Below are positions 1 to 64,000 of a stretch of DNA of 64,000 nt, one piece after another. Under the pieces are notes generated by a model. It saw nothing but the letters and a program-made list of their open reading frames with translations, did no database searches and was not told the DNA's origin. Both the position numbers and the translations under genes were made by a program. The stretch is from Arthrobacter sp. NEB 688 (GTDB lineage: Bacteria; Actinomycetota; Actinomycetes; Actinomycetales; Dermatophilaceae). The number at the start of each line of letters is the position of its first letter. The first letter of the stretch is position 1. Where the stretch lies: assembly GCF_013201035.1 (NCBI RefSeq), contig NZ_CP053707.1, forward strand, positions 3,968,001-4,032,000, in the 5' to 3' direction.

Positions 1-217
1 GGTCATCAAGAGGATCCATGACCGGAGAGTAAGTCGTCTCGACTCCTCGCGGGAGTGGAAGTCGACGATGCGTCTCCCCGCCGCCTGAAGGCTAGGGGAT
101 TGGCTGGATACCCGCGGGCGACTGCTCGTCAGAACCTCATGTTCACTTCTCGACACGCAAGTACTGGTGCCCGGCAGGTGCGCGCCCCCGCCACGTGGTT
201 TGGCACAGTGGCGTGGC

Positions 218-946
218 ATGACGCCCGAACCCCAGACCGTCGAACAGCAGCCCGACCATTACGACGCCTTCGCCGAGGCGTACGCGCGGGCGAACGACCA
301 CGGACTGTTCAACCGGTGGTACGCCCGCCCTGCCGTGCTGGACCTGCTGGGCGACGTCGCAGGGCGGCGCATCCTCGATGCCGGGTGCGGTTCCGGGCCG
401 CTGGTCGCCGACCTCCTGAAGCGCGGCGCGCGCGTGGCCGGCTTCGACGCGAGCCCGGCGATGATCGCGCTCGCTCGGCAACGGCTCGGGGCCGAGGCAG
501 ACCTCCGGGTGGCAGACCTGACGCAGTCGCTCCCGTACGAGTCCGGGGCGTTCGACGACGCGCTGGCCGTCCTGGTGCTGCACTACCTCGAGGACTGGTC
601 GCGGCCGCTGTCCGAGCTGGCCCGGGTGCTGACGCCCGGCGGTCGCCTGGTCGTGGTGGTCAACCACCCGACCATCCCGCCGGTGATGTACCCCGACGTC
701 GACTACTTCGCGACCGTGCCGAACGCCGAGGAGTACGACTTCGACGGCGTCACGGCCACCCTGACCATCTGGTACCGGTCGCTGAGCGCGATGTCGGAGG
801 CGTTCACCGCCGCCAGCTTCAGGATCGCAGCGATCAGCGAACCGCCGGTGGCCCCGGACACCCCGCGCGAGCTGCTGCCGGACTCCGAGACCGACCCGAC
901 CCGCTTCATCGGCTTCATCTTCTTCACCCTCGAAAGGATCTCTTGA
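218..946 (+). CDS. class I SAM-dependent methyltransferase
   Basis: Predicted cytosolic methyltransferase of 242 aa with a Rossmann fold. The SAM-binding motif I is DAGCGSG at residues 54-60, the acidic end of strand 2 follows at FDASP, and a post-III segment LTPGGRLVV is present, as in Methyltransf_11/25 proteins. I chose the ATG at 218; an in-frame GTG at 167 would add 17 residues that do not look like protein. The substrate cannot be told from sequence. It stands alone at the left end of the accessory region and converges with the next gene. The family assignment is firm, the specific role unknown. Confidence 0.85.
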   Translation: MTPEPQTVEQQPDHYDAFAEAYARANDHGLFNRWYARPAVLDLLGDVAGRRILDAGCGSGPLVADLLKRGARVAGFDASPAMIALARQRLGAEADLRVADLTQSLPYESGAFDDALAVLVLHYLEDWSRPLSELARVLTPGGRLVVVVNHPTIPPVMYPDVDYFATVPNAEEYDFDGVTATLTIWYRSLSAMSEAFTAASFRIAAISEPPVAPDTPRELLPDSETDPTRFIGFIFFTLERIS

Positions 947-1000
947 GGCTGCGGCCGTGACCTCAGCCCTGTGCGTCGATCCGCCGCGTAGAGCGCCCGG

Positions 1001-1267
1001 CTAGCGGGCTGGCAACGCCTTGTGATTCGCGCGATGTCGAAGAAGAGCAACGGGACCGACTGGGGTGAGGGCAAGCGCGACGACGCATCCGGCTGTACTG
1101 ACGCCGGGCAGTTGCATCGGGTCGACAGGAATCACGAGCAGCGCAAGGCCGAGCCCCCACATGAACCACCTGCCGACCACGCCTCGGCGCCAGGCCAGTA
1201 CCCCGAGACCGTTCAGGAGTACGGCCACCCCGACCAGTGCTGCAATCTCAGGCTCGGACATCCCCAT
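1001..1267 (-). CDS. small two-helix membrane protein, hypothetical
   Basis: An 88-aa product starting MGMSEPEIAALVG with two clear hydrophobic segments (about residues 8-24 and 33-50), a further apolar stretch at 55-75 and a basic C-terminus (RHRANHKALPAR). This pattern suggests a small integral membrane protein with the positive end inside. No family is recognised. The start could be the ATG at 1267 or the one two codons later. The longer reading frame upstream on the same strand is Arg/Pro-rich and unlikely to be coding. Third-position GC is less extreme than in the housekeeping part of the window. Moderately likely to be real. Confidence 0.5.
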   Translation of the reverse strand: MGMSEPEIAALVGVAVLLNGLGVLAWRRGVVGRWFMWGLGLALLVIPVDPMQLPGVSTAGCVVALALTPVGPVALLRHRANHKALPAR

Positions 1268-1377
1268 GGCCGAGTGTCCCAAGTCGCCAGCGCGATTGGA
1301 AGGGCCCCTTGCTACCTGCGGCATTCCGCCGCGAGCCGTCCGGGGATGCCGGTGGGGTGGATGTGACCGGCGGGCGC

Positions 1378-1689
1378 TCACGGGTGGGTGGTGAGTCGGT
1401 CGTCTCCGTAGGTGGCGGTGACGTTGCTGATGACGACCTGGTAGCCCTGGTACCAGCGGTGGACGTGGTCCTTGGCTTCTCGGTGGGCGGGGAAGCGGGC
1501 GAGCTCTCGGACCGAGGCCGTGTCGGTGAAGTAGTAGATGGCGTTGACCAGGCCGCGCTCGGGAGCGGTCCACGTCTGCGCGCTGACGAATCCGGGCAGG
1601 GCGCGGGCGTAGGCGTCGATCTCCTGGTCGAGGCGGTGGAACTCCTCGTCGTACCCGCCGGGAGCGAAGACGAACTGGCAGCAGATCAT
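1378..1689 (-). CDS. antibiotic biosynthesis monooxygenase (ABM)-fold protein
   Basis: A 103-aa protein with the size and pattern of the dimeric alpha/beta ABM fold: N-terminal strand (CCQFVFAPG), a helix with EEFHRLDQEIDAY, then PGFVSAQTW, followed by a strand (NAIYYFTD) and a helix ending in HREAKDHVHRWYQGYQV. ABM-like proteins include heme-degrading and quinone monooxygenases as well as many with no known reaction; no substrate-specific residues can be read here. It lies between the small membrane gene and lysE, all on the minus strand, but the gap to lysE is under 70 bp so co-transcription is possible. Confidence 0.75.
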   Translation of the reverse strand: MICCQFVFAPGGYDEEFHRLDQEIDAYARALPGFVSAQTWTAPERGLVNAIYYFTDTASVRELARFPAHREAKDHVHRWYQGYQVVISNVTATYGDDRLTTHP

Positions 1690-1755
1690 TGGCCGGTGTC
1701 TTCGCTCGGGGGCTGCCGCGACGCCACCCGTGGATGCGCTGGAAAGCCGACCACG

Positions 1756-2520
1756 TCAGGCACCGGCTACGAGAGCGATCGCGATGCACGTCATGACCGC
1801 AGCGATGATGCCGTCGAGGATGCGCCACGCGCGTGGCCGCGCGAAGACCGGAGCCAGGACCCGTGCGGCGAGCCCAAGGCTGGAGAACCACAGCGTGCTC
1901 CCGGCGATGGCGCCGGCGGCGAACGCCCATCGCGCCTGCCCGTGGGTCGAGCCGACGGAGCCGAGCAGGACGACGGTGTCCAAGTAGACGTGCGGGTTGA
2001 GCCAGGTCAGCGCCAGCGTGGTCGCCACGACACCCAGGCGACCGCGCGGTCGCCGCGCGGACGGGGCTGGCACCTGCGCCGTGAGGGTCGTCCCGGCGGC
2101 CGCCGACGGGACCGATCCGCCCCCCGCGACGTGCGTCGCGGGTACGCCACCGGTCGCCACGTCCGGCATCGGGCGATCGTCAGGGCCGGCGTCGACGCGG
2201 AGTGCCTGCCCCTCGCGGGCGGGACCTCGCCACGCGCGCGCGGCCGCCATCGCCGCGTACGCCAGCAGGAACAGCGCGCCGGCCCAGGTCGCGACACCGA
2301 CCAGCCACGGCGCGCTAGTGAAGAGTGCCCCGGCTCCACCGACACCGGCGGCGATGAGGGCCGCGTCGGATCCGATGCAGATCACGACCACCACCAGCAC
2401 GTGCTCCCGGCGGATGCCCTGCCTCAGCACGAACGCGTTTTGCGCGCCGATCGCGACGATCAGACCCAGGCCGAGCCCGAGGCCTGACACGGCAGCAGCG
2501 GCAAGGTTGGGTGAGTTCAT
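1756..2520 (-). CDS. LysE/ArgO-family basic amino acid exporter
   Basis: A 254-aa inner-membrane exporter of the LysE superfamily. The family hallmark GAQNAFVLRQG (residues 25-35) follows the first transmembrane helix, and the conserved TWLNPHVYLDTVVLLG segment marks the fourth. These proteins expel lysine and arginine when peptide uptake or metabolism overloads the cell. A Pro/Gly/Ala-rich insert of roughly 55 residues separates helices 3 and 4, longer than usual. I start at the ATG at 2520; an upstream in-frame ATG at 2550 would place the start inside the shared promoter. It is divergent from a LysR-type regulator, the standard lysE-lysG arrangement. Confidence 0.9.
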   Translation of the reverse strand: MNSPNLAAAAVSGLGLGLGLIVAIGAQNAFVLRQGIRREHVLVVVVICIGSDAALIAAGVGGAGALFTSAPWLVGVATWAGALFLLAYAAMAAARAWRGPAREGQALRVDAGPDDRPMPDVATGGVPATHVAGGGSVPSAAAGTTLTAQVPAPSARRPRGRLGVVATTLALTWLNPHVYLDTVVLLGSVGSTHGQARWAFAAGAIAGSTLWFSSLGLAARVLAPVFARPRAWRILDGIIAAVMTCIAIALVAGA

Positions 2521-2557
2521 GACGCGAGCGTAGGGACGAGGGGAGTTCATAGACCAG

Positions 2558-2574
2558 TTCAGAATTCTTCAGAA
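2558..2574. promoter_or_regulatory. candidate LysG operator: direct repeat TTCAGAA, 10-bp period
   Basis: Within the 69-bp gap between lysE and lysG the heptamer TTCAGAA occurs at 2558-2564 and again at 2568-2574, one helical turn apart, with an EcoRI-like AGAATTCT core between. LysR-type regulators bind such repeated sites in divergent promoters. The match of position and period is seen; the binding is inferred. Confidence 0.5.
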
Positions 2575-2589
2575 CCATTAGGCTGATTG

Positions 2590-3480
2590 ATGATGATCCC
2601 CTCCGAGCTGATCGAGACGCTCACCGCCGTCGTCCGGGACGGCACGTTCGACGCGGCCGCTCGGTCGCTGCACCTGACCCCCAGTGCGGTCAGCCAGCGC
2701 ATCAAGGCCCTCGAGCAGCGAGTAGGCCGAGTGCTCGTGGTCCGCTCCAAGCCGGTGCGCGCCACCGAAGCCGGCGAGGCCCTGCTGCGCCTGGGACGGC
2801 AGCTGACCCTGCTCGAGGACGAGACGCTGCGCCGGCTCGGCACCGAGACCACGCATGACCGGCCCACCACGCTGGCCATCGCCGTCAACGCGGACTCGCT
2901 CGCGACGTGGATCCTCCCCCCGCTCGCGCGGGTCGCCGCCCGCGAACCGGTCGTCTTCGACCTCGTGCGCGACGACCAGGACCACACCGCCGACCTGCTG
3001 GCCTCCGGCGCCGTGATGGCAGCCGTGGCCGGTGACGCGAACCCCGTGCCGGGGTGCACCTCCACCCCCTTGGGGCGGATGCGCTACCGCGCCTACGCCA
3101 CACCCGCCTACGCCGCCCGCTGGTGCCCCGACGGACTGACCGCCGCCGCACTGGGTCGCGCCCCACGCCTGGACTTCGACCGTAAGGACACCTTGCAGGA
3201 ACGGTTCTCCCGCCGCCTCGCCCGCCGCACCCTGAACCCGCCCCAACACTTCGTCCCCGCCTCGGCCGACTTCGCCGTCGCCACACGACTCGGCCTCGGC
3301 TGGGCCATGCTCCCGGCGGAACACGCCCACGCGGCCGTGGCCGCCGGACAGCTCGTCGACCTCGCCCCAGGCCAGCACCTCGACGTCCCCCTGCACTGGC
3401 ACCAGTGGAAGCTCCACTCCACGCTGCTCGACGCCGCCGCCCACGAGATCCACGCCGAAGCCACGCGGGCCCTGCACTAG
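2590..3480 (+). CDS. lysG: LysR-family regulator of amino acid export (LysG/ArgP type)
   Basis: A 296-aa LysR-type transcription factor. The N-terminal winged helix-turn-helix is plain (AAARSLHLTPSAVSQRIKAL, about residues 20-40), followed by the effector-binding region. The sequence MIPSELIETLTAVVRDGTFDAAA is typical of the ArgP/LysG/IciA subfamily, which senses lysine or arginine and turns on lysE/argO. Divergent placement next to lysE supports this. Start is ATG at 2590 (or 2593); a TTG at 2587 is also in frame. The short leader has no strong Shine-Dalgarno sequence. The symbol is given by subfamily and context. Confidence 0.88.
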   Translation: MMIPSELIETLTAVVRDGTFDAAARSLHLTPSAVSQRIKALEQRVGRVLVVRSKPVRATEAGEALLRLGRQLTLLEDETLRRLGTETTHDRPTTLAIAVNADSLATWILPPLARVAAREPVVFDLVRDDQDHTADLLASGAVMAAVAGDANPVPGCTSTPLGRMRYRAYATPAYAARWCPDGLTAAALGRAPRLDFDRKDTLQERFSRRLARRTLNPPQHFVPASADFAVATRLGLGWAMLPAEHAHAAVAAGQLVDLAPGQHLDVPLHWHQWKLHSTLLDAAAHEIHAEATRALH

Positions 3481-3717
3481 CCGACCAACAGAGGGGCAGC
3501 CGTCACCTCCCAAGCGCTGAACGCAGGCCGACCACCTGCGGCACGCCTCGGCACTTCGAGATCCGCCCCACTCCGCCGCCTATCGACCGGCTCGAGGGCG
3601 GCATGCGGACCTAAGATTTCTCGGATCGGATGGCCACGCAGATGACTTGCGGAGTGCCGGCGGTCACTGGCCTTGGGGACCTATCCTGTGAATCCGGCCA
3701 AGACGTGGGAGGTTTAG

Positions 3718-4083
3718 GTGTTCGAAGAGGCGCGTCCGGCCGCCTTCGAGCGAGAGGACCCTGAGGGCCCGACCCAGAGTGACTGGATCACCATCGGGAC
3801 GCGTGAGTACATGGTCTGCAAGGTCCCGGTCCGCCTTGGCGGAATCGTCATGTACTTCGGGTGGGGTGGCCTCTTCCAGGCAACGGTCGGCGTCCTCTTC
3901 TATATGCGAGCAGTGCGACAGTCATCGGATTGGGCCGCACGCATCTACTGGCGCAAGAAGCGTTGGTACAACACGCCGATGCACCGACAACTCCAAGTTG
4001 AGTTCGCCAGTATCAAGCAGGCAGAGAACCAAGTGAGCGCCTTTGAGCAGACCCTGCTCAGTGGGGTCGTACCACTGGGTTAA
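3718..4083 (+). CDS. hypothetical protein with one membrane-like segment
   Basis: A 121-aa product starting at GTG 3718, directly preceded by a good ribosome site (GGGAGG at 3707-3712). Residues about 40-63 (GGIVMYFGWGGLFQATVGV) are hydrophobic and could cross the membrane; the C-terminal half is basic and rich in aromatic residues (YWRKKRWYNTP) before a Gln-rich helix. No family is recognised. Lower GC and mixed codon use than the housekeeping genes suggest accessory, perhaps acquired, DNA. It stands alone, with a possible -10 (TATCCT) at 3682-3687. The ribosome site and length favour a true gene. Confidence 0.55.
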   Translation: MFEEARPAAFEREDPEGPTQSDWITIGTREYMVCKVPVRLGGIVMYFGWGGLFQATVGVLFYMRAVRQSSDWAARIYWRKKRWYNTPMHRQLQVEFASIKQAENQVSAFEQTLLSGVVPLG

Positions 4084-4493
4084 CAGGTGGGCGCGCTTGC
4101 CGAGTTGCCCCCAGCTCCGACGCTCACGCCTCCCCTTCTCTGGACGCCCCTCATCGGCAAGGCAGGAAAGCTCTGAGGCCGACGGCCCTGCTGCATATCG
4201 CCGCCAGCCGACCTAGCTCATTGCGGCATATGAGTGCGTCCACCCGTAGCCAGCGCCGGCGGAATGACCTCTGACAAAGACGTCGTGGATCCGGTGCGAG
4301 CAACGAACGGACGGGACAGAGGCTTGAGCATCGTTCGTGGCGCGCACTGGAAATCAGTGGACTTTCTGCGGCCAGCGGTGGTTGGGTCCTGTTCAATGCT
4401 TGGCTGCCACGGGCCCGGCACAGGGCGGGGCCGCACGGTATGAATCGCAGGCGCGATCTGACCCGTGAGTCGTCAAGTGATGAGGTGATAGCG
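4084..4493. other. gene-poor stretch, nothing recognised
   Basis: About 410 bp without a convincing gene on either strand. Short open frames on the minus strand (for example 4151-4396) are rich in Arg, Ser and Cys and look like noise. No hairpin followed by a T-run, no long repeat and no attachment-site-like duplication was seen. Confidence 0.5.
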
Positions 4494-5282
4494 GTGACTG
4501 GTTATGGGGCGCTATCAGACGTGTACGAGTGGTTGATCGGGGACGACAAGCTGACCCCCGCCGATGCAGCTGCGGTCTACTACAGCGATGCCGTGGGCTC
4601 TCTGCCACCCGAAGCGCGCGTCCTCGACTGCGCGTGTGGAACCGGGCAGCTCGCCGTCGGTCTCGCGAGTCTCGGCCTTGATGTGGTCGCCGCAGACGCC
4701 AGCGATGGGATGGTTCGTCGGACCGAGCAGGTCGCCAGCGAGCAGGGTGTCTCGCTTCGAGCCCTCCGCGCGAGCTGGGAGGAGCTGCCCGACCACCTGG
4801 AGGACTCAACGTTTGATGTGGTTTTCTGCGTCGGCAACTCGCTCGGGCACGCCGAGGGCGCGGCTGGGCGCATGACCGCGCTGGGGGCCATGTCGCGGCT
4901 GCTGACTCCGGGCGGCCGCCTCGTGCTCACGTCACGCAACTGGGAGCGCGTGCGCTCCGCCGGCTCACGGGTGGACGTTCGCGATCGACTCATCCGCCGC
5001 AACGACCGCGATGCGGTCGTTAGCTACTACTGGCAGATCGAGCCGCGGTGGGACCAGGAGCACTTCCTCGAGATCGTGGTCGCCCAGATCGAGCCAAATG
5101 GGGCAGTGCGCGCCAGCTCGGAGCGGTTGTCCATCTGGCCCTACCGATACGAAGACCTTGTGGCGCAGTTGCACAGCGTTGGGCTCACGATCCAGTCGAC
5201 CACCTTCGACGCCGACAGCGACGGATACGTGGTGGTCGCGTGCCGCGAGAAGGCGGAAGGCAACTCCGAGTCGGTGCGCTGA
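4494..5282 (+). CDS. class I SAM-dependent methyltransferase (glycine N-methyltransferase-like)
   Basis: A predicted 262-aa methyltransferase. SAM motif I is VLDCACGTGQ at about residues 43-52, the strand-2 acidic residue lies in VVAADASDGMV, and motif III is LLTPGGRLVLTSRNWE. The overall pattern, including the YYSDAVGSLPPEARVL entry, resembles glycine/sarcosine N-methyltransferases, but the substrate is not certain. I place the start at GTG 4494 because a ribosome site GAGGTGAT sits 4-12 nt upstream; an ATG at 4440 is in frame but has none. Monocistronic within the accessory region. Confidence 0.85.
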   Translation: MTGYGALSDVYEWLIGDDKLTPADAAAVYYSDAVGSLPPEARVLDCACGTGQLAVGLASLGLDVVAADASDGMVRRTEQVASEQGVSLRALRASWEELPDHLEDSTFDVVFCVGNSLGHAEGAAGRMTALGAMSRLLTPGGRLVLTSRNWERVRSAGSRVDVRDRLIRRNDRDAVVSYYWQIEPRWDQEHFLEIVVAQIEPNGAVRASSERLSIWPYRYEDLVAQLHSVGLTIQSTTFDADSDGYVVVACREKAEGNSESVR

Positions 5283-5475
5283 CCCGCTGTTCGTCGTGGT
5301 CGATGCCGACCTGCCGGCTCGGGACCGTGCCCGAAGACCAGCACACCGCCCTCGAACTCGCTCTCGACCTGCCATAGAGAGCGCACATCAGCATGAGCAG
5401 GTGCCTCAACATGCGTCACTCCGCCGCGAGACGACTGCCTCAAGCGTTAGTCAGCGACCGGTCACAACGCATCGG

Positions 5476-5848
5476 TTACCGGATGAAGCGGAGCATGTTG
5501 ATCGGGATGGAGGGTGGGGCAACTCGGAGGGGCCCACTCAGATCCTGCACGAACGTTGCGTAGTCGGTGAAGTGTCGCCGTCGGCTCAGGTAATGCGGGT
5601 AGTGATCGAAGTGCCATCGGCACTGTTCGATGTAGTCCCGGTGGTCCCCCAAGGCCGAGCCGCTCGCACTGTCGTGCGAACTCCTCAAGGCCCTCCATCA
5701 TCTCTGTGCACTGACCAGGAGTTGCTCCGTATGCGCCCCACAGGACGCCCGCAGGTAACTCGTGGAGCGCTCCGATCATCCAACTCCGGCTCAGCAGATA
5801 GGCGTCAACCTCTTCCGGCCATGACCGTGAGGTTTCGGCGGCATTCAT
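5476..5848 (-). pseudogene. hypothetical gene broken by a one-base homopolymer frameshift
   Basis: Reading leftward from ATG 5848 the frame is protein-like (EEVDAYLLSRSWMIGALHEL ... GLEEFARQCERLGLG) and then turns into low-complexity residues. The frame one base over continues naturally (DHRDYIEQCRWHFDHYPHYL ... PSIPINMLRFIR) to a TAA at 5476. The switch falls at a run of five C (five G on the coding strand) at 5646-5650; with four, the gene is a single 123-aa frame. No family is recognised. This is either a sequencing error, a true pseudogene or a slippery tract. Confidence 0.6.
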
Positions 5849-5950
5849 GCCGGGAGGTTAGCGAGTCGCGGTGGTTGGCCGAGCCGGCTCGAGGAACTAG
5901 GTGCGTCTATCGCCGCCAAGGGGCGACGACCCAGCCGAGCGGGCGAATCT

Positions 5951-6247
5951 CTACTTGACCGCGAGCACGTCGATCGGTGAGATCACCGCATCCTCAGCCA
6001 GCAGGTCTGAGGCGACATCCTGAAGTGCCGCCGGGATCTGGCCGTTGACGTGGGCCTGACGAGCGTCTTCGCTCTCGAAGGTGTCGAAGATCCCGTACGT
6101 CGTGTCGTCGAGTCGGAACGCGTACCAAGTGACGGTGCCATCCTCCTGAGCTGCCAGCTCCCGGCCCTTCCTCAAGAACTCTCCCAGCTCATCCCCCTTG
6201 CCGGGCTTGGCCTTCAACGTCGCCAGCAGTCCTCGGTCGACAGCCAT
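5951..6247 (-). CDS. putative quinol monooxygenase, ABM family
   Basis: A 98-aa single-domain protein of the ABM fold, beginning MAVDRGLLATLKAKPGKGDE. The typical order is visible: strand, the KPGKGDELGEFLRKGRELA helix, then a strand pair (VTWYAFRLDD, TYGIFDTFESEDAR) and the closing helix HVNGQIPAALQDVA. Related proteins (YgiN-like) act on quinols or are of unknown function. It is the second ABM-like gene in this accessory region but is not a close copy of the first. It stands alone with no obvious operator. Confidence 0.8.
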   Translation of the reverse strand: MAVDRGLLATLKAKPGKGDELGEFLRKGRELAAQEDGTVTWYAFRLDDTTYGIFDTFESEDARQAHVNGQIPAALQDVASDLLAEDAVISPIDVLAVK

Positions 6248-6708
6248 GATTTGGTCCTCTCATCGGGATGTCGCGTAACCGGCAGTGCGACGTCGGGTGT
6301 GGCATCGCGGCTCGGCGAACCTGACCGTACGCCCTCAAGGCAGGCACGAGACCCCTCCCGAGCGCGCGGGTCCATGCCACGACGGGGCCGAGCCCGGGGA
6401 CGCTGATCACACACGACGTCCACTCCCCCGCCGGACGGCAATCCTCCGAGAGCCCGGGGCGCCACCGGAACCGCTTCAGACGACGCGGCCAGGGTCACCA
6501 ACGCGTCGATTACCAGAGCGCTGCTACCACCGAGCCGAGGCGCACAAGTGCGTCCTCCGCAGAATGGGACCTCTAGCGGTGCGTCACATCGCCGCCTGAC
6601 GGGACTGTTCAGAGCGGCGTGTCGGGTCTAGCCTTCGCCGGGTTCGATTGCCCGGCCGCTGTCGCGGCGGGCGGGTGGGCGCAAGCTGGTCGCCGCGTGA
6701 GGTGTCCC
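6248..6708. other. gene-poor stretch upstream of the integrase
   Basis: About 460 bp with no convincing gene. A -10-like TAGCCT at 6629-6634 could serve the downstream recombinase with a leader of about 70 nt. I looked for a tRNA fragment or direct repeat that could mark an attachment site and found none; the TTCGATT heptamer near 6642-6650 is too short to count. Confidence 0.4.
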
Positions 6709-7623
6709 ATGTCTGCTCCCACTGCTTTGCTTCCGTTCCAACCCTCGTCGATGACGCCCGCTCAGCTGGCCGCCGTGTCGTTCCTGGCGCGCTACACGGG
6801 GCGAACTCACCGCCTCTACTCGTCCCATCTGCGGGAGTGGTTCTCCTGGTGCGAGAGCCACGGCCTGGACCCGCTGGTCGGCATCCAACGCGCCCACGTC
6901 GAGCTGTACATCCGTGGGCTGGGGGAACGGGGACTGATGGACTCCTCGGTCGTGACGATGATGCACGGGGTGCGCGGTTTCTTCCGGTTCGCGCAGATCG
7001 ACGGCCTGGTCCCGGCCGACCCAGCGGTCTACGCGCGGCTGCCGAAGGTGCACCGGGACGAGTCCCGGACCCAGGGGTTGGACCGGCTCGAGCTGATCCG
7101 CTTCCTGCAGGTCTCCCAGACCATCTCCGTTCACCACGGTGCGCTCGCGTTCCTGCTCGGGATCAACGCGCTGCGCGCATCGGAGGCTGCGGCGGTGCGG
7201 ATCGAGGACTACGCCGAGACCCTGCGCGGGCATCGCGTGTTGCGACTTGTCGGCAAGGGCAACACGCCGGCCACGATGCCGGTGACCGTCCCGGTGCTGC
7301 GGGCCCTCGAGGCCTGCCGCGGTCAACGCACCAAGGGGTCGCTGATCCTGCGACCGCAGAGCAAGAACCCGATCGACCGGCGTGACGTGTACCGGATGGT
7401 CGCCCGTATCGCCAAGGCCGCAGGCATCCCTCGGCACATCTCCCCGCACTCGTTGCGGCACGCCGCGATCACCAACGCCCTGGATGCCGGCGTCCCGCTG
7501 CGGGACGCGCAGATCCTGGCCCGGCATGCCGACCCGCGCACCACCGAGCACTACGACCGGGCCCGCGGCAACCTCGACCGGCACGGAGTGCACTTCCTGA
7601 CCGCCTACGTCGCCGGCGTCTGA
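6709..7623 (+). CDS. tyrosine recombinase / site-specific integrase
   Basis: A 304-aa XerC/D-like recombinase that cuts and rejoins DNA through a tyrosine phosphodiester. An N-terminal SAM-like core-binding domain (about residues 15-110) precedes the catalytic domain. All active-site residues are visible: R156 (NALRASEA), K183 (VGKGN), H247 and R250 (SPHSLRH), H273 (ARHADP) and Y282 (HYDRA). I chose ATG 6709, which follows GTGAGGTGTCCC; upstream frame to 6619 is not protein-like. It is followed by a toxin-antitoxin remnant, consistent with a mobile-element relic, though no attachment sites or excisionase were found. Confidence 0.9.
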   Translation: MSAPTALLPFQPSSMTPAQLAAVSFLARYTGRTHRLYSSHLREWFSWCESHGLDPLVGIQRAHVELYIRGLGERGLMDSSVVTMMHGVRGFFRFAQIDGLVPADPAVYARLPKVHRDESRTQGLDRLELIRFLQVSQTISVHHGALAFLLGINALRASEAAAVRIEDYAETLRGHRVLRLVGKGNTPATMPVTVPVLRALEACRGQRTKGSLILRPQSKNPIDRRDVYRMVARIAKAAGIPRHISPHSLRHAAITNALDAGVPLRDAQILARHADPRTTEHYDRARGNLDRHGVHFLTAYVAGV

Positions 7624-7683
7624 GTCGAGAGAACAGCGCGTAGTACATCGTCGTCCACTGGTTGAGCGGCCAAGGAGATCCGG

Positions 7684-7833
7684 TTGGACCCCGAGGCGAC
7701 TCGGTACATCCGCTCACGTGGCGACAGGTACCCCGATGCCGAGGGGGTCGAGCCCGACTGGATGCAGGAGGTCATGGCAGATGGCGACCTCACGCTCTAC
7801 CAGCAAGGAGACAATGATGGCGGACGCGATTGA
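7684..7833 (+). pseudogene. short toxin-like ORF, probably truncated
   Basis: A 49-codon frame starting at TTG 7684 with a well-placed ribosome site (AAGGAG, 7672-7677). It reads DPEATRYIRSRGDRYPD, then VEPDWMQEVMADGDLTLY, then loses character and stops after overlapping the next gene by 20 nt. The first 40 residues resemble the N-terminal half of small (about 90 aa) actinobacterial toxins that precede ribbon-helix-helix antitoxins and normally go on with an EPDPKSR-like segment. The rest seems to be missing. The family link is from memory of such pairs and is an inference; the ribosome site and coupling are seen. Confidence 0.45.
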
Positions 7834-8062
7834 CCCAGCGCTGGCCGAGAAGCTGCGCGAGGAGTCGGAGCAGACCAAGGACGTCGCCTACCCTTCCGGC
7901 ACGACCGGCCGACGGCCGAACCGGCAGAAGGTGTACTCGGTGCGGCTCAGCGCCGAAGAGGAAGCCGAGGTACAGCGCGTCGCCGCCGCGAAGCACCTTC
8001 CTGCCTCGACCCTCGTCCGCTCATGGATCCTCGAACGGCTCGACAGCGAGCGCTCCGCCTGA
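7814..8062 (+). CDS. ribbon-helix-helix (CopG-type) antitoxin
   Basis: An 82-aa protein starting at ATG 7814 behind AAGGAG (7805-7810). The C-terminal half has a ribbon-helix-helix signature: strand KVYSVRLSAEE, helix EEAEVQRVAAAKHL, turn PAS, helix TLVRSWILERLDS. Proteins like this bind their own promoter and neutralise a partner toxin through the N-terminal tail (here DPALAEKLREESEQTKD). The start overlaps the end of the toxin-like frame upstream, the usual layout of a toxin-antitoxin operon. If the toxin is truncated, as it appears, this is an orphan antitoxin. Confidence 0.75.
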   Translation: MMADAIDPALAEKLREESEQTKDVAYPSGTTGRRPNRQKVYSVRLSAEEEAEVQRVAAAKHLPASTLVRSWILERLDSERSA

Positions 8063-8196
8063 TGTAGCGCTCTCGCCGCCTGTTGGCCACGCCCGAGCGG
8101 CGCCTCATCAGGCTGCTGCGCAGAGTCGGACATCACTGGCCGATCCGCGTGACCCACTCGAGCGAGAACGCCGTCGCCGTCCTTGAGACTGTTCTC

Positions 8197-8247
8197 ATGA
8201 CTCCTGCCGTGCGGATACTGCCCCTCGTCGTCGGCGTGGTCCGCTGA
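8197..8247 (+). CDS. possible 16-aa leader peptide
   Basis: ATG 8197 opens a 16-codon frame (MTPAVRILPLVVGVVR) whose TGA overlaps the ATG of the sulfotransferase-like gene as TGATG. Such an arrangement would couple translation of the two. There is no strong ribosome site before it, so it may be chance. Confidence 0.25.
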   Translation: MTPAVRILPLVVGVVR

Positions 8248-8873
8248 TGGCGTTGCTCGACGCGGGGTCGGGGCTGCTGTTCACGGCCGCACCCGGCACG
8301 GCCAGCACGGCGCTGCGCGTGGCCTTGCTCGACCGGGGTGGCGTCGTGGAGGTTCCCGCCACCGACGCCACACGGGTCGACGGCATCGACGCCAAGCACG
8401 CGACCGCCGCCGACTTGGTCGGTGCCGGACTCCTGGCGCCGGACCACGGCCTCCGCGTGGTGACCACGACGCGCAACCCGTTCGACTTCTACGTCGCGGA
8501 GTACGAACGCAGCCGCCGTCGCTGGGTGCACGAGCTGAGGCAGCCGGACTCCTGGGTCTACTCCACCCCCGGCGCCGTCGGGCGCGTCGTGGATGCCGTG
8601 ACGCTCGAGTTCAACGAGTGGCTGGCGCTGGCCATCGACGGACCCGGCGAGCGTCGCGTCAACCGCGGCCACGTCGAGGAGGCCGACGTCGTGCTGCGCA
8701 TGGAGCACCTCGAGCACGACCTCCGCAGCCTCCTCGACCTCGACCTCACGGTGGCGCCCACCAACGTCACCGACCGGGAGCGCGCCTACTGGCGCGCGTA
8801 CGACGCCACCGGTCGCGCCCTCGTCGAGACCGCTCACGCCGCCGACCTCGAGCGGTTCTCCTACGCGTTCTGA
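8247..8873 (+). CDS. sulfotransferase-like protein
   Basis: A 208-aa protein with features of PAPS-dependent sulfotransferases: an N-terminal phosphosulfate-binding-like loop (AAPGTASTALRVALL, about residues 13-27) and a second PAPS motif region (RVVTTTRNPFDFYVAEYERS, about 69-88) in which RNP followed by a helix matches the 3'-phosphate loop. It is short for the family (usually 250-300 aa). Its 3' end overlaps by 13 bp the 3' end of the convergent glycosyltransferase gene, so it may modify the glycan made by that operon; that is an inference. Confidence 0.65.
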   Translation: MALLDAGSGLLFTAAPGTASTALRVALLDRGGVVEVPATDATRVDGIDAKHATAADLVGAGLLAPDHGLRVVTTTRNPFDFYVAEYERSRRRWVHELRQPDSWVYSTPGAVGRVVDAVTLEFNEWLALAIDGPGERRVNRGHVEEADVVLRMEHLEHDLRSLLDLDLTVAPTNVTDRERAYWRAYDATGRALVETAHAADLERFSYAF

Positions 8874-10255
8874 CCGCGCGACCGAGGCGGTCCGTCCACT
8901 CCCGCGAGCCCGGCCCTGAGCAGAAGGCCCGCCACGCCGGAACCGGTCGGCGTGATGTCCATCGCCGCAGCGGACAACGGCTGTGCGGCAGCAAGATCCG
9001 GCTGGTCCCACAGCGAGGCCCGGCGCAGCGCGCGCATCGACCGCACCTCGAGGAGCGGCCGGCCGAGGTCCTCGACCGTGATCCGTGCGGGGGCATCGGC
9101 GCGGTCCACGTCGGAGAGCAGACGGTGCCACGTCGCGGGCGTGGCGTGGGCGGGCGCATGGAGGTGGACGTGACGCCGGTAGCGCCCGGCCGTGTCCAGC
9201 AGCGCCGCGTCGGGGACCTCGTCCCCGTCGCCGTCGGGGCGAGGACGCACGCGGCGCTCGTCGGGCAGCAGCGCCGCGTGCGCATCACCGAGGAGCAGCC
9301 GCGCGGTCGGCGCGGCCTGGAGCAGGGGGTCGAGCGCGATGACGAGGGCCGCGAGGTCGAATCCGGGTGACACCGTCACCACGACGTCGTCCGCGCCCAG
9401 GTCGAGGGCCCGGGTGGTGACCCCGGGGACGCCGACGCGCGCGGCGACGGCGAGCGACTCCAGGTCCTTCGCGTGGCCGGTGCCCTCGGCTCCCCAGGTC
9501 CGCGGCTCCACGCCGGCATCGGGGCCGTCGTGCCAGACGGTCGCGTCGGGGGCATGGGCCAGCAGGCCACCGGCCTCCCACGCGCGCGCGGCCCACTCCC
9601 AGTCCTCCCCGCCGTAGGCCGTGAACCCCTCGTCGAAGCCGCCGACGTGGTCGAACCACCAGCGGCTGCAGGCCACCGCCGCGGAGATCACGTGGCGGAA
9701 GGAGAGCGCGTCGGCGTGCAGCAGGTCGCCCGAGCCGGCGTACGCCTCCCGCAGCCAGGCCGGCTCGGTCAGCTCGTGCTCGGGTCCACCGGTCTCGACA
9801 GGCGCGTCCACCGGGACGGTCGCGAGGTCGGCGTGCCGGCGCCGCCCGACGACGACGGCCTCCGGCAGCAACCGCGGGAGCCGGGTGATGGTGCGCAGGA
9901 ACGACGGCTCGGGCGCGCAGTCGGCGTCGAGGAAGACGAGCACGTCCCCTCGGGCCCGCCGGGCCCCGGCGTTGCGCGCGGCGGAGGCCCGGAAGCCCAG
10001 GTCCTCCTGCGTCACCAGCCCCACGCCGTCGGGGACGCTCGGGGGCGGCTGGGTGCCGTCGTCGGTGACGACCACGTCGACCGCGTGCGCGGGGTAGTCC
10101 TGGCGGGCGAGCGCGTGGAGCGTGCGCTCGAGCTCACGCTGCTGGCGGTAGTGCAGGACCACGACACCGACGGTGCGGACCGGCGCGTCCTGCCCCTGCA
10201 CCAGGTCCCAGCGGTTGGCCGGCACCGGCTCGCCCCACGGGGGCCGCGGGCTCAC
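8861..10255 (-). CDS. family 2 glycosyltransferase with galactosyltransferase-like C-terminal motif
   Basis: A 464-aa cytosolic or membrane-associated sugar transferase. The GT-A nucleotide-sugar fold begins at GVVVLHYRQQRELERTL, with acidic motifs TDDG (64-67) and LDADC (109-113) and the GGFDEGFTAYGGEDWEWAAR acceptor-side motif common to GT2/Glyco_transf_7C enzymes. The last 180 residues have no clear match. The start GTG at 10255 overlaps the TGA of the preceding gene (GTGA), so it is the last gene of a three-gene coupled operon. The stop lies inside the end of the opposing sulfotransferase-like gene. Confidence 0.85.
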   Translation of the reverse strand: MSPRPPWGEPVPANRWDLVQGQDAPVRTVGVVVLHYRQQRELERTLHALARQDYPAHAVDVVVTDDGTQPPPSVPDGVGLVTQEDLGFRASAARNAGARRARGDVLVFLDADCAPEPSFLRTITRLPRLLPEAVVVGRRRHADLATVPVDAPVETGGPEHELTEPAWLREAYAGSGDLLHADALSFRHVISAAVACSRWWFDHVGGFDEGFTAYGGEDWEWAARAWEAGGLLAHAPDATVWHDGPDAGVEPRTWGAEGTGHAKDLESLAVAARVGVPGVTTRALDLGADDVVVTVSPGFDLAALVIALDPLLQAAPTARLLLGDAHAALLPDERRVRPRPDGDGDEVPDAALLDTAGRYRRHVHLHAPAHATPATWHRLLSDVDRADAPARITVEDLGRPLLEVRSMRALRRASLWDQPDLAAAQPLSAAAMDITPTGSGVAGLLLRAGLAGVDGPPRSRGQNA

Positions 10256-11295
10256 CGCGCCCACCACGACCGGTAGGCGCGGACCACGTCGTCCAGCGTG
10301 TGGGGCGGCCGGTAGCCGGGGGGCAGCCAGGTCCGCGCGGGGTCCTCCAGGGCCAGCGCCACCTCGGCGGGCCAGGCGTCGAGCGGACGGACGAGGTGCG
10401 CGCCGGGACGCAGGTCGTCGAGCTCGACCGTGGACGGGTGCTCGCGCAGGAGCGGCCGCCGGCCCGCGGCGAGCCAGCTGTTGACCGACCCCGACGCCGA
10501 GGGATGGCGGTGCGCGGCCACCGGCACCGTGGTCTCGCGGATGGCCCGGAGCAGGTCGTCGTCCTCGAGGTACCCGGTGACGTGCCACGGGACCCCGAGG
10601 CTGCTGGCCAGGCGCGCGAGGTCGTCCGCGAGCTCGTCGTGGCCGGCGGCCACTCCCCCGAGCGCGGCCACGCCGAGGGCGTGCCCCCGCGAGCGCATGG
10701 CGAGCGCCAGCTCGATGGCCTCCTCGTGCCCCTTGTCGGGGTAGACCCAGCCGACCACCCCGATCCACCCGTCCCGGGGACCGCTCGTTGCGGCGGTCGG
10801 CAGGACGGTCGGGCCGTCGGACACGGCGTGCGCGGCGCCGCTCGACCGGGGCTCGAGCACCACGGGGAGCGGGATGACCTCCGGGTCGCGGGGCGCCTCG
10901 GGGATGGCCGCGGCGGCCAGGGTGGCCTCCCAGCGGCTGTTGACCGCCCACGCGGACGCGCGCGCCACCAGGTCGGAGTAGACCGCCGCCCGCCGGCCCC
11001 ACCGCATCCCCTCGGCCGGCTGCGGGACGTCGTGCAGGGTGAGGCTCAGCCGGGTCCGGTCCGCCCACGCGCCGACCACGTCCAGCGCCGCCGCCGGGGA
11101 GTCGAAGAGGCCGGAGGAGAAGTGCAGGTGGACCGGGCGGCCGTGGAGGCGCGCGGGCACCTCGTGGCCCCGGACGACCGGGACGCCAGCCGCATCAGCC
11201 ACCTGGCGGGCCAGCAGCGTGACCCCGTGCCGGTCCGGACCGGGGAGCCAGTGCACCGGCAGGTCCTCGACCTGCGCGCCGACCGCCTCGCTCAT
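10252..11295 (-). CDS. glycosyltransferase, GT4-like
   Basis: A 347-aa protein with a GT-B glycosyltransferase pattern: the N-terminal half contains VHLHFSSGLFDS and LSLTLHDVPQ, the C-terminal half VVGWVYPDKGHEEAIELA (typical GT4 'we recalculate the reach' region) and a donor-binding VPVAAHRHPSASGSVNSWLAAG segment where GT4 enzymes carry the EX7E motif; here the acidic pair is not evident. It starts at ATG 11295 in a TGATG overlap with the gene before and ends in a GTGA overlap with the gene after. Specificity unknown. Confidence 0.75.
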   Translation of the reverse strand: MSEAVGAQVEDLPVHWLPGPDRHGVTLLARQVADAAGVPVVRGHEVPARLHGRPVHLHFSSGLFDSPAAALDVVGAWADRTRLSLTLHDVPQPAEGMRWGRRAAVYSDLVARASAWAVNSRWEATLAAAAIPEAPRDPEVIPLPVVLEPRSSGAAHAVSDGPTVLPTAATSGPRDGWIGVVGWVYPDKGHEEAIELALAMRSRGHALGVAALGGVAAGHDELADDLARLASSLGVPWHVTGYLEDDDLLRAIRETTVPVAAHRHPSASGSVNSWLAAGRRPLLREHPSTVELDDLRPGAHLVRPLDAWPAEVALALEDPARTWLPPGYRPPHTLDDVVRAYRSWWAR

Positions 11296-12497
11296 CAGGC
11301 TGCCCCCTCGCGCCGGCCGGACGTGGAGGCACCCGTGTCGGGCCACCGCTCCGCGATCCCCCGGGCGAGGAGCTCGGCGTACACCTGCGCGTGCACGGCG
11401 CGCACCTCGGCGGCCTGCCGCGCGCGGGCGTCGGCATCCGCCCCCGGAAGGGACTCGGCGCGCAGCGCGAGCGCACCCCGGACGGCGTCGAGCAACGACG
11501 CCTCGTCGGCGCCGTCCGGGCGCCACCGGTAGACGCCCTCCGGCCCCTGGTCGGCAAGGTGCCCGACGGCCGGCGCGACCACGCTCGTGCCGAGGTCGTG
11601 GCACGCCTCCAGCCAGCCCGAGTGCGTCCCGTGCCGGTAGGGCAGGACGGCCACGTCGAGCGAGGCCAGGTGCGACCACAGGGCGTCGTCGTCCATCGGC
11701 GGGTGGACGACGAGCCGCACGCCGTCGTCAGCGGCCTCGGCCAGGGCGCGGCACGCCCGCCGGGCCCGGTCGTCCGCAGGGTCCCGCCAGGTCCGCTCGT
11801 GCAGCCACACGCAGACGTCGGCCTCGGGCATCGCCCGGGCCAGGTGGCGGAGCGCGGGCAGCAGGCCGACGGCGTCCGTGCCGGCCCGCAGGTCCTTCAG
11901 CGTCGTCCCGACGACCGGGCGGCCCGCGGGTACGGCGGCCGTCCGCGCCTCACGCACCGCACGCATCATCGGCAGCGGGACGAGGTGCGGGTGCCGCGCG
12001 ACGACGGCCCGTCGGTTCCAGCGTCGCTCGATCTCGGCCGCGGCCCCGGGGGTGAGGGTCAGCACCGCGTCGGCGGCCTCGACGAGGACGGACAGGCGCG
12101 CCTCGTAGCCGGCCTGGTCGTGCAGGTGGGGGTTCTCCAGGTCGTGGACCGTCTGCACGAGCGGTCGCCCGGTCTCCCGCAGGGCGCGGACCGTCTGCTC
12201 GAGGGTCGACAGCGGCACCTGCTCCACCCCGAAGTGGACGTGCATGAGGTCGAAGTCGGAGCGCTCGACCCACTCGGGGGTCAGCATCCGCGGCGGCCAC
12301 CAGCGCGTTCCGGCCACCTGACCGTCCAGGTCGGGATGCGGGTCCGGCAGCGCGACGAACCCGCTCTCGGCGGGCATGACGGTCCGCGAGTACGCGTGCC
12401 CGCCGGGCACCACCGCCACCGTGCGGACCCGTTCGGGCTGCCTGGTGAGCGTGCGGATGCCTGCATCAGGCCGGACGGCAAGGGGCACGGACGTCAC
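11295..12497 (-). CDS. glycosyltransferase, GT4-like, first gene of the operon
   Basis: About 400 aa with a GT-B layout: RTVAVVPGGHAYSRTV at the N-terminus, DLMHVHFGVEQ and PLVQTVHDLENPHLH in the first domain, then VVGTTLKDLRAG and CVWLHERTWRDP, and LDVAVLPYRHGTHSGWLEACHDLG in the donor-binding domain with the Glu of a GT4-type motif. The start is uncertain: GTG 12497 is taken, with an upstream GTG at 12569 giving 24 more residues. No strong ribosome site marks either. It drives a three-gene operon probably making a surface glycan. Confidence 0.75.
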   Translation of the reverse strand: MTSVPLAVRPDAGIRTLTRQPERVRTVAVVPGGHAYSRTVMPAESGFVALPDPHPDLDGQVAGTRWWPPRMLTPEWVERSDFDLMHVHFGVEQVPLSTLEQTVRALRETGRPLVQTVHDLENPHLHDQAGYEARLSVLVEAADAVLTLTPGAAAEIERRWNRRAVVARHPHLVPLPMMRAVREARTAAVPAGRPVVGTTLKDLRAGTDAVGLLPALRHLARAMPEADVCVWLHERTWRDPADDRARRACRALAEAADDGVRLVVHPPMDDDALWSHLASLDVAVLPYRHGTHSGWLEACHDLGTSVVAPAVGHLADQGPEGVYRWRPDGADEASLLDAVRGALALRAESLPGADADARARQAAEVRAVHAQVYAELLARGIAERWPDTGASTSGRREGAA

Positions 12498-12748
12498 TCC
12501 CGGGATGTTGGGACGAGGCGGCGCAACCACGCCCGCCTCGTCGGTCGGTATCCCACCGGTCCTACCCACCTACGGTGACAGCCACGCACCCGCCGTCCCC
12601 GTTCGGGGATCACCGTCGCCCCGGACGGGGTCGTCGGTCCAGGACGGGGCCGTTTCCCCGCCCGCGGCCGACAACCACGTCCGTCGCGCTGGTTGGTCGT
12701 GCGCGGCTCCGGCAGCGGGCGCGCCCGCTCGGTGCCAGACTCGAGCGG

Positions 12749-13687
12749 GTGGCCGACTTCGAGCTGACGACGGACGAGCTGCGCGCGGTCGCCGGGTACG
12801 CCGCGGACTGCGCCGAGCCGGCCCTCGTGGTGTGGGGCCGCACTCACCCCGACGACGACCGACCCCGTGCCGCCGTGGCCGCGGCCCGGGCGTTCGCCGA
12901 GGGAGCACCACGTTCGAACCTCCAGCGGCACACCGCGACCGCGGCCCACCGCGCCGGCCGGGAGGCATCCACCGAGGCAGCGAAGCACGCGGCGACCGCG
13001 GCCGGTGACGCCGCCGCCTCCGCCTACCTGCACCCGCTCGCGAACGCCACACAGATGCGTCACCTCCTCGGCGCCGCCGTGCACGCGGCTCGGGCCGCCG
13101 AGCTGCACCGGGGCGACGACCCCGTGGTCGCCGAGTACGTCCTCGACGCCGCGGCCCGGCGGGCGAGCCCGGTCGTCCTCGACGTCCTCTCCCGCTACCC
13201 GAGGGCGCCTGTGGGGCGGACCCGCGTCGCGGCGCTGATGCACCGGCTCGACGTGCTGCTGCGCGACCCTCCCCCGCCGAAGCGCGTCGTCGACGACCCC
13301 GGCCCCTTCTTCCACGGCACCCGCGCCGACGTCAGCCCCGGCGACCTGCTGACGCCGGGGTGGCGCTCCAACTACGGGACGGGTCGCCCGCTCAAGCACA
13401 TCTACGTCACGGCCTCGTCGAACGGCGCTCCCCTGGCGGCCGCGCTCGCGCGGGGCGACGGCCCTCCCCGCGTCTACCGGGTCGAGCCGCTCGGCCCGCT
13501 CGAGGACGACCCGAACGTCACCGACAAGCGCTTCCCGGGCAACCCGACCCGCTCCTACCGCACCACCGAAGGCGTCCGCGTGGTCGAGGAGGTGCTCGGG
13601 TGGGAGCCGCCGGACGCCGCGCTCGTGCAGCGGATCCTCGACTCGTCCGGCGAGCTGGCCGAGCTGGGCATCGAGGCGATGGACTGA
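12749..13687 (+). CDS. immunity-like domain fused to rifamycin ADP-ribosyltransferase (Arr)
   Basis: A 312-aa two-domain protein. Residues about 1-175 are helical and Ala-rich (ELTTDELRAVAGYAADCAEP, then WGRTHPDDDRPRAAVAAARA and EAAKHAATAAGDAAASAYLH), resembling the Imm5-like putative immunity fold. Residues about 185-300 are a complete Arr domain: FFHGTRADVSPGDLLTPG, HIYVTASS and LEDDPNVTDKRFPGNPTRSY, carrying the catalytic His (H189), Tyr and Asp of the family. Arr transfers ADP-ribose from NAD to rifamycins and inactivates them. Start GTG 12749 fits the domain edge; upstream in-frame sequence is not protein-like. The Arr call is firm; the N-terminal assignment is by pattern. Confidence 0.85.
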   Translation: MADFELTTDELRAVAGYAADCAEPALVVWGRTHPDDDRPRAAVAAARAFAEGAPRSNLQRHTATAAHRAGREASTEAAKHAATAAGDAAASAYLHPLANATQMRHLLGAAVHAARAAELHRGDDPVVAEYVLDAAARRASPVVLDVLSRYPRAPVGRTRVAALMHRLDVLLRDPPPPKRVVDDPGPFFHGTRADVSPGDLLTPGWRSNYGTGRPLKHIYVTASSNGAPLAAALARGDGPPRVYRVEPLGPLEDDPNVTDKRFPGNPTRSYRTTEGVRVVEEVLGWEPPDAALVQRILDSSGELAELGIEAMD

Positions 13688-13769
13688 CGGCGGCGCCGGC
13701 CGCCGCGGCGCTCCGGCCCGCGACCTGCACGATTCCCCGGCCCGCAGGCTGGTCACGTAGCGTTTTCGG

Positions 13770-15017
13770 GTGACCACCCCCACGCGTCCCCGCCCCCGCC
13801 GCGCCGCGCTCGCCCTCACCGGGGCGCTCGCCGTCACCCTCGCCGGCTGCTCCGACGGCACCCCCGAGGCGGCCCCGACGACCGCGTCCTCCACGAGCGC
13901 CTCCGCGTCGCCGTCGGCCTCGGCCACCCCGTCGCCCAGCGAGACCGCCACCTGCGCCGACACGACGTACGAGGCGATGACCGCCGACCAGCGGCTCGGC
14001 CAGCTGCTCATGGTCGGCTTCGACACCAACGCCTCGCTCGACGCGCTGGACTCGACGATCGCGAAGGACCACGTCGGCAACGTCATCTACCTCGGCGGCT
14101 GGGAGGGCGCCGAGAAGGTGTCGACCACCTCCGAGCACCTCCAGGGGCTCGTGTCGCGCAAGGCCACGGCGGGCGTCGACCTGATGATCGCCGCCGACCA
14201 GGAGGGCGGCGAGGTGCACCAGCTGCGCGGCGAGGGCTTCACCCGTCCCCCGACCGCGAGCGAGCAGGCGCAGATGTCCTCCTCCGCGCTGCGCAAGGCG
14301 GCCGCCGGCTGGGCCGAGGAGCTCAAGGACACCGGCGTCAACGTCAACCTCGCACCGGTCACCGACACCGTCCCCGCCGACATCGGGCGGGCCAACGAGC
14401 CGATCGGGAAGTACGAGCGCGAGTACGGCTCGGACCCGAAGACCGTGGAGAAGGCGTCGACGGCGTTCATCGAGGGGATGCTCGACGGCGGCGTGGAGGC
14501 GACGGTCAAGCACTTCCCGGGCCTCGGGCGCATCCGCAACAACACCGACTTCAACAGCACCGGCATCACCGACCCGACGACGACGCGGGACGACGCCTAC
14601 CTCGCGCCGTTCGCGGCCGGTGTCGACGCGGGCGCCGGCCTCGTCATGGTCGGCTCGGCCAACTACGCGAAGATCGACCCCGGTGTCCCGGCGATGTTCT
14701 CGCGCACGGTCGTCACCGACATGCTGCGCGGCGACCTCGGCTTCGACGGCGTCGTCATCACCGACGACGTCAACGCGGAGGCCGTGCGCTCGACCTCGCC
14801 CGGGCAGCGCGCCGTGAAGTTCGTCGAGGCCGGCGGCGACATCGTGCTGACCGGCGACGCGTCCGTGGCCCCGGCGATGCTCGAGGCGCTGGCCGCGAAG
14901 TCGGCGAAGGACGACGACTTCGCCGCGCAGGTCGACGCGTCGGTGCAGCGCGTCCTCACCCTCAAGGACCGGATGGGCCTGCTCCCCTGCTCGTCGTCGT
15001 CGAAGTCCGGGGACTGA
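13770..15017 (+). CDS. glycoside hydrolase family 3 lipoprotein (NagZ-like)
   Basis: A 415-aa exported lipoprotein. The signal peptide has an Arg-rich start and a lipobox LAGC (Cys27), followed by a Ser/Thr/Ala linker to about residue 65. The rest is a GH3 TIM barrel: LMVGFDT, AADQEGGEVHQLRG, KHFPGLG and GFDGVVITDDV, whose Asp is the expected nucleophile. The family cleaves beta-N-acetylglucosaminides in peptidoglycan or glycoprotein. The Asp-Ser-His dyad that follows KHFPGHG in NagZ is not seen here (LGRIRNNTDF instead), as in a number of actinobacterial relatives, so the acid/base is unclear. Start GTG 13770; monocistronic. Confidence 0.88.
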   Translation: MTTPTRPRPRRAALALTGALAVTLAGCSDGTPEAAPTTASSTSASASPSASATPSPSETATCADTTYEAMTADQRLGQLLMVGFDTNASLDALDSTIAKDHVGNVIYLGGWEGAEKVSTTSEHLQGLVSRKATAGVDLMIAADQEGGEVHQLRGEGFTRPPTASEQAQMSSSALRKAAAGWAEELKDTGVNVNLAPVTDTVPADIGRANEPIGKYEREYGSDPKTVEKASTAFIEGMLDGGVEATVKHFPGLGRIRNNTDFNSTGITDPTTTRDDAYLAPFAAGVDAGAGLVMVGSANYAKIDPGVPAMFSRTVVTDMLRGDLGFDGVVITDDVNAEAVRSTSPGQRAVKFVEAGGDIVLTGDASVAPAMLEALAAKSAKDDDFAAQVDASVQRVLTLKDRMGLLPCSSSSKSGD

Positions 15018-15053
15018 CCCCGGACCCCCCTCCCGCCCGGGCCCGGACCGGCC

Positions 15054-15059
15054 TAGGCT
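15054..15059 (+). promoter_or_regulatory. -10 box TAGGCT for a leaderless transcript
   Basis: TAGGCT ends 7 nt before the GTG at 15067, the spacing of leaderless actinobacterial promoters. There is no ribosome site in the gap. No clear -35 is visible. Confidence 0.5.
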
Positions 15060-15066
15060 CGACGGG

Positions 15067-16767
15067 GTGACGGCCTCCCCCTCCACCGCACCGGCCCCGG
15101 TCATCGTCCTGGCGTCCGGCGACCACACCGACACCCTCCTCGACGTCTTCTGGCGCTACTCGCGCGAGTACGACCTGCGCACCGCCGGCTCGTGCCGCGA
15201 GGCGTGTGACGTCACCGAGGACGCCCTCGCGCAGGGCCACCAGGTGGCGATGTTCGTCACCGACTCGCGCCTGCCCGACGAGGAGAACGTGCTCGCCGCG
15301 TTCGCGGAGTGGCGCCACCTCGTGCCGACGGCGCGCCGGCTCGTCGTCGCGCCCTATGACCGATTCCTCTCCGACGCCCCGCGCCTGCGCTCCGGCATGG
15401 CCAAGGGCAAGTACGACGCCTACCTGCTCATGCCGCGCGGCACGCGCGACGAGGAGTTCCACCACTCCGTCACCGAGCTGCTCAGCGAGTGGGGCTGGAC
15501 CGCCACCGACCCCGACGTCGTCGTCGCGAAGATCGTCGCGCCGCCCGGTGACGTCGTGGCTCAGCAGGTCCGCGACTTCTTCGACCGCATGGGCATCCCC
15601 TGCCGGTCCGTCGAGCCGGACAGCGAGATCGGCCGGCACGTCGCCGAGCACTTCCCCGCGGACGCCGGCTACCCCCGGGTCTGGGCGGCCAACCGCGACC
15701 CCATCGTCGCGACGTCGGTGCGCGACGTCGCCCGGTCGTTCTTCGACACCCAGGCCGAGCGCGAGATGGACGCCGCGGCGGGCGCCGACGTCGTCGACGT
15801 CGCGGTCGTCGGCGGCGGCCCGGCCGGGCTCGCGACCGCGGTCTACGCGGCGTCCGAGGGGCTCTCGACGATCGTCCTCGACGGCAGCGCCATCGGCGGC
15901 CAGGCCGGCACGAGCTCGATGATCCGCAACTACCTCGGCTTCCCGCGCGGCGTCTCCGGGATGCGGCTGGCCCAGCGGGCGCGCAACCAGGCGCTGCGCT
16001 TCGGCACGCGCTTCCACACCGGCTGGGAGGTCGAGGAGCTCGTCGCCGGCACCGGGGACGAGCCCCATCTGCTGCGCGGCGCCGACTTCGAGATCAGCGC
16101 GCGCTCGGTCGTCGTCGCGTCGGGCGTGGACTACCGCCACCTCGGCGTCCCGTCGGTCGAGGCCCTCGTCGGGCGCGGCGTCAACTACGGCGCCGCGATG
16201 TCGCTCTCGCGCGAGATGGAGGACCAGGACGTCGTCGTCGTCGGGGGCGGCAACTCCGCCGGGCAGGCCGCCGTGCACCTTGCGCGGTTCGCCCGCTCGG
16301 TCACCGTCGTCGTCCGCCGGCCCTCGTTGTCCGAGACGATGTCGGCCTACCTCGTCGGGGAGATCGAGTTCAACCCGCGCATCACCGTGCAGCCCTGCAC
16401 CCAGGTCGTGGACGCCGGTGGCGAGGGGCGGCTCGAGTGGGTCTCCCTGCGCGACACCACGACCGGCGAGACCCGGCAGCGTCCGGCGTACGGGCTCTTT
16501 CTGCTCCTGGGCGCCGAGCCACACTGCGGCTGGCTGCCGGACGAGGTCGCGCTCGACGGCCGCGGCTTCGTCCTCACCGGCCGCGACGTCCCGAAGGACC
16601 GCTGGGTCGACGGCCTGCCGCCCGAGAACCTCGCGACGAGCGTGCCCGGCATCTTCGCCGCCGGCGACGTGCGCGCCGGCTCGATGAAGCGGGTCGCGGC
16701 CGCGACGGGCGAGGGGGCGTCGGTCGTGCCCCTCGTCCACGCGTGGCTGAGCCCCGGCGAGGTCTGA
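15067..16767 (+). CDS. receiver-like domain fused to thioredoxin reductase-like FAD oxidoreductase
   Basis: A 566-aa fusion. Residues about 10-145 look like a response-regulator receiver (VIVLASGDH, then AMFVTDSRLPDEENVL with D66 where the phospho-Asp would sit). Residues 150-235 form a short linker domain (AKIVAPPGDVVAQQVRDFF) of glutaredoxin-like pattern without a CxxC. From 240 on there is a pyridine nucleotide-disulfide reductase module: [16 protein letters not shown] (FAD), VVVVGGGNSAGQAAVHLA (NADPH) and GIFAAGDVRAGSMKRVA. The redox CxxC of thioredoxin reductase is absent. Such fusions are known in actinobacteria but their role is not settled. Confidence 0.85.
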   Translation: MTASPSTAPAPVIVLASGDHTDTLLDVFWRYSREYDLRTAGSCREACDVTEDALAQGHQVAMFVTDSRLPDEENVLAAFAEWRHLVPTARRLVVAPYDRFLSDAPRLRSGMAKGKYDAYLLMPRGTRDEEFHHSVTELLSEWGWTATDPDVVVAKIVAPPGDVVAQQVRDFFDRMGIPCRSVEPDSEIGRHVAEHFPADAGYPRVWAANRDPIVATSVRDVARSFFDTQAEREMDAAAGADVVDVAVVGGGPAGLATAVYAASEGLSTIVLDGSAIGGQAGTSSMIRNYLGFPRGVSGMRLAQRARNQALRFGTRFHTGWEVEELVAGTGDEPHLLRGADFEISARSVVVASGVDYRHLGVPSVEALVGRGVNYGAAMSLSREMEDQDVVVVGGGNSAGQAAVHLARFARSVTVVVRRPSLSETMSAYLVGEIEFNPRITVQPCTQVVDAGGEGRLEWVSLRDTTTGETRQRPAYGLFLLLGAEPHCGWLPDEVALDGRGFVLTGRDVPKDRWVDGLPPENLATSVPGIFAAGDVRAGSMKRVAAATGEGASVVPLVHAWLSPGEV

Positions 16768-16806
16768 CGCCGACCTCGCTGTTGGTGCGGACGCCCGGTT
16801 CGCGCG

Positions 16807-17850
16807 TCAGGCCGAGACGACCGTCACCGGCATCGAGGAGTCGGCCGGGATGCCGAGGTCCGACGGCGGCCGGCCCTTGAGCACCATCTGCGCCCCGAGC
16901 GCGGCGACCATCGCGCCGTTGTCGGTGCACAGCTTCGGCCGCGGTACGCGCAGCTCGATGCCCGCGGTGTCGCAGCGCTCCTGGGCCATCGCCCGCAGCC
17001 GGGAGTTCGCGGCGACGCCGCCGCCGATCTGCAGGTGACCGACGCCGTGCTCGCGGCAGGCGTCGATCGCCTTGCGGGTCAGCACGTCGGTCACGGCCTC
17101 CTGGAAGCTGGCGGCGACGTCGGCGACCGGAACCGTCTCTCCCGCAGCCTCCTTCGCGGCGACCCAGCGCGAGACGGCGGTCTTGAGCCCGGAGAACGAG
17201 AAGTCGAAGCGGTGGCGCTCCATGTCGCGCCCGCCGGTGAGGCCGCGCGGGAAGTCGATGACGACCTGCCCCTCGCGCGCCACCCGGTCGATGTGCGGGC
17301 CGCCGGGGAACGGCAGCCCGAGGACGCGCGCGACCTTGTCGAACGCCTCCCCCGCGGCGTCGTCGATCGTCGAGCCGAGGCTGCGCACGTCGTGCGTGAC
17401 GTCGGGGACGAGCAGCAGCGAGGAGTGCCCGCCGGAGACGAGCATCGCGAGCGTCGGCTCGGGCAGCGGGCCGTGCTCGACGATGTCGACGGCGACGTGG
17501 CTCGCCAGGTGGTTGACGCCGTGCAGCGGGACGCCGAGCGAGAGGGCCAGCGCCTTCGCGGAGGCGACCCCGACCATCAGCGCCCCGGCGAGACCCGGGC
17601 CCGAGGTGACGGCGACGGCATCGACGTCGCGCAGCGTGACGCCGGCCTCGGTGCACGCGCGCTCGATCGTCGGGACCATCGCCTCGAGGTGGGCGCGGCT
17701 CGCGACCTCGGGCACGACGCCGCCGAAGCGCGCGTGCTCGTCGACGCTGCTCGCGATGGCGTCGAACAGGAGGGTCTCGCCGCGCACGAGCCCGACGCCG
17801 GTCTCGTCGCAGGAGGTCTCGATGCCGAGGACGAGGGGCTCGTCAGCCAT
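16807..17850 (-). CDS. tsaD: tRNA N6-adenosine threonylcarbamoyltransferase
   Basis: TsaD transfers the threonylcarbamoyl group from TC-AMP to A37 of ANN-decoding tRNAs. The 347-aa length is standard. The ASKHA-type start [17 protein letters not shown], the metal-binding [12 protein letters not shown] (His-x3-His), [17 protein letters not shown] and the C-terminal [17 protein letters not shown] are all present. It is the last gene of the tsaE-tsaB-rimI-tsaD run; its ATG overlaps the end of rimI by 8 bp, implying coupled translation with its partner TsaB. Confidence 0.97.
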
Positions 17851-18316
17851 CTGCGGCTCCGTTCTGCTGGAGGGACTTTCGCATCACGAGGGCGTCGACG
17901 CCCCCGGGGTAGTAACGGCGCCGGCGGCTGATGGTGCCGTAGCCGGAGGACTCGTACAGGCCGACCGCCGGCGCGTTGTCGGCGCGCACCTCGAGCAGGA
18001 CGTGCTCGGCGCCGCGGGCCAGCGCTCGTCGCTCGAGGTCGGCCAGCAGCACGCGACCGAGACCCTGCCCGCGCGCTTGCGGCGAGACCGCGACGGTCAT
18101 GACGTCCGAGACCTCGCCGCCGTGGTCGAGGCCGCCGTAGCCGAGGAGCGCGCCCGCGTCGTCGGCCGCGACGACGTAGTCACGCCGGGGTCGCGCCGCG
18201 AGCTCGGACCACCACGAGGCCTCGCTCCAGGCGTCGTCGGGGAAGAGCGACGCCTCGAGCGCCGCGAGGCCGGTGACGTCCGGCCAGCGCGCGTCGCGGA
18301 GGGTCGCGGGGCTCAT
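17843..18316 (-). CDS. rimI: ribosomal protein S18 alanine N-acetyltransferase
   Basis: A 157-aa GNAT enzyme. The acetyl-CoA loop is [18 protein letters not shown] and the following helix/strand [19 protein letters not shown] is typical of RimI, which acetylates the N-terminal Ala of ribosomal protein S18. It sits, as usual in actinobacteria, between tsaB (ATGA overlap upstream) and tsaD (8-bp overlap downstream). In some lineages this protein is fused to TsaD; here it is separate. Confidence 0.92.
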
Positions 18317-18978
18317 CGGGCGGCGCGCTCCGCGGTGGTCAGCGCGTCCGGGCGGCGCAGGTAGAGGGGCTCGACGGGCATCGGGGTGCCGGCGGCGTTG
18401 CGGCGCACCGCGACCCGGGCGAGCACGCCGGGGTCGACGTCGAGGACGTCGGCCAGCGGGGCCTCGAACAGGTCGGCGTAGAGCAGCGGTCCGCGTCCCG
18501 CGGTCGGCAGCGCGCGGACCTCGGCTGGCAGGCCGGCGGGGGCCTCGACGGCCGGCTCGGTCAGGGCCTCGGCCACGCCGTCGGCCCCGCGGCGGTAGCG
18601 CGCCCAGTAGACCTCGCGGCGCCGGGCATCCGTCGCGACGAGCACCTCGTCGGCGTCGGTCGCCGCGAGCGCCTGCTCGGCAAGGACGTCGAGCGAGCAG
18701 ACGCCGTGCACCGGCACGTCGAGCGCGTAACCCATCGTCACGGCGGTGACCATCCCGACCCGCAGGCCGGTGAACGGGCCCGGGCCGGTGCCGACGGCGA
18801 GGTCGGTGACGTCGCGGACGCTCGCGCCGGCCTGCGCCAGGGTGCGCTCGACGAGCGGGGCGAGCAGCTCGGTGTGGGCGCGGGCATCGATCTCGACGCC
18901 GACGACGGGCCCCTCGCCGTCACGCAGCACGGCGACGCCGATGGCCGAGGTGGAGGTGTCGAGGGCGAGGGTCAGCAC
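18313..18978 (-). CDS. tsaB: tRNA threonylcarbamoyladenosine complex protein TsaB
   Basis: A 221-aa ASKHA-fold partner of TsaD (LTLALDTSTSAIGVAVL, then the conserved AVGTGPGPFTGLRVGMVTA). TsaB stabilises TsaD and is needed for t6A formation. Start GTG 18978 is supported by a ribosome site (GGAGGAG just upstream on the minus strand) and overlaps the TGA of tsaE. A longer frame upstream is the tsaE gene read out of phase. Confidence 0.95.
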   Translation of the reverse strand: MLTLALDTSTSAIGVAVLRDGEGPVVGVEIDARAHTELLAPLVERTLAQAGASVRDVTDLAVGTGPGPFTGLRVGMVTAVTMGYALDVPVHGVCSLDVLAEQALAATDADEVLVATDARRREVYWARYRRGADGVAEALTEPAVEAPAGLPAEVRALPTAGRGPLLYADLFEAPLADVLDVDPGVLARVAVRRNAAGTPMPVEPLYLRRPDALTTAERAAR

Positions 18979-19472
18979 GGCTCTCCTCCGAGGGGTGCGA
19001 GCGGGTCGGGGGCGTCGTCGCCGTCGGTGGCCCAGCGGCCGCCGACCCCGGTGACGGTGGCGGTGCGGCGCTCGGTCCCGAGGTCGACGTCGAGGACGAC
19101 CTCGAGGCGGTCCTCGGCCAGGCCCTCGGCGAGGCCGTGGCCCCACTCGACGACGGTGACGGACTCCTCGACGCTCGCGTCGAGGTCGAGGTCGTCGAGC
19201 TCGAGCGCGCCGTCGAGGCGGTAGGCGTCGACGTGGACGAGCGCCGGCCCGCCGACGGTCGAGGGGTGGACGCGGGCGATGACGAAGGTCGGGGAGGTCA
19301 CGGCTCCGCGGACCCCGAGGGCCTCGCCGAGGCCGCGCGTCAGGGTGGTCTTCCCCGCGCCGAGGCCTCCGGTGAGGACGACGAGGTCCCCGGCGCGCAG
19401 CACGCCGCCGAGGGCCGAGCCGAGGGCCCGGGTGTCGTCGACCTCGGGCAGCACGAACCGACGGGCGCTCAC
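18972..19472 (-). CDS. tsaE: tRNA threonylcarbamoyladenosine complex ATPase TsaE
   Basis: A 166-aa P-loop ATPase: Walker A GGLGAGKTTLTRGLGEALG, then SPTFVIARVHPS, VHVDAYRLDG and VTVVEWGHGLAE, in the order of the TsaE family. ATP hydrolysis by TsaE resets the TsaB-TsaD complex. The GTG start at 19472 overlaps the TGA of the hydrolase gene (GTGA), and the stop overlaps the start of tsaB. A C-terminal tail of about 25 residues (WATDGDDAPDPLAPLGG) is lineage-specific. Confidence 0.95.
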   Translation of the reverse strand: MSARRFVLPEVDDTRALGSALGGVLRAGDLVVLTGGLGAGKTTLTRGLGEALGVRGAVTSPTFVIARVHPSTVGGPALVHVDAYRLDGALELDDLDLDASVEESVTVVEWGHGLAEGLAEDRLEVVLDVDLGTERRTATVTGVGGRWATDGDDAPDPLAPLGGEPC

Positions 19473-20620
19473 GAGGCCGCCTCCCTGCGGGCCCGCGCGG
19501 CCCGCCGCTTCTTCGAGATGTCCTGGACGGTGCGCCGCACGCGCGGCTTGCTGCTGACGGGCACGCCCTCGGCGACCGCGCGCCGGGCGCGCTGGATGAG
19601 CGCGAGCAGCTGCTCGGTCACGAGGTCGGGGTGCTCGAGCATGAGGATGTGGCCGGCGTCCTCGACGACGACGTGCTCGGCGCCGGGGACGTGACGGACG
19701 ATCTCCTCGGAGTGCGACGCCGGCGTGATGAGGTCGCCCGCGCCGTTGATGACGAGGAGCTCGACCCCGGCCAGCGCATCCAGGGAGGGGACGAGGTCGA
19801 GGTCGTCGATGTCGGGGAGGAACGCGGCCATGACGTCGAAGGAGGTCTCGAAGATCATCTCGGCGACGAGGTCGACGAGCGCGGGGCTCACCGGGGAGTC
19901 GAAGGCCCAGCGGGCGACGGCGAGGTCCTGGACGCCCTTGCCCATCTTGCGCAGGACACCGATCGGGCCGGCGTGCCGGGAGAGGCGGGTGAGGACGCCC
20001 GGGCCGAGGGAGCCGACGACGCGGCCCGCGAGCGGGCCGAGGCCGAACTCGGTGACCTCGTGGCCGCCCGGCGAGGTCGAGACGAGGCCCACGGCGAGGA
20101 CCCGGTCGCGGACCACGTCGGGGTGCTGCCCGGCGAAGGACATGACGCTCATGCCGCCCATCGAGTGTCCGATGAGGACGACCGGCCCGGTCGGGCACGT
20201 GGCCTCGATGACGGCGGCGAGGTCGAGCCCGAGGCGTGCGACGGTGCAGGTGGAGAGGTCCGGCGTGGACGAGCGGCCGTGCCCGCGCTGGTCGTAGGTG
20301 ACGACGCGCAGGCCCTGGTCGAGCAGCGCCCGGCGCTGGAGCACCCAGGACTGCATCGTCAGGGCGAAGCCGTGGGCCATGACGACGGTGGGGGTGCGCC
20401 CGGCGAGGTGGCGCCGGCCCCGGCTCGCGGCGCGCGGGGCGTCGATCTCGACGTGCAGGTCGACGCCGTCGTCGGTGTGCACCGTGAGGGACTCGCTCGG
20501 CACGTGCCCCCAGCCCTCGGCGGGGTCGCCGAGGTCGGGGCGCACCGCCGGGCCGCGCCGGACCCGGCTGCCGACGGCGCCGAGCAGCCCGAGCGGACCC
20601 CCGGTGGGACGGGTCGGCAT
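19469..20620 (-). CDS. alpha/beta hydrolase
   Basis: A 383-aa hydrolase. The oxyanion-side HG is in VVMAHGFALTMQSW, the nucleophile elbow is LIGHSMGGMS, the acid lies in INGAGDLITP and the catalytic His in VVEDAGHILMLEHP, giving a complete Ser-Asp-His triad. A proline-rich N-terminus and a basic C-terminal tail (KKRRAARARREAAS) frame the core. This gene lies between alr and tsaE in many actinobacteria, coupled to both by overlapping stop/start codons, but its substrate is not established. Confidence 0.9.
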   Translation of the reverse strand: MPTRPTGGPLGLLGAVGSRVRRGPAVRPDLGDPAEGWGHVPSESLTVHTDDGVDLHVEIDAPRAASRGRRHLAGRTPTVVMAHGFALTMQSWVLQRRALLDQGLRVVTYDQRGHGRSSTPDLSTCTVARLGLDLAAVIEATCPTGPVVLIGHSMGGMSVMSFAGQHPDVVRDRVLAVGLVSTSPGGHEVTEFGLGPLAGRVVGSLGPGVLTRLSRHAGPIGVLRKMGKGVQDLAVARWAFDSPVSPALVDLVAEMIFETSFDVMAAFLPDIDDLDLVPSLDALAGVELLVINGAGDLITPASHSEEIVRHVPGAEHVVVEDAGHILMLEHPDLVTEQLLALIQRARRAVAEGVPVSSKPRVRRTVQDISKKRRAARARREAAS

Positions 20621-21801
20621 CAGGCGTCCTCCCCGACGACGACGCGGGGCAGGCGCGGGGCCATCCGGGTGATGACCTCGTAGTTGATCGTGCCGGCGGC
20701 CTCGGCCCAGTCCTGGGCGGTCGGCTCGCCGTCGGCGCCGCGGCCGAGGAGGGTCACCTCGTCGCCGGGGGCGCCGTCGAAGTCCGGGCCGAGGTCGAGG
20801 ACGACCTGGTCCATGCAGACGCGGCCGGCGATGGTGTGCCGGCGGCCGTGGACCTGCAGCGGGCCGGCGTTGCCGGCGTGGCGCGGGACGCCGTCGGCGT
20901 AGCCCATCGGGACGAGGCCGAGGACGGTGTCGCGGTCGGTCGTGTACTCGTGGCCGTAGCTGACGCCCTGGCCGGCCCGGGCGCGCTTGACCTGCGTGAG
21001 GCGGGCCGTGACGCGCATCGCCTCGCGCAGCCCGAAGTCGGCCGGGCTGCCGAGGTCGGGCACCGGCGAGAGGCCGTAGACCGCGAGGCCGGGACGCACG
21101 AGGTCGAAGTGGGCCGAGGGGTTGGTCAGGGTCGCGGCGGAGTTGGCGAGGTGGCGCAGGCCGGGGTCGACGCCGGCGGCCTCGAGCTCGGAGACGGCCT
21201 CGCCGAAGCGCTCCTGCTGGGCGCGGACGGTGGGATGCTGCGGCGCGTCGGCCCAGGCGAAGTGCGACCACGTCCCGGTGACGCGGACGGCGCCCTCGGC
21301 GACGGCGACCGCGAGCGCGGTGGTGAACTCGCTCCAGTCGGTGAGGACCCCACCGCGGCCGAGGCCGGTGTCGACCTTGGCCTGGACGTCGGCCGTGGTG
21401 CCGCGCTCGCGGGCGACGGCGACGACGGCGTCGAGGTTCCAGCGGCTGCCGACGGTGAGGTCGATGCCGGCGTCGAGGGCCGCGCCGAGGTCGGCCTGCG
21501 GCGGGTAGATCCACGTGAGGACGGGGGCGGTGACGCCGGCGGCGCGCAGCGCGAGGGCCTCGGCGAGCTGGGCGACCCCGAGCCAGGCGGCGCCACCGGC
21601 GAGGGCGGCCCGTGCCGCGGTGACGAGGCCGTGCCCGTAGGCGTCGGCCTTGACGACGGCCATGACCTGCGCGGGCGCCGAGCGGCGCACGAGCTCGGCG
21701 ACGTTGTCGCGGATGGCGGCCGCGTCGACCGTGACCCACGCGGACGCACCCGTCGGCGCGGACGCTCGGGCGGGTGCGGTGGGGGCGGGGTGGTCGGTCA
21801 T
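20620..21801 (-). CDS. alr: alanine racemase
   Basis: A 393-aa PLP enzyme supplying D-alanine for peptidoglycan. The PLP lysine is in AVVKADAYGHG, the second catalytic base Tyr in GVSYGHEYTT, with RPGLAVYGLSP and GRVCMDQVVLD as further family motifs. Start ATG 21801 lies 10 nt below a TAGACT -10 box, so alr seems to begin its own transcript although it is in line with nnr upstream. The TGA overlaps the ATG of the hydrolase gene. Confidence 0.96.
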   Translation of the reverse strand: MTDHPAPTAPARASAPTGASAWVTVDAAAIRDNVAELVRRSAPAQVMAVVKADAYGHGLVTAARAALAGGAAWLGVAQLAEALALRAAGVTAPVLTWIYPPQADLGAALDAGIDLTVGSRWNLDAVVAVARERGTTADVQAKVDTGLGRGGVLTDWSEFTTALAVAVAEGAVRVTGTWSHFAWADAPQHPTVRAQQERFGEAVSELEAAGVDPGLRHLANSAATLTNPSAHFDLVRPGLAVYGLSPVPDLGSPADFGLREAMRVTARLTQVKRARAGQGVSYGHEYTTDRDTVLGLVPMGYADGVPRHAGNAGPLQVHGRRHTIAGRVCMDQVVLDLGPDFDGAPGDEVTLLGRGADGEPTAQDWAEAAGTINYEVITRMAPRLPRVVVGEDA

Positions 21802-21811
21802 GAGCCTGTCC

Positions 21812-21817
21812 AGTCTA
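21812..21817 (-). promoter_or_regulatory. -10 box TAGACT of the alr transcript
   Basis: On the minus strand TAGACT is followed 10 nt later by the alr ATG. The position fits a very short leader. A -35 is not clear. This promoter lies downstream of the 21-bp repeat array. Confidence 0.45.
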
Positions 21818-22024
21818 GGACCGCAGGTGGGGCCGCATCCCCGGAGGTCACGAGTTGCGGCCGACCGGCGCCCGACCCGGGGCCGGACGACCGACCGTCC
21901 GGGTGTGCCGGAGCCCCGGAGACCCCCGACCCTCCGGGCCGGCCTCCCCCGTGCGCCGACCGCCGGCGGGAGCGTGGGACTCGGTGCGGAGAGAACGTGT
22001 GTCCTCCCAGCCTCCACGCATCTT

Positions 22025-22212
22025 GGGAGGAATTCCTCCCACCCCGCGACCACCACCCCCACCCCGGGAGTGAAACCACCCGCGGTGACAGCAAGACCTC
22101 CCACCCCGGGAGGGAAACCTCCCAGGATGGCGGGTAAACCAGTCACGCCGGGAGCGAGACCTTGCGCAGCGGGAGGGAAACCTCCCGCGGTGGGAGGTAA
22201 ACCACCCGTGCC
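22025..22212. repeat. 21-bp minisatellite, about 9 units, with palindromic units
   Basis: From 22025 the sequence repeats every 21 bp (units beginning near 22025, 22046, 22066, 22087, 22108, 22129, 22150, 22171, 22192). The best units start GGGAGGGAAACCTCCC, which is itself an inverted repeat (GGGAGG...CCTCCC); others are degenerate but keep the AAACC or AGACC core in register. It fills the gap between nnr and alr. Because 21 is a multiple of three, frames on both strands stay open (GGFPPGV-like heptads on the minus strand), but neither is in a plausible gene. Confidence 0.8.
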
Positions 22213-22285
22213 GCGTGGAGTTCGGGAGAGCACACTCTTGGCCGGCGTCCGAGGGGCGGGCGCGGGCCCGGCCTGACCCCAGAAA

Positions 22286-23740
22286 TCAGCGCCGCAGCAG
22301 GGCGGCCACCGTGGCCGGCACCGCCCGCGCCACCGCGAGCGCCCGCACCGGCCCGCCCGGGTTGGCCCGCTCCGCGGCCAGGCCGTGCACGAGCGCGCCG
22401 AGCGCCCCCGCCACGTCCGCCCGCAGCCCGGACGCCAGCAGCGTCCCGACCACCCCGGCCAGCACGTCACCGGCTCCGGCGGTCGCCAGCCACGTCGGCG
22501 CATCGGCCTGCGACCACACCGGCGCGCCGGGCTCGGGGGGCACGACGAGCGTCGTCGCCCCCTTGAGCAGCACCGTCGCGCCCGCCACCTCGGCCAGCCG
22601 CCGCGCGTGCCGCAGCGGCGCGGCCTCGACGGCCGAGCGGGACACGTCCTCCCCCGTCAGCCGCGTGAGCATCCGGGCGCACTCGCCGGCGTGCGGCGTC
22701 AGCAGCGTGACCCGGCCGGCGCGCTTGCGCACCACCGCCGGGACGACGAGGTCGAGCCCGCCGGCGTCGACGAGCACCGGCTCCTCCCCCGCCAGCGCGT
22801 CGCGCGCCACGTCCAGCTGCGCCTTGGAGCCGGCCGCCCGCGACGTCGTGTCGAGCCCCGGCCCGACGACCCACGCCTGCACCCGGCCCACGCCGTGCGT
22901 CACCTCCGGCACGTGCGCTCGGACGAGCCCCTCGGGGGTCGGGGTGCCGACGTAGCGCACCATCCCCGCGCCCGCCTCGACCGCGGCGGTCGTGCACAGC
23001 AGCGCCGCCCCGGTGTACGACTCCCCGCCCGCGACGACGCCGAGCACGCCGCGCGAGTACTTGTCGTCGCGCGGCCCGGGCACCGGCCACATCCCGGCGA
23101 CGTCGTCGTGGTCGATCCGCCGCACGGCCGGCGTCGCGTCCACCTCGAGCCCGATGTCGACCACGGTCAGCGCCCCGCACGCCTGCTCGGTCGGCGCCAG
23201 CAGGTGCACCGGCTTGGCCACCGAGAAGGTCACCGTCTCGTCGGCCAGCACGCCGTCGGCGTCGAACACCTCGCCCGCCGGGTCCTGGCCCGACGGCAGG
23301 TCGACGGCCAGCACGTACGCCGACTCCGGCACCGCCGCGACCCACTCCGCCGCCCACGCGGGCAGCCCGGGCCGCGCCCCGATGCCCAGCACGCCGTCGA
23401 GGACGAGGTCGGCCTCCGCGACGAGCGCGACGTCACCGGTCAGGACGACGCCCACCGCCTCGGCCGCCGCCCGCGCCCCGTCGTGCACGACGTCACCAAC
23501 GAGCGCCACCGCCGCGTAGCCCGACTCCGCGAGCAGGGCCGCCGCGTACAGCGCGTCCGCCCCGTTGTTGCCGGGCCCGACCAGCGCGACGACCGTCCGG
23601 CCCGCGCGCTCCTCGAGCCGCGCCGCCGCCACCGCCGCCAGCCCCTCGACGGCCCGCGCCATCAGCTCGCCGTCGTCGAGGGTCGCCATGAGCGCCTCCT
23701 CGGCGGCGTACACCGCATCGGTTGCGTAGGCCTCGATCAC
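22286..23740 (-). CDS. nnr: bifunctional NAD(P)H-hydrate epimerase / ADP-dependent dehydratase
   Basis: A 484-aa metabolite-repair enzyme that recovers hydrated NADH and NADPH. The N-terminal YjeF epimerase domain has [17 protein letters not shown] and [15 protein letters not shown]; the C-terminal ribokinase-like dehydratase domain has [32 protein letters not shown] and the nucleotide site [16 protein letters not shown]. Start GTG 23740 overlaps the TGA of acpS (GTGA). Earlier in-frame codons belong to acpS read out of phase. Confidence 0.95.
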
Positions 23741-24099
23741 CGCTGCTCCTCCCGCTCCGCGACGACGACCGCCGAGGCGATCCCGGCGTCGTGCGAGAGC
23801 GACACGTGGATGGACGTGATGCCGAGCTCGGCGACCGCCGCCTCGACGGTGCCGCGCAGCCGGAAGGCCGGCCGGCGGTCGGGCCCCCGGACGACCTCGG
23901 CGTCGTGCCACTGCAGGCCGACCGGCGCCCCCAGCGCCTTGGCCAGCGCCTCCTTCGCCGCGAAGCGCGCGGCGCGGGAGTTGAGCGGCAGCACGCGCTC
24001 GCCCTCGGTGAACAGCCGCTCGCCGAGGCGCGGCGTGCGCTCGAGCGTCGCGCCGAAGCGCTCGACGTCGACGACGTCGATGCCGACCCCGACGATCAT
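23737..24099 (-). CDS. acpS: holo-[acyl-carrier-protein] synthase
   Basis: A 120-aa phosphopantetheinyl transferase. [15 protein letters not shown] supplies the Mg-binding Asp and [12 protein letters not shown] the KEA motif of Acp[19 protein letters not shown] closes the domain. It loads the 4'-phosphopantetheine arm onto the fatty-acid carrier protein. It lies 33 bp after glmS and is translationally coupled to nnr. Confidence 0.96.
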
Positions 24100-24132
24100 C
24101 GCGCCACCGGCGTCACGCGGCCGTCCCCGACG

Positions 24133-25992
24133 TCACTCGACCGTGACCGACTTCGCGAGGTTGCGCGGCTGGTCGACGTCGAGGCCCTTGGCCGTGGCCA
24201 GGTGCAGCGCGAAGACCTGCAGCGGCACGACCGCGAGCAGCGGCGCCAGCATCGGCGAGCACTGCGGGATGCGGACGACCTCGCTCGCGAACGGCACGAC
24301 GTCCTCGTCGCCGTCGTGGGCGATGACGAGCGTGCGCGCACCGCGGGCCCGGATCTCCTGGATGTTGGAGACGACCTTCTTGTGCAGCTCGTGCGGGGTG
24401 TCCGGCCCCGGCACGACGACGAACACCGGCTGGCCGGGCTCGATGAGCGCGATCGGGCCGTGCTTGAGCTCACCGGCGGCAAAGCCCTCGGCGTGGATGT
24501 ACGCGAGCTCCTTGAGCTTGAGCGCACCCTCCATCGCCACGGGGTAGCCGACGTTGCGGCCGAGGAAGAGCACCGTGCGGGTGTCGGCCATGAACTCGGC
24601 CATCTCCTGCACGCGGCCCATCCGGCCGAGGAGGTCCTCGATCTTCGCGGGGATCTCGCCGAGCTCGGCCATGACGGCCTTCGCGTCGTCGGCGTAGGTC
24701 TCCCCGCGCAGCTGAGCGAGGTAGAGGCCGAGCACGTAGCAGGCGGTGATCTGCGCGAGGAAGGCCTTCGTGGAGGCGACGGCGATCTCGGGGCCGGCGT
24801 GCGTGTAGAGCACGGCGTCGGACTCGCGCGGGATCGTCGAGCCGTGCGTGTTGCAGATCGACAGCGTCATCGCGCCGAGCTCGGTGGCGTGCTTGACCGC
24901 CATGAGCGTGTCCATCGTCTCGCCGGACTGGCTGATCGACACGACGAGGGTGTCCTCGTCGACGATCGGGTCGCAGTAGCGGAACTCGTGGGCGAGGGCG
25001 ACCTCGACGGGGATGCGCGTCCAGTGCTCGATGGCGTACTTGGCGACCATGCCGGCGTACGACGCGGTGCCGCACGCGACGATCGTGATGCGGCGGACCT
25101 GGCGCAGGCGCTCCTCGGAGATGCGGACCTCGTCGAGGACGAGGGCGCCCGACTCGTCGGTGCGCCCGAGCAGCGTGTCGGCGACGGCGTGCGGCTGCTC
25201 GTGGATCTCCTTCTCCATGAACGTCGCGTAGCCGCCCTTCTCGGCGGCGGCGGCGTCCCAGGTGACCTCGTAGGACTTGCCCTCGGCGGGCGAGCCGTCG
25301 AAGCCGATGACCGAGTGGCCGTCCGGGGTGATCGTGACGATCTGGTCCTGGCCGAGCTCGAGCGCATGGCGGGTGTAGCCGATGAACGCCGCGACGTCGC
25401 TGCCGAGGAAGTTCTCGCCGTCGCCGAGGCCGACGACGAGCGGGCTGTTGCGGCGGGCGCCGACGACGACGCCGGGGCTGTCGGCGTGGACGGCGAGGAG
25501 GGTGAACGCGCCCTCGAGGCGGCCGACGACGGCGCGCATCGCCTCGGTGAGGTCGCCGAGGCGGTCGTACTCACGCCCGACGAGCTTGGCCGCGACCTCG
25601 GTGTCGGTCTCGGAGAGGAACTCGACGCCCTCGGCGAGGAGCTCCTTCTTCAGCGCGTGGAAGTTCTCGATGATGCCGTTGTGGATGAGGGCCAGCTTCT
25701 CGCCCTCGCCCCCACGGTGCGGGTGCGCGTTGCCGTCGGTCGGGCCGCCGTGCGTCGCCCAGCGGGTGTGGCCGATGCCGGTGCGCGACGGGCCGAGGGG
25801 GTGGGCCTCGAGGGCCGAGCGGAGGTTCTCGAGCTTGCCGGCGCGCTTCTCGGTGCTCACGCCGTCGTCGGTGACGAGGGCGACGCCCGCCGAGTCGTAC
25901 CCGCGGTACTCGAGGCGGCTCAGGCCCTCCATGACGACGTCGAGCGCCGTCCCGTCCATGCTCCGGCCGACGTAGCCGACGATTCCACACAT
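24133..25992 (-). CDS. glmS: glutamine--fructose-6-phosphate aminotransferase (isomerizing)
   Basis: A 619-aa enzyme making glucosamine-6-phosphate for the cell wall. The N-terminal class II amidotransferase starts MCGIVGYVGRS with Cys2 as nucleophile; GNAHPHRG and the NGIIENFHALK segment follow. Two SIS sugar-isomerase domains occupy about residues 290-600 (ACGTASYAGMVAKYAIEHW, SISQSGETMDTLMAV, STKAFLAQI, and the C-terminal RNLAKSVTVE). It opens the leftward glmS-acpS-nnr group and is divergent from coaA across a 130-bp promoter gap. No glmS ribozyme was seen. Confidence 0.97.
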   Translation of the reverse strand: MCGIVGYVGRSMDGTALDVVMEGLSRLEYRGYDSAGVALVTDDGVSTEKRAGKLENLRSALEAHPLGPSRTGIGHTRWATHGGPTDGNAHPHRGGEGEKLALIHNGIIENFHALKKELLAEGVEFLSETDTEVAAKLVGREYDRLGDLTEAMRAVVGRLEGAFTLLAVHADSPGVVVGARRNSPLVVGLGDGENFLGSDVAAFIGYTRHALELGQDQIVTITPDGHSVIGFDGSPAEGKSYEVTWDAAAAEKGGYATFMEKEIHEQPHAVADTLLGRTDESGALVLDEVRISEERLRQVRRITIVACGTASYAGMVAKYAIEHWTRIPVEVALAHEFRYCDPIVDEDTLVVSISQSGETMDTLMAVKHATELGAMTLSICNTHGSTIPRESDAVLYTHAGPEIAVASTKAFLAQITACYVLGLYLAQLRGETYADDAKAVMAELGEIPAKIEDLLGRMGRVQEMAEFMADTRTVLFLGRNVGYPVAMEGALKLKELAYIHAEGFAAGELKHGPIALIEPGQPVFVVVPGPDTPHELHKKVVSNIQEIRARGARTLVIAHDGDEDVVPFASEVVRIPQCSPMLAPLLAVVPLQVFALHLATAKGLDVDQPRNLAKSVTVE

Positions 25993-26127
25993 GGCGGGCA
26001 GCCTATCCGCTGACGGCCCCGCAGCCGGTCACCGGCGGGGCCCGCGCACCGGCGCCCGCAGGGCCCCGACGGCCCGCGGGGGCGGGGCTTCCGCGGCGAC
26101 GGTGGGCCGATGCGGAATGATGCAGGA

Positions 26128-27111
26128 GTGACCGCAACGGAGCAGGCACTGGCGCGCCTCGGCGTGACCGGGGCCGCCGGGGTGCCGACCCCGTACGTGG
26201 AGCTGGACCGGGGGACCTGGTCGCGGCTGCGCGAGGAGCACCCCATGAGCCTCACGCAGGACGACATCTCGCGGCTGCGCGGCCTCGGGGACCGCCTCGA
26301 CCTGCGCGAGGTCGAGGACGTCTACCTGCCGCTCTCGCGGCTCCTGCACTTCTACGTCGAGGCCGTACACGGGCTGCGCCTGGCGACGAGCGAGTTCCTC
26401 GGCGAGCGCCCGAGCCGGGTGCCCTTCGTCGTCGGCGTCGCCGGCTCGGTCGCGGTCGGCAAGTCGACGACGGCCCGCATCCTGCGCGAGCTGATGTCGC
26501 GGTGGCCGCACACCCCGCGCGTCGAGCTCGTGACGACGGACGGCTTCCTCTACCCCAACGCCGAGCTCGAGCGACGAGGGCTGCTGCAGCGCAAGGGTTT
26601 CCCCGAGTCCTACGACCGCCGCGCGCTGCTGCGCTTCGTCGCCGACGTCAAGTCGGGGATGCCCGTCGTCCAGGCGCCGCAGTACTCGCACCTCACCTAC
26701 GACGTGCTGCCCGAGCCGGTCGAGGTGCGCAAGCCCGACGTCCTCATCATCGAGGGCCTCAACGTGCTCCAGCCGCCCGGCAGCCGGCCCGACGGCGAGA
26801 GCACGATCGCGGTGTCGGACTTCTTCGACTTCTCGGTCTACGTCGACGCGCCGCTGGACGAGGTGCGGCGCTGGTACGTCGAGCGCTTCCTGCGGCTGCG
26901 CGAGACGGCGTTCGCCGACCCCCAGTCCTACTTCCACCGCTACGCCGAGCTCAGCGACGCGCAGGCCCGCGAGACCGCGGCCGGCATCTGGTCGGCGATC
27001 AACGAGCCCAACCTCGTCGAGAACGTCCAGCCCACCCGCGAGCGCGCGACGCTCGTCCTCGGCAAGGGCGCCGACCACGCCGTCACGCACATCCGGCTGC
27101 GCAAGATCTGA
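26128..27111 (+). CDS. coaA: type I pantothenate kinase
   Basis: A roughly 327-aa kinase for the first step of coenzyme A synthesis. Walker A is [17 protein letters not shown], followed by [16 protein letters not shown] and [12 protein letters not shown], and the late [16 protein letters not shown] signature of prokaryotic CoaA. I prefer GTG 26128, which sits 6 nt after a -10-like AATGAT (leaderless); an ATG at 26110 adds six residues and cannot be excluded. Divergent from glmS, ending just before a strong terminator. Confidence 0.95.
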
Positions 27112-27153
27112 CGAGCGACGCCCCGGGGCGAGGCACCTCGCGCCGCGACGCGC

Positions 27154-27183
27154 GAAGGGCCCCGGCGTGCGCCGGGGCCCTTC
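27154..27183. terminator. intrinsic terminator, perfect 13-bp stem
   Basis: GAAGGGCCCCGGC (27154-27166) pairs perfectly with 27171-27183 across a GTGC loop. It lies between the convergent coaA and transglycosylase genes and can act in both directions. Confidence 0.85.
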
Positions 27184-27201
27184 GTCTGCGTGCGGGGGTG
27201 C

Positions 27202-27927
27202 TCAGTACCAGTGCGGCGAGCGCGCCTGCCACTGCGCGAGCGCGTTGCACGGGGTGCCGTACGAGCGCTTGATGTAGTCCAGGCCCCAGGTGATCTGGGT
27301 GACCGGGTTGGTGCGCCAGTCGCTCGCGACGCTGGCCATCTTGTTCGCGGGCAGCGACTGCGGGATGCCGTAGGCGCCGGAGGAGGAGTTCTCGGCGTAC
27401 CAGCGCCAGTCGCTCTCGCCGATCCACAGCTGCTCGAGGCAGCCCCACTGGTCGGAGCCGAAGCCGTGCTCGGGCAGGAGCAGGCGCGCGACGGACTTGG
27501 GGTCCTCCTGCGCGTTCTCGAGGACCTTCTTGCGCTCGGCGGCGCGGGCGGCGCGCTCCTGGGCGACGCGGCGCTTCTTGGCGAGCGCGGCGGCCTCGGC
27601 CTTCTGCGTGGCGTCGGCCTTGGCGGCGACGACGGACTTCTGGACGTTCGTGGCAGAGCGGTCCGAGGCGACGCGGGCGGCGTCCTCGAGGGCGACCTGG
27701 CTCTCCTGCGTCGAGCTGGCGGTGGCCGAGTCGTCGAACGCGAGGCCGACGGCGTCGGCGTTGGCCGAGTCCTCGAAGGTGCCGCTCAGGGCGATGCCGC
27801 TCGTGACGACGGCGGCGACGAGGCTGGTCGAGACCAGCGGCCGGCCGACCACGGACACGGCGGTCCGCCCGAGCGACCGCTTGGGAGCGGCGTGGCGCGG
27901 GGCGTGACGCGGGGTGTATCGGGCCAT
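27202..27927 (-). CDS. secreted transglycosylase-like / cell-wall associated protein
   Basis: A 241-aa exported protein. An Arg/Lys-rich N-terminus and hydrophobic segment (VSTSLVAAVVTSGIALSG, about 30-49) form a signal peptide or anchor. Residues about 75-145 are a charged, Ala-rich coiled coil (KADATQKAEAAALAKKRRVAQ). The C-terminus has the actinobacterial lysozyme-like segment WGCLEQLWIGESDWRWYAENSS, GAYGIPQSLPANKM and WGLDYIKRSYGTPCNALAQW; the Glu in GESDW is the likely catalytic acid. Probably a muralytic enzyme in growth or division. Transcription likely starts below a TAGGCT box about 80 nt upstream. Confidence 0.85.
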   Translation of the reverse strand: MARYTPRHAPRHAAPKRSLGRTAVSVVGRPLVSTSLVAAVVTSGIALSGTFEDSANADAVGLAFDDSATASSTQESQVALEDAARVASDRSATNVQKSVVAAKADATQKAEAAALAKKRRVAQERAARAAERKKVLENAQEDPKSVARLLLPEHGFGSDQWGCLEQLWIGESDWRWYAENSSSGAYGIPQSLPANKMASVASDWRTNPVTQITWGLDYIKRSYGTPCNALAQWQARSPHWY

Positions 27928-28008
27928 GAGGGACCGGCGGACCTTCCGAGGGGTGGGTGCGGCTCGGGCGTGGTGCAGCCACGAGCGGCGTTACTGAATC
28001 GAGACCTT

Positions 28009-28014
28009 AGCCTA
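28009..28014 (-). promoter_or_regulatory. -10 box TAGGCT upstream of the transglycosylase-like gene
   Basis: TAGGCT on the minus strand about 80 nt before ATG 27927. A leader this long might be regulated; I could not fit it to a known riboswitch. Confidence 0.4.
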
Positions 28015-28040
28015 GGTCCAGACCGGTCCCGGACCGAAAT

Positions 28041-28081
28041 CGGCCCCTGAGCATCCGCTCAGACGAGCAGGTCAGGGGCCG
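28041..28081 (-). terminator. hairpin terminator after phoH
   Basis: CGGCCCCTGA (28041-28050) pairs with TCAGGGGCCG (28072-28081) around a 21-nt loop, starting 6 nt beyond the phoH stop codon. Confidence 0.65.
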
Positions 28082-28086
28082 TTCGG

Positions 28087-29427
28087 TCAGACCTCGAGCC
28101 CCTCGAGCAGGTCGGTCACGAGGGCCGCGATCGGGCTGCGCTCGGAGCGCGTCAGCGTCACGTGGGCGAACAGCGGGTGCCCCTTGAGCGCCTCGACGAC
28201 CGCGACGACGCCGTCGTGCCGCCCGACCCGCAGGTTGTCGCGTTGGGCGACGTCGTGGGTCAGGACGACCTTGGAGTTCTGGCCGATCCGCGACAGCACG
28301 GTGAGCAGGACGTTGCGCTCCAGGCTCTGGGCCTCGTCGACGATGACGTACGCGTCGTGGAGGCTGCGTCCGCGGATGTGGGTCAGCGGCAGCACCTCGA
28401 GCATCCCCCGGTCGAGGATCTCGTCGACGACCTCGCGCGACACGAGCGCCGAGAGGGTGTCGAAGACCGCCTGGCCCCACGGGTTCATCTTCTCGGCCTC
28501 GGACCCGGGCAGGTAGCCGAGCTCCTGGCCGCCGACGGCGTAGAGGGGGCGGAAGACGACGACCTTGCGCTGCTGGCGCCGCTCCATGACCGCCTCGAGC
28601 CCGGCGCACAGGGCGAGCGCCGACTTGCCGGTGCCGGCCCGCCCGCCGAGGCTGACGATGCCGACATCGGGGTCGAGGAGCAGGTCGAGGGCGATGCGCT
28701 GCTCGGCGCTGCGGCCGTGCAGGCCGAAGGCGTCGCGGTCGCCGCGCACCATCCGCACCTGCTTGTCCGGGCCGACGCGCCCGAGGCCCGAGCCCCGCGG
28801 CGAGAGCAGCTTGAGGCCGGTGTGGCACGGCATCTCGGCGGCGCCGGCGTGCTCGAGGCGGCCGTACTCGTAGAGGTGGTCCATCTCCTCGACCGAGACG
28901 TCGAGCTCGGCCATGCCGGTCCAGCCCGACTCGACGGCCAGCTCGGCGCGGTACTCCTCGGCCTCGAGGCCGCACGCCGACGCCTTGACCCGCATCGGCA
29001 GGTCCTTGCTGACGACCGTGACGAGGTGGCCCTCGTTCGCGAGGTTGCGGGCGACGGCGAGGATGCGGGTGTCGTTGTCGCCGAGCCGGAAGCCGGCGGG
29101 CAGGGACATCGGGTCGGTGTGGTTGAGCTCGACGCGCAGCGTGCCGCCGACCTCGCCGACGGGCACCGGGGCGTCGAGGCGGCCGGCCTTGATCCGCAGG
29201 TCGTCGAGCATCCGCAGCGCCTGGCGCGCGAAGTAGCCGAGCTCGGGGTGGTGGCGCTTGCCCTCGAGCTCGGTGACGACGACGACGGGGAGCACGACCT
29301 CGTGCTCGGCGAAGCGCAGGATGGCCCGGGGGTCCGACAGCAGGACCGAGGTGTCGAGCACGAAGGTGCGGCGCGGCCCGTCCTCCCCCGCTCGCGTGCT
29401 GGCTGCCGTCACGGTGCTCGGGGTCAT
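28087..29427 (-). CDS. PhoH-family protein (PIN domain + PhoH ATPase)
   Basis: A 446-aa PhoH2-type protein. The N-terminal PIN ribonuclease-like domain begins [16 protein letters not shown] and has a second acidic cluster at [12 protein letters not shown]; the C-terminal ATPase has Walker [19 protein letters not shown] and Walker [18 protein letters not shown], then [11 protein letters not shown]. Studied PhoH2 proteins unwind and cleave RNA. It is monocistronic, ending at a hairpin terminator. Confidence 0.92.
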
Positions 29428-29651
29428 GGCTCGCTCCTGGTGGTCGACGGAGGATCGTGGCTCGACGCTACGACCGCCCCGGGGAGAGGGCGGGAGGAGC
29501 GGTCCGGCGTGTCGGTGCGGGGGTGGCTGCAGTGACCGGTGTGACGGCTGGGACGAAATGTCATCCGTTCGTCCCCGCAGGTCACCCGGGGTTCACACGG
29601 GATCGGCCGACCGTCCACCCGGTCTTGTGGCAGCCCGGCGCCGGGCGCGGG

Positions 29652-30416
29652 TCAGGCGCCGTAGCGGCGGTGACGCTCCCCGTACGCGCGCAGGGCCCGC
29701 AGGAAGTCGACCTTGCGGAAGTCGGGCCAGTAGGCCTCGCAGAAGTAGAACTCGCTGTGCGCGCTCTGCCACAGCAGGAACCCCGAGAGCCGCTGCTCGC
29801 CCGAGGTGCGGATGACGAGGTCCGGGTCCGGCTGGCCCTTGGTGTAGAGGTGCTCGGCGATGTGCTCGACGTCGATGACCTCCGCGAGCTCCTCGATGCT
29901 CGTGCCACGCGTCGCGTGCTCGTGGAGCAGGCTGCGCACCGCGTCGGCGATCTCGCGCCGGCCGCCGTAGCCGACGGCGACGTTGACGAGCATCCCGTCG
30001 ACCTCGCGGGTGCGCTCGGCCGCGGCCTTGAGGCGCTGCGCGGTCGCGGCCGGCAGCAGGTCGAGCGCGCCGACGGGGTTGACCCGCCAGCGCAGCGTCG
30101 CCCCGATCGAGTCGACGGAGTCCTCGATGATGCCGAGCAGCGGGCGCAGCTCGGCCTCGGGGCGGTTGAGGTTGTCGGTCGAGAGCAGCCACAGGGTGAC
30201 GAGCTCGACCCCCACCTCGTCGCACCAGGTGAGCAGGTTGAGGATGTTGTCGGCGCCGGCGCGGTGCCCCTCCTCGGTCCCGGCGCCGCGCTGCTTGGCC
30301 CAGCGCCGGTTGCCGTCGACGAGCACGCCGACGTGGCGCGGCACCGGCGCTCCCCCGAGCTGACGGGCCACCCGCTTGGCGTACGCGGCGTAGAGGACGT
30401 CGCTGAGCCGCCGCAT
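29652..30416 (-). CDS. cis-prenyltransferase (short-chain Z-isoprenyl diphosphate synthase type)
   Basis: A 254-aa UPP-synthase-fold enzyme adding isopentenyl units in the Z configuration. The catalytic Asp is in VGVLVDGNRRWA; VTLWLLSTDNLNRP and the C-terminal DLVIRTSGEQRLSGFLLWQ, SEFYF and WPDFRKVDFLRAL are family motifs. The LLSTDNL form (rather than AFSTENW) is typical of the actinobacterial short-chain Z,E-farnesyl synthase branch, which feeds decaprenyl phosphate synthesis. The exact chain length is inferred. It lies alone between phoH and trhA. Confidence 0.9.
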   Translation of the reverse strand: MRRLSDVLYAAYAKRVARQLGGAPVPRHVGVLVDGNRRWAKQRGAGTEEGHRAGADNILNLLTWCDEVGVELVTLWLLSTDNLNRPEAELRPLLGIIEDSVDSIGATLRWRVNPVGALDLLPAATAQRLKAAAERTREVDGMLVNVAVGYGGRREIADAVRSLLHEHATRGTSIEELAEVIDVEHIAEHLYTKGQPDPDLVIRTSGEQRLSGFLLWQSAHSEFYFCEAYWPDFRKVDFLRALRAYGERHRRYGA

Positions 30417-30532
30417 GCCAGCCGCCCTTCCCGTGCGCTCCGGATCCGACCGCCCGGCGGGGCGGTCGCGGGCCCACGGTACTCCGCGCCGCCGTGCCCG
30501 ACCTCACGACGCGGGCGGGTCGTTCCGCTTCC

Positions 30533-30554
30533 TAACCTACGCTCGCGTAGGTTA
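30533..30554. promoter_or_regulatory. perfect palindromic operator upstream of trhA
   Basis: TAACCTACGC (30533-30542) and GCGTAGGTTA (30545-30554) form a perfect 10-bp inverted repeat with a 2-bp centre, ending 10 nt before the trhA ATG. The right arm contains TAGGTT, which may be the -10 box, so a bound repressor would block initiation. Similar CTACG-CGTAG palindromes precede hemolysin III and fatty-acid desaturase genes in other actinobacteria (recalled, not checked). Confidence 0.7.
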
Positions 30555-30564
30555 CCGTGGACGC

Positions 30565-31281
30565 ATGACCCGTGAGCAGCCCGACCCCGCCCTGGAGCCC
30601 CGCCGGCTCGAGGCGCTCGAGCAGCGCGTCGAGGCCGCCCTCGTCACCGTCAAGCCCAAGCTGCGCGGCTGGCTGCACGCCGGGATGACCCCCGTGGCGC
30701 TCGTCGCGGGCGTCGTCCTCGTGCTCCTCGCGTCGACGACCGAGGGCAAGATCTCGGCCGCCGTGTTCGCCGGCACCGCCGTCCTGCTCTTCGGCACCTC
30801 GGCGGTCTACCACCGCGGCACCTGGTCGCCGCGCGTCGGCGCGTTCCTGCGCCGCTGGGACCACTCGAACATCTTCCTCATCATCGCCGGCAGCTACACG
30901 CCCTTCGCGCTGATGCTGCCCGCCGACCAGGCCCGCCGGATGCTCGTCATCGTCTGGAGCGGCGCCCTGCTCGGGGTCGCCTTCCGGGTCTTCTGGACCG
31001 GCGCCCCGCGCTGGCTCTACGTGCCGGCCTACCTCATGCTCGGCTGGGTCGCCGTCTTCTACTTCGGCCCCCTCGTCCAGCACGCCGGCAGCGGCGTCAT
31101 GGCCTGGGTCGTCGTCGGCGGCGTGCTCTACAGCCTCGGCGCCATCGTCTACGGCACCAAGCGGCCCAACATCTCGCCGCGCTGGTTCGGCTTCCACGAG
31201 GTGTTCCACGCGCTGACCGTGCTCGCGTTCACCGCGCACTTCGTCGCGGCCTCGCTCGCCCTGACCGGCCCGCAGGCCTGA
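30565..31281 (+). CDS. trhA: hemolysin III / TrhA (PAQR-family) membrane protein
   Basis: A 238-aa protein with about seven membrane helices. The PAQR metal-site motifs are visible: SAVYHRGTW, DHSNIFLIIAGSYTPFALML and FHEVFHALTVLAFTAHF (His residues of the intramembrane zinc site). Bacterial TrhA proteins affect membrane fluidity and lipid homeostasis; despite the old name they are not proven hemolysins. The start ATG 30565 lies 10 nt after a perfect palindrome that is probably its operator. Confidence 0.9.
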   Translation: MTREQPDPALEPRRLEALEQRVEAALVTVKPKLRGWLHAGMTPVALVAGVVLVLLASTTEGKISAAVFAGTAVLLFGTSAVYHRGTWSPRVGAFLRRWDHSNIFLIIAGSYTPFALMLPADQARRMLVIVWSGALLGVAFRVFWTGAPRWLYVPAYLMLGWVAVFYFGPLVQHAGSGVMAWVVVGGVLYSLGAIVYGTKRPNISPRWFGFHEVFHALTVLAFTAHFVAASLALTGPQA

Positions 31282-31347
31282 GCCCGCGCCCGTCCCCGGT
31301 GGGGACGGAGCACGCGGACCGAGGACGGAGCGCGCGGGCCGCGGCGC

Positions 31348-31599
31348 TCAGGCGGGTCCGGGAGACCCGTCGTCGCGCCGGCCGTCGGTGGGCGTGGTCC
31401 CGCCGTCGGCCTCCGGCTCGACCTCGGCCGGGCCGGCCTGCGGCTCGTCGCTGCCGCGGTGGGCCCGCTGCTGGCGGTAGGACATCCGGCGCATCCGCGC
31501 GTTCATGTTCCGCATGAGGAACCAGAGTGCGAGCGCGAGGAACGTGAACGCGATGAAGGCGAGGAAGCCGGTCGAGACGTCGGGCGGGGAGTCGTTCAT
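31348..31599 (-). CDS. small membrane protein downstream of mca
   Basis: An 83-aa product ([20 protein letters not shown]) with one transmembrane helix at about residues 11-30 and a basic then acidic, Pro/Gly-rich cytoplasmic tail ([16 protein letters not shown] and [17 protein letters not shown]). Its ATG overlaps the mca stop (ATGA), a layout common to mca loci in actinobacteria. Function unknown. Confidence 0.75.
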
Positions 31600-32534
31600 G
31601 CGGCACGCTCCGTGACGGTGTCGTGGACGAGGACGAGCTCGGGGCTCGTCGCGAGGGCGTCGGCCTCGGCGAGGTCGGTCGGCAGACCGGCGAAGAGGTC
31701 GTCCTCGTCGTCGGCGACCGGGACGAAGGAGAGCGCGAGCTCGTACTCCTCGATCGGCCACACCTGCGCCTGGAGCTCGCGCGGCACCTGGAACCAGGTG
31801 CCGTCGGGGTCGACCTGCGTGGCGTGCGCGAGCAGGGCCGCGTCGCGCCGGTCGTACCAGGCGGAGCACTCGACGCGGGTCGTGACGACCCGCTCCGTGC
31901 GCGTCCAGTTCTCGAGCCACTCGGCGTACGGGCTCTCGCGGCCGAGGCCGGTCAGCGCCTCGTGGAAGGCCTCGATGCGCGCCCGGCTGAAGGTCTGGTT
32001 GTAGTAGAGCTTGAGCGGCTGCCACGCCGGACCGGCCTCGGGGAAGGCGTCCGGGTCGCCGGCGGCGGCGAAGGCGTTGACCGACACGTCGTGGCACATG
32101 ATGTGGTCGGGGTGGGGGTAGCCACCGTTCTCGTCGTACGTCGTGACGACGTGCGGGCGGAAGCGGCGGATCTCGCGGACGAGGGCCTCGGTGGTCACCT
32201 CGAGCGGCTCGAGCGCGAAGCAGCCCTCGGGCAGCGGGGGCAGCGGGTCGCCCTCCGGCAGGCCGGAGTCGACGAAGCCGAGCCAGGTGTGCTGGACGCC
32301 GAGGATCTCCTGGGCGCGCGCCATCTCGTCGCGGCGCACCTGGGCGAGGTCGCGCAGGATGTGCACGTCCTCCTTGAGCCGCGGGTTGAGGATGTCGCCC
32401 CGCTCACCGCCGGTGCAGGAGACGACGAGCACCTCGTGGCCGGCGTCGACGTACTTCGCCATCGTCGCCGCGCCCTTGCTCGACTCGTCGTCAGGGTGCG
32501 CGTGGACGCACATGAGCCGGAGCCGTTCGGACAT
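31596..32534 (-). CDS. mca: mycothiol S-conjugate amidase
   Basis: A 312-aa zinc amidase that cuts mycothiol S-conjugates to export mercapturates, a detoxification step unique to mycothiol-producing actinobacteria. The zinc site AHPDDES (about residues 10-16) and [16 protein letters not shown] match the LmbE/PIG-L fold; the [15 protein letters not shown] segment and [15 protein letters not shown] are typical of Mca rather than MshB. Start ATG 32534; an upstream in-frame ATG lies in the divergent promoter. Confidence 0.95.
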
Positions 32535-32626
32535 GAGAGACCCTTCGTGCAGGTGGGCTCGGGCGGTACCCGAGAATGGACCGAGGACCATCCTCTCACT
32601 GCCCGCCGACCGTCGAAGGAGCAGCC

Positions 32627-33001
32627 GTGCGCCTGCCCGACCCGCACGACCCGGCGGGCCGTCGCGCCCTCCTCGCGATCGCCGCCGTGGTCCTCGCCGT
32701 GGCCGGCATCGCCTGGTACGGATGGAGCGCCACCGCGGGCCAGGTGCGGCCGACCGTCACCGGGTACCGCGTCGAGTCCGACGCCCTCGTGCGGGTCGGC
32801 TACGACCTCGTCCGGCCGGAGGGCACGGCCGTCACGTGCCGGGTCAGCGGCCTCGACGGCTCCAAGGGGCGCGTCGGCACGGTCGAGGACGCCATCCCCG
32901 CCGACGGGCCGGCGATCGTCCACCGCGTCGTCGAGGTGCGCACGAGCGCCCGCGCGGTGACCGGTGTCGTCGAGTCCTGCGTGCGCTTCACGGCGGGCTG
33001 A
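32627..33001 (+). CDS. DUF4307 membrane-anchored protein
   Basis: A 124-aa protein with an N-terminal cytosolic stretch ([12 protein letters not shown]), one helix ([19 protein letters not shown], about residues 14-32) and an extracytoplasmic beta-rich domain with two Cys ([11 protein letters not shown] and VVESCVRF). This matches the DUF4307 family usually found divergent from mca. Start GTG 32627 is set by GAAGGA 9 nt upstream. Function unknown. Confidence 0.85.
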
Positions 33002-33190
33002 CCTCGCACGACGCGGTGCGCGGGTGTGGCGCCGGCGCCGCACGTTGCTAGACTGACGGCTTCACGTTCGGGTCCGTGCCGACGCAAGCGCCGAGAATCG
33101 GCGGTCGGCCCGGGCCCGTTGCCGTAAGCACCCCGCGGCGAGCCCGCGAGGGTCCGGCGCCCCATGCACCTTCGCAGGAGTTGATGACCC

Positions 33191-33676
33191 GTGACCGAGA
33201 CGACGAACCAGAGCTACCTCACGCAGGCGGCCTTCGACCGCCTCCGCGCCGAGCTCGACGAGCTGACCGGCCCCGGCCGCACCGAGATCGCCAAGAAGAT
33301 CGAGGCGGCCCGCGAGGAGGGCGACCTCAAGGAGAACGGTGGCTACCACGCGGCCAAGGAGGAGCAGGGCAAGATGGAGGCCCGCATCCGCCAGCTGACG
33401 CAGCTGCTCGAGAACGCGGTCATCGGCGAGACGCCGGCCGACGACGGGGTCGTCGAGCCCGGGATGATCGTCACCGTCGACATGTTCGGCGACGAGGAGG
33501 AGTTCCTCCTCGGCTCCCGCGAGATCACCGACTCCTCGATGCAGGTGTTCTCCGAGAAGTCCCCGATCGGTGCGGCCGTCAACGGCCACAAGGTCGGCGA
33601 CGAGGTCTCCTACGAGGCCCCCAACGGCAAGCAGATCGCGGTCAAGATCCTCAAGGCGACGCCGTACACCGGCTGA
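33191..33676 (+). CDS. greA: transcription elongation factor GreA
   Basis: A 161-aa Gre factor that helps stalled RNA polymerase cleave backtracked RNA. The N-terminal coiled coil contains the acidic tip (EEGDLKENGGYHAAKEEQ, the D and E reaching the polymerase active site); the C-terminal FKBP-like domain ends GKQIAVKILKATPYTG. Start GTG 33191 follows GGAG at 33177-33180. The leader of roughly 130 nt starts below a TAGACT box at 33049-33054. It ends at a long terminator. Confidence 0.96.
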   Translation: MTETTNQSYLTQAAFDRLRAELDELTGPGRTEIAKKIEAAREEGDLKENGGYHAAKEEQGKMEARIRQLTQLLENAVIGETPADDGVVEPGMIVTVDMFGDEEEFLLGSREITDSSMQVFSEKSPIGAAVNGHKVGDEVSYEAPNGKQIAVKILKATPYTG

Positions 33677-33697
33677 GTCCCGCCGCCCCGGCGACGT

Positions 33698-33740
33698 GAC
33701 GGACGGCCCGGCCCCCCTCGTGGGGGCCGGGCCGTCCGTC
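33698..33740. terminator. intrinsic terminator after greA, 19-bp stem
   Basis: GACGGACGGCCCGGCCCCC (33698-33716) pairs perfectly with 33722-33740 over a 5-nt loop, between convergent greA and phzF. Confidence 0.85.
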
Positions 33741-33898
33741 GTCCACGCCTCATCCCGGGGGTGCCGCCCTGCCCTCGCCGTGCCGCCCCCACCTCGTCGT
33801 GCCGGTGTGCCATGGCACCCCGGCCGGGCGAGACCACCTCGGCGGGACGAGGTCGCCCCGGCCGGGCACCCCGGCGGGATGCCCGGTGCCTGCGTGCG

Positions 33899-34741
33899 TC
33901 AGGCGGGGCGGGAGCCCTCGACGAGGGTGTGCGTCGCCCCGCCGACCCAGACGACGCCGTCCTCGACGTCGACGTGGACCCGGCCCTCGCGGCCGAGGAC
34001 GGTGCCCTGCGCCGCGACGTAGTGCTCGGGCGCGTACCCGGCGGGGACGAGCCACTGGCCCAGGCCCGCGTTGAGGCTGCCCGTGACCGGGTCCTCGCCG
34101 AAGTCGCGCTCGTCGGAGAAGAAGGCCCGCACCTCGAGGTCGACCCCGTCGGTGCCCACGCCCTCCGGGTAGCGGGCGGCCAGCCCGACCTTCATCCCGC
34201 GGGCGAGCACCGGGTCGGGTGCCGCCGACAGGACGGCCTCCGGCGAGGCGAGCAGCACCGCGAGCCAGCCCGGCCCGTTGTCGACCCAGGCGGCGTCGAC
34301 GACGTCGCCCGGCGCGACGCCCAGCGCCGCCACGACCCGCGCGAGCTCGTCGCCCTCGACCGCCCCGGACCGCACGAGCGGCGGGGCCGCGAAGGCCAGC
34401 CGGTCGGCGCCGCGCCGGACCTCGACGAGCCCGGCGGCGCACTCCTGCACGACGACGCCCTCGGTGCGCGGCACTCCCCCGGCCTCGAGCCACGCGTGCG
34501 CACTACCGAGCGTCGGGTGGCCGGCGAACGTCAGCTCCCCGCCGATCGTCCAGATCCGCACGCCGTAGTCGGCCCGCGGGTCTGTCGGGGCGGTGAGGAA
34601 GGTCGTCTCCGAGAGGTTGGTCCACCGGGCGACGGCGAGCATCTCGTCGTCGGACATCCCGTCGGCGTCGTGGAGGACGGCGAGGGCGTTGCCCCGGAAG
34701 GCTCGCTCGGAGAAGACGTCGACGAGGCGCACGGCGGTCAT
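33899..34741 (-). CDS. PhzF-family isomerase-like protein
   Basis: A 280-aa protein of the diaminopimelate epimerase-like PhzF fold. The catalytic Glu lies in NLSETTFLTAP; FAGHPTLGSAHAW and DPVTGSLNAGLGQWL are family signatures. PhzF of phenazine producers isomerises a dihydroanthranilate, but most homologues, including this isolated one, have unknown substrates. No other phenazine genes are near. It lies 60 bp downstream of the DrrB-like permease and may be co-transcribed. Confidence 0.9.
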   Translation of the reverse strand: MTAVRLVDVFSERAFRGNALAVLHDADGMSDDEMLAVARWTNLSETTFLTAPTDPRADYGVRIWTIGGELTFAGHPTLGSAHAWLEAGGVPRTEGVVVQECAAGLVEVRRGADRLAFAAPPLVRSGAVEGDELARVVAALGVAPGDVVDAAWVDNGPGWLAVLLASPEAVLSAAPDPVLARGMKVGLAARYPEGVGTDGVDLEVRAFFSDERDFGEDPVTGSLNAGLGQWLVPAGYAPEHYVAAQGTVLGREGRVHVDVEDGVVWVGGATHTLVEGSRPA

Positions 34742-34801
34742 GCCGTCATCGAAGCACGTCGCCGCCCCCGCCGGTGACGGCGTGGGCGCCGACGACCTCG
34801 G

Positions 34802-35659
34802 TCAGTCGCGGGTCCGGTTGACGAACGAGCGGACCGCCAGCGGCGCCAGCACCGCCGAGAGCCCGACCGACCAGATGACCGTCGTGAGCACCGGGTGCTG
34901 CAGCGGCAGCGCCGAGTCGGCGGGCAGCGGGATGCCGTCGTTGCCCCAGAGCTCGCGCAGCGCCTGGACGAGGGAGCTGATCGGGTTCCACTCGGCGAGG
35001 AAGCGCAGCCAGTCGGGCATCACGTCGGTCCGCGCGAAGGCGTTGGACAGGAACGTGATCGGGAAGACCGTCGTGAACATGACGCCCTGCACCGCCTCGA
35101 CCGAGCGCAGCGCGGACCCGAAGAGGATGCCGACCCAGATCATCGCGAAGCCGAAGAGCAGGAGCAGCCCGTACCCGGCGAGCCCGCGCAGCACCCCGTG
35201 GTGGATGCCCCAGCCGACGAACAGCCCGGTGACGGACATGACGACGATGCCGATCGAGGAGTGGATGAGGCTCGAGACGCTGCGGGCGACGACGACCGAC
35301 GAGCGGCCGATCGGGAGCGACCGGAACCGGTCGACGATGCCCTTGCCGAGGTCGGTGTTGAGGCCGATCGCGACGATGAAGGCGCTGAAGGTCATCGTCT
35401 GCGCCATGATCCCCGGCAGCAGCCACTCCTTGTAGTCGACGCCCGGCACGACGATCGAGCCGCCGAAGACGAAGGCGAAGAGCAGCACGAACATCACCGG
35501 CTGGATGGTGACGTCGGTGAGCATCTCGGGCTGGCGCTTGATGTGGGTCAGGTTGCGGCGCACCAGCGCCGAGACCTGCCGGAGGGGGCTCGTGCCCGTC
35601 GCGCTCGGGTGCTCGGCGTGGAACGGGCGGCCGGCGGAGGTCGTCGTGGGTGCGGTCAT
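34802..35659 (-). CDS. ABC-2 type transporter permease (DrrB-like)
   Basis: A 285-aa permease with six membrane helices and the ABC-2 pattern: QVSALVRRNLTHIKRQPEML before helix 1, the amphipathic DLGKGIVDRFRSLPIGRSS coupling segment, and FLSNAFARTDVMPDWLRFLAEWNPIS near the end. It pairs with the ATPase gene just upstream through an ATGA overlap. Homologues (DrrB) export anthracyclines or lipids; the cargo here is not known. Confidence 0.9.
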   Translation of the reverse strand: MTAPTTTSAGRPFHAEHPSATGTSPLRQVSALVRRNLTHIKRQPEMLTDVTIQPVMFVLLFAFVFGGSIVVPGVDYKEWLLPGIMAQTMTFSAFIVAIGLNTDLGKGIVDRFRSLPIGRSSVVVARSVSSLIHSSIGIVVMSVTGLFVGWGIHHGVLRGLAGYGLLLLFGFAMIWVGILFGSALRSVEAVQGVMFTTVFPITFLSNAFARTDVMPDWLRFLAEWNPISSLVQALRELWGNDGIPLPADSALPLQHPVLTTVIWSVGLSAVLAPLAVRSFVNRTRD

Positions 35660-36660
35660 CGGAGGGCCTCCTCGGCGCTCGCGTCGGCGGCGGGACCACC
35701 GGCGTCGGGGGCCTCGGACTCGGCCCGGTGCCCGGTCAGGGTGAGGAAGACGTCGTCGAGGCTCGGGCGCTGCAGGCCGATGTCGTCGAGGTCGATGCCG
35801 GCCTCGTCGAGCCGGGCCGCGATGCGGGTCAGCGCCCCGACCCCCTCGGCGGGAGCCGTGATGCGGCGGGCGCCGCGGTCGAGGTGGATCTCGCCGACCT
35901 CGCGGCGGACGATGTCGGCCGCCCGCTCGACCTCGGCCGGGCGGCTGACCGCGACGACGAGGCTCGCGGCGCCCGAGCGGTCCTTGAGCTCGAGCGGCGT
36001 GCCGTCGGCGATGACCCGCCCGTGGTCGACGACGACGATGCGGTCGGCCAGCTGGTCGGCCTCGTCGAGGTACTGCGTCGTGAGGAAGAGCGTCGTGCCC
36101 TCGCGGACGAGGTCGCGCAGGACGCCCCAGAGCTCGACGCGGCTGCGCGGGTCCAGGCCCGTCGTCGGCTCGTCGAGGAAGAGGACCGGCGGGGTCGCGA
36201 CGAGGCTGGCGGCGAGGTCGAGCCGGCGGCGCATCCCGCCGGAGTACTCCTTGACGACCTTGGAGGCGGCGTCGGTCAGCGAGAACCGCTCGAGCAGCTC
36301 GTCGGCGACGCGGCGCACCGTGCGGCGGTCGAGGCCGTAGAGGTCACCGACGAGCCGCAGGTTCTCGCGGCCGGTCAGCAGCTCGTCGACGGTCGCCGAC
36401 TGCGCCGTCAGCCCCATCCGGCGGCGCACGGCGTCGGCGTCGCGGACGACGTCGAGGCCCGCGACCCGGGCGGTGCCGCTCGTCGGCACCGAGAGCGTCG
36501 TCATCATCCGGACGGTGGTGGTCTTGCCGGCGCCGTTGGGGCCCAGCATGGAGAAGACGGTGCCCTCCGGCACCGAGAAGCTCACGCCGTCGACGGCCGT
36601 GAAGTCCCCGAAGGTCTTCACGAGGTCGACGGCCTCGATGGCCGCGCCGCTGGTCGTCAT
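35656..36660 (-). CDS. ABC transporter ATP-binding protein (DrrA-like)
   Basis: A 334-aa ATPase. Walker A GPNGAGKTTTVRMM, the Q-loop region GLTAQSATVDELLTG, signature YSGGMRRRLDLAASL, and Walker B PPVLFLDEPTTGLDPRSR are intact. The C-terminal 100 residues are the DUF4162-like DrrA extension ending LQRPSLDDVFLTLTGHRAE. With the downstream permease it forms a dedicated exporter; an inverted repeat just upstream may be its operator. Confidence 0.92.
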   Translation of the reverse strand: MTTSGAAIEAVDLVKTFGDFTAVDGVSFSVPEGTVFSMLGPNGAGKTTTVRMMTTLSVPTSGTARVAGLDVVRDADAVRRRMGLTAQSATVDELLTGRENLRLVGDLYGLDRRTVRRVADELLERFSLTDAASKVVKEYSGGMRRRLDLAASLVATPPVLFLDEPTTGLDPRSRVELWGVLRDLVREGTTLFLTTQYLDEADQLADRIVVVDHGRVIADGTPLELKDRSGAASLVVAVSRPAEVERAADIVRREVGEIHLDRGARRITAPAEGVGALTRIAARLDEAGIDLDDIGLQRPSLDDVFLTLTGHRAESEAPDAGGPAADASAEEALR

Positions 36661-36672
36661 GCACCGACCGTA

Positions 36673-36699
36673 GGGGTGACCGCCGACAGAGGTCACCCC
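36673..36699. promoter_or_regulatory. inverted repeat GGGGTGACC upstream of the ABC exporter
   Basis: GGGGTGACC (36673-36681) and GGTCACCCC (36691-36699) are a perfect 9-bp inverted repeat with a 9-bp gap, lying 12 bp before the drrA-like ATG and overlapping the stop of the upstream gene. Position fits an operator for the exporter; a weak terminator is the alternative. Confidence 0.5.
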
Positions 36700-38009
36700 C
36701 TTTTCGGTGACAACCTCCCGACCAGCGCGGACGCCCGGGCGGGGTCGACGTCGGCGAGGAGCCCGGCGGCGAAGAGGACGTAGTCGCGGTCGACGGCGGC
36801 GACGGCCCGGTCGGGCACCCGCCAGCCACCCCCGTGGTCGGCGAGCGCGGCCCCGAGCACGCGCTCGGCGGTGCCGTCGGGGGCGTGCCGCAGGACGCCG
36901 CCGGAGCCGACGAGCATCCCGACGTCGGCGAGCGGCCGCGGCCGCTCCCCCGCGGCCGGACGCCCGTGGCGGCGCAGGGCGACGGTGACGGCGGCGGTCG
37001 CGAGGGCCTCGTCGGCGGCCCACTCGGCCGGCGTGCCCGACAGCGCACCGGTGTCGGCCGCGACCCGCGCGGCGTGCGCGGCCACCTCGGCGGCGACGGG
37101 CATCCGCTCGCGCCCGGCCGCCTCGACGATGCCCTCGGCGTTCCAGCGCATGCCCAGGTCGGCCTCGACGGTGCGGGCGTGCCAGACCGGGCCGACGACC
37201 TCGCGGTGGATGGCGGCGTCCTCGCCCTGCGGCGTGACGACGGAGTAGACGTCGGTCGTCGCGCCGCCGACGTCGACGACGAGGACGTCCTCGCCGCGCG
37301 CCTCGGCCAGCACCTCGACGCCCCGCAGGACGGCATCGGGGGTCGCGGCCCGGACGAGCTCGGCGAACCCGCGCCCGCGCGAGAGGCCCTTGCCGCCGAT
37401 GACGTGGCGCAGGAAGACCTCGCGGATGGCCGCGCGCGCGGCGTCGGGGGCGACCTCGCCGATGCGCGGCAGGACGTTGTCGGTCACCGTGAAGCGCCGC
37501 CCCGTCGCCTCGAGCTCGGCGACGACGGCGTCCGCGGCGTCGGCGTTGCCGGCGACGACGACCGGGGCGGTGACCCGGGCCCGGGCGAGCCGACGGGCGT
37601 TGCGCAGCAGGACGTCGGCGTTGCCCCCGTCGGTGCCGCCGACGAGCAGGACGAGGTCGGGACGGTCGGCGCGCAGGGCGGCGACGTCGGCGCCGGCCAT
37701 CGGCCCGGAGGCGACGTGCACGACGCGTCCGCCCGCCGAGAGGCCGACCCGGAAGCCGGCCTCCGCCGTCACCTCGCGCTCGTAGCCGACGACGGCGACG
37801 CGCAGCCCGCCGCCGGCGCTCGAGCACAGGAGCGTGCGCTCCGGCTCGCGCCCGTCGGCGAGCGCGGCGCGGACCGCGTCGACCCCGTCCATGACGTCGG
37901 TCGCGACCGTCGTGGGGTGCGACGCGCGCCCCGCCACCTCGCCGTCGTCACCGACGAGCAACGCCTTCGTGAAGGTCGACCCGACGTCGACGCACAGGAC
38001 CGCACCCAC
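36693..38009 (-). CDS. glutamate mutase MutL/GlmL-like ASKHA protein
   Basis: A 438-aa protein of the MutL family linked to adenosylcobalamin-dependent glutamate mutase (probably a chaperone or reactivator). The actin-like ATPase motifs are clear: VLCVDVGSTFTKALLVGDD at the start, VLLVGGTDGGNADVLL, DVLVVDVGGATTDVYSV and VGSGGVLRHAPDGTAE. Start GTG 38009. No mutase S or E subunit gene is nearby, so it may serve a mutase encoded elsewhere. It precedes the ABC exporter on the same strand. Confidence 0.8.
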   Translation of the reverse strand: MGAVLCVDVGSTFTKALLVGDDGEVAGRASHPTTVATDVMDGVDAVRAALADGREPERTLLCSSAGGGLRVAVVGYEREVTAEAGFRVGLSAGGRVVHVASGPMAGADVAALRADRPDLVLLVGGTDGGNADVLLRNARRLARARVTAPVVVAGNADAADAVVAELEATGRRFTVTDNVLPRIGEVAPDAARAAIREVFLRHVIGGKGLSRGRGFAELVRAATPDAVLRGVEVLAEARGEDVLVVDVGGATTDVYSVVTPQGEDAAIHREVVGPVWHARTVEADLGMRWNAEGIVEAAGRERMPVAAEVAAHAARVAADTGALSGTPAEWAADEALATAAVTVALRRHGRPAAGERPRPLADVGMLVGSGGVLRHAPDGTAERVLGAALADHGGGWRVPDRAVAAVDRDYVLFAAGLLADVDPARASALVGRLSPKRG

Positions 38010-38020
38010 GCTCCGAGACC

Positions 38021-38968
38021 CTAGTGGCCGGGGGCACCGCCGCCGGGGGCGCCTCCCCCGGTGGGCTGCGTCGTCGTGTCGACCGGCGCGGTGAGCGCGA
38101 CCGTGTAGCCGCTGCTCGTGTCGCCGGAGACGGTGCCGAGCTGGTGCACGCCGCCGTCGTCGCCGAACACCATGTCGCTCGTCAGCGAGAGCTGCGCGAG
38201 GTTGGGCACCGACTGCTCGTACCCGCTCGTCGCGTAGACGGTGTCGCAGGTCGCCTTCGGCAGCGCGACCTGCGAGGTGGCGATGACGTTCGCGCTGTCG
38301 GTGATGCTCGCCTCGTCCGGGTAGACCTCGAAGTGGATGTGCGGCCAGCGCCCCGCGTAGCAGGCCGGGAAGATGCTCGTGAACTCGACGACGCCGGAGT
38401 CGTCGGTCACCTGGACGCCGCGCAGGTAGTTCTCCTGCGTCACGCCGTCGGTGTACATCGAGTAGCGGCCCTCGCGGTCGCAGTGCCAGACGTAGACGGC
38501 CGCTCCGGCCATCGGGCCGCCGCCCCCGGCGATGTCGAGGACGGTCAGCCGCAACGTCATCGGGATGCCCTCGGCCGTCGTCGTCGAGGTGCCGAAGCTG
38601 CTGCGGATGTCGGAGCGGACCACGCCGCTCTGCTCGAGGACGTCGGCGCCGTTGGAGCCGTCGCCGGGGTAGGGGCCCGCCGTCTCGTCGGGGATCTCGG
38701 TGAGGGTCGTGTCGGCGGCGTCGCTGGCCGCAGCGGAGGCGGTCGCCGTCGCGGCGGACGAGGTCGTGGCGCTCGAGCCGCTGGAGGAGGTCGAGGCCCC
38801 GCAGGCCGCGAGCGCGGTGCCGGCGGCGCCGATGCCGAGGACGGCGAGCATCCGGCGGCGGTCGAGGAGCGTGCCGAGGTCGAAGGCCAGGCCCTGGTCG
38901 ACGACCTCGTCGTCGGGGCGGGGCAGCGGACGGCCCTCGTAGGTGGGGCGGTCGTCGGTGTGCGTCAT
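38021..38968 (-). CDS. secreted intradiol ring-cleavage dioxygenase-like lipoprotein
   Basis: A 315-aa exported protein. RRRMLAVLGIGAAGTALAACG gives a Tat-like signal (RRRM) with a lipobox LAAC, then a Ser/Thr/Ala-rich linker. The catalytic domain has YVWHCDREGRYSMYTDG, FTSIFPACYAGRWPHIHFEVYP, supplying the two Tyr and two His ligands of the non-heme Fe(III) site of intradiol dioxygenases. Secreted members open catechol-like aromatic rings outside the cytoplasm; the substrate is unknown. A Gly/Pro tail (GGGAPGGGAPGH) ends the protein. Confidence 0.88.
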   Translation of the reverse strand: MTHTDDRPTYEGRPLPRPDDEVVDQGLAFDLGTLLDRRRMLAVLGIGAAGTALAACGASTSSSGSSATTSSAATATASAAASDAADTTLTEIPDETAGPYPGDGSNGADVLEQSGVVRSDIRSSFGTSTTTAEGIPMTLRLTVLDIAGGGGPMAGAAVYVWHCDREGRYSMYTDGVTQENYLRGVQVTDDSGVVEFTSIFPACYAGRWPHIHFEVYPDEASITDSANVIATSQVALPKATCDTVYATSGYEQSVPNLAQLSLTSDMVFGDDGGVHQLGTVSGDTSSGYTVALTAPVDTTTQPTGGGAPGGGAPGH

Positions 38969-39075
38969 GGGGGTACCTCCGGGTCGGTGTCGTCCCGACG
39001 ACCGTAGGAAGCGCACCGAGCCGCACCGTGTGTCCTCGCTGTGCGTCGTCTGTGACCGCCTCCCACCCGTCGAGC

Positions 39076-39123
39076 GAACAGGACACGCCGCGCGGCCAGG
39101 GGCGCACGCGGCGTGTTCTGTTC
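39076..39123. terminator. long hairpin terminator between metB and the dioxygenase
   Basis: A 17-bp stem (39076-39092 with 39107-39123, one G-T pair) and a 14-nt loop, downstream of metB on the minus strand and upstream of the dioxygenase start. Confidence 0.7.
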
Positions 39124-39157
39124 TCTCGAGGGGGTTCTCGGCCCCGTGAGCTGCGGG

Positions 39158-40336
39158 TCAGGTGAGGCGGTCGAGCGCCTGGCGCAGGTCGGCGACGAGG
39201 TCCTCGACGTCCTCGATGCCCACCGACAGGCGGATGAGGTCGGCCGGCACCTCGAGCTCGGTGCCCGCGACGGACGCGTGCGTCATCCGGCCGGGGTGCT
39301 CGATGAGGGACTCGACGCCGCCGAGGGACTCGCCGAGCGTCCACAGCTGCGTCTCGCCGCAGACCTTGGCCGCGACGTCCTCGCCGCCCTTGACGCGGAA
39401 GGCGACCATCCCGCCGAAGCGCTTCATCTGGCGCCGGGCGACGTCGTGGTTCGGGTGGTCGGGCAGGCCCGGGTAGTGGACCGCGGTGACGCCGGGGTGG
39501 CCCCGGAGGAAGTCGACGACGGCCTCGGCGTTGTCGCAGTGGCGCTCCATCCGGACGGCGAGCGTCTTGAGGCCGCGCAGCACGAGCCAGGCGTCGAACG
39601 GGCCGGCGACGGCGCCCATCGAGTTCTGGTGGAAGGCGACCCGCTCGGCCACCGACTCGCCGTCGCGCGTCGTGGCTCCCGGCGCGACGACGACCGCGCC
39701 GCCGACGACGTCGCTGTGGCCGCCGGCGTACTTCGTCGTGGAGTGGACGACGACGTCGGCGCCGAGCGCGATCGGGCTCTGCAGGTAGGGCGACGCGAAG
39801 GTGTTGTCGACGACGAGCAGCGCGCCGGCCTCGTGCGTCAGCGTGGCGATGGCCTCGATGTCGGCGATGCCGAGCAGCGGGTTGGTCGGGGTCTCGACCC
39901 ACACCATCCGCGTCTCGGGGCGCATCGCGGCGCGCACCGACTCGACGTCGGCGACCTTCGCGATCGAGTGGTCGACACCCCACGGCTTGAGCACGCGGTT
40001 GAAGAGCCGGTAGGTGCCGCCGTAGGCGTCGGACGGGACGACGACGTGGTCGCCCGGCGCGAGCAGCGCACGCAGGACGGTGTCCTCGCCGGCGAGGCCG
40101 CTCGCGAACGCGAAGCCGCGCTCACCGCCCTCGAGCGCGGCGACGCACTCCTCGAGCGCGGCGCGCGTCGGGTTGGCCGAGCGCGAGTACTCGTAGCCAC
40201 CGCGCAGGCCGCCCACGCCGTCCTGCTTGTAGGTGCTCACCTGGTGGATGGGCGGCACGACGGCGCCGGTCAGCGGGTCCGGCTCCTGCCCGGCGTGGAT
40301 GGCGCGGGAGGAGAAGCCGAGGTTCTCGGAAGTCAT
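39158..40336 (-). CDS. metB: cystathionine gamma-synthase
   Basis: A 392-aa PLP enzyme of trans-sulfuration (O-acyl-homoserine plus cysteine to cystathionine). The PLP lysine is in DVVVHSTTKYAGGHSDVVGG; YEYSRSANPTRAALE, FASGLAGEDTVLRALL and VWVETPTNPLLGIADIEAI are family motifs. Close relatives include cystathionine gamma-lyase; the actinobacterial form is often annotated MetB. Start ATG 40336. Cystathionine beta-synthase is encoded 17 kb away in this window. Confidence 0.92.
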   Translation of the reverse strand: MTSENLGFSSRAIHAGQEPDPLTGAVVPPIHQVSTYKQDGVGGLRGGYEYSRSANPTRAALEECVAALEGGERGFAFASGLAGEDTVLRALLAPGDHVVVPSDAYGGTYRLFNRVLKPWGVDHSIAKVADVESVRAAMRPETRMVWVETPTNPLLGIADIEAIATLTHEAGALLVVDNTFASPYLQSPIALGADVVVHSTTKYAGGHSDVVGGAVVVAPGATTRDGESVAERVAFHQNSMGAVAGPFDAWLVLRGLKTLAVRMERHCDNAEAVVDFLRGHPGVTAVHYPGLPDHPNHDVARRQMKRFGGMVAFRVKGGEDVAAKVCGETQLWTLGESLGGVESLIEHPGRMTHASVAGTELEVPADLIRLSVGIEDVEDLVADLRQALDRLT

Positions 40337-40385
40337 CCTCCGAGCGTAGGGGCCGCGGGGGGCCCGGCGGGACCGCGGGGTGCGC

Positions 40386-41390
40386 TCACCCTCGGTCGAG
40401 GTGCCGCTGCCAGGTGCGCAGGCGGCCGCTGGGCCGGAAGCCCATGGCCCGGTTGACGGCGAGCATGTGCGCGTTCTCCTCGGCGTTCCAGGTGCGCACC
40501 GTGCGCACCTCGGGCAGCGCCTGCGCGAGGGCCCGCAGGTTGGCCAGCTTGAGCGCCAGCCCGAGCCCGTGGCCGCGGTGCTCGCGGGTGACGAGGGTGT
40601 CGTGCTGGAAGGCGAGGTGCGGCGTGGCCTGCGGGCACTGGATGCTCGTGTAGCCGACGAGCCGACCGCTGCCGAGGTCGCGCACGAAGGTCGACACGAC
40701 GCGGCGTCCCATCGCCCGGGTGCGCTCGTCCTCGCCGCGCACGCGCTCCTCGTCCCACTCCTCCTCGGCCAGCTCGAGGTCGCCGAGGGGCACGTCCGTC
40801 GACATCCGGCGGGCGAGGAACGCGCGGTCGGCGAGGTCGGCCTCGGGCATCGCGTCGACGTGCGTCTCGAGCCGGTAGCCGTCGGCCACGACGGGCTCCG
40901 GCACCTCGCCCTCGTGCACCGGGAGGTCGGAGCGCAGCACCGTCTGCGCCGGCTCGAAGCCGTGCCGCTCGACCCATCCGGCGAACGGGTCGTCATCCGT
41001 GTCGGCGCCCCACTGCGTCTCGGCGTGCAGCGTGGTGCGCCCCAGGGTGTGCGCCTCGCCGACGGCCCAGCGCACCAGCGCGTCCCCCACGCCCCGATGC
41101 CGGTGCGCCGGCAGCACCGCGACGAAGAGCTGGGCGGTGCCCTCGTTGTCGAGCAGCGGGGCGATGACGCCCGCCGCCCCGACGGGCTCGTCGCCGTCGA
41201 GCGCGAGCACCTGGAGGCGGCGCTTGGACGCCGACCCCTCGAGCCCGCGCAGCTCCTCGGCGCTCCAGGCGTCGTGGTCCTCGCCCTGCTCGTCGCAAGC
41301 GACGTCCTCGAGGACACGGGCCCAGGCATCGAAGCGGGCGCGCTCGGCGGGGTCGGTGTCGAGTCCGGAGACCGGGACGAGGGAGGTCAC
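40386..41390 (-). CDS. tandem GNAT acetyltransferase
   Basis: A 334-aa protein with two GNAT domains. The first has the acetyl-CoA loop [18 protein letters not shown] (about residues 93-110); the second has [18 protein letters not shown] followed by [22 protein letters not shown]. The layout is like mycothiol synthase MshD but the sequence belongs to the broader group of actinobacterial double-GNAT proteins with unknown acceptor. Start GTG 41390 is preceded by GGAG-poor sequence and is the less certain part; GTG 41399 is also in frame. Confidence 0.85.
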
Positions 41391-41427
41391 GCGGAACACC
41401 GTGCCATCCCCGGCGGTTGGACCCCAC

Positions 41428-42126
41428 ATGCTTTTCGGTTCGAGTGCGAAGACCACCCTCCCCACCCGCGAGGAGGCCCTGCCGGGCCGCGAGCACCGCA
41501 TCTTCCCGGTGCCCACGACCCACACGGTGCTCGGCACCCCCCTGGAGGGTCCGTGGCCCGACGGCACCGAGGTGCTGTACGTGGCGATGGGCTGCTTCTG
41601 GGGCGTCGAGCGCATCTTCTGGAAGCTGCCCGGCGTCGTGACGACGGCGGCCGGCTACATGGGCGGGTTCACCCCCAACCCGACCTACGAGGAGACCTGC
41701 ACGGGGCGCACCGGCCACGCCGAGGCCGTCCTCGTCGCCTACGACCCCACCGCCACCTCCCCCGAGCTGCTGCTCAAGGCGTTCTGGGAGAACCACGACC
41801 CGACGCAGGGCAACCGGCAGTACAACGACGTCGGCACCGCCTACCGCTCGGCGATCTTCACGACGACCCCCGGCCAGGCCGCGGCCGCCGAGGCGACGCT
41901 CGAGGCGTTCCAGGGCGAGCTGACCAAGGTGGGCCGCGGGACCATCACGACGACCATCGCCACCGCCGAGCAGGCCGGCCCGTTCTACTACGCCGAGGAC
42001 TACCACCAGCAGTACCTCGACAAGAACCCCGGCGGCTACTGCAACCACGGCCCGAACGGGCTGACCTGCCCCGTCGGCGTCGCCAACCTCCCGGCCCAGA
42101 CGGACGTCGCGCCCCCGCGCGGCTGA
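41428..42126 (+). CDS. msrA: peptide-methionine (S)-S-oxide reductase
   Basis: A 232-aa repair enzyme reducing S-methionine sulfoxide. The catalytic Cys56 is in [43 protein letters not shown] and [14 protein letters not shown] are typical, and C-terminal recycling cysteines lie in [16 protein letters not shown]. The N-terminal 45 residues ([20 protein letters not shown]) match the longer MsrA class. Divergent from the double-GNAT gene. No ribosome site is seen before the ATG. Confidence 0.95.
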
Positions 42127-42141
42127 CCCACCCGGCCACCT

Positions 42142-42180
42142 CGACGAAGCCCCCTACCCGCCCGGGAGGGGGCTTCGTCG
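42142..42180 (+). terminator. intrinsic terminator after msrA, 14-bp stem
   Basis: CGACGAAGCCCCCT (42142-42155) pairs with AGGGGGCTTCGTCG (42167-42180). It separates msrA from the repeat array that follows. Confidence 0.85.
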
Positions 42181-42210
42181 TCTCTCGGACGAATCCGGCG
42201 GCCGAACCAC

Positions 42211-42598
42211 AAGCCCGCACGTGCGGGGTTATCGCTGTCCGGCCCCACTCCGGATCCCGCAATGCACGCACGTGCGGGGTTATCGCTGTCCACCCACCTC
42301 CCGAACCACGAGAAGCCCGCACGTGCCGGGATATCGCTGTCCGCTCACCTCTCCAACCACGAAAAGCCCGCGCGTGCCGGGATATCGCTGTCCGCTCACC
42401 TCGCCAACCACGAAAACCCCGCACGTGCCGACTTGCCCCGCGGACCGCCCCCGGCGCCGACCACGAAATGCCCGCACGTGCCGGGTCATCGCTCTGCGCC
42501 CACCTCCCGGACCACGAAATGCCCGCACGTGCCGGGATACCGCTGTCCGATCACCTGCCGAACTGCGCAAACCCCGCACGTGCGGGGTCGGCTCGGCC
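42211..42598. repeat. 51-bp repeat array A, 8 units
   Basis: The hexamer CACGTG (once CGCGTG) recurs at 42218, 42269, 42320, 42371, 42422, 42475, 42526 and 42577: steps of 51, 51, 51, 51, 53, 51 and 51 bp. Each unit has a hairpin-forming core GCCCGCACGTGC(G/C)GGG, then usually TATCGCTGTCC, a less conserved part, CACCTC, and ACCACGAAA before the next core. Units at 42320 and 42371 differ at about two positions, a recent duplication. The unit at 42422 has lost the TATCGCTG part. The array runs from the msrA terminator to the stop codon of the DUF559 gene. Confidence 0.92.
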
Positions 42599-43627
42599 TC
42601 AGGCGCTGCGCAGGTGCCGTGGCCCGAAGTACCGGCGCCACTCGTCGGACCGGCGAGTGATGCGCTCGCCACGCTCGGTGAGGACGGTGGCGACCCGACG
42701 CACGGTGGCCTCCGGCTCGACCCACAGCCCCGGGGAGGTGACGACGACCATCCGCCAGCCCCAGCCGTCGAACTCCTCACGCCGCCGGATGTCGCCCGCC
42801 CACTGCTCGGGGTCCTCCGCGTGCTGGCGGCCGTCGTACTCGACGCTCACCTTGCGTGCGCGGTAGCCCATGTCGGCCCGCCGCAGCAACGCCCCGTCCT
42901 CGTCGTGGAAGCGCAGGTCGGTCTCCGGCTCCGGGAGCCCGGCGAGCAGGAGGAGCATCCGGGTGCGGGACTCGGGCCCCGAGTCGACACCCACCCGGAC
43001 GAGCGAAGCGGCCCGGCGGGCCAGGCGCCGGTGCCGGCCCGTCGTCGCGGCCGCGGCGACGAGCGCATCCGGCGTCGTAGATCCGGCGTGCACGAGGCTG
43101 TCGCCGAGGACGACGAGCTCGACGACATCGAGGTCTTCGGCGCAGTCGAGGAACGTGCGTTCCGGTGTCGTGACCCGCAGGCCGTGACGGGTGGTGATGC
43201 CCGAGCGGTCCGACGAGACGCGCGCGTCGACGCCGTCGACGTCCATCCGGCCCCACTCGAGCAGCCGACGGGCCTTCGTCGAACAGCCCGCGCCGCCGCC
43301 CCTCGCCCGCGAGCGCGCCTCCCGCGAAGCCATCCGCTCGACGGCGTCCGGTCGGAGCGTCGTCACGTGGGTCTGCCAGTCATCGGGGGCGATGCCGCCC
43401 CAGAGCGCGGCCGCCGTGTGCCGCGAGACGACGGTCGCCGCCGGCGCGACGAGCATCGCCGCCCGGGCCCGGACGCGGGCGTCGACGGCAGCCCCTGCGT
43501 CCACGTACACGCCGTGCACGAGCCGCCGGAAGCGCGGGCCCCGCAGCGACGCCTCGGTCGCGAGGCCGCGCGCCATCGCCTCGACGCCGAGGAACGGGCG
43601 GGAGGTGTCGAGCGGCTCGTCGGTCAC
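42599..43627 (-). CDS. DUF559 (Vsr-like endonuclease fold) protein with N-terminal AbiEi-like region
   Basis: A protein of about 342 aa. The C-terminal part has the PD-(D/E)XK layout of DUF559/Vsr proteins: SRTRMLLLLAGLPEPETDL, LLRRADMGYRARKVSVEYDGRQH (Asp, then Glu-x-Asp), and DIRRREEFDGWGWRMVVVT. The N-terminal half (RFRRLVHGVYVDAG, VVSRHTAAALWGG, THVTTL) resembles the AbiEi antitoxin-like region often joined to it. Start is uncertain: GTG 43627 is chosen, an ATG at 43675 is possible. The gene is bracketed by two arrays of the same 51-bp repeat, which start within a few bp of its stop and about 60 bp before its start. Cellular role unknown. Confidence 0.8.
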   Translation of the reverse strand: MTDEPLDTSRPFLGVEAMARGLATEASLRGPRFRRLVHGVYVDAGAAVDARVRARAAMLVAPAATVVSRHTAAALWGGIAPDDWQTHVTTLRPDAVERMASREARSRARGGGAGCSTKARRLLEWGRMDVDGVDARVSSDRSGITTRHGLRVTTPERTFLDCAEDLDVVELVVLGDSLVHAGSTTPDALVAAAATTGRHRRLARRAASLVRVGVDSGPESRTRMLLLLAGLPEPETDLRFHDEDGALLRRADMGYRARKVSVEYDGRQHAEDPEQWAGDIRRREEFDGWGWRMVVVTSPGLWVEPEATVRRVATVLTERGERITRRSDEWRRYFGPRHLRSA

Positions 43628-43687
43628 AGGGTCGAGACTGCCCCGATGAGCCCGGTCGCCGCTGGCGTCATCCACAGGCTCCGGAAC

Positions 43688-43910
43688 CTCGCACGTGCGG
43701 GGTTATCGCTGTCCGAGATGCACCCCGGTCGCGACAAGCCCGCACGTGAGGGGTTATCGCTGCCCGGCCACCTCCCGGACCACGAAAAGTCCGCACGTGA
43801 GGGGTTGTCGCTGCCCGGCCACCCCCGACCACGAAAACCCCGCACGTGCCGGGTTATCGCTGCCCGAACCCACCCCCGACCACGAAAACCCCGCACCTGC
43901 GGGGTTCCGG
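43688..43910. repeat. 51-bp repeat array B, 5 units, same family as array A
   Basis: CACGTG (last unit CACCTG) occurs at 43692, 43743, 43794, 43843 and 43894, steps of 51, 51, 49 and 51 bp, in the same orientation as array A. Units share CCGCACGTG, GGGGTTATCGCTG(T/C)CC and CGACCACGAAAA. It lies between the DUF559 start and the terminator of the MFS gene. Confidence 0.9.
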
Positions 43911-43935
43911 CACATGGGCCTGTGCACCGGGCACG

Positions 43936-43975
43936 CACGAGGCCCTCCGGTCCCTGTCGGGCGGAGGGCCTCGTG
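43936..43975 (-). terminator. hairpin terminator after the MFS exporter
   Basis: CACGAGGCCCTCCG (43936-43949) pairs with 43962-43975 over a 12-nt loop, 20 nt beyond the exporter stop codon on the minus strand. Confidence 0.75.
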
Positions 43976-43995
43976 TGGTGCGAGGGACCGGGCGG

Positions 43996-45696
43996 TCAGC
44001 GCACGGCGGGCTCCGGCTGGCGGCCCACCGCGGCGTCGCGGTCGGTGTCGACGTCGACGTCCGTCGCGCGGGCCGGGGTGGTCACCGGCTCCGGGCTGGA
44101 CTGCGACATCGTGTCGAGCATCTCGTGGCCGGCGTGCTCCGCGGCCACGGCCGGGGTGTCGTCGTGGTTGCTGTCGCGCAGCGGGAGCGCCTTGATGGCG
44201 AAGGTCGCCAGGAGCACGAGCGCGACGACCGGCAGGCCGATGAGGAAGACCTCGTGCAGCTGGTCGGCCAGGCCCTGGCGCACCGCGGTCGCGACGGCCG
44301 GCGGCAGCTGGGCGAGCGCGGCCGGGTCGAGCACGGACCCCGCGCTGGCGGCGCCCTCGGGCATCGAGGCCGCGGCCCCGGCGGGGAGGTGGGACGCGAT
44401 GGCGCCGCCGAGCCCGCTGGTCAGCACGGTGCCGAAGACGGCGATGCCGACCGTCGACCCGACGTTGCGGAAGAACTGGCTCGAGGCCGTCGCGACCCCG
44501 AGGTCGCGCTTCTCGGAGGCGTTCTGGACGACGAGCGTGTACTGCTGCATCGCCATCCCGATCCCGATGCCGAGCACGACCATCGCCAGCGTCAGCTGGG
44601 TCTGCGTCGACTCGAAGGTGAGCCGGGTCAGGAGCCAGATGCCGGCGCCCATGACGACGACACCGACGACCATGAACGGCTTGTAGACGCCGGTCCGTGT
44701 GATGGCGAGGCCGGTGAGGATGCCCATGACGATGAGGCCGACCATGAGCGGCGCGAGGATGAGGCCGGAGTTCGTGGCGTCGACACCGAGCACACCCTGG
44801 GCGAAGACCGGGATGTAGATGATCGAGCCGAACATCACCATCGCCAGGCCGAAGCTCGCGATGTTGGCCGCCGTGAACACGCGGGAACGGAAGAGGCGCA
44901 GCGGGATCACCGGCTCCTCGGCGCGGTTCTCGGCGAAGACGAAGGCGACGAGGCCCACGACGCCGACCACGTAGAGACCGATGATGGTCGCCGAGCCCCA
45001 CGGGTAGGACGTGCCGCCCCACGAGGTGGCGAGCAGGACCGCGGTGAGGCCGACCGCCAGCGTGGCGATGCCCCAGCTGTCGACCTTGGCCTCACGGCGC
45101 TCGTGCGGCAGGTGGAGGAAGCGCAGGATGAAGCCGGTGGCGACGACGCCGATCGGGATGCCCGCGAAGAACAGCCAGCGCCAGCCCCAGTGGTCGGTGA
45201 TGAACCCGCCGGCGAGCGGCCCCGCGACGGACGTGACGCCGAAGACGGCGCCCATGAGGCCCTGGTACTTGCCGCGCTGCCGCGGCGGGATGATGTCGCC
45301 GATGATGGTCTGCGACAGCGGCATCACGGTGCCCATGCCGAGGCCCTGGATGGCGCGGGCGGCGACGAGCACCCAGAAGGACTGGGCGAAGCCGGCGACG
45401 AGCGAGCCGACCATGAAGACGACGAGGCCGGCGATGTAGAAGCCGCGGCGGCCGTAGAGGTCGGAGAACTTGCCGACGATCGGGACGGTGATCGCCGAGA
45501 CGAGGAGGGCGGCGGTGGCGACCCAGCTGTAGTGGTCCATCCCGCCGAGCTCGGAGACGATGCGCGGCATCGCCGGCCCGACGATGGTCTGGCTGACGGA
45601 GGCGACGAGCATCCCGAGCATCAGGCCCAGGAACACCCGCCGGGAGGCGGGGCTGAGCTTGTACGGCTGGGGAGCCGTGGCGGTCGCGGTGGTCAT
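43996..45696 (-). CDS. DHA2-family MFS multidrug exporter
   Basis: A 566-aa membrane protein with about 14 helices, the size of EmrB/QacA drug:proton antiporters. Motif A is VGKFSDLYGRRGFYIAG, motif B AARAIQGLGMG, and motif C region GVTSVAGPLAGGFITDHWGWRWLFF. The cytoplasmic C-terminus (residues 515-566) is acidic and unstructured. It overlaps the MarR gene (ATGA) and is most likely repressed by it. Substrates unknown; drugs or cations are typical. Confidence 0.93.
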   Translation of the reverse strand: MTTATATAPQPYKLSPASRRVFLGLMLGMLVASVSQTIVGPAMPRIVSELGGMDHYSWVATAALLVSAITVPIVGKFSDLYGRRGFYIAGLVVFMVGSLVAGFAQSFWVLVAARAIQGLGMGTVMPLSQTIIGDIIPPRQRGKYQGLMGAVFGVTSVAGPLAGGFITDHWGWRWLFFAGIPIGVVATGFILRFLHLPHERREAKVDSWGIATLAVGLTAVLLATSWGGTSYPWGSATIIGLYVVGVVGLVAFVFAENRAEEPVIPLRLFRSRVFTAANIASFGLAMVMFGSIIYIPVFAQGVLGVDATNSGLILAPLMVGLIVMGILTGLAITRTGVYKPFMVVGVVVMGAGIWLLTRLTFESTQTQLTLAMVVLGIGIGMAMQQYTLVVQNASEKRDLGVATASSQFFRNVGSTVGIAVFGTVLTSGLGGAIASHLPAGAAASMPEGAASAGSVLDPAALAQLPPAVATAVRQGLADQLHEVFLIGLPVVALVLLATFAIKALPLRDSNHDDTPAVAAEHAGHEMLDTMSQSSPEPVTTPARATDVDVDTDRDAAVGRQPEPAVR

Positions 45697-46202
45697 GCAG
45701 TGGTCCTCTCGCGGTCGGCCGCCTCGGGGGCGGGGTCGGTGGGGCCCGCGACGCTGCGGACGGGGTGGTCGGTGTCCCTCGCGACGCGCGCGAGGGAGGT
45801 CTGGAGGCGGCCGAGCAGGTCGGCCAGGGTGCGTCGGTCGGTCTCGTCCCAGTCCTCGAGGGCGACGCCCACGAGCTCCTCGCGGCGGCGGCGCTCCTGC
45901 ACGAGGACCTCACGGCCGTCGTCCGTCAGGCCGACGAGCTGGGCGCGGCCGTCGTCGGGGTCGGGGGTGCGCTCGAGGAAGCCGCGGTCGACGAGGGCGC
46001 TGACGCGCCGGCTCGTCGTCGACTGGTCCAGGCCCACGGCGTCGGCGAGGGCGCAGGCGCGGCCGGGGCCGCGCTTGGCCGTCAGCGCCAGGAGGGTGTA
46101 CTCGGGGCGGGTCACCGGTCCCTCGACGACGTGGGCCCTGTTGAGGAGTCCGAACATCGCCGAGAGGTGCTCGGTGACGAGCGGGTCGGCGGTTGCTTGC
46201 AT
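45693..46202 (-). CDS. MarR-family regulator of the exporter
   Basis: A 169-aa winged-helix regulator. The DNA-binding region is LADAVGLDQSTTSRRVSALVDRGFLERTPDPDDGRAQLVGLT (about residues 52-94, recognition helix at STTSRRVSALV), followed by the dimer helix. It is the first gene of the marR-MFS operon. A -10-like CATATG and a palindrome TTGCAGAATCTGCAA lie in front of it, consistent with autorepression. Start ATG 46202. Confidence 0.92.
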   Translation of the reverse strand: MQATADPLVTEHLSAMFGLLNRAHVVEGPVTRPEYTLLALTAKRGPGRACALADAVGLDQSTTSRRVSALVDRGFLERTPDPDDGRAQLVGLTDDGREVLVQERRRREELVGVALEDWDETDRRTLADLLGRLQTSLARVARDTDHPVRSVAGPTDPAPEAADRERTTA

Positions 46203-46223
46203 GACACAAGCATATGTCCTTTG

Positions 46224-46238
46224 TTGCAGAATCTGCAA
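46224..46238. promoter_or_regulatory. MarR-type palindromic operator
   Basis: TTGCAGA-A-TCTGCAA is a perfect 7-bp inverted repeat with a 1-bp centre in the 73-bp gap between the divergent marR and tetR genes. On the minus strand its TTGCAG sits 16 bp before CATATG, making a plausible -35 for marR. The site may also affect the tetR promoter. Confidence 0.7.
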
Positions 46239-46275
46239 CTTTGCTCGTCCTGCAGGAACGCGGCATACTGGCGGC

Positions 46276-46884
46276 ATGGTTCCGGGTACCGCGACGGCCG
46301 AGGCGACCCCCTCCCTGCGCGACCGCAAGAAGGAGGCCACCCGCCAGCGCCTGCACACCGCGGCCGTGCGGCTGGCCCTCGCCCACGGGATGCAGGAGGT
46401 CACGGTCGAGCAGATCGCGGCCGAGGCGGACGTCTCCCCCCGCACCTTCTTCAACTACTTCCCGACCAAGGAGGCCGCGCTCGTCGGCGCCGACCCGGCC
46501 CGCACCGAGCAGCTGCGCCAGGCGGTGCTCGCGCGCCCCGCGGACGAGTCGGTGCCGCAGGCTCTGCGCGCCGTGCTCACCGAGCACGTGCGGGGCTTCG
46601 CCGACGAGCCGGAGCTGTGGCGGATGCGCAGCGAGCTCGCCGCCCGCGTCCCCGAGCTCGAGGCGCGCATCGCCGGGGCGGGGCACCGCCTCGAGAGCGC
46701 GCTCGTCGAGGCCGCGCACGAGCGGGCCGGCACGACCGCCGCCGACGACCTCGCCACCGGGCTCGCCGCGCGCACCGCGATGGCCGCCCTGCGCGCGGCG
46801 TTCCACCAGCACCGGGCGGCGGGCTCGACGGGCTCGCTCCTGCACCGGCTCGAGGCCGCGTTCGACGCCGTCGGCCTGCGCTGA
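46276..46884 (+). CDS. TetR-family regulator
   Basis: A 202-aa regulator. The helix-turn-helix is RDRKKEATRQRLHTAAVRLA, VTVEQIAAEADVSPRTFFNYFPTKEAAL (about residues 15-62), with the FFNYF pattern of TetR proteins. The C-terminal ligand domain is Ala/Arg-rich with no clear match. A CATACT box 6 nt before ATG 46276 suggests a leaderless transcript. It is divergent from marR-MFS, so it may be part of the same drug response; its target is unknown. Confidence 0.9.
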   Translation: MVPGTATAEATPSLRDRKKEATRQRLHTAAVRLALAHGMQEVTVEQIAAEADVSPRTFFNYFPTKEAALVGADPARTEQLRQAVLARPADESVPQALRAVLTEHVRGFADEPELWRMRSELAARVPELEARIAGAGHRLESALVEAAHERAGTTAADDLATGLAARTAMAALRAAFHQHRAAGSTGSLLHRLEAAFDAVGLR

Positions 46885-46915
46885 GCCCCGCTCCCCCGCG
46901 GCCTCACCACCGCGG

Positions 46916-46959
46916 ACGTGTGTGAACCCGCCGGGGATCCCCGGCGGGTTCACACACGT
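46916..46959. terminator. 44-bp perfect palindrome (terminator / dispersed repeat)
   Basis: A perfect 22+22 bp palindrome centred at GGGGATCCCC with outer arms ACGTGTGTGAA and TTCACACACGT, between convergent tetR and the GT2 gene. The same outer arms recur at 61905-61954. Confidence 0.8.
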
Positions 46960-48017
46960 TCGCGCAGGGCGGGGGCACGTGCCGCCTCCGCCACTCCCGG
47001 CGCCGGGCCAGCGACGGCGAACACGCACCGTCGCTGGACGACGAAGGACACCGTCAGCAGCACCGCCTCGGTGAGGACCTTGCCGACGAGCAGCGCCAGG
47101 CCGAGCCGGCCGACGAGGACCTGCATGAGCGCCGCGTTGGCCGCGAGGACCACCGCGACGAGGGCGGCGTAGCGCAGCCCCGCGTGCCGCCCCCCGCGAC
47201 CGAAGACGAAGCGCCGGTTGGTCCGGTAGTTGACGCTCGCGCTGACCACCCGGGCCCCGACCACCGAGAGCAGCAGGCTCCCGGAGAGCACGTGGAGCAG
47301 GACGAGCAGCGCGTAGTCGACCGCCGCGGCGAGGAGGGAGGACGCGGCGAACCGGGCCATCGGCGCGTAGACGCGCAGCGAGTCGCGCACCGGACGGAAG
47401 TGCGACGACGCGTTGCCCTCGAGGTAGACCGTCGCGATGGGGACCTCGACCACCGCGTGCCCGGCCCCGTGCGCCCGCAGGAGCAGCTCGAGCTCGTACT
47501 CGAAGCGCTCACCCTCGACGCGGCAGAGCCAGCCGAGCATCTCGCAGGGGTAGGCGCGCAGCCCGGTCTGGGTGTCGGACAGGTCGATCCCCGTCGTCAG
47601 CACGAACAGCCGCCGGGTCACGGCGTTGCCGAGCCGGCTGCGTCCCGGGACCGGCCCGGAGAAGCGCCGCACCCCGAGGACCATCGCGCGGCGTGAGCCG
47701 GCGACCCGGGCGGCGACCGCGAGCACGTCGCCGGGCGTGTGCTGGCCGTCGCTGTCGGCGCACACGACGTCCTCACCCGGCCAGCGCCGGGCCGCCTCGC
47801 GGAAGCCCGTCTTCAGCGCGCGGCCCTTCCCCCGGTTGACCTCGTGGTGGACGACCACCGCCCCGGCCGACGCGGCGTCGGCGAAGGCCCCGGCCGACGC
47901 GGGCCCGCTGCCGTCGTCGACGACGAGAACGTGCAGGTCCGGCTGCGCGGCCAGCAGGTCGGCCACGAGGGCGCCGAGCCGGCCGTCGGGCTCGTAGGCG
48001 GGGACGAGGACGATCAC
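46950..48017 (-). CDS. family 2 glycosyltransferase fused to GtrA-like membrane domain
   Basis: A 355-aa protein. Residues about 1-220 are a GT2 polyprenyl-phosphate-sugar type transferase: VLVPAYEPDGRLGAL, VLVVDDGSG, HEVNRGKGRALKTGF, CADSDGQHTPGDVL and DLSDTQTGLRAYP. Residues about 235-345 are a four-helix GtrA domain (RFAASSLLAAAVDYALLVLL, NYRTNRRFVFGRGG). GT2 plus GtrA pairs transfer sugars across the membrane via a lipid carrier. GTG 48017 starts 10 nt below the glycosidase stop, so the two are one operon; the 3' end overlaps the 44-bp palindrome. Confidence 0.88.
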   Translation of the reverse strand: MIVLVPAYEPDGRLGALVADLLAAQPDLHVLVVDDGSGPASAGAFADAASAGAVVVHHEVNRGKGRALKTGFREAARRWPGEDVVCADSDGQHTPGDVLAVAARVAGSRRAMVLGVRRFSGPVPGRSRLGNAVTRRLFVLTTGIDLSDTQTGLRAYPCEMLGWLCRVEGERFEYELELLLRAHGAGHAVVEVPIATVYLEGNASSHFRPVRDSLRVYAPMARFAASSLLAAAVDYALLVLLHVLSGSLLLSVVGARVVSASVNYRTNRRFVFGRGGRHAGLRYAALVAVVLAANAALMQVLVGRLGLALLVGKVLTEAVLLTVSFVVQRRCVFAVAGPAPGVAEAARAPALRERV

Positions 48018-48028
48018 GACGCGCCCCC

Positions 48029-49024
48029 TCAGGCCCCGACGTAGAGGATGTCCGAGGTGCCGCGCTCCTGGCCCCGGCCCAGCGGGTCGTTGACGAGGTC
48101 GCCGTCGAAGACCATCGCGCTCGAGCCCCCGCCGTCGAGGTTGTAGGCCACCCGGGCCCCGCGGTCGACGAAGACCTGCGCGAGCTCGCTCATCCCGATG
48201 CCGCGGCTGTAGCCGACGGACCGGCCGTCGGCGACGATGACGAGCAGGTGGTTGGTGTCGACGAGCCCGATGCCCGTGCGCGGCTGGTCGCCCTGCACCG
48301 AGTGGTTCCCGAAGTTCGTGTCGACCTCGACCGAGTCGATGCCGTCGACCACCGCCCCGTCGTCGACGAGCCCGGGGCCGAACGAGAGCGTCTGCCACAC
48401 ACCGTCGGAGACGAGGGTCCTGGCGCTGGTCGCCGTCTCGTCGTAGAGGCGCATCGAGCCGTCGCGGTACCAGGCGAGGCCCTGCCGGGCACCCGCGTCG
48501 CGGTAGGCGACGCCGTTGCGGACGACGATCCCGTCGTCCCGGAACCCGTAGTAGTCGCCGTTGACGGCCCACACCGCGCCGACGGTGGCGGCGATCGCGC
48601 TCGGGACCTCGATGATGTTCTGCCCGAACTCGTCGTCCGCGAACGCCGACCGCAGGACCGTCGCGTCCTGCAGCCGCAGGTCGGCCGTGAAGTAGACGAG
48701 CTGGTCGTCGCCGCTGCCGACCACGGTCCTCGAGATGTCGACCGTCGCGAGGTCGCTCGTGTACGTCGTCGCCGAGACGCTCCCGCCGGTCGAGGCCGTC
48801 GCCGCCGAGGCGACGCCCTGGCTCGCCTCGTAGGCACTGGCCGAGGCGACCTCGACGTGGTCGACGACGTACCGCTCGAGGGCCCAGCCGGTCCCGGTCG
48901 CGGCGAGGGCGGCCAGCCCGAGCCCGCCGCCGAGGAGGGCGCGCCGGCCGACGCGGCGGGGCGGACCCGCGGCCGGCGGCGGTGGGGTGCGGTCGGGGGC
49001 GAGGGTGCTCGTGGGCTCGTTCAT
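48029..49024 (-). CDS. phosphodiester glycosidase (NAGPA) family secreted protein
   Basis: A 331-aa exported protein. The N-terminus RRVGRRALLGGGLGLAALAATG is a Tat-type signal. The domain has ATVGAVWAVNGDYYGFRDDG, GLVDTNHLLVIVADGRS and VAYNLDGGGSSAMVF, the core of the NAGPA fold, which removes GlcNAc from phosphodiester-linked glycans. It is divergent from DUF4956-VTC-lipoprotein and is commonly found with them, suggesting a shared role in a surface or extracellular polymer. The reaction here is not proven. Confidence 0.88.
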   Translation of the reverse strand: MNEPTSTLAPDRTPPPPAAGPPRRVGRRALLGGGLGLAALAATGTGWALERYVVDHVEVASASAYEASQGVASAATASTGGSVSATTYTSDLATVDISRTVVGSGDDQLVYFTADLRLQDATVLRSAFADDEFGQNIIEVPSAIAATVGAVWAVNGDYYGFRDDGIVVRNGVAYRDAGARQGLAWYRDGSMRLYDETATSARTLVSDGVWQTLSFGPGLVDDGAVVDGIDSVEVDTNFGNHSVQGDQPRTGIGLVDTNHLLVIVADGRSVGYSRGIGMSELAQVFVDRGARVAYNLDGGGSSAMVFDGDLVNDPLGRGQERGTSDILYVGA

Positions 49025-49230
49025 GGGCACCACGGTCGAGCCCACCCCTGTGCCCCTCCTGTCCCCGCCCGGTGGGCGCCCGATGACCGCGACGGAGGCG
49101 GGGAGCCTCGGATCTCGCTGACCGGCAACGGGATACCCAAAGACGGGGCATCGACCTGCCACAGGCACCCCACAGCGGCGCCCGGCCTGATGGTCCTCGA
49201 CACCCACTCCCTCCGACCCAGGAGCCTCCC

Positions 49231-49845
49231 GTGAGCACCCTGATCGTCTACGCCGCGAACGTCGTGGCCATCTGCCTCCTCGTCTTCGCCCTCTACGTGC
49301 CCCGGCACGGGCGCCGCGACCTCGTCGTCGCCTACCTCGGCGTGAACATCGGGGTGATGGCCGTCGCCTCGGCGCTGCTCGACAGCGCGGTCGGCGCCGG
49401 CCTCGGTCTCGGGCTCTTCGGCGTCCTCTCGATCATCCGGCTGCGCTCCGAGGAGCTCGCGCAGCACGAGGTCGCCTACTACTTCGCGGCCCTGGCCCTC
49501 GGGCTCCTCAGCGGCCTCGCGGTGGGTCCGGTGTGGCTGCCCGTCGCGCTCATGGTGGTCGTCGTCGGCGCCCTCTGGCTCGGCGACCACCCGCGGATGC
49601 TGCCCCGGCACCGCCGCCGCCTCGTCGTGCTCGACCGGGCGTACGACGACGAGCGCGACGTCGTCACCGCCCTGGAAGGGCGGCTCGGCGGACCGGTCAT
49701 CGGGGTGTCCGTCCTCAAGGTCGACCACGTCAACGACTCGACGACCGTCGACGTGCGCTTCCGGGCGCCGGTGGCGCCGACCCCCGCGGACGGCGCCCTC
49801 GACGCGTCGGGACCGGTCCGCCGCACGACGGTGCTCGTCCCGTGA
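49231..49845 (+). CDS. DUF4956 membrane protein
   Basis: A 204-aa protein with about four N-terminal helices (LIVYAANVVAICLLVFALYV and on) and a cytosolic C-terminal alpha/beta domain (MLPRHRRRLVVLDRAYDDE, VIGVSVLKVDHVNDSTTVDVRF). The FGVLSIIRLRSEELAQHEVAYYF segment is characteristic of DUF4956, a family found with VTC polyphosphate-polymerase-like proteins. Start GTG 49231 with GGAG upstream; its TGA overlaps the next start (GTGA). Confidence 0.9.
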   Translation: MSTLIVYAANVVAICLLVFALYVPRHGRRDLVVAYLGVNIGVMAVASALLDSAVGAGLGLGLFGVLSIIRLRSEELAQHEVAYYFAALALGLLSGLAVGPVWLPVALMVVVVGALWLGDHPRMLPRHRRRLVVLDRAYDDERDVVTALEGRLGGPVIGVSVLKVDHVNDSTTVDVRFRAPVAPTPADGALDASGPVRRTTVLVP

Positions 49846-50606
49846 GCACCGCCACCCTCCCCCGGCTGGAGGGCCTGCCGGCCGTCGGGCTCGAGGAGCT
49901 CGTCGCGACGAGCGGCCTGCTGACCCGGGTCGACCGCAAGTACGTCCTCACCGCGCTCGAGGCGGGGATGCTGACCGCCCTCGCGCCCGCCGGCACGCGG
50001 GTGCTCGAGATCGACGGGCACCGCACCCTCGGCTACACCACGCGCTACCTCGACACCGACGGGCTGCTGACCCAGCGCCTGGCCGCCCACGGTCGGCGGC
50101 GCCGGTTCAAGGTCCGGTCCCGTCGCTACGACCTGACCGGGGCCGCGTACCTCGAGGTGAAGACCCGGGAAGGCGAGCGCACCGTCAAGTCTCGGCTGGA
50201 GGGCGTGCACCTCGAGCACGACCGGCTCGACTGCGCGGGAGCGCAGTTCGTCATCGACGCCCTCGCCGCCGCGGGCATCGACGACCGCACCGTCGTCGAC
50301 CTCGCCCCGGCGCTCGACATCCGCTACGACCGCACGACGCTGCACCTCGCCGGCGACGGCGCCCGCGTCACCGTCGACCGCGCGCTGCGCTGGGAGCGGC
50401 CCGACGGCCAGGTGCTGGAGCGACCCGACCTCGTCGTCGTCGAGACCAAGGGCCCGGGCCGCCCGTCCTCCCTCGACCGCGTCCTGTGGTCGCTCGGCCA
50501 CCGCCCCCGGCGGATGAGCAAGTACGCGACCGGCCTGGCCGCGCTCGACCCCGCCCTGCCCGCCAACCGCTGGGCGCGCACCCTGCGCGACCACGTCCGT
50601 CCCTGA
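49842..50606 (+). CDS. VTC-domain protein (polyphosphate polymerase-like)
   Basis: A 254-aa protein with the VTC tunnel fold: TRVDRKYVLT near the start, LGYTTRYLDTDG, RRRFKVRSRRY, YLEVKTREGERTVKSR and VVVETKGPGRPS provide the basic and acidic residues that bind NTP and polyphosphate in yeast Vtc4. Bacterial homologues in DUF4956 loci are predicted to make or bind an anionic polymer. Start GTG 49842 overlaps the DUF4956 stop. Confidence 0.9.
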   Translation: MSTATLPRLEGLPAVGLEELVATSGLLTRVDRKYVLTALEAGMLTALAPAGTRVLEIDGHRTLGYTTRYLDTDGLLTQRLAAHGRRRRFKVRSRRYDLTGAAYLEVKTREGERTVKSRLEGVHLEHDRLDCAGAQFVIDALAAAGIDDRTVVDLAPALDIRYDRTTLHLAGDGARVTVDRALRWERPDGQVLERPDLVVVETKGPGRPSSLDRVLWSLGHRPRRMSKYATGLAALDPALPANRWARTLRDHVRP

Positions 50607-50616
50607 GGAGACCACG

Positions 50617-52233
50617 ATGAAGCTCACCAAGGCCCGGGCCGCCGTCACGGCCGCCCTGCTCGCCGCCACCCTGACCGGCTGCGGCGTCGCGGGGGCCGTC
50701 ACCGGTGCCTCCGTCGACGACAGCAGCACGACGACCACGACCACCGCCACGGCCACGCCCGGGGCCTCGGTCGAGGCGGTGCTCGCCGCGAACCAGGAGT
50801 CCCACGCCGAGGCCGACGACGGGACCTACGACGCCGCGAGCGCCACCACGGTGACCCTGTCCGGGTCCACCGCCACGGTCTCCGGCGACGGGGCCACCGT
50901 GGACGGCTCGACGGTGACGATCACCGCGCCCGGCACCTACCTGCTGACGGGCACGCTGGCCGGCCAGGTCGTCGTCGACTCCTCCGCGGAGGGCACGGTC
51001 CAGGTCGTCCTCGACGACGCGCACGTCACGTCCTCGACCGGTCCGGCCCTGTCCGTCACCGCGGCCGACGAGGCCGTCGTCGTGCTCGCCGACGGCTCGA
51101 CCAACACCCTCGAGGACGGCTCGGGCTACGCCCACGGTGCGGGCGAGCCCGACGCCGCGCTGTACTCGGCCGCCGACCTCACCATCGCCGGCACCGGCGC
51201 CCTCACGGTCACCGGCAACACCGACGACGGCATCGGCTCGCAGGACGGGCTGGTCGTCCTCGGTGGCACCGTCACCGTCACGGCGGTCGACGACGCGGTG
51301 CGCGGGAAGGACTACGTGCGGGTCGAGGGCGGCACCCTCACCGCGACCGGCGGCGGGGACGCCCTGAAGTCCGACAACGCCGAGGACGCCGACCGCGGCT
51401 ACGTCGCGGTGCTCGGCGGAACCCTCGCGCTGACCGCGGGCGACGACGGCATCAGCGCCGCCACGGACGCGGCGGTCGGCGGCGGGACGACGACGATCTC
51501 GGCGGAGGGCGACGGCATCCACGGCGACGTCAGCGCCACCGTCGGTGGCGGGAGCACCACCGTCACGAAGTCCGGCGAGGGCCTCGAGGGGAAGGTCGTG
51601 ACCGTCTCGGGCGGCACCCTGTCCATCACCAGCTCCGACGACGCGGTCAACGCGACCGACGGCTCGAGCTCCGGCGGCGGGATGGGCGGAGGCGGCATGT
51701 CGGCACAGGACGGCGTCTCGGTGACCGTCAGCGGCGGCACGCTCCTCGTGGACGCCGAGGGCGACGGGCTGGACTCCAACGGCTCCCTGTCGATCACCGG
51801 CGGCACCATCGTCGTCAGCGGCCCGACGGGCAACGGCAACGGGGCCCTGGACACCAACGGCGGCCTGAGCATCTCGGGTGGCACCCTCCTCGCGGCCGGG
51901 TCCTCCGGGATGGCCGAGGCGCCGTCGACCGACTCCGCGCAGGGCTGGGTGTCCGCGACCTTCGACTCCGGGTACGCGGAGGGCACCGTCGTCCAGGTGG
52001 TGCACGACGGCACGGTCATCGCGTCCTTCACCGCGAGCAAGACCTTCTCGTCGCTCGTCTTCTCGTCCGCGGCCATCACCGCGGGCGAGTCGTACGACAT
52101 CTGGGTCGACGGCACGCCGTCGGGCACCGCGGTCGGCGGGCTCGCCCTCGGCGGCTCGACCGACGGAGGCTCCGAGCTCGGGACGGTGACCGCCGACGTG
52201 CACACCGGCGGCCAGGGCGGCGGCCGCCCCTGA
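50617..52233 (+). CDS. Cthe_2159-like carbohydrate-binding beta-helix lipoprotein
   Basis: A 538-aa exported lipoprotein: signal peptide with lipobox LTGC (Cys22) and a Thr-rich spacer. The body is a repetitive right-handed beta-helix with repeating GG-T-L-(T/S)-(A/I)-x-(G/S)-x-DD/GDG units (for example VLGGTVTVTAVDDAVRGKD, VLGGTLALTAGDDGIS, VSGGTLLVDAEGDGLD). This matches the DUF4353/Cthe_2159 family, shown in a clostridial member to bind acidic polysaccharide. It follows the VTC gene by 10 bp and is likely the cell-surface part of the system. Confidence 0.88.
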   Translation: MKLTKARAAVTAALLAATLTGCGVAGAVTGASVDDSSTTTTTTATATPGASVEAVLAANQESHAEADDGTYDAASATTVTLSGSTATVSGDGATVDGSTVTITAPGTYLLTGTLAGQVVVDSSAEGTVQVVLDDAHVTSSTGPALSVTAADEAVVVLADGSTNTLEDGSGYAHGAGEPDAALYSAADLTIAGTGALTVTGNTDDGIGSQDGLVVLGGTVTVTAVDDAVRGKDYVRVEGGTLTATGGGDALKSDNAEDADRGYVAVLGGTLALTAGDDGISAATDAAVGGGTTTISAEGDGIHGDVSATVGGGSTTVTKSGEGLEGKVVTVSGGTLSITSSDDAVNATDGSSSGGGMGGGGMSAQDGVSVTVSGGTLLVDAEGDGLDSNGSLSITGGTIVVSGPTGNGNGALDTNGGLSISGGTLLAAGSSGMAEAPSTDSAQGWVSATFDSGYAEGTVVQVVHDGTVIASFTASKTFSSLVFSSAAITAGESYDIWVDGTPSGTAVGGLALGGSTDGGSELGTVTADVHTGGQGGGRP

Positions 52234-52262
52234 GCCCGTCGCCGGGCCGGGTGGAGCGGGAG

Positions 52263-52268
52263 TAGGTT
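52263..52268 (+). promoter_or_regulatory. -10 box TAGGTT, leaderless start of the amidohydrolase
   Basis: TAGGTT ends 6 nt before ATG 52275, the usual distance for a leaderless actinobacterial mRNA. Confidence 0.5.
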
Positions 52269-52274
52269 ACGAGC

Positions 52275-53483
52275 ATGGATGCGTCCCTCCTGGCACGGCT
52301 GACGGACACCTACCGGGACCTCCACGCACACCCGGAGCTGTCCGGCCAGGAGGTCCGCACCGCGGCCCTCGCCGCGACCTGGCTGCGGGAGAACGGCTTC
52401 GACGTCACCGAGGGCGTGGGCGGCACGGGCGTCCTCGGCCTCCTGCGGCGGGGCGAGGGCCCGGCCGTGCTGCTCCGCGCGGACATGGATGCCCTCCCCG
52501 TCGCCGAGGAGACCGGGCTGGCGTGGGCGAGCGAGGTCGCCGGGGTCATGCACGCTTGCGGGCACGACGTCCACGTCACTTGCCTGCTCGGCGCGGCGTC
52601 CGAGCTCGCGGCCGACCCGGCCTGGTCCGGCACGCTCGTGCTGCTCCTGCAGCCCGCCGAGGAGACCGTCTCCGGCGCCCGGGCGATGGTGGCCGACGAC
52701 CTCGCCGGTCGGGTCCCCCGCCCCGACGTCGTGCTCGGCCAGCACGTGGCCCCGCTCCCGGCCGGCATGCTCGGGCTGCGGGCGGGCGCCGCGTTCGCCG
52801 CGAGCGACTCGCTGCGCGTGACCCTCTGGGGCCGTGGCGGGCACGGCTCGCGCCCGGAGACGACCGTCGACCCCGTCGTCATGGCCGCCGCCACCGTCCT
52901 GCGGCTGCAGGGCATCGTGGCCCGCGAGGTCGCCGGCACCCAGACCGCCGTCGTCACCGTCGGGGCGGTCCACGCCGGCAGCGCGCCCAACATCATCCCG
53001 GACCACGCCGAGCTGCTCGTCAACGTCCGCACCTACGACGAGGCCGTGCGCGAGCGCGTGCTGGGCGCCGTCTCCCGCATCGTCCACGCCGAGGCCGCGG
53101 CGTCCGGGGCCCCGCGCGAGCCCGAGGTCGACCCGACCGAGTCCGCGCCGGCGGTCGTCAACGACGCCGCCGCCACCGAGCGCGTGCGCAGCGCCCTCGC
53201 CGGGGTCGTGGGGGCGGGCCGCGTCGTCGAGCCCGGTCCCGTCACCGGCAGCGAGGACGTCGGGGTGCTGGCGCAGGCCCTCGGCGCCCCGCTCGTCTTC
53301 TGGCTGCTCGGCGGAGCCGACCCCGCGGCCTTCGCCGGGGCGAGCACCCCCGAGGAGCTCGTGCGGGTCGTCGGGACCCTGCCCTCGAACCACTCGCCGC
53401 ACTTCGCCCCGGTGCCGGACCCGACCCTGTCGGTCGGCGTGGCCGCGCTCGTCGCAGGCGCGCGCGCCTGGCTCTCCGCCTGA
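52275..53483 (+). CDS. M20-family amidohydrolase
   Basis: A 402-aa zinc-dependent hydrolase of the M20D group. The metal and catalytic motifs are ADMDALPVAEETG, MHACGHDVHVTCLLG and LLQPAEETVSGARAM, with the lid-domain GRGGHGSRPETTVDPV and a late NHSPHFAP. Such enzymes remove acyl groups from amino acids (hippurate, indole-acetyl-amino acids, N-acetyl diamino acids). Monocistronic with its own leaderless promoter. Substrate not predictable. Confidence 0.92.
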   Translation: MDASLLARLTDTYRDLHAHPELSGQEVRTAALAATWLRENGFDVTEGVGGTGVLGLLRRGEGPAVLLRADMDALPVAEETGLAWASEVAGVMHACGHDVHVTCLLGAASELAADPAWSGTLVLLLQPAEETVSGARAMVADDLAGRVPRPDVVLGQHVAPLPAGMLGLRAGAAFAASDSLRVTLWGRGGHGSRPETTVDPVVMAAATVLRLQGIVAREVAGTQTAVVTVGAVHAGSAPNIIPDHAELLVNVRTYDEAVRERVLGAVSRIVHAEAAASGAPREPEVDPTESAPAVVNDAAATERVRSALAGVVGAGRVVEPGPVTGSEDVGVLAQALGAPLVFWLLGGADPAAFAGASTPEELVRVVGTLPSNHSPHFAPVPDPTLSVGVAALVAGARAWLSA

Positions 53484-53506
53484 CCCGCCCCCTCCCCACC
53501 GCGAGG

Positions 53507-56073
<2,567 letters not shown>

Positions 56074-56097
56074 GACCCCAGTCTCACCCGAGACGCG

Positions 56098-56140
56098 TCG
56101 AGGTGGAACCCGACCGCGTCACGGTCGTGTTCCACCTCGA
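56098..56140 (-). terminator. long hairpin terminator after cystathionine beta-synthase
   Basis: TCGAGGTGGAAC (56098-56109) pairs with GTTCCACCTCGA (56129-56140), then after a C/T mismatch CGACCG pairs with CGGTCG over a 5-nt loop; 20 bp past the stop at 56161. Confidence 0.8.
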
Positions 56141-56160
56141 ACCGGCGAGGAACGGTCCCG

Positions 56161-57537
56161 TCAGTCGGCGAGGAAGGAGAGCAGGTCGGCGCGGGTGAGC
56201 ACCCCGACCGGCTTGCCGTCCTCGACGACGAGCACGGCGTCGGATGCCTCGAGCTCGTGCCGCGCGGTGGCGACCGGCTCGCCGGCCCCGACGAGCGGAA
56301 GGCCCGCGCTCATGTGCTTCTCGACCGGGTCGGCGAGATGCGCCGAGCCGGTGAACAGGGCCTCGAGCAGGGCGCGCTCGGAGACCGCGCCCGCGACCTC
56401 GCCGGACACGACCGGCGGCTCGGCCTTGACGACGGGCATCTGCGAGACGCCGTACTCGCGCAGGATCTCGATGGCGTCGCGCAGCGTCTCGTTCGGGTGC
56501 GTGTGCACGAGCGCCGGCAGGTCACCGGCCTTGGCGTGCAGCACGTCGCCGACGGTGCGCTGGTTCTCGGCCTTCATGAAGCCGTAGGACGCCATCCAGT
56601 CGTCGTTGAAGATCTTCGAGAGGTAGCCGCGACCGGAGTCCGGCAGGAGGACGACGACGACCGCGTCGTCTGGCAGCTCGCGGGCGACGCGCAGTGCGGC
56701 GACGACGGCCATCCCGCAGGAGCCGCCGACGAGCAGGCCCTCCTCGCGGGCCAGGCGGCGGGTCATCTCGAAGGAGTCGGCGTCCGAGACGGCCTCGACC
56801 CGGTCGACCTGGGCGGGGTCGTAGGCGCTCGGCCAGAAGTCCTCGCCGACGCCCTCGACGAGGTAGGGGCGGCCCGTGCCGCCGCTGTAGACCGAGCCCT
56901 CGGGGTCGGCCGCGACGACCTGGATGCGGCCGCTCGCGCGCTCGGCCGAGACCTCGCGCAGGTAGCGACCGGCGCCGCTGATCGTGCCGCCGGTGCCGGC
57001 GCCCGTGACGAAGTGGGTGAGCTCGCCGTCGGTGTCGCGCCAGATCTCCGGGCCGGTGCTCTCGTAGTGCGAGAGCGGGCCGTTGGGGTTGGAGTACTGG
57101 TCCGGCTTCCAGGCCTTCGGCGTCTCGCGGACGAGCCGGTCCGAGACGGAGTAGTAGGAGTCGGGGTGCTCGGGCGCGACGGCCGTCGGGCAGACGACGA
57201 CCTCGGCCCCGTACGCGCGCAGCACGTTGCGCTTGTCCTCGGAGACCTTGTCCGGGCAGACGAAGATGCAGGTGTAGCCCTTGCGCTGGGCGACCAGCGC
57301 GAGCCCGACACCGGTGTTGCCCGAGGTCGGCTCGACGATGACGCCGCCCGGCTGGAGCTCGCCCGAGGCCTCGGCGGCCTCGACCATCTTCAGCGCGATG
57401 CGGTCCTTCACCGACCCGCCCGGGTTGAGGTACTCGACCTTGGCCAGGACGGTCGCCCCGATGCCCTCGGTGACGGAGTTGAGCTTGACGAGGGGGGTGT
57501 CCCCGACGAGGTCTGCGATGTGCTCGGCGTACTTCAC
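56161..57537 (-). CDS. cbs: cystathionine beta-synthase
   Basis: A 458-aa PLP enzyme joining serine and homocysteine. The PLP lysine is in NPGGSVKDRIALKMVE; VEPTSGNTGVGLALVA and the GGTISGAGRYLRE loop are family motifs. Two CBS domains fill the C-terminus (VGDVLHAKAGDLPALVHTHP and LPLVGAGEPVATARHELEASDAVLVVEDGKPVGVLTRADLL), likely sensing adenosyl ligands. There is no N-terminal heme domain. With metB it gives the cell both directions of trans-sulfuration chemistry. Confidence 0.94.
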   Translation of the reverse strand: MKYAEHIADLVGDTPLVKLNSVTEGIGATVLAKVEYLNPGGSVKDRIALKMVEAAEASGELQPGGVIVEPTSGNTGVGLALVAQRKGYTCIFVCPDKVSEDKRNVLRAYGAEVVVCPTAVAPEHPDSYYSVSDRLVRETPKAWKPDQYSNPNGPLSHYESTGPEIWRDTDGELTHFVTGAGTGGTISGAGRYLREVSAERASGRIQVVAADPEGSVYSGGTGRPYLVEGVGEDFWPSAYDPAQVDRVEAVSDADSFEMTRRLAREEGLLVGGSCGMAVVAALRVARELPDDAVVVVLLPDSGRGYLSKIFNDDWMASYGFMKAENQRTVGDVLHAKAGDLPALVHTHPNETLRDAIEILREYGVSQMPVVKAEPPVVSGEVAGAVSERALLEALFTGSAHLADPVEKHMSAGLPLVGAGEPVATARHELEASDAVLVVEDGKPVGVLTRADLLSFLAD

Positions 57538-57749
57538 CGCGCCATCCTGTCACGCCCGGCGCCGCCGGCCGTCTCCTCCGGCCGGCACCTCCCCCGGGCC
57601 GCGCCCCGGTGCAACGGCGGGTCCTCCCCCTCGGCCGTCCGGCCGGTCCTAGGACCCGTCCGTCCACGCTGTGCCCCCGGCGCGCACCATCCGTCCCGTG
57701 GGGCCGGCCGCCGGGGCTACGGTGGACGTCCACCACGGCAGGAGGATCG

Positions 57750-58799
57750 ATGGGCCGCGCACGCAGGGCTCGCAGGATCGCCGCCACCGCCGCGTACGGC
57801 GGGGGCGGCCTCGCCGTGGCCGGAGCCGCCCTCGGGACCCTCGGCTGGGGCGTCATCAAGACCGAGGCGGCCATCGCGCGCCGCCTCATCGGCCGCCCCT
57901 TCGACACCTCCCCGGACGACGACGGGGTGTACGGCGCCGGGCACGGGACGCCGTGGGAGGTCGTCGTCCTCGGTGACTCCTCCGCCGCCGGGATGGGCGC
58001 CGACGAGCCCCACGAGACCGTCGGCGCGATCGTCGCCAACGGCGTGGCGGCCCTCACCGGCCGCCCGGTGCGCCTGACCAACCGCGCCGTCGTCGGCGCG
58101 GAGTCCGCCGACCTCGAGCGCCAGCTGGCCAACGCCCTCGAGGACGTGATGCGCCCCGACGTCGTCCTCGTCATGGTCGGCGCCAACGACGTGACCCACC
58201 GGATCGAGCGCGCCGCCGCCGTGCGCCACCTCGAGCAGACCGTGCGCCGCATCCGCGCCCTCGGCTGCGAGGTCGTCGTCGGCACCTGCCCCGACCTCGG
58301 CACGATCGAGCCGATCCAGCAGCCGCTGCGCACCCTCATGAAGCGCTGGTCGCGCGACCTCGCCGCCGCCCAGACCGTCGCCGTCGTCGAGGCCGGCGGC
58401 CGCACCGTCTCGCTCGGCGACCTCCTCGGGCCGGAGTTCCGGGCCCGCCCGCGCGAGATGTTCAGCGCCGACCAGTTCCACCCGTCCGCCGCCGGCTACG
58501 CCCGCGCCGCGGCCCACCTGCTGCCGAGCGTCTGTGCTGCCCTGCGCGTCTGGGGCGAGGACACCGGCGACCGCGCCCCCGAGCCGCGCCGCGGCGAGGG
58601 CGTCGGGCCCGTGGCGGTCGCCGCCGGGCAGGCCGTCCGCGAGGCCGGCACCGAGGTCGCCCCGACCGAGATCGCCGGCCAGGACCGCGGCCCGCGAGGC
58701 CGGTGGGCCGTGCGGCTGCGCCGGCGCCCGGACGCGGCCGGCCCGGCCGAGGCCCCCGTCCCGACGGTCGTCGACGAGGGCACGCCGACCTCCGGCTGA
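57750..58799 (+). CDS. SGNH/GDSL hydrolase
   Basis: A 349-aa hydrolase. After a basic N-terminus and a hydrophobic segment (GGGGLAVAGAALGTLGWGVI, about 19-38) that may anchor it, the SGNH blocks appear: VVVLGDSSAAGMGADEP (Ser), LVMVGANDVTH (Asn), and FSADQFHPSAAGYARAA (Asp-x2-His). It is probably an esterase or lipase acting at the envelope. Start ATG 57750 has a clear GGAGGA 4 nt upstream; longer in-frame sequence is not protein-like. Confidence 0.92.
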   Translation: MGRARRARRIAATAAYGGGGLAVAGAALGTLGWGVIKTEAAIARRLIGRPFDTSPDDDGVYGAGHGTPWEVVVLGDSSAAGMGADEPHETVGAIVANGVAALTGRPVRLTNRAVVGAESADLERQLANALEDVMRPDVVLVMVGANDVTHRIERAAAVRHLEQTVRRIRALGCEVVVGTCPDLGTIEPIQQPLRTLMKRWSRDLAAAQTVAVVEAGGRTVSLGDLLGPEFRARPREMFSADQFHPSAAGYARAAAHLLPSVCAALRVWGEDTGDRAPEPRRGEGVGPVAVAAGQAVREAGTEVAPTEIAGQDRGPRGRWAVRLRRRPDAAGPAEAPVPTVVDEGTPTSG

Positions 58800-58823
58800 C
58801 CGGCAGCGCCGGTCCGGCGGCGG

Positions 58824-59216
58824 TCAGGCGTCGTCGACGACGGCGTCGAGCTCGACCTCGACGAGCCAGCGCTCGTCGATCAGTCCCGCGACGCGCACCA
58901 TCGTGCTCGCCGGTCGGATGTCGCCGAAGATCTCGCCGTGCACGGCCGACACGGCGTCGACGACGTCGAGGTCGGTCACGTAGTGGCGGGTGCGGACGAC
59001 GTCCTCGGGACGCCCGCCGAGCTCGGCGAGCGCGCCGAGCGCGATCTCCCAGCAGCGGCGGGCCTGCTGGCCGGGGTCCTTGCTGACCTGGCCGTTCTCA
59101 CCGATCGGTGCCGTGCCGGAGACGGCGACGTGGGAGCCGACGCGCACGGCCCGGGCGAACCCGACCGTCGCTTCGTACGGCGACCCTGAGGATGCCCGGC
59201 TGCGCGAGGTGCCCAT
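58824..59216 (-). CDS. RidA-family protein
   Basis: A 130-aa single-domain protein of the YjgF/RidA fold. HVAVSGTAPIGENGQVSKDPGQQARRCWEIA, then DVVRTRHYVTDLDVVDAVS and PASTMVRVAGLIDERWLVEVELDAV carry the family pattern. In place of the deaminase Arg of RidA (usually PxRSxV/TV) it has PASTMVRV, where the Arg is shifted, so imine deaminase activity is not assured. Divergent from the thiolase. Start ATG 59216. Confidence 0.85.
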   Translation of the reverse strand: MGTSRSRASSGSPYEATVGFARAVRVGSHVAVSGTAPIGENGQVSKDPGQQARRCWEIALGALAELGGRPEDVVRTRHYVTDLDVVDAVSAVHGEIFGDIRPASTMVRVAGLIDERWLVEVELDAVVDDA

Positions 59217-59321
59217 GGAGCCATCATGTCCCTCCGCGCCCGCTCGCACGACCCCTCCGGAGGGCCGCCGACGAGACCCACCCCACGCGGCCTCCCGGTT
59301 CCCTCCGCCCGGGTCGGCGCC

Positions 59322-59327
59322 TAGGCT
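59322..59327 (+). promoter_or_regulatory. -10 box TAGGCT of the thiolase gene
   Basis: TAGGCT about 80 nt before GTG 59408, immediately followed by the palindromic operator at 59338-59359, so a repressor would sit on the transcription start. Confidence 0.45.
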
Positions 59328-59337
59328 GGTGCGACCC

Positions 59338-59359
59338 GTGGTGAGCGCTCGCTCACCAC
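59338..59359. promoter_or_regulatory. TetR-type palindromic operator upstream of the thiolase
   Basis: GTGGTGAGC (59338-59346) and GCTCACCAC (59351-59359) form a perfect 9-bp inverted repeat with a GCTC centre. Such GAGCGCTCGCTC-like sites are bound by TetR-family repressors of fatty-acid degradation genes in actinobacteria. It is 48 nt upstream of the start codon. Binding is inferred. Confidence 0.65.
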
Positions 59360-59407
59360 CTCGGGTGGGCCCGCGGCCCACCTGCCGACCACCGCCAGGA
59401 GGACCCC

Positions 59408-60631
59408 GTGACCGAGGCCGTCATCGTCGCCACCGCCCGCACCCCGATCGGCCGCGCGTTCAAGGGGTCCCTGCGCGAGGTCCGCCCGGACGACCTGTCG
59501 GCGCAGGTGGTCCGCGGCCTGCTCGAGCAGCTCCCCGGCCTGGACCCGGCGACCCTCGACGACCTCTACTGGGGCTGCGCCGACCCCAGCGGCAAGGCCG
59601 GCAACAACATGGCCCGCGTCATCGGCGTCCTCGCCGGTCTCGACGGCCTGCCCGGCGCCACCGTCAACCGCTTCTGCGCCAGCTCGACCCAGACGATGCG
59701 GATGGCCTTCCACGCCGTCAAGGCGGGCGAGGGCGACGCGTTCGTCGTCGGCGGCGTCGAGTCGGTCTCGACGAACGCGGCCTTCCGCGGCGCCGGCGAG
59801 TCCGACCCCGACGCGCTCAACCCCGCCTTCGCCGAGGCGATGGAGCGCTCGGCCGCGATGGCCGCCGCCAACACGACGTGGTCCGACCCGCGCGAGCAGG
59901 GCGGCCTGCCGGACGTCTACCTCGCGATGGGCCAGACCGCCGAGAACGTCGCGACGCTGCGCGGCGTCTCCCGCGAGCGGCAGGACGAGTGGGGCGTCAC
60001 GAGCCAGAACCGGGCCGAGAAGGCCATCGCCGACGGCTTCTTCGCCCGCGAGATCCTCCCCGTCACCCTCGCCGACGGCTCCGTCGTCTCCAGCGACGAC
60101 GGCCCCCGCGCCGGGGTGACGCTCGAGGGCGTCCAGGGCCTGCAGCCGGTCTTCCGCGAGGGCGGCACGGTGACCGCCGGCAACTGCTGCCCGCTCAACG
60201 ACGGCGCGTCCGGTGTCGTCGTCATGAGCGACACCCGCGCGCGGGAGCTCGGCCTGACCCCGCTCGCGCGCATCGTCTCCACCGGTGTCTCGGCCCTCTC
60301 CCCCGAGATCATGGGCCTGGGCCCGGTCGAGGCCTCCCGCCAGGCGCTCGCCCGCGCCGGGATGACCATCGACGACATGGACCTCTACGAGATCAACGAG
60401 GCCTTCGCCGCGCAGGTGCTCCCGAGCGCCGACGACCTCGGGATGGACTTCGACAAGCTCAACGTCCACGGCGGCGCCATCGCGCTCGGCCACCCGTTCG
60501 GCTCGACCGGGACCCGCATCATGACGACGCTGCTCAACGGCCTGCGGGCGCGTGACGGCCAGTTCGGCCTCGAGACGATGTGCGTCGGCGGCGGCCAGGG
60601 CATGGCGATCGTCGTCGAGCGCCTCTCCTGA
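59408..60631 (+). CDS. acetyl-CoA C-acyltransferase (thiolase)
   Basis: A 407-aa thiolase, last step of beta-oxidation. The nucleophilic Cys is in TVNRFCASSTQTMRMAF, the NEAF motif in YEINEAFAAQ, the catalytic His in GGAIALGHPFGSTG and the second Cys in ETMCVGGGQGMAIVV. The GTG start at 59408 follows AGGAGG (59398-59403). A palindromic site in front suggests TetR-family control by acyl-CoA. No other beta-oxidation gene is adjacent, though the FadH-like reductase is 4 kb to the left. Confidence 0.94.
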   Translation: MTEAVIVATARTPIGRAFKGSLREVRPDDLSAQVVRGLLEQLPGLDPATLDDLYWGCADPSGKAGNNMARVIGVLAGLDGLPGATVNRFCASSTQTMRMAFHAVKAGEGDAFVVGGVESVSTNAAFRGAGESDPDALNPAFAEAMERSAAMAAANTTWSDPREQGGLPDVYLAMGQTAENVATLRGVSRERQDEWGVTSQNRAEKAIADGFFAREILPVTLADGSVVSSDDGPRAGVTLEGVQGLQPVFREGGTVTAGNCCPLNDGASGVVVMSDTRARELGLTPLARIVSTGVSALSPEIMGLGPVEASRQALARAGMTIDDMDLYEINEAFAAQVLPSADDLGMDFDKLNVHGGAIALGHPFGSTGTRIMTTLLNGLRARDGQFGLETMCVGGGQGMAIVVERLS

Positions 60632-60643
60632 CCCACCCGGGCC

Positions 60644-60946
60644 TCAGGGCAGGTCGCGGCGCAGGGCGGACAGCTCGGCGGTGACGTCCGCCGCCCCCGC
60701 AGCAGCGGCGTCCCACGCGACGACGGCCAGCTGGTCGAGCAGGACGGCCGGGCCGAGGTCCGGCAGCTCCGCGCCCGGCGCGGTCGCCGCCGCCAGCCGC
60801 TCGACGACGGCCCGCACCTGCGGGGCGTGCGCCTGCGCCGTGGTGAGCGGCAGCTCGGACCAGCGGCGCCGGATGCGCTCGAGCTCGGTGCGAGCCGCGC
60901 CCGCGAGGACGTCCTGGGACGACGACGCCGGGGTGGCGTGGGCCAC
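60644..60946 (-). CDS. small helical protein, hypothetical
   Basis: A frame of 100 aa downstream of the BI-1 gene, with a protein-like helical pattern (LERIRRRWSELPLTTAQAHAPQVRAVVERLAAA, then AVLLDQLAVVAWDAAAAG). No family recognised. The first available start, GTG 60946, lies inside the BI-1 terminator hairpin, so either read-through or an unusual start would be needed. Moderately likely to be real because the hydrophobic-charged periodicity is regular. Confidence 0.45.
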   Translation of the reverse strand: MAHATPASSSQDVLAGAARTELERIRRRWSELPLTTAQAHAPQVRAVVERLAAATAPGAELPDLGPAVLLDQLAVVAWDAAAAGAADVTAELSALRRDLP

Positions 60947-60961
60947 CCCGGCGTCGTCGTC
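60918..60961 (-). terminator. 20-bp perfect hairpin after the BI-1 gene
   Basis: GACGACGACGCCGGGGTGGC (60918-60937) pairs perfectly with 60942-60961 over a 4-nt loop, 12 nt past the BI-1 stop codon. Confidence 0.85.
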
Positions 60962-60972
60962 GCTGCTCCCGG

Positions 60973-61797
60973 TCAGTTGCGGAACCGGCCGAGGAGGCGG
61001 AGGAACTCGATGTACAGCCACACGAGGGTGACGATGAGGCCGTGCGCGAGGAGCCACGAGTACTTCTGCGGGGCACCGGTGCGGATGGCGTAGTCGATCG
61101 AGTCGAAGTCCAGCGCCAGCGTGAACGCCGCCAGGCCGACCGCGAAGAGCGAGATGCCGATGCCGAGGGCGCCGGAGCCGCCGATGCCGAACTGGGTGTT
61201 CGTCGCGACCGCGTAGACGAAGTTCACGAGGGCGAAGATCGCGTAGCCGATGAGCGCCATCGTCATGATGCGGCGGAACTTCGCGGTGACCTTGATCAGG
61301 CCGGTCTTGTAGGCGATGAGCATGCCGGCGAAGGTCGCGACCGTCGCGAGGACCGCCTGGACGACGATGCCCGGGTAGCGCTGGTCGAAGAACTGGCTGA
61401 CCGCGCCGACGAAGAGGCCCTCGAAGAGCGCGTACCCGATGATGAGCGGGACGCTGAGCGTCTTCTTGAAGGCGATGACGAGGCCGAGCACGAGCGTGGC
61501 GACCATCGCGCCGATCCACACGAGCGCGCCGACGGACGGGTTCGCGGCGGCGATCAGCCAGCCGGCGGTGCCGGTCACGAGAACGAGGGCGAACAGGCCC
61601 AGCGTCTTCATCATGACGTCGTCCATCGTCACGGCGCGGTCGGTGCCCGGGCGCAGCGCCGACGGCGCGTTGTACATGTCCTGCAGCTGCTGGGGGCTCA
61701 TCGGGTCGGCCTGCTGCGGGGCGGGGGCGGACCCGAAGCCGGCGTACCCCTTGCGGGCATCCTGCTCGAGCCGGTTGAAGGCCGGGTTGTTGGCCAT
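60973..61797 (-). CDS. Bax inhibitor-1 / YccA family membrane protein
   Basis: A 274-aa protein with a cytosolic Gln/Pro-rich N-terminus of about 60 residues (FGSAPAPQQADPMSPQQ) and about seven helices. FEGLFVGAVSQFF and the late DFDSIDYAIRTGAPQKYSWLLAHGL carry the paired aspartates of the BI-1 pH-gated calcium-leak fold. The GGAGGA ribosome site is 3-8 nt before ATG 61797 and a -10 TAGGCT is about 50 nt upstream. Function in bacteria is not well known. Confidence 0.92.
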   Translation of the reverse strand: MANNPAFNRLEQDARKGYAGFGSAPAPQQADPMSPQQLQDMYNAPSALRPGTDRAVTMDDVMMKTLGLFALVLVTGTAGWLIAAANPSVGALVWIGAMVATLVLGLVIAFKKTLSVPLIIGYALFEGLFVGAVSQFFDQRYPGIVVQAVLATVATFAGMLIAYKTGLIKVTAKFRRIMTMALIGYAIFALVNFVYAVATNTQFGIGGSGALGIGISLFAVGLAAFTLALDFDSIDYAIRTGAPQKYSWLLAHGLIVTLVWLYIEFLRLLGRFRN

Positions 61798-61904
61798 CGT
61801 TCCTCCGTGCTGGTCAAGGCGGTGGGGGTCACCGTCGTTCGTACCAGCCTAGACGTCCGAGCCTCTTGCTGAGTTCCCGCTGAGACCGCGTGCCGCCCCT
61901 GCCG

Positions 61905-61954
61905 CGAACGTGTGCGAAGAACGTCGGGATGCCGCCCCTCTTCACACACGTTCG
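61905..61954. terminator. hairpin with arms shared with the 46.9-kb palindrome
   Basis: CGAACGTGTGCGAAGA (61905-61920) pairs with TCTTCACACACGTTCG (61939-61954), one G-T pair, over an 18-nt loop. It lies between the tRNA 3' end and the BI-1 promoter. The ACGTGTG(T/C)GAA arms match those at 46916-46959. Confidence 0.65.
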
Positions 61955-62013
61955 GGGAAAGGCAGAAGCGCCCCCGACGGGACCCGTCGCCCTCACTGCG
62001 TTCGGGCGCCTCC

Positions 62014-62054
62014 CGATTCCCCTCGGGGGCGCTGCGCGCCCCCGACGGGAATCG
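62014..62054. repeat. inverted copy of the tRNA 3' end
   Basis: The 19 bases at 62014-62032 are the inverted complement of 62036-62054 (the tRNA T-arm and acceptor) with a single mismatch, around a TGC loop. It may be the tRNA terminator or a scar of integration at the tRNA 3' end. Confidence 0.6.
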
Positions 62055-62111
62055 AACCCGCACCTGGAGCGCTTTTAAGGCGCCTGCCTCTGCCGGTTGG
62101 GCTACGGGGGC
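62037..62111 (-). tRNA. tRNA with UAA anticodon (Leu by codon), class I shape
   Basis: A 75-nt cloverleaf on the minus strand. Acceptor GCCCCCG pairs with CGGGGGC; the anticodon loop CTTAAAA is closed by GCGC/GCGC and gives anticodon UAA, reading UUA (Leu). The T-arm is GCGGG-TTCGATT-CCCGT. Two features are unusual: the variable loop is short (about 5 nt), whereas bacterial tRNA-Leu has a long arm, and the discriminator is G rather than A. The D-stem has a C-A mismatch. No CCA is encoded. It may be a rarely used or non-standard tRNA. Confidence 0.8.
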
Positions 62112-62153
62112 GCGCACACCGTAGCGCGACCCCGCGGCCGCGCCGGGGGCACC

Positions 62154-62588
62154 TCAGCCGTCGCGCCCGAGCCCCGGCCCCGCGAGGACCGCCACGACCG
62201 CGACCACCGCCGGCAGCGCCACGGTGCTCAGCCCGAGCGTCGTGAACGCCTCGCTCACGCCGGCGACGAGCCAGACGACCGCCGGCGCCAGCAGCACCGC
62301 GGCCGCGAGGAGCATGAGCACGCCGACGGCGCTGCCCCGCAGGGCCGCCGCGGGGTCACCACGCCGCAGGCCCGCGGCGAGGATGACGCAGCCGACCACC
62401 CCCACGAGCCCGACGACGGCCCCGGCGAGCACGACGACCGCCGACGACGCGGGCACGAGGACGGCGACCGCGACGAGCGCGAGGGTCAGCACGGCGGACG
62501 TCGCGGCCATGAGCCGCGCCAGCAGCAGGCTCGGGCGCAGCCGCCGCCCTCCGTCCCTCCCCGCGTCGTCCTGCTCCGCATCGCCCAT
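62154..62588 (-). CDS. four-helix membrane protein, hypothetical
   Basis: A 144-aa protein (MGDAEQDDAGRDGGRRLRP start) with four hydrophobic helices (about residues 24-45, 47-70, 82-105, 118-138) rich in Ala, Val and Leu and short loops. No family recognised. It is 30 bp downstream of the Ppx/GppA gene and probably in its operon. ATG 62588 is chosen; an ATG at 62606 is in frame. Confidence 0.65.
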   Translation of the reverse strand: MGDAEQDDAGRDGGRRLRPSLLLARLMAATSAVLTLALVAVAVLVPASSAVVVLAGAVVGLVGVVGCVILAAGLRRGDPAAALRGSAVGVLMLLAAAVLLAPAVVWLVAGVSEAFTTLGLSTVALPAVVAVVAVLAGPGLGRDG

Positions 62589-62618
62589 GGGTCGGGAGCC
62601 TGCCACAGGCAGCGCCGG

Positions 62619-63569
62619 TCAGGCGTCCGCGACCGACAGGGCGATGCCGTCGAGGATGTCGTGCTCGCTCGTGACGACCCGCACGCCCGGCGAGCGGTCG
62701 GCCACCCGGCCGAGCACCTCGTCCCACACGAGGGCGCCGGCGCCGATGACGTCGACCCGGCCGGGGTGCATGTACGGCAGGGCCGCCCGCTGCTCCCGCG
62801 GCATCGACAGGAGCTCGGCGCACGACGCGCGGTGGGTCGCGAGCGGCACCTCGGCCAGGTGGATGGCGTCGCGGTCGTACCCGCCGAGACCGAGCGCGTG
62901 GGCCGTGACGGTCGTGATGGAGCCGGCGAGCCCGACGACGGCGGCGAGCCCTCGCAGGTCGACGGCCTCCTCGGCCAGGTCGAGCGCGGCGCGCACGTCG
63001 TGGCGGGCGGCCTCGGCCTGCTCGGCGCTCGGGGGGTCACCGGCGAGGTGGCGCTCGGTCATCCGGACGCAGCCGATGTCGACGGAGCGGCCGGCCTCGA
63101 CGTCGTCGGTGCCGCGGACGAGCTCGGTCGAGCCCCCGCCGAGGTCGACGACGAGGTAGGGCCCCGGCACGCCGAGCCGACGCAGGTCGCCGGTGGCGCC
63201 GGTGAAGGACAGGCGCGCCTCGACCTCGCCCGCGACCACCTCGGGCGCGACGTCGAGGTCGCCGAAGGCCTCACGCACCCCGGCGACGAAGTCGTCGGCG
63301 TTGCGGGCGTCGCGGGAGGCCGAGGTCGCGACGAAGCGCACCCGTTGCGCGCCGAGCTCGCGGCAGGTCGCGGCGTACCCGGCGGCGGCCGTGAGCGTGC
63401 GCTCCATCGCCTCGGGCGCGATGACGCCGGTGCGGTCGATGCCCTGGCCGAGCCGGACGACCTCCATCCGGCGCACGACGTCTGTCAGCAGGCCGTCCTC
63501 GCCCACGTCGGCGACGAGGAGGCGGATCGAGTTGGTGCCGCAGTCGACGGCGGCGACCCGACGGGTCAC
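62619..63569 (-). CDS. Ppx/GppA family exopolyphosphatase
   Basis: A 316-aa ASKHA-fold phosphatase hydrolysing polyphosphate and/or pppGpp. RVAAVDCGTNSIRLLVADVG is the phosphate-1 motif, FVATSASRDARN the conserved Arg region, and YLVVDLGGGSTELVRG phosphate-2. It is of the short (two-domain) type common in actinobacteria. The GTG start overlaps the TGA of the DUF501 gene (GTGA), the usual eno-ftsB-DUF501-ppx order in this phylum, whose earlier genes would lie beyond the right edge. Confidence 0.93.
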   Translation of the reverse strand: MTRRVAAVDCGTNSIRLLVADVGEDGLLTDVVRRMEVVRLGQGIDRTGVIAPEAMERTLTAAAGYAATCRELGAQRVRFVATSASRDARNADDFVAGVREAFGDLDVAPEVVAGEVEARLSFTGATGDLRRLGVPGPYLVVDLGGGSTELVRGTDDVEAGRSVDIGCVRMTERHLAGDPPSAEQAEAARHDVRAALDLAEEAVDLRGLAAVVGLAGSITTVTAHALGLGGYDRDAIHLAEVPLATHRASCAELLSMPREQRAALPYMHPGRVDVIGAGALVWDEVLGRVADRSPGVRVVTSEHDILDGIALSVADA

Positions 63570-64000
63570 GCGGACCCCGCGTCGGCGCCGGACGCCGGGG
63601 CGGCAGCAGCCGCGTCGGCGGCGCACGAGCCGCGCTCCCACCAGGGGTCGAGCAGCTCGAGGGCCTCGTCGCCGAGCGGGTTGACTCCGGGGCCGGCGGC
63701 GAGCGAGTGCGCGACGAGGACGTGGAGGCACTTGACGCGGGTGGGCATCCCCCCGGCGGAGATGCCGGCGACCTCGGGCACGTCGCCGAGCTCGGCGCGG
63801 CGGGCGAGGTAGTCGGCGTGGGCGGCCTCGTACCCGGCGCGCAGGGCGTCGTCGGTGCCGAGACGGTCGGTCATCTCGCGCATGACGCCCTGGCTCTCGA
63901 GCGTCGAGATCGCCCCGGTCAGGCGGGGGCAGGTCGCGTAGAACGATGTCGGGAAGGGGGTGCCGTCGGGCAGCCGCGGCTCGGTGCGGACGACGTCGGG
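63566..64000 (-). CDS. DUF501 family protein, 5' end beyond the window
   Basis: The frame is open from 64000 to the TGA at 63566 (144 residues seen). VRTEPRLPDGTPFPTSFYATCPRL, then the MREM TDRLG linker and GISAGGMPTRVKCLHVLVAHSLAAG are typical of DUF501, a family with conserved Cys (TCPR, KCLH) and unknown function encoded between ftsB/divIC and ppx. The start codon is outside the window. Confidence 0.9.
   Translation of the reverse strand, partial: PDVVRTEPRLPDGTPFPTSFYATCPRLTGAISTLESQGVMREMTDRLGTDDALRAGYEAAHADYLARRAELGDVPEVAGISAGGMPTRVKCLHVLVAHSLAAGPGVNPLGDEALELLDPWWERGSCAADAAAAAPASGADAGSA

Follow-up and report, generated by a model that had tools for sequence, protein, structure and literature searches.

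Palindromic repeats beside Vsr-like DUF559-type nuclease genes of Actinobacteria: a probable partnership resembling that of REP and RAYT

The nuclease gene and its flanking arrays

The window analysed here, meaning the whole stretch of 64,000 nucleotides, comprises bases 3,968,001-4,032,000 of a one-contig genome (4,077,299 bases) from the genus Phycicoccus. Within it, a nuclease-like gene lies between two arrays of palindromes, and the pair of arrays is itself enclosed by two flank genes, as follows.

41428..42126, + strand: msrA (PF01625), flank gene outside the pair
42143..42179, + strand: terminator-like hairpin 3' of msrA, identified by eye; outer border of the insert
42209..42590, + strand: array A, eight CACGTG-centred palindromes at a 51-bp step (one step of 53)
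42599..43675, - strand: DUF559/MTES_1575-type (Vsr-like PD-(D/E)XK) gene with an AbiEi-like part; start uncertain, 43627 or 43675
43685..43908, + strand: array B, five palindromes at a 51-bp step (one step of 49)
43936..43975, - strand: terminator-like hairpin 3' of the MFS gene, identified by eye; outer border on the other side
43996..45696, - strand: MFS transporter gene (PF07690), flank gene outside the pair

The palindromes of array A (CACGTG or a variant) are located at 42218, 42269, 42320, 42371, 42422, 42475, 42526 and 42577, with steps of 51, 51, 51, 51, 53, 51 and 51, and those of array B at 43692, 43743, 43794, 43843 and 43894, with steps of 51, 51, 49 and 51; all 13 are oriented alike. 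Tandem Repeats Finder returned a period of 51 for both arrays (42211-42587 and 43690-43906) and, together with the list of positions, confirms the enclosure of the gene by CACGTG-centred palindromes that had been proposed in a sequence-only reading of this DNA. The counts given in that reading, of eight plus five units in one orientation with a 51-bp step and rare steps of 49 or 53, proved to be exact, with the refinement that n palindromes bound n-1 intervals. When CCGCACGTGNNGGG was searched for with up to one mismatch, 20 matches were found in the window as opposed to 2.76 expected, 18 of them inside the arrays, and 20 matches were reached in none of 100 shuffled sequences. The tight fit of the arrays around the gene also held, with the nuclease stop codon located approximately 10 bp from array A and the terminator-like hairpins at the outer borders. 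A hairpin resembling that at the 3' end of msrA is present in P. jejuensis too, and P. sonneratiae has a single such hairpin between msrA and the MFS gene. A promoter and terminator scan returned one terminator-like site, located within the repeat. The window's own units are decayed, showing only weak DNA folding (z -1.8 to -3.5 in four of four tested). Comparison with known RNA families gave six Rfam matches with E values of up to 1, none of which reached the gathering score, and such an identity was rejected. Elsewhere in the window, positions 22065-22208 hold imperfect 21-bp tandem units with the consensus CGGGAGGGAAACCTCCCGCGG, which is itself an inverted repeat.

The nuclease gene encodes 358 amino acids if translated from the start at 43675, although the gene caller favours 43627. 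Scores of single family proteins fall below the Pfam cut-offs, and the window protein is no exception (MTES_1575, 26.3 bits against a cut-off of 38.2; DUF559, 15.2 bits against 20.6; both below the gathering score), but it does match AbiEi in PADLOC at 1.5e-7. Among 64 relatives examined at E 0.01, 52 match PF18741 (MTES_1575) and 40 match PF04480 (DUF559), whereas none of the 64 was matched by NCBIfam; one PADLOC AbiEi model matches 51 of them. The earlier description of a DUF559/Vsr-like gene with an AbiEi-like part is thereby supported. A profile built from the 64-row alignment detected the endonuclease-like structure PDB 3hrl (6e-6) and the mobile-intron protein PDB 3r3p (0.0087), the latter presumably being I-Bth0305I, a homing endonuclease of the Vsr fold. 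Residues S232, E235, R239 and G282 are invariant in the 64 rows, and D268, E279, D295 and R298 are conserved in at least 90% of them; by analogy, these residues are read as a PD-(D/E)XK core and as putatively catalytic. The alignment (A3) comprised 62 of 70 intact reference proteins plus the window protein and L071, with L159 taken from a later start. The window protein replaced L208, and the alignment does not include L226, L261, L263, L267, L269, L271 or L157, of which L269 and L271 have no flank repeat; five short frames (L217, L233, L265, L277 and L183) had been skipped beforehand. An AlphaFold2 model computed from a three-row alignment (A2) had a pLDDT of 37 and was not usable, so the domain assignment rests on sequence profiles.

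Comparison with the P. jejuensis orthologue gave a dN/dS of 0.16 for the nuclease gene, 0.14 for its MFS neighbour and 0.09 for msrA, showing the nuclease gene to be under purifying selection; its dS of 0.43 is above the values for the neighbours (0.22 and 0.10). With the window protein as query (E 1e-5), relatives were found in two of 72,556 plasmid records, both partial, and in none of 50,697 phage records. Since the tandem core was also absent from viral_contigs (0 stretches), a phage origin was rejected.

Dispersal of the repeat and of the gene in the genus

The core of the repeat, CCGCACGTGNNGGGNTATCGCTGYCC, was found with up to three mismatches at 76 sites in 23 loci genome-wide, with some palindromes counted on both strands, as opposed to no sites for the reversed pattern used as a control. 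The arrays begin and end with a palindrome, contain from two to nine of them, and keep a step of 51 bp, with 49, 50, 52, 53 and 59 being rarer. None of the 24 arrays checked is overlapped by a called gene, indicating that they are extragenic, and no clear pattern was evident in their position or strand relative to genes. Only one of the 23 array loci falls within 1.5-2.7 Mb, a 1.2-Mb stretch roughly opposite the contig start, which is possibly a terminus effect.

No family gene was found within 10 kb of the 22 other repeat loci of the genome. The sequence-only reading had named precisely such scatter, without a tie to DUF559 genes, as an outcome that would refute a pairing of nuclease and repeat, and the absence of a tie was at first the favoured conclusion because no other family gene lies near the window's repeat. 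The scatter itself is therefore real, but the pairing survives it: that conclusion was overturned by orthologues that are bracketed anew at another locus, by flank repeats across the class, and by a match between gene clade and repeat type, all described below. The test was in any case too strict, because REP families are dispersed as well.

In P. jejuensis NRRL B-24460 (G003; family Intrasporangiaceae), 16 of the 20 array loci fetched are orthologous to array loci of the window's genome, and the number of palindromes differs at 13 of these 16, including the msrA-MFS locus, which has 5+4 palindromes in P. jejuensis and 8+5 here. Arrays thus keep their place between species and change in length. 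Five of the six repeat loci of P. sonneratiae (G005) are single units, of which three are near-perfect inverted repeats, and in some units the near-perfect inverted repeat measures 59 nt. A P. sonneratiae unit has a DNA fold z of -10.9, similar to values obtained with G017 (-10.7) and G365 (-11.1), indicating that inverted doublets are hairpin-capable. P. sonneratiae carries seven repeat pairs at its six loci (L146-L151) without a close orthologue of the nuclease gene, which may have been lost in this species once the repeat had spread.

An orthologue of the nuclease gene is found at a different locus in G006 and G007 (Nostocoides sp. Soil756), again with palindromes on both sides and a 50/51-bp step. 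The G007 orthologue is 63-66% identical, and that of G006 is a broken copy in two frames (73-75% and 49-53% identical). In G005, G008 and G001, msrA directly adjoins the MFS gene, and both the nuclease gene and the arrays are missing from between them; in G002 another gene seemingly lies between the two, and for the other relatives the stretch fetched did not include the MFS gene. Over the genus, a close orthologue is present in four of five repeat-bearing species as opposed to none of seven repeat-free species (exact probability, calculated by hand, 5/495).

Three copies of GCACGTGC at a 49-54-bp step were found in 78 stretches in a scan of named genomes, some of which look coding or due to chance (Kutzneria, Oscillospiraceae, Actinomadura, Puerhibacterium). 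A profile of three orthologues located family genes beside arrays in an Intrasporangiaceae MAG, Ornithinimicrobium F0845 and Nocardioides Soil797, with arrays on both sides in the latter two and on one side in the MAG, where a contig edge is near on the other. Whole-genome profile searches of 12 genomes matching a GCACGTGC pattern revealed a family gene between two arrays of the genome's own palindrome in Rhodococcus yunnanensis, a second Nocardioides family gene paired with another palindrome, further family genes in G025, and, in Puerhibacterium puerhi (L184), a family gene between long palindromes, one of them perfect over 42 bp. Three of the 12 genomes (Pyxidicoccus, Paenibacillus and G159) gave no profile match; in the myxobacterium Pyxidicoccus caerfyrddinensis (L099), whose genome lacks a match to the nuclease profile, ACTTCTGCACGTGCAGAAGT palindromes follow one another with a step of 50/51 bp. 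Rhodococcus sp. nzgw98 has many arrays of CACGTG palindromes at a 50-52-bp step (L068, L085, L087 and others) for which no partner was found, its two profile matches having no CACGTG in their 3.5-kb stretches. Matches to the family at L157 (G006), L083 (Ornithinimicrobium) and L113 (Nocardioides) span two reading frames, and these copies therefore look broken or mis-sequenced. Arrays that are unrelated in sequence (the window, L281, L292, L195, L083 and G017) share a step of 50-53 bp, which is unexplained.

Flank repeats across the class and repeat type by gene clade

A search of 295 Actinomycetes genomes returned family matches at E 1e-15 in 122. The 500-base upstream and downstream flanks of family genes were compared with each other by local alignment in both orientations, with windows that may overlap the gene ends, and the scores were set against those of 162 random control genes of 600-1600 bases, drawn from 22 regions (20 survey genomes and two of this genus), for which the 99th percentile was 40.4 and the maximum 45. 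The results are given by set.

All 75 family genes: 63 above the control 95th percentile, 61 above the 99th, 57 above the maximum
Profile-rank subset of 47 genes: 41 above the control 95th percentile, 40 above the 99th, 38 above the maximum

The full set is not independent, since it includes the window (L208) and genes whose flank repeats were known in advance (L038, L183, L189, L195 and others). The subset of 47 is the fair one, although 20 of its genes were chosen manually from the ranking so as to cover a range of genomes, with their flanks unseen. L230 and L071 (short flank) were left out of the tests, as were L282, L283 and L284, which have no profile match. In 14 of the 75 genes, and in 7 of the 47, the two flanks did not share a repeat scoring higher than the 99th percentile. 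Of the 14, L157 and L159 are bracketed by diverged repeat copies; L269, L271 and L277 are among the others. At least one gene lies above the 99th percentile in 26 of 30 genus labels, where named and unnamed labels may overlap. Most of the shared flanks measure 30-125 bp, many being inverted repeats of 50-85 bp, and in most alignments inspected they lie no more than about 200 bp from the gene ends. Fewer genes have hairpins on both sides, 37 of the 75 exceeding the 95th percentile of the controls and 19 their maximum. That the gene might occur widely without repeats, which would also have spoken against a pairing, is accordingly not what was found, most of the relatives surveyed having their own flank repeat.

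The four other family genes of the window's genome all have flank repeats scoring above the control maximum. One of them, at L281 (G000:C1:3759500-3764700), has its own dispersed repeat, GTGTCGATTGATGCAC, with 51-53 and 64-bp steps; copies also occur at L016 (922-1021) and L020 (4656-4953), and at L020 the GTGTCGATTGATGCAC array directly adjoins an array of the window's repeat. The flank repeats of the remaining three genes look local or nearly so, on the basis of 710 kb (17% of the genome) examined.

Specificity between gene and repeat was apparent in genus g105 of family f35, which we take to be Micromonospora-like. GTTGATCNTGGAG occurs in 9-282 copies per genome in 11 genomes of this genus, as opposed to 0-1 for the control, and inverted pairs with a spacing of 47-60 bp are frequent among the places listed; elsewhere in f35 it occurs once in G287 (genus g121) and not at all in G230 (g92). 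The g105 family genes form two clusters at 55% identity, with 38-43% identity between clusters among the first nine genes. CATGG-type elements lie beside all 13 distinct clade-1 genes (12 from g105 and one from g121), and CTTGG-type elements beside all nine clade-2 genes, with elements on both sides in 18 of the 22; two of the four one-sided genes are located where a contig ends. Both clade/repeat pairs occur together in several genomes, and at one clade-1 locus there is, in addition, a CTTGG element approximately 850 bp away. The probability of so perfect a split is 1/497,420 (by hand) if genes are assumed to be independent, which relatives are not fully. Within the 22-gene set, L318 was chosen by its repeats, the flanking elements of L320, L321 and L223 could be seen in advance from coordinates, and L331 and L223 are one locus and were counted once; three further loci of this comparison, L319, L332 and L333, have no family gene. 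In G331, a family gene was forecast at two places with elements about 1 kb apart, their gene content being unseen, against the background of one match known in the genome, its place not shown; a family gene is present at one and absent from the other (L319). Two lone doublets also had no family gene. In several genes (L225, L226, L229, L321 and L326) the repeats overlap the stop codon.

Comparison with known systems and interpretation

REP/REPIN elements are short palindromes scattered in extragenic DNA that, with their RAYT (TnpA-REP) enzymes, constitute 'REPtrons'; they form hairpin-capable inverted doublets and tandem clusters beside the enzyme gene, with a different repeat for each enzyme, and the enzyme has not been seen on plasmids (PMC3116915, PMC8049555, PMC3733652). 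The system described here is alike in its dispersed extragenic palindromes, its hairpin-capable doublets, the repeats flanking the enzyme gene and the match of repeat type to enzyme clade. The enzyme differs: RAYT is a tyrosine transposase of the HUH/Y1 type, whereas the present protein is a PD-(D/E)XK nuclease of Vsr/homing type with an AbiEi-like part. Indeed, a RAYT/Y1 partner was rejected, PF01797 (Y1_Tnp) being matched in none of 13 genomes (12 of the genus, including the window's own, plus G017) but in 6 of 14 control genomes, E. coli among them. Nor does GTAG, the end tag of REP, or its complement CTAC occur in arrays A and B, the only arrays scanned for it. The pair works like REP/RAYT and is not a REP/RAYT system; the anatomy is shared, and binding and cutting are inferred.

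Other systems share single features. A DUF559/Vsr-type nuclease domain is found in Caulobacter VsrA, a Vsr-like DUF559 endonuclease (PMC12907096). Vsr, however, is described in connection with T:G mismatch repair and cytosine methylation, whereas here an AbiEi-like part is present in the protein, the association of the gene is with palindromic repeats, and no methylase is directly adjacent. The mobile-intron endonuclease 3r3p resembles it in the profile of the nuclease core and offers a model of selfish, site-specific cutting, but no intron or intein was seen here and the gene lies between whole repeat copies rather than splitting a site. Unlike in the AbiE type IV toxin-antitoxin system, no AbiEii toxin gene is adjacent. 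The MIRU-type tandem intergenic repeats of mycobacteria also form dispersed tandem arrays of variable unit number; to our knowledge they have neither a palindromic core nor a cognate enzyme gene.

The recurrence of the gene-repeat pairing across Actinobacteria, with a different repeat each time, suggests that the nuclease and the repeats are partners, and other explanations need to be weighed against this. The protein could feasibly be no more than a DNA-binding regulator, with the flank repeats as its own operators, the dispersed copies as a regulon or decoys, and a nuclease fold that is not used on the repeats. The frequency of the AbiEi match among the relatives and the proximity of shared repeats to both gene ends would fit such a role, but repeats that also lie downstream of the stop codon, or overlap it, would be unusual operators, the nuclease core residues are conserved, and up to 282 dispersed copies per genome look like multiplying elements; this explanation is considered unlikely, if worth keeping in mind. 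It is also conceivable, though improbable, that the gene is a passenger or founder in a mobile unit that has the palindromes as its ends and is moved by some other recombinase. In its favour, two distinct loci in the genus hold this gene bracketed by palindromes, and the msrA-MFS junction is empty in three relatives. Against this, the repeat type is specific to each nuclease clade and therefore the nuclease itself matters; moreover, no Y1 transposase, the sole recombinase type searched for, was found in the 13 genomes, most repeat loci of the window's genome lack the gene, and the gene family is nearly absent from plasmids and phages, as judged with one protein as query.

A module for host defence or genome marking, in which the nuclease spares the repeats or reads them as marks of self in a restriction-like or abortive manner, has only the remote resemblance to AbiEi in its favour, and is very doubtful given that neither a partner toxin nor a methylase lies directly beside the gene, the neighbours being those for MsrA and the MFS transporter. 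The least credible explanation is that of a neutral minisatellite split by a chance gene, which the sequence-only reading had offered as its alternative. Changes of array length in place between species are what a minisatellite would show, but the class-wide comparison contradicts it, since unrelated repeats recur around the same gene family (38 of 47 genes above the maximum of 162 controls) and the match of clade to repeat is perfect.

The pairing of nuclease and repeat in the manner of REP and RAYT, raised in that same reading, is by contrast supported by the re-bracketed orthologues, the class-wide flanks and the clade-repeat match, with action on the repeats remaining an inference. The interpretation preferred here is that the nuclease and the palindromic repeats are cognate partners, a REP/RAYT-like pair acting by cut-and-copy, to which a probability of roughly two in three is assigned. 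To the observed arrangement, dispersal, class-wide recurrence, cognate specificity, conserved putatively catalytic residues, purifying selection and change in array length, it adds binding, cutting and propagation by inference. In the mechanism envisaged, an AbiEi-like part, presumed to bind DNA, is joined to a Vsr/homing-type PD-(D/E)XK nuclease domain; the protein would recognise the palindrome, either double-stranded or as a hairpin or cruciform of an inverted unit, and the nuclease would nick or cut there. Repair may then lengthen or shorten the array in place and, rarely, seed a copy elsewhere. The enzyme would thus be to its repeats what RAYT is to REP, except that it would act by hydrolytic cleavage followed by copying, where a tyrosine transposase acts by strand transfer; since strand joining of the RAYT kind is not expected of a hydrolytic nuclease, spread would have to proceed via repair.

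A broader proposal is put forward tentatively, as one we would stop just short of backing: that this hydrolytic Vsr/homing-type nuclease family, an unexplained DUF of Actinobacteria, is a second, independent REP-like invention and the dedicated engine of many unrelated families of palindromic repeats, spread by targeted cutting and copying rather than by transposition. No paper linking DUF559 to such repeats was found among titles and the beginnings of abstracts, with subscription journals and preprints outside the scope of the search. The pairing supplies a widespread family of unexplained function with a specific partner and with a substrate that can be tested, and the data suggest that short palindromic repeats in genomes that lack RAYT can have a dedicated enzyme. 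Because the flanks name the candidate recognition sequence of each gene, specificity can be tested in pairs, with two clades and two repeat types that in several cases share a genome. Should the enzymes cut their own repeats, the family would represent a naturally diverse set of palindrome-specific nucleases.
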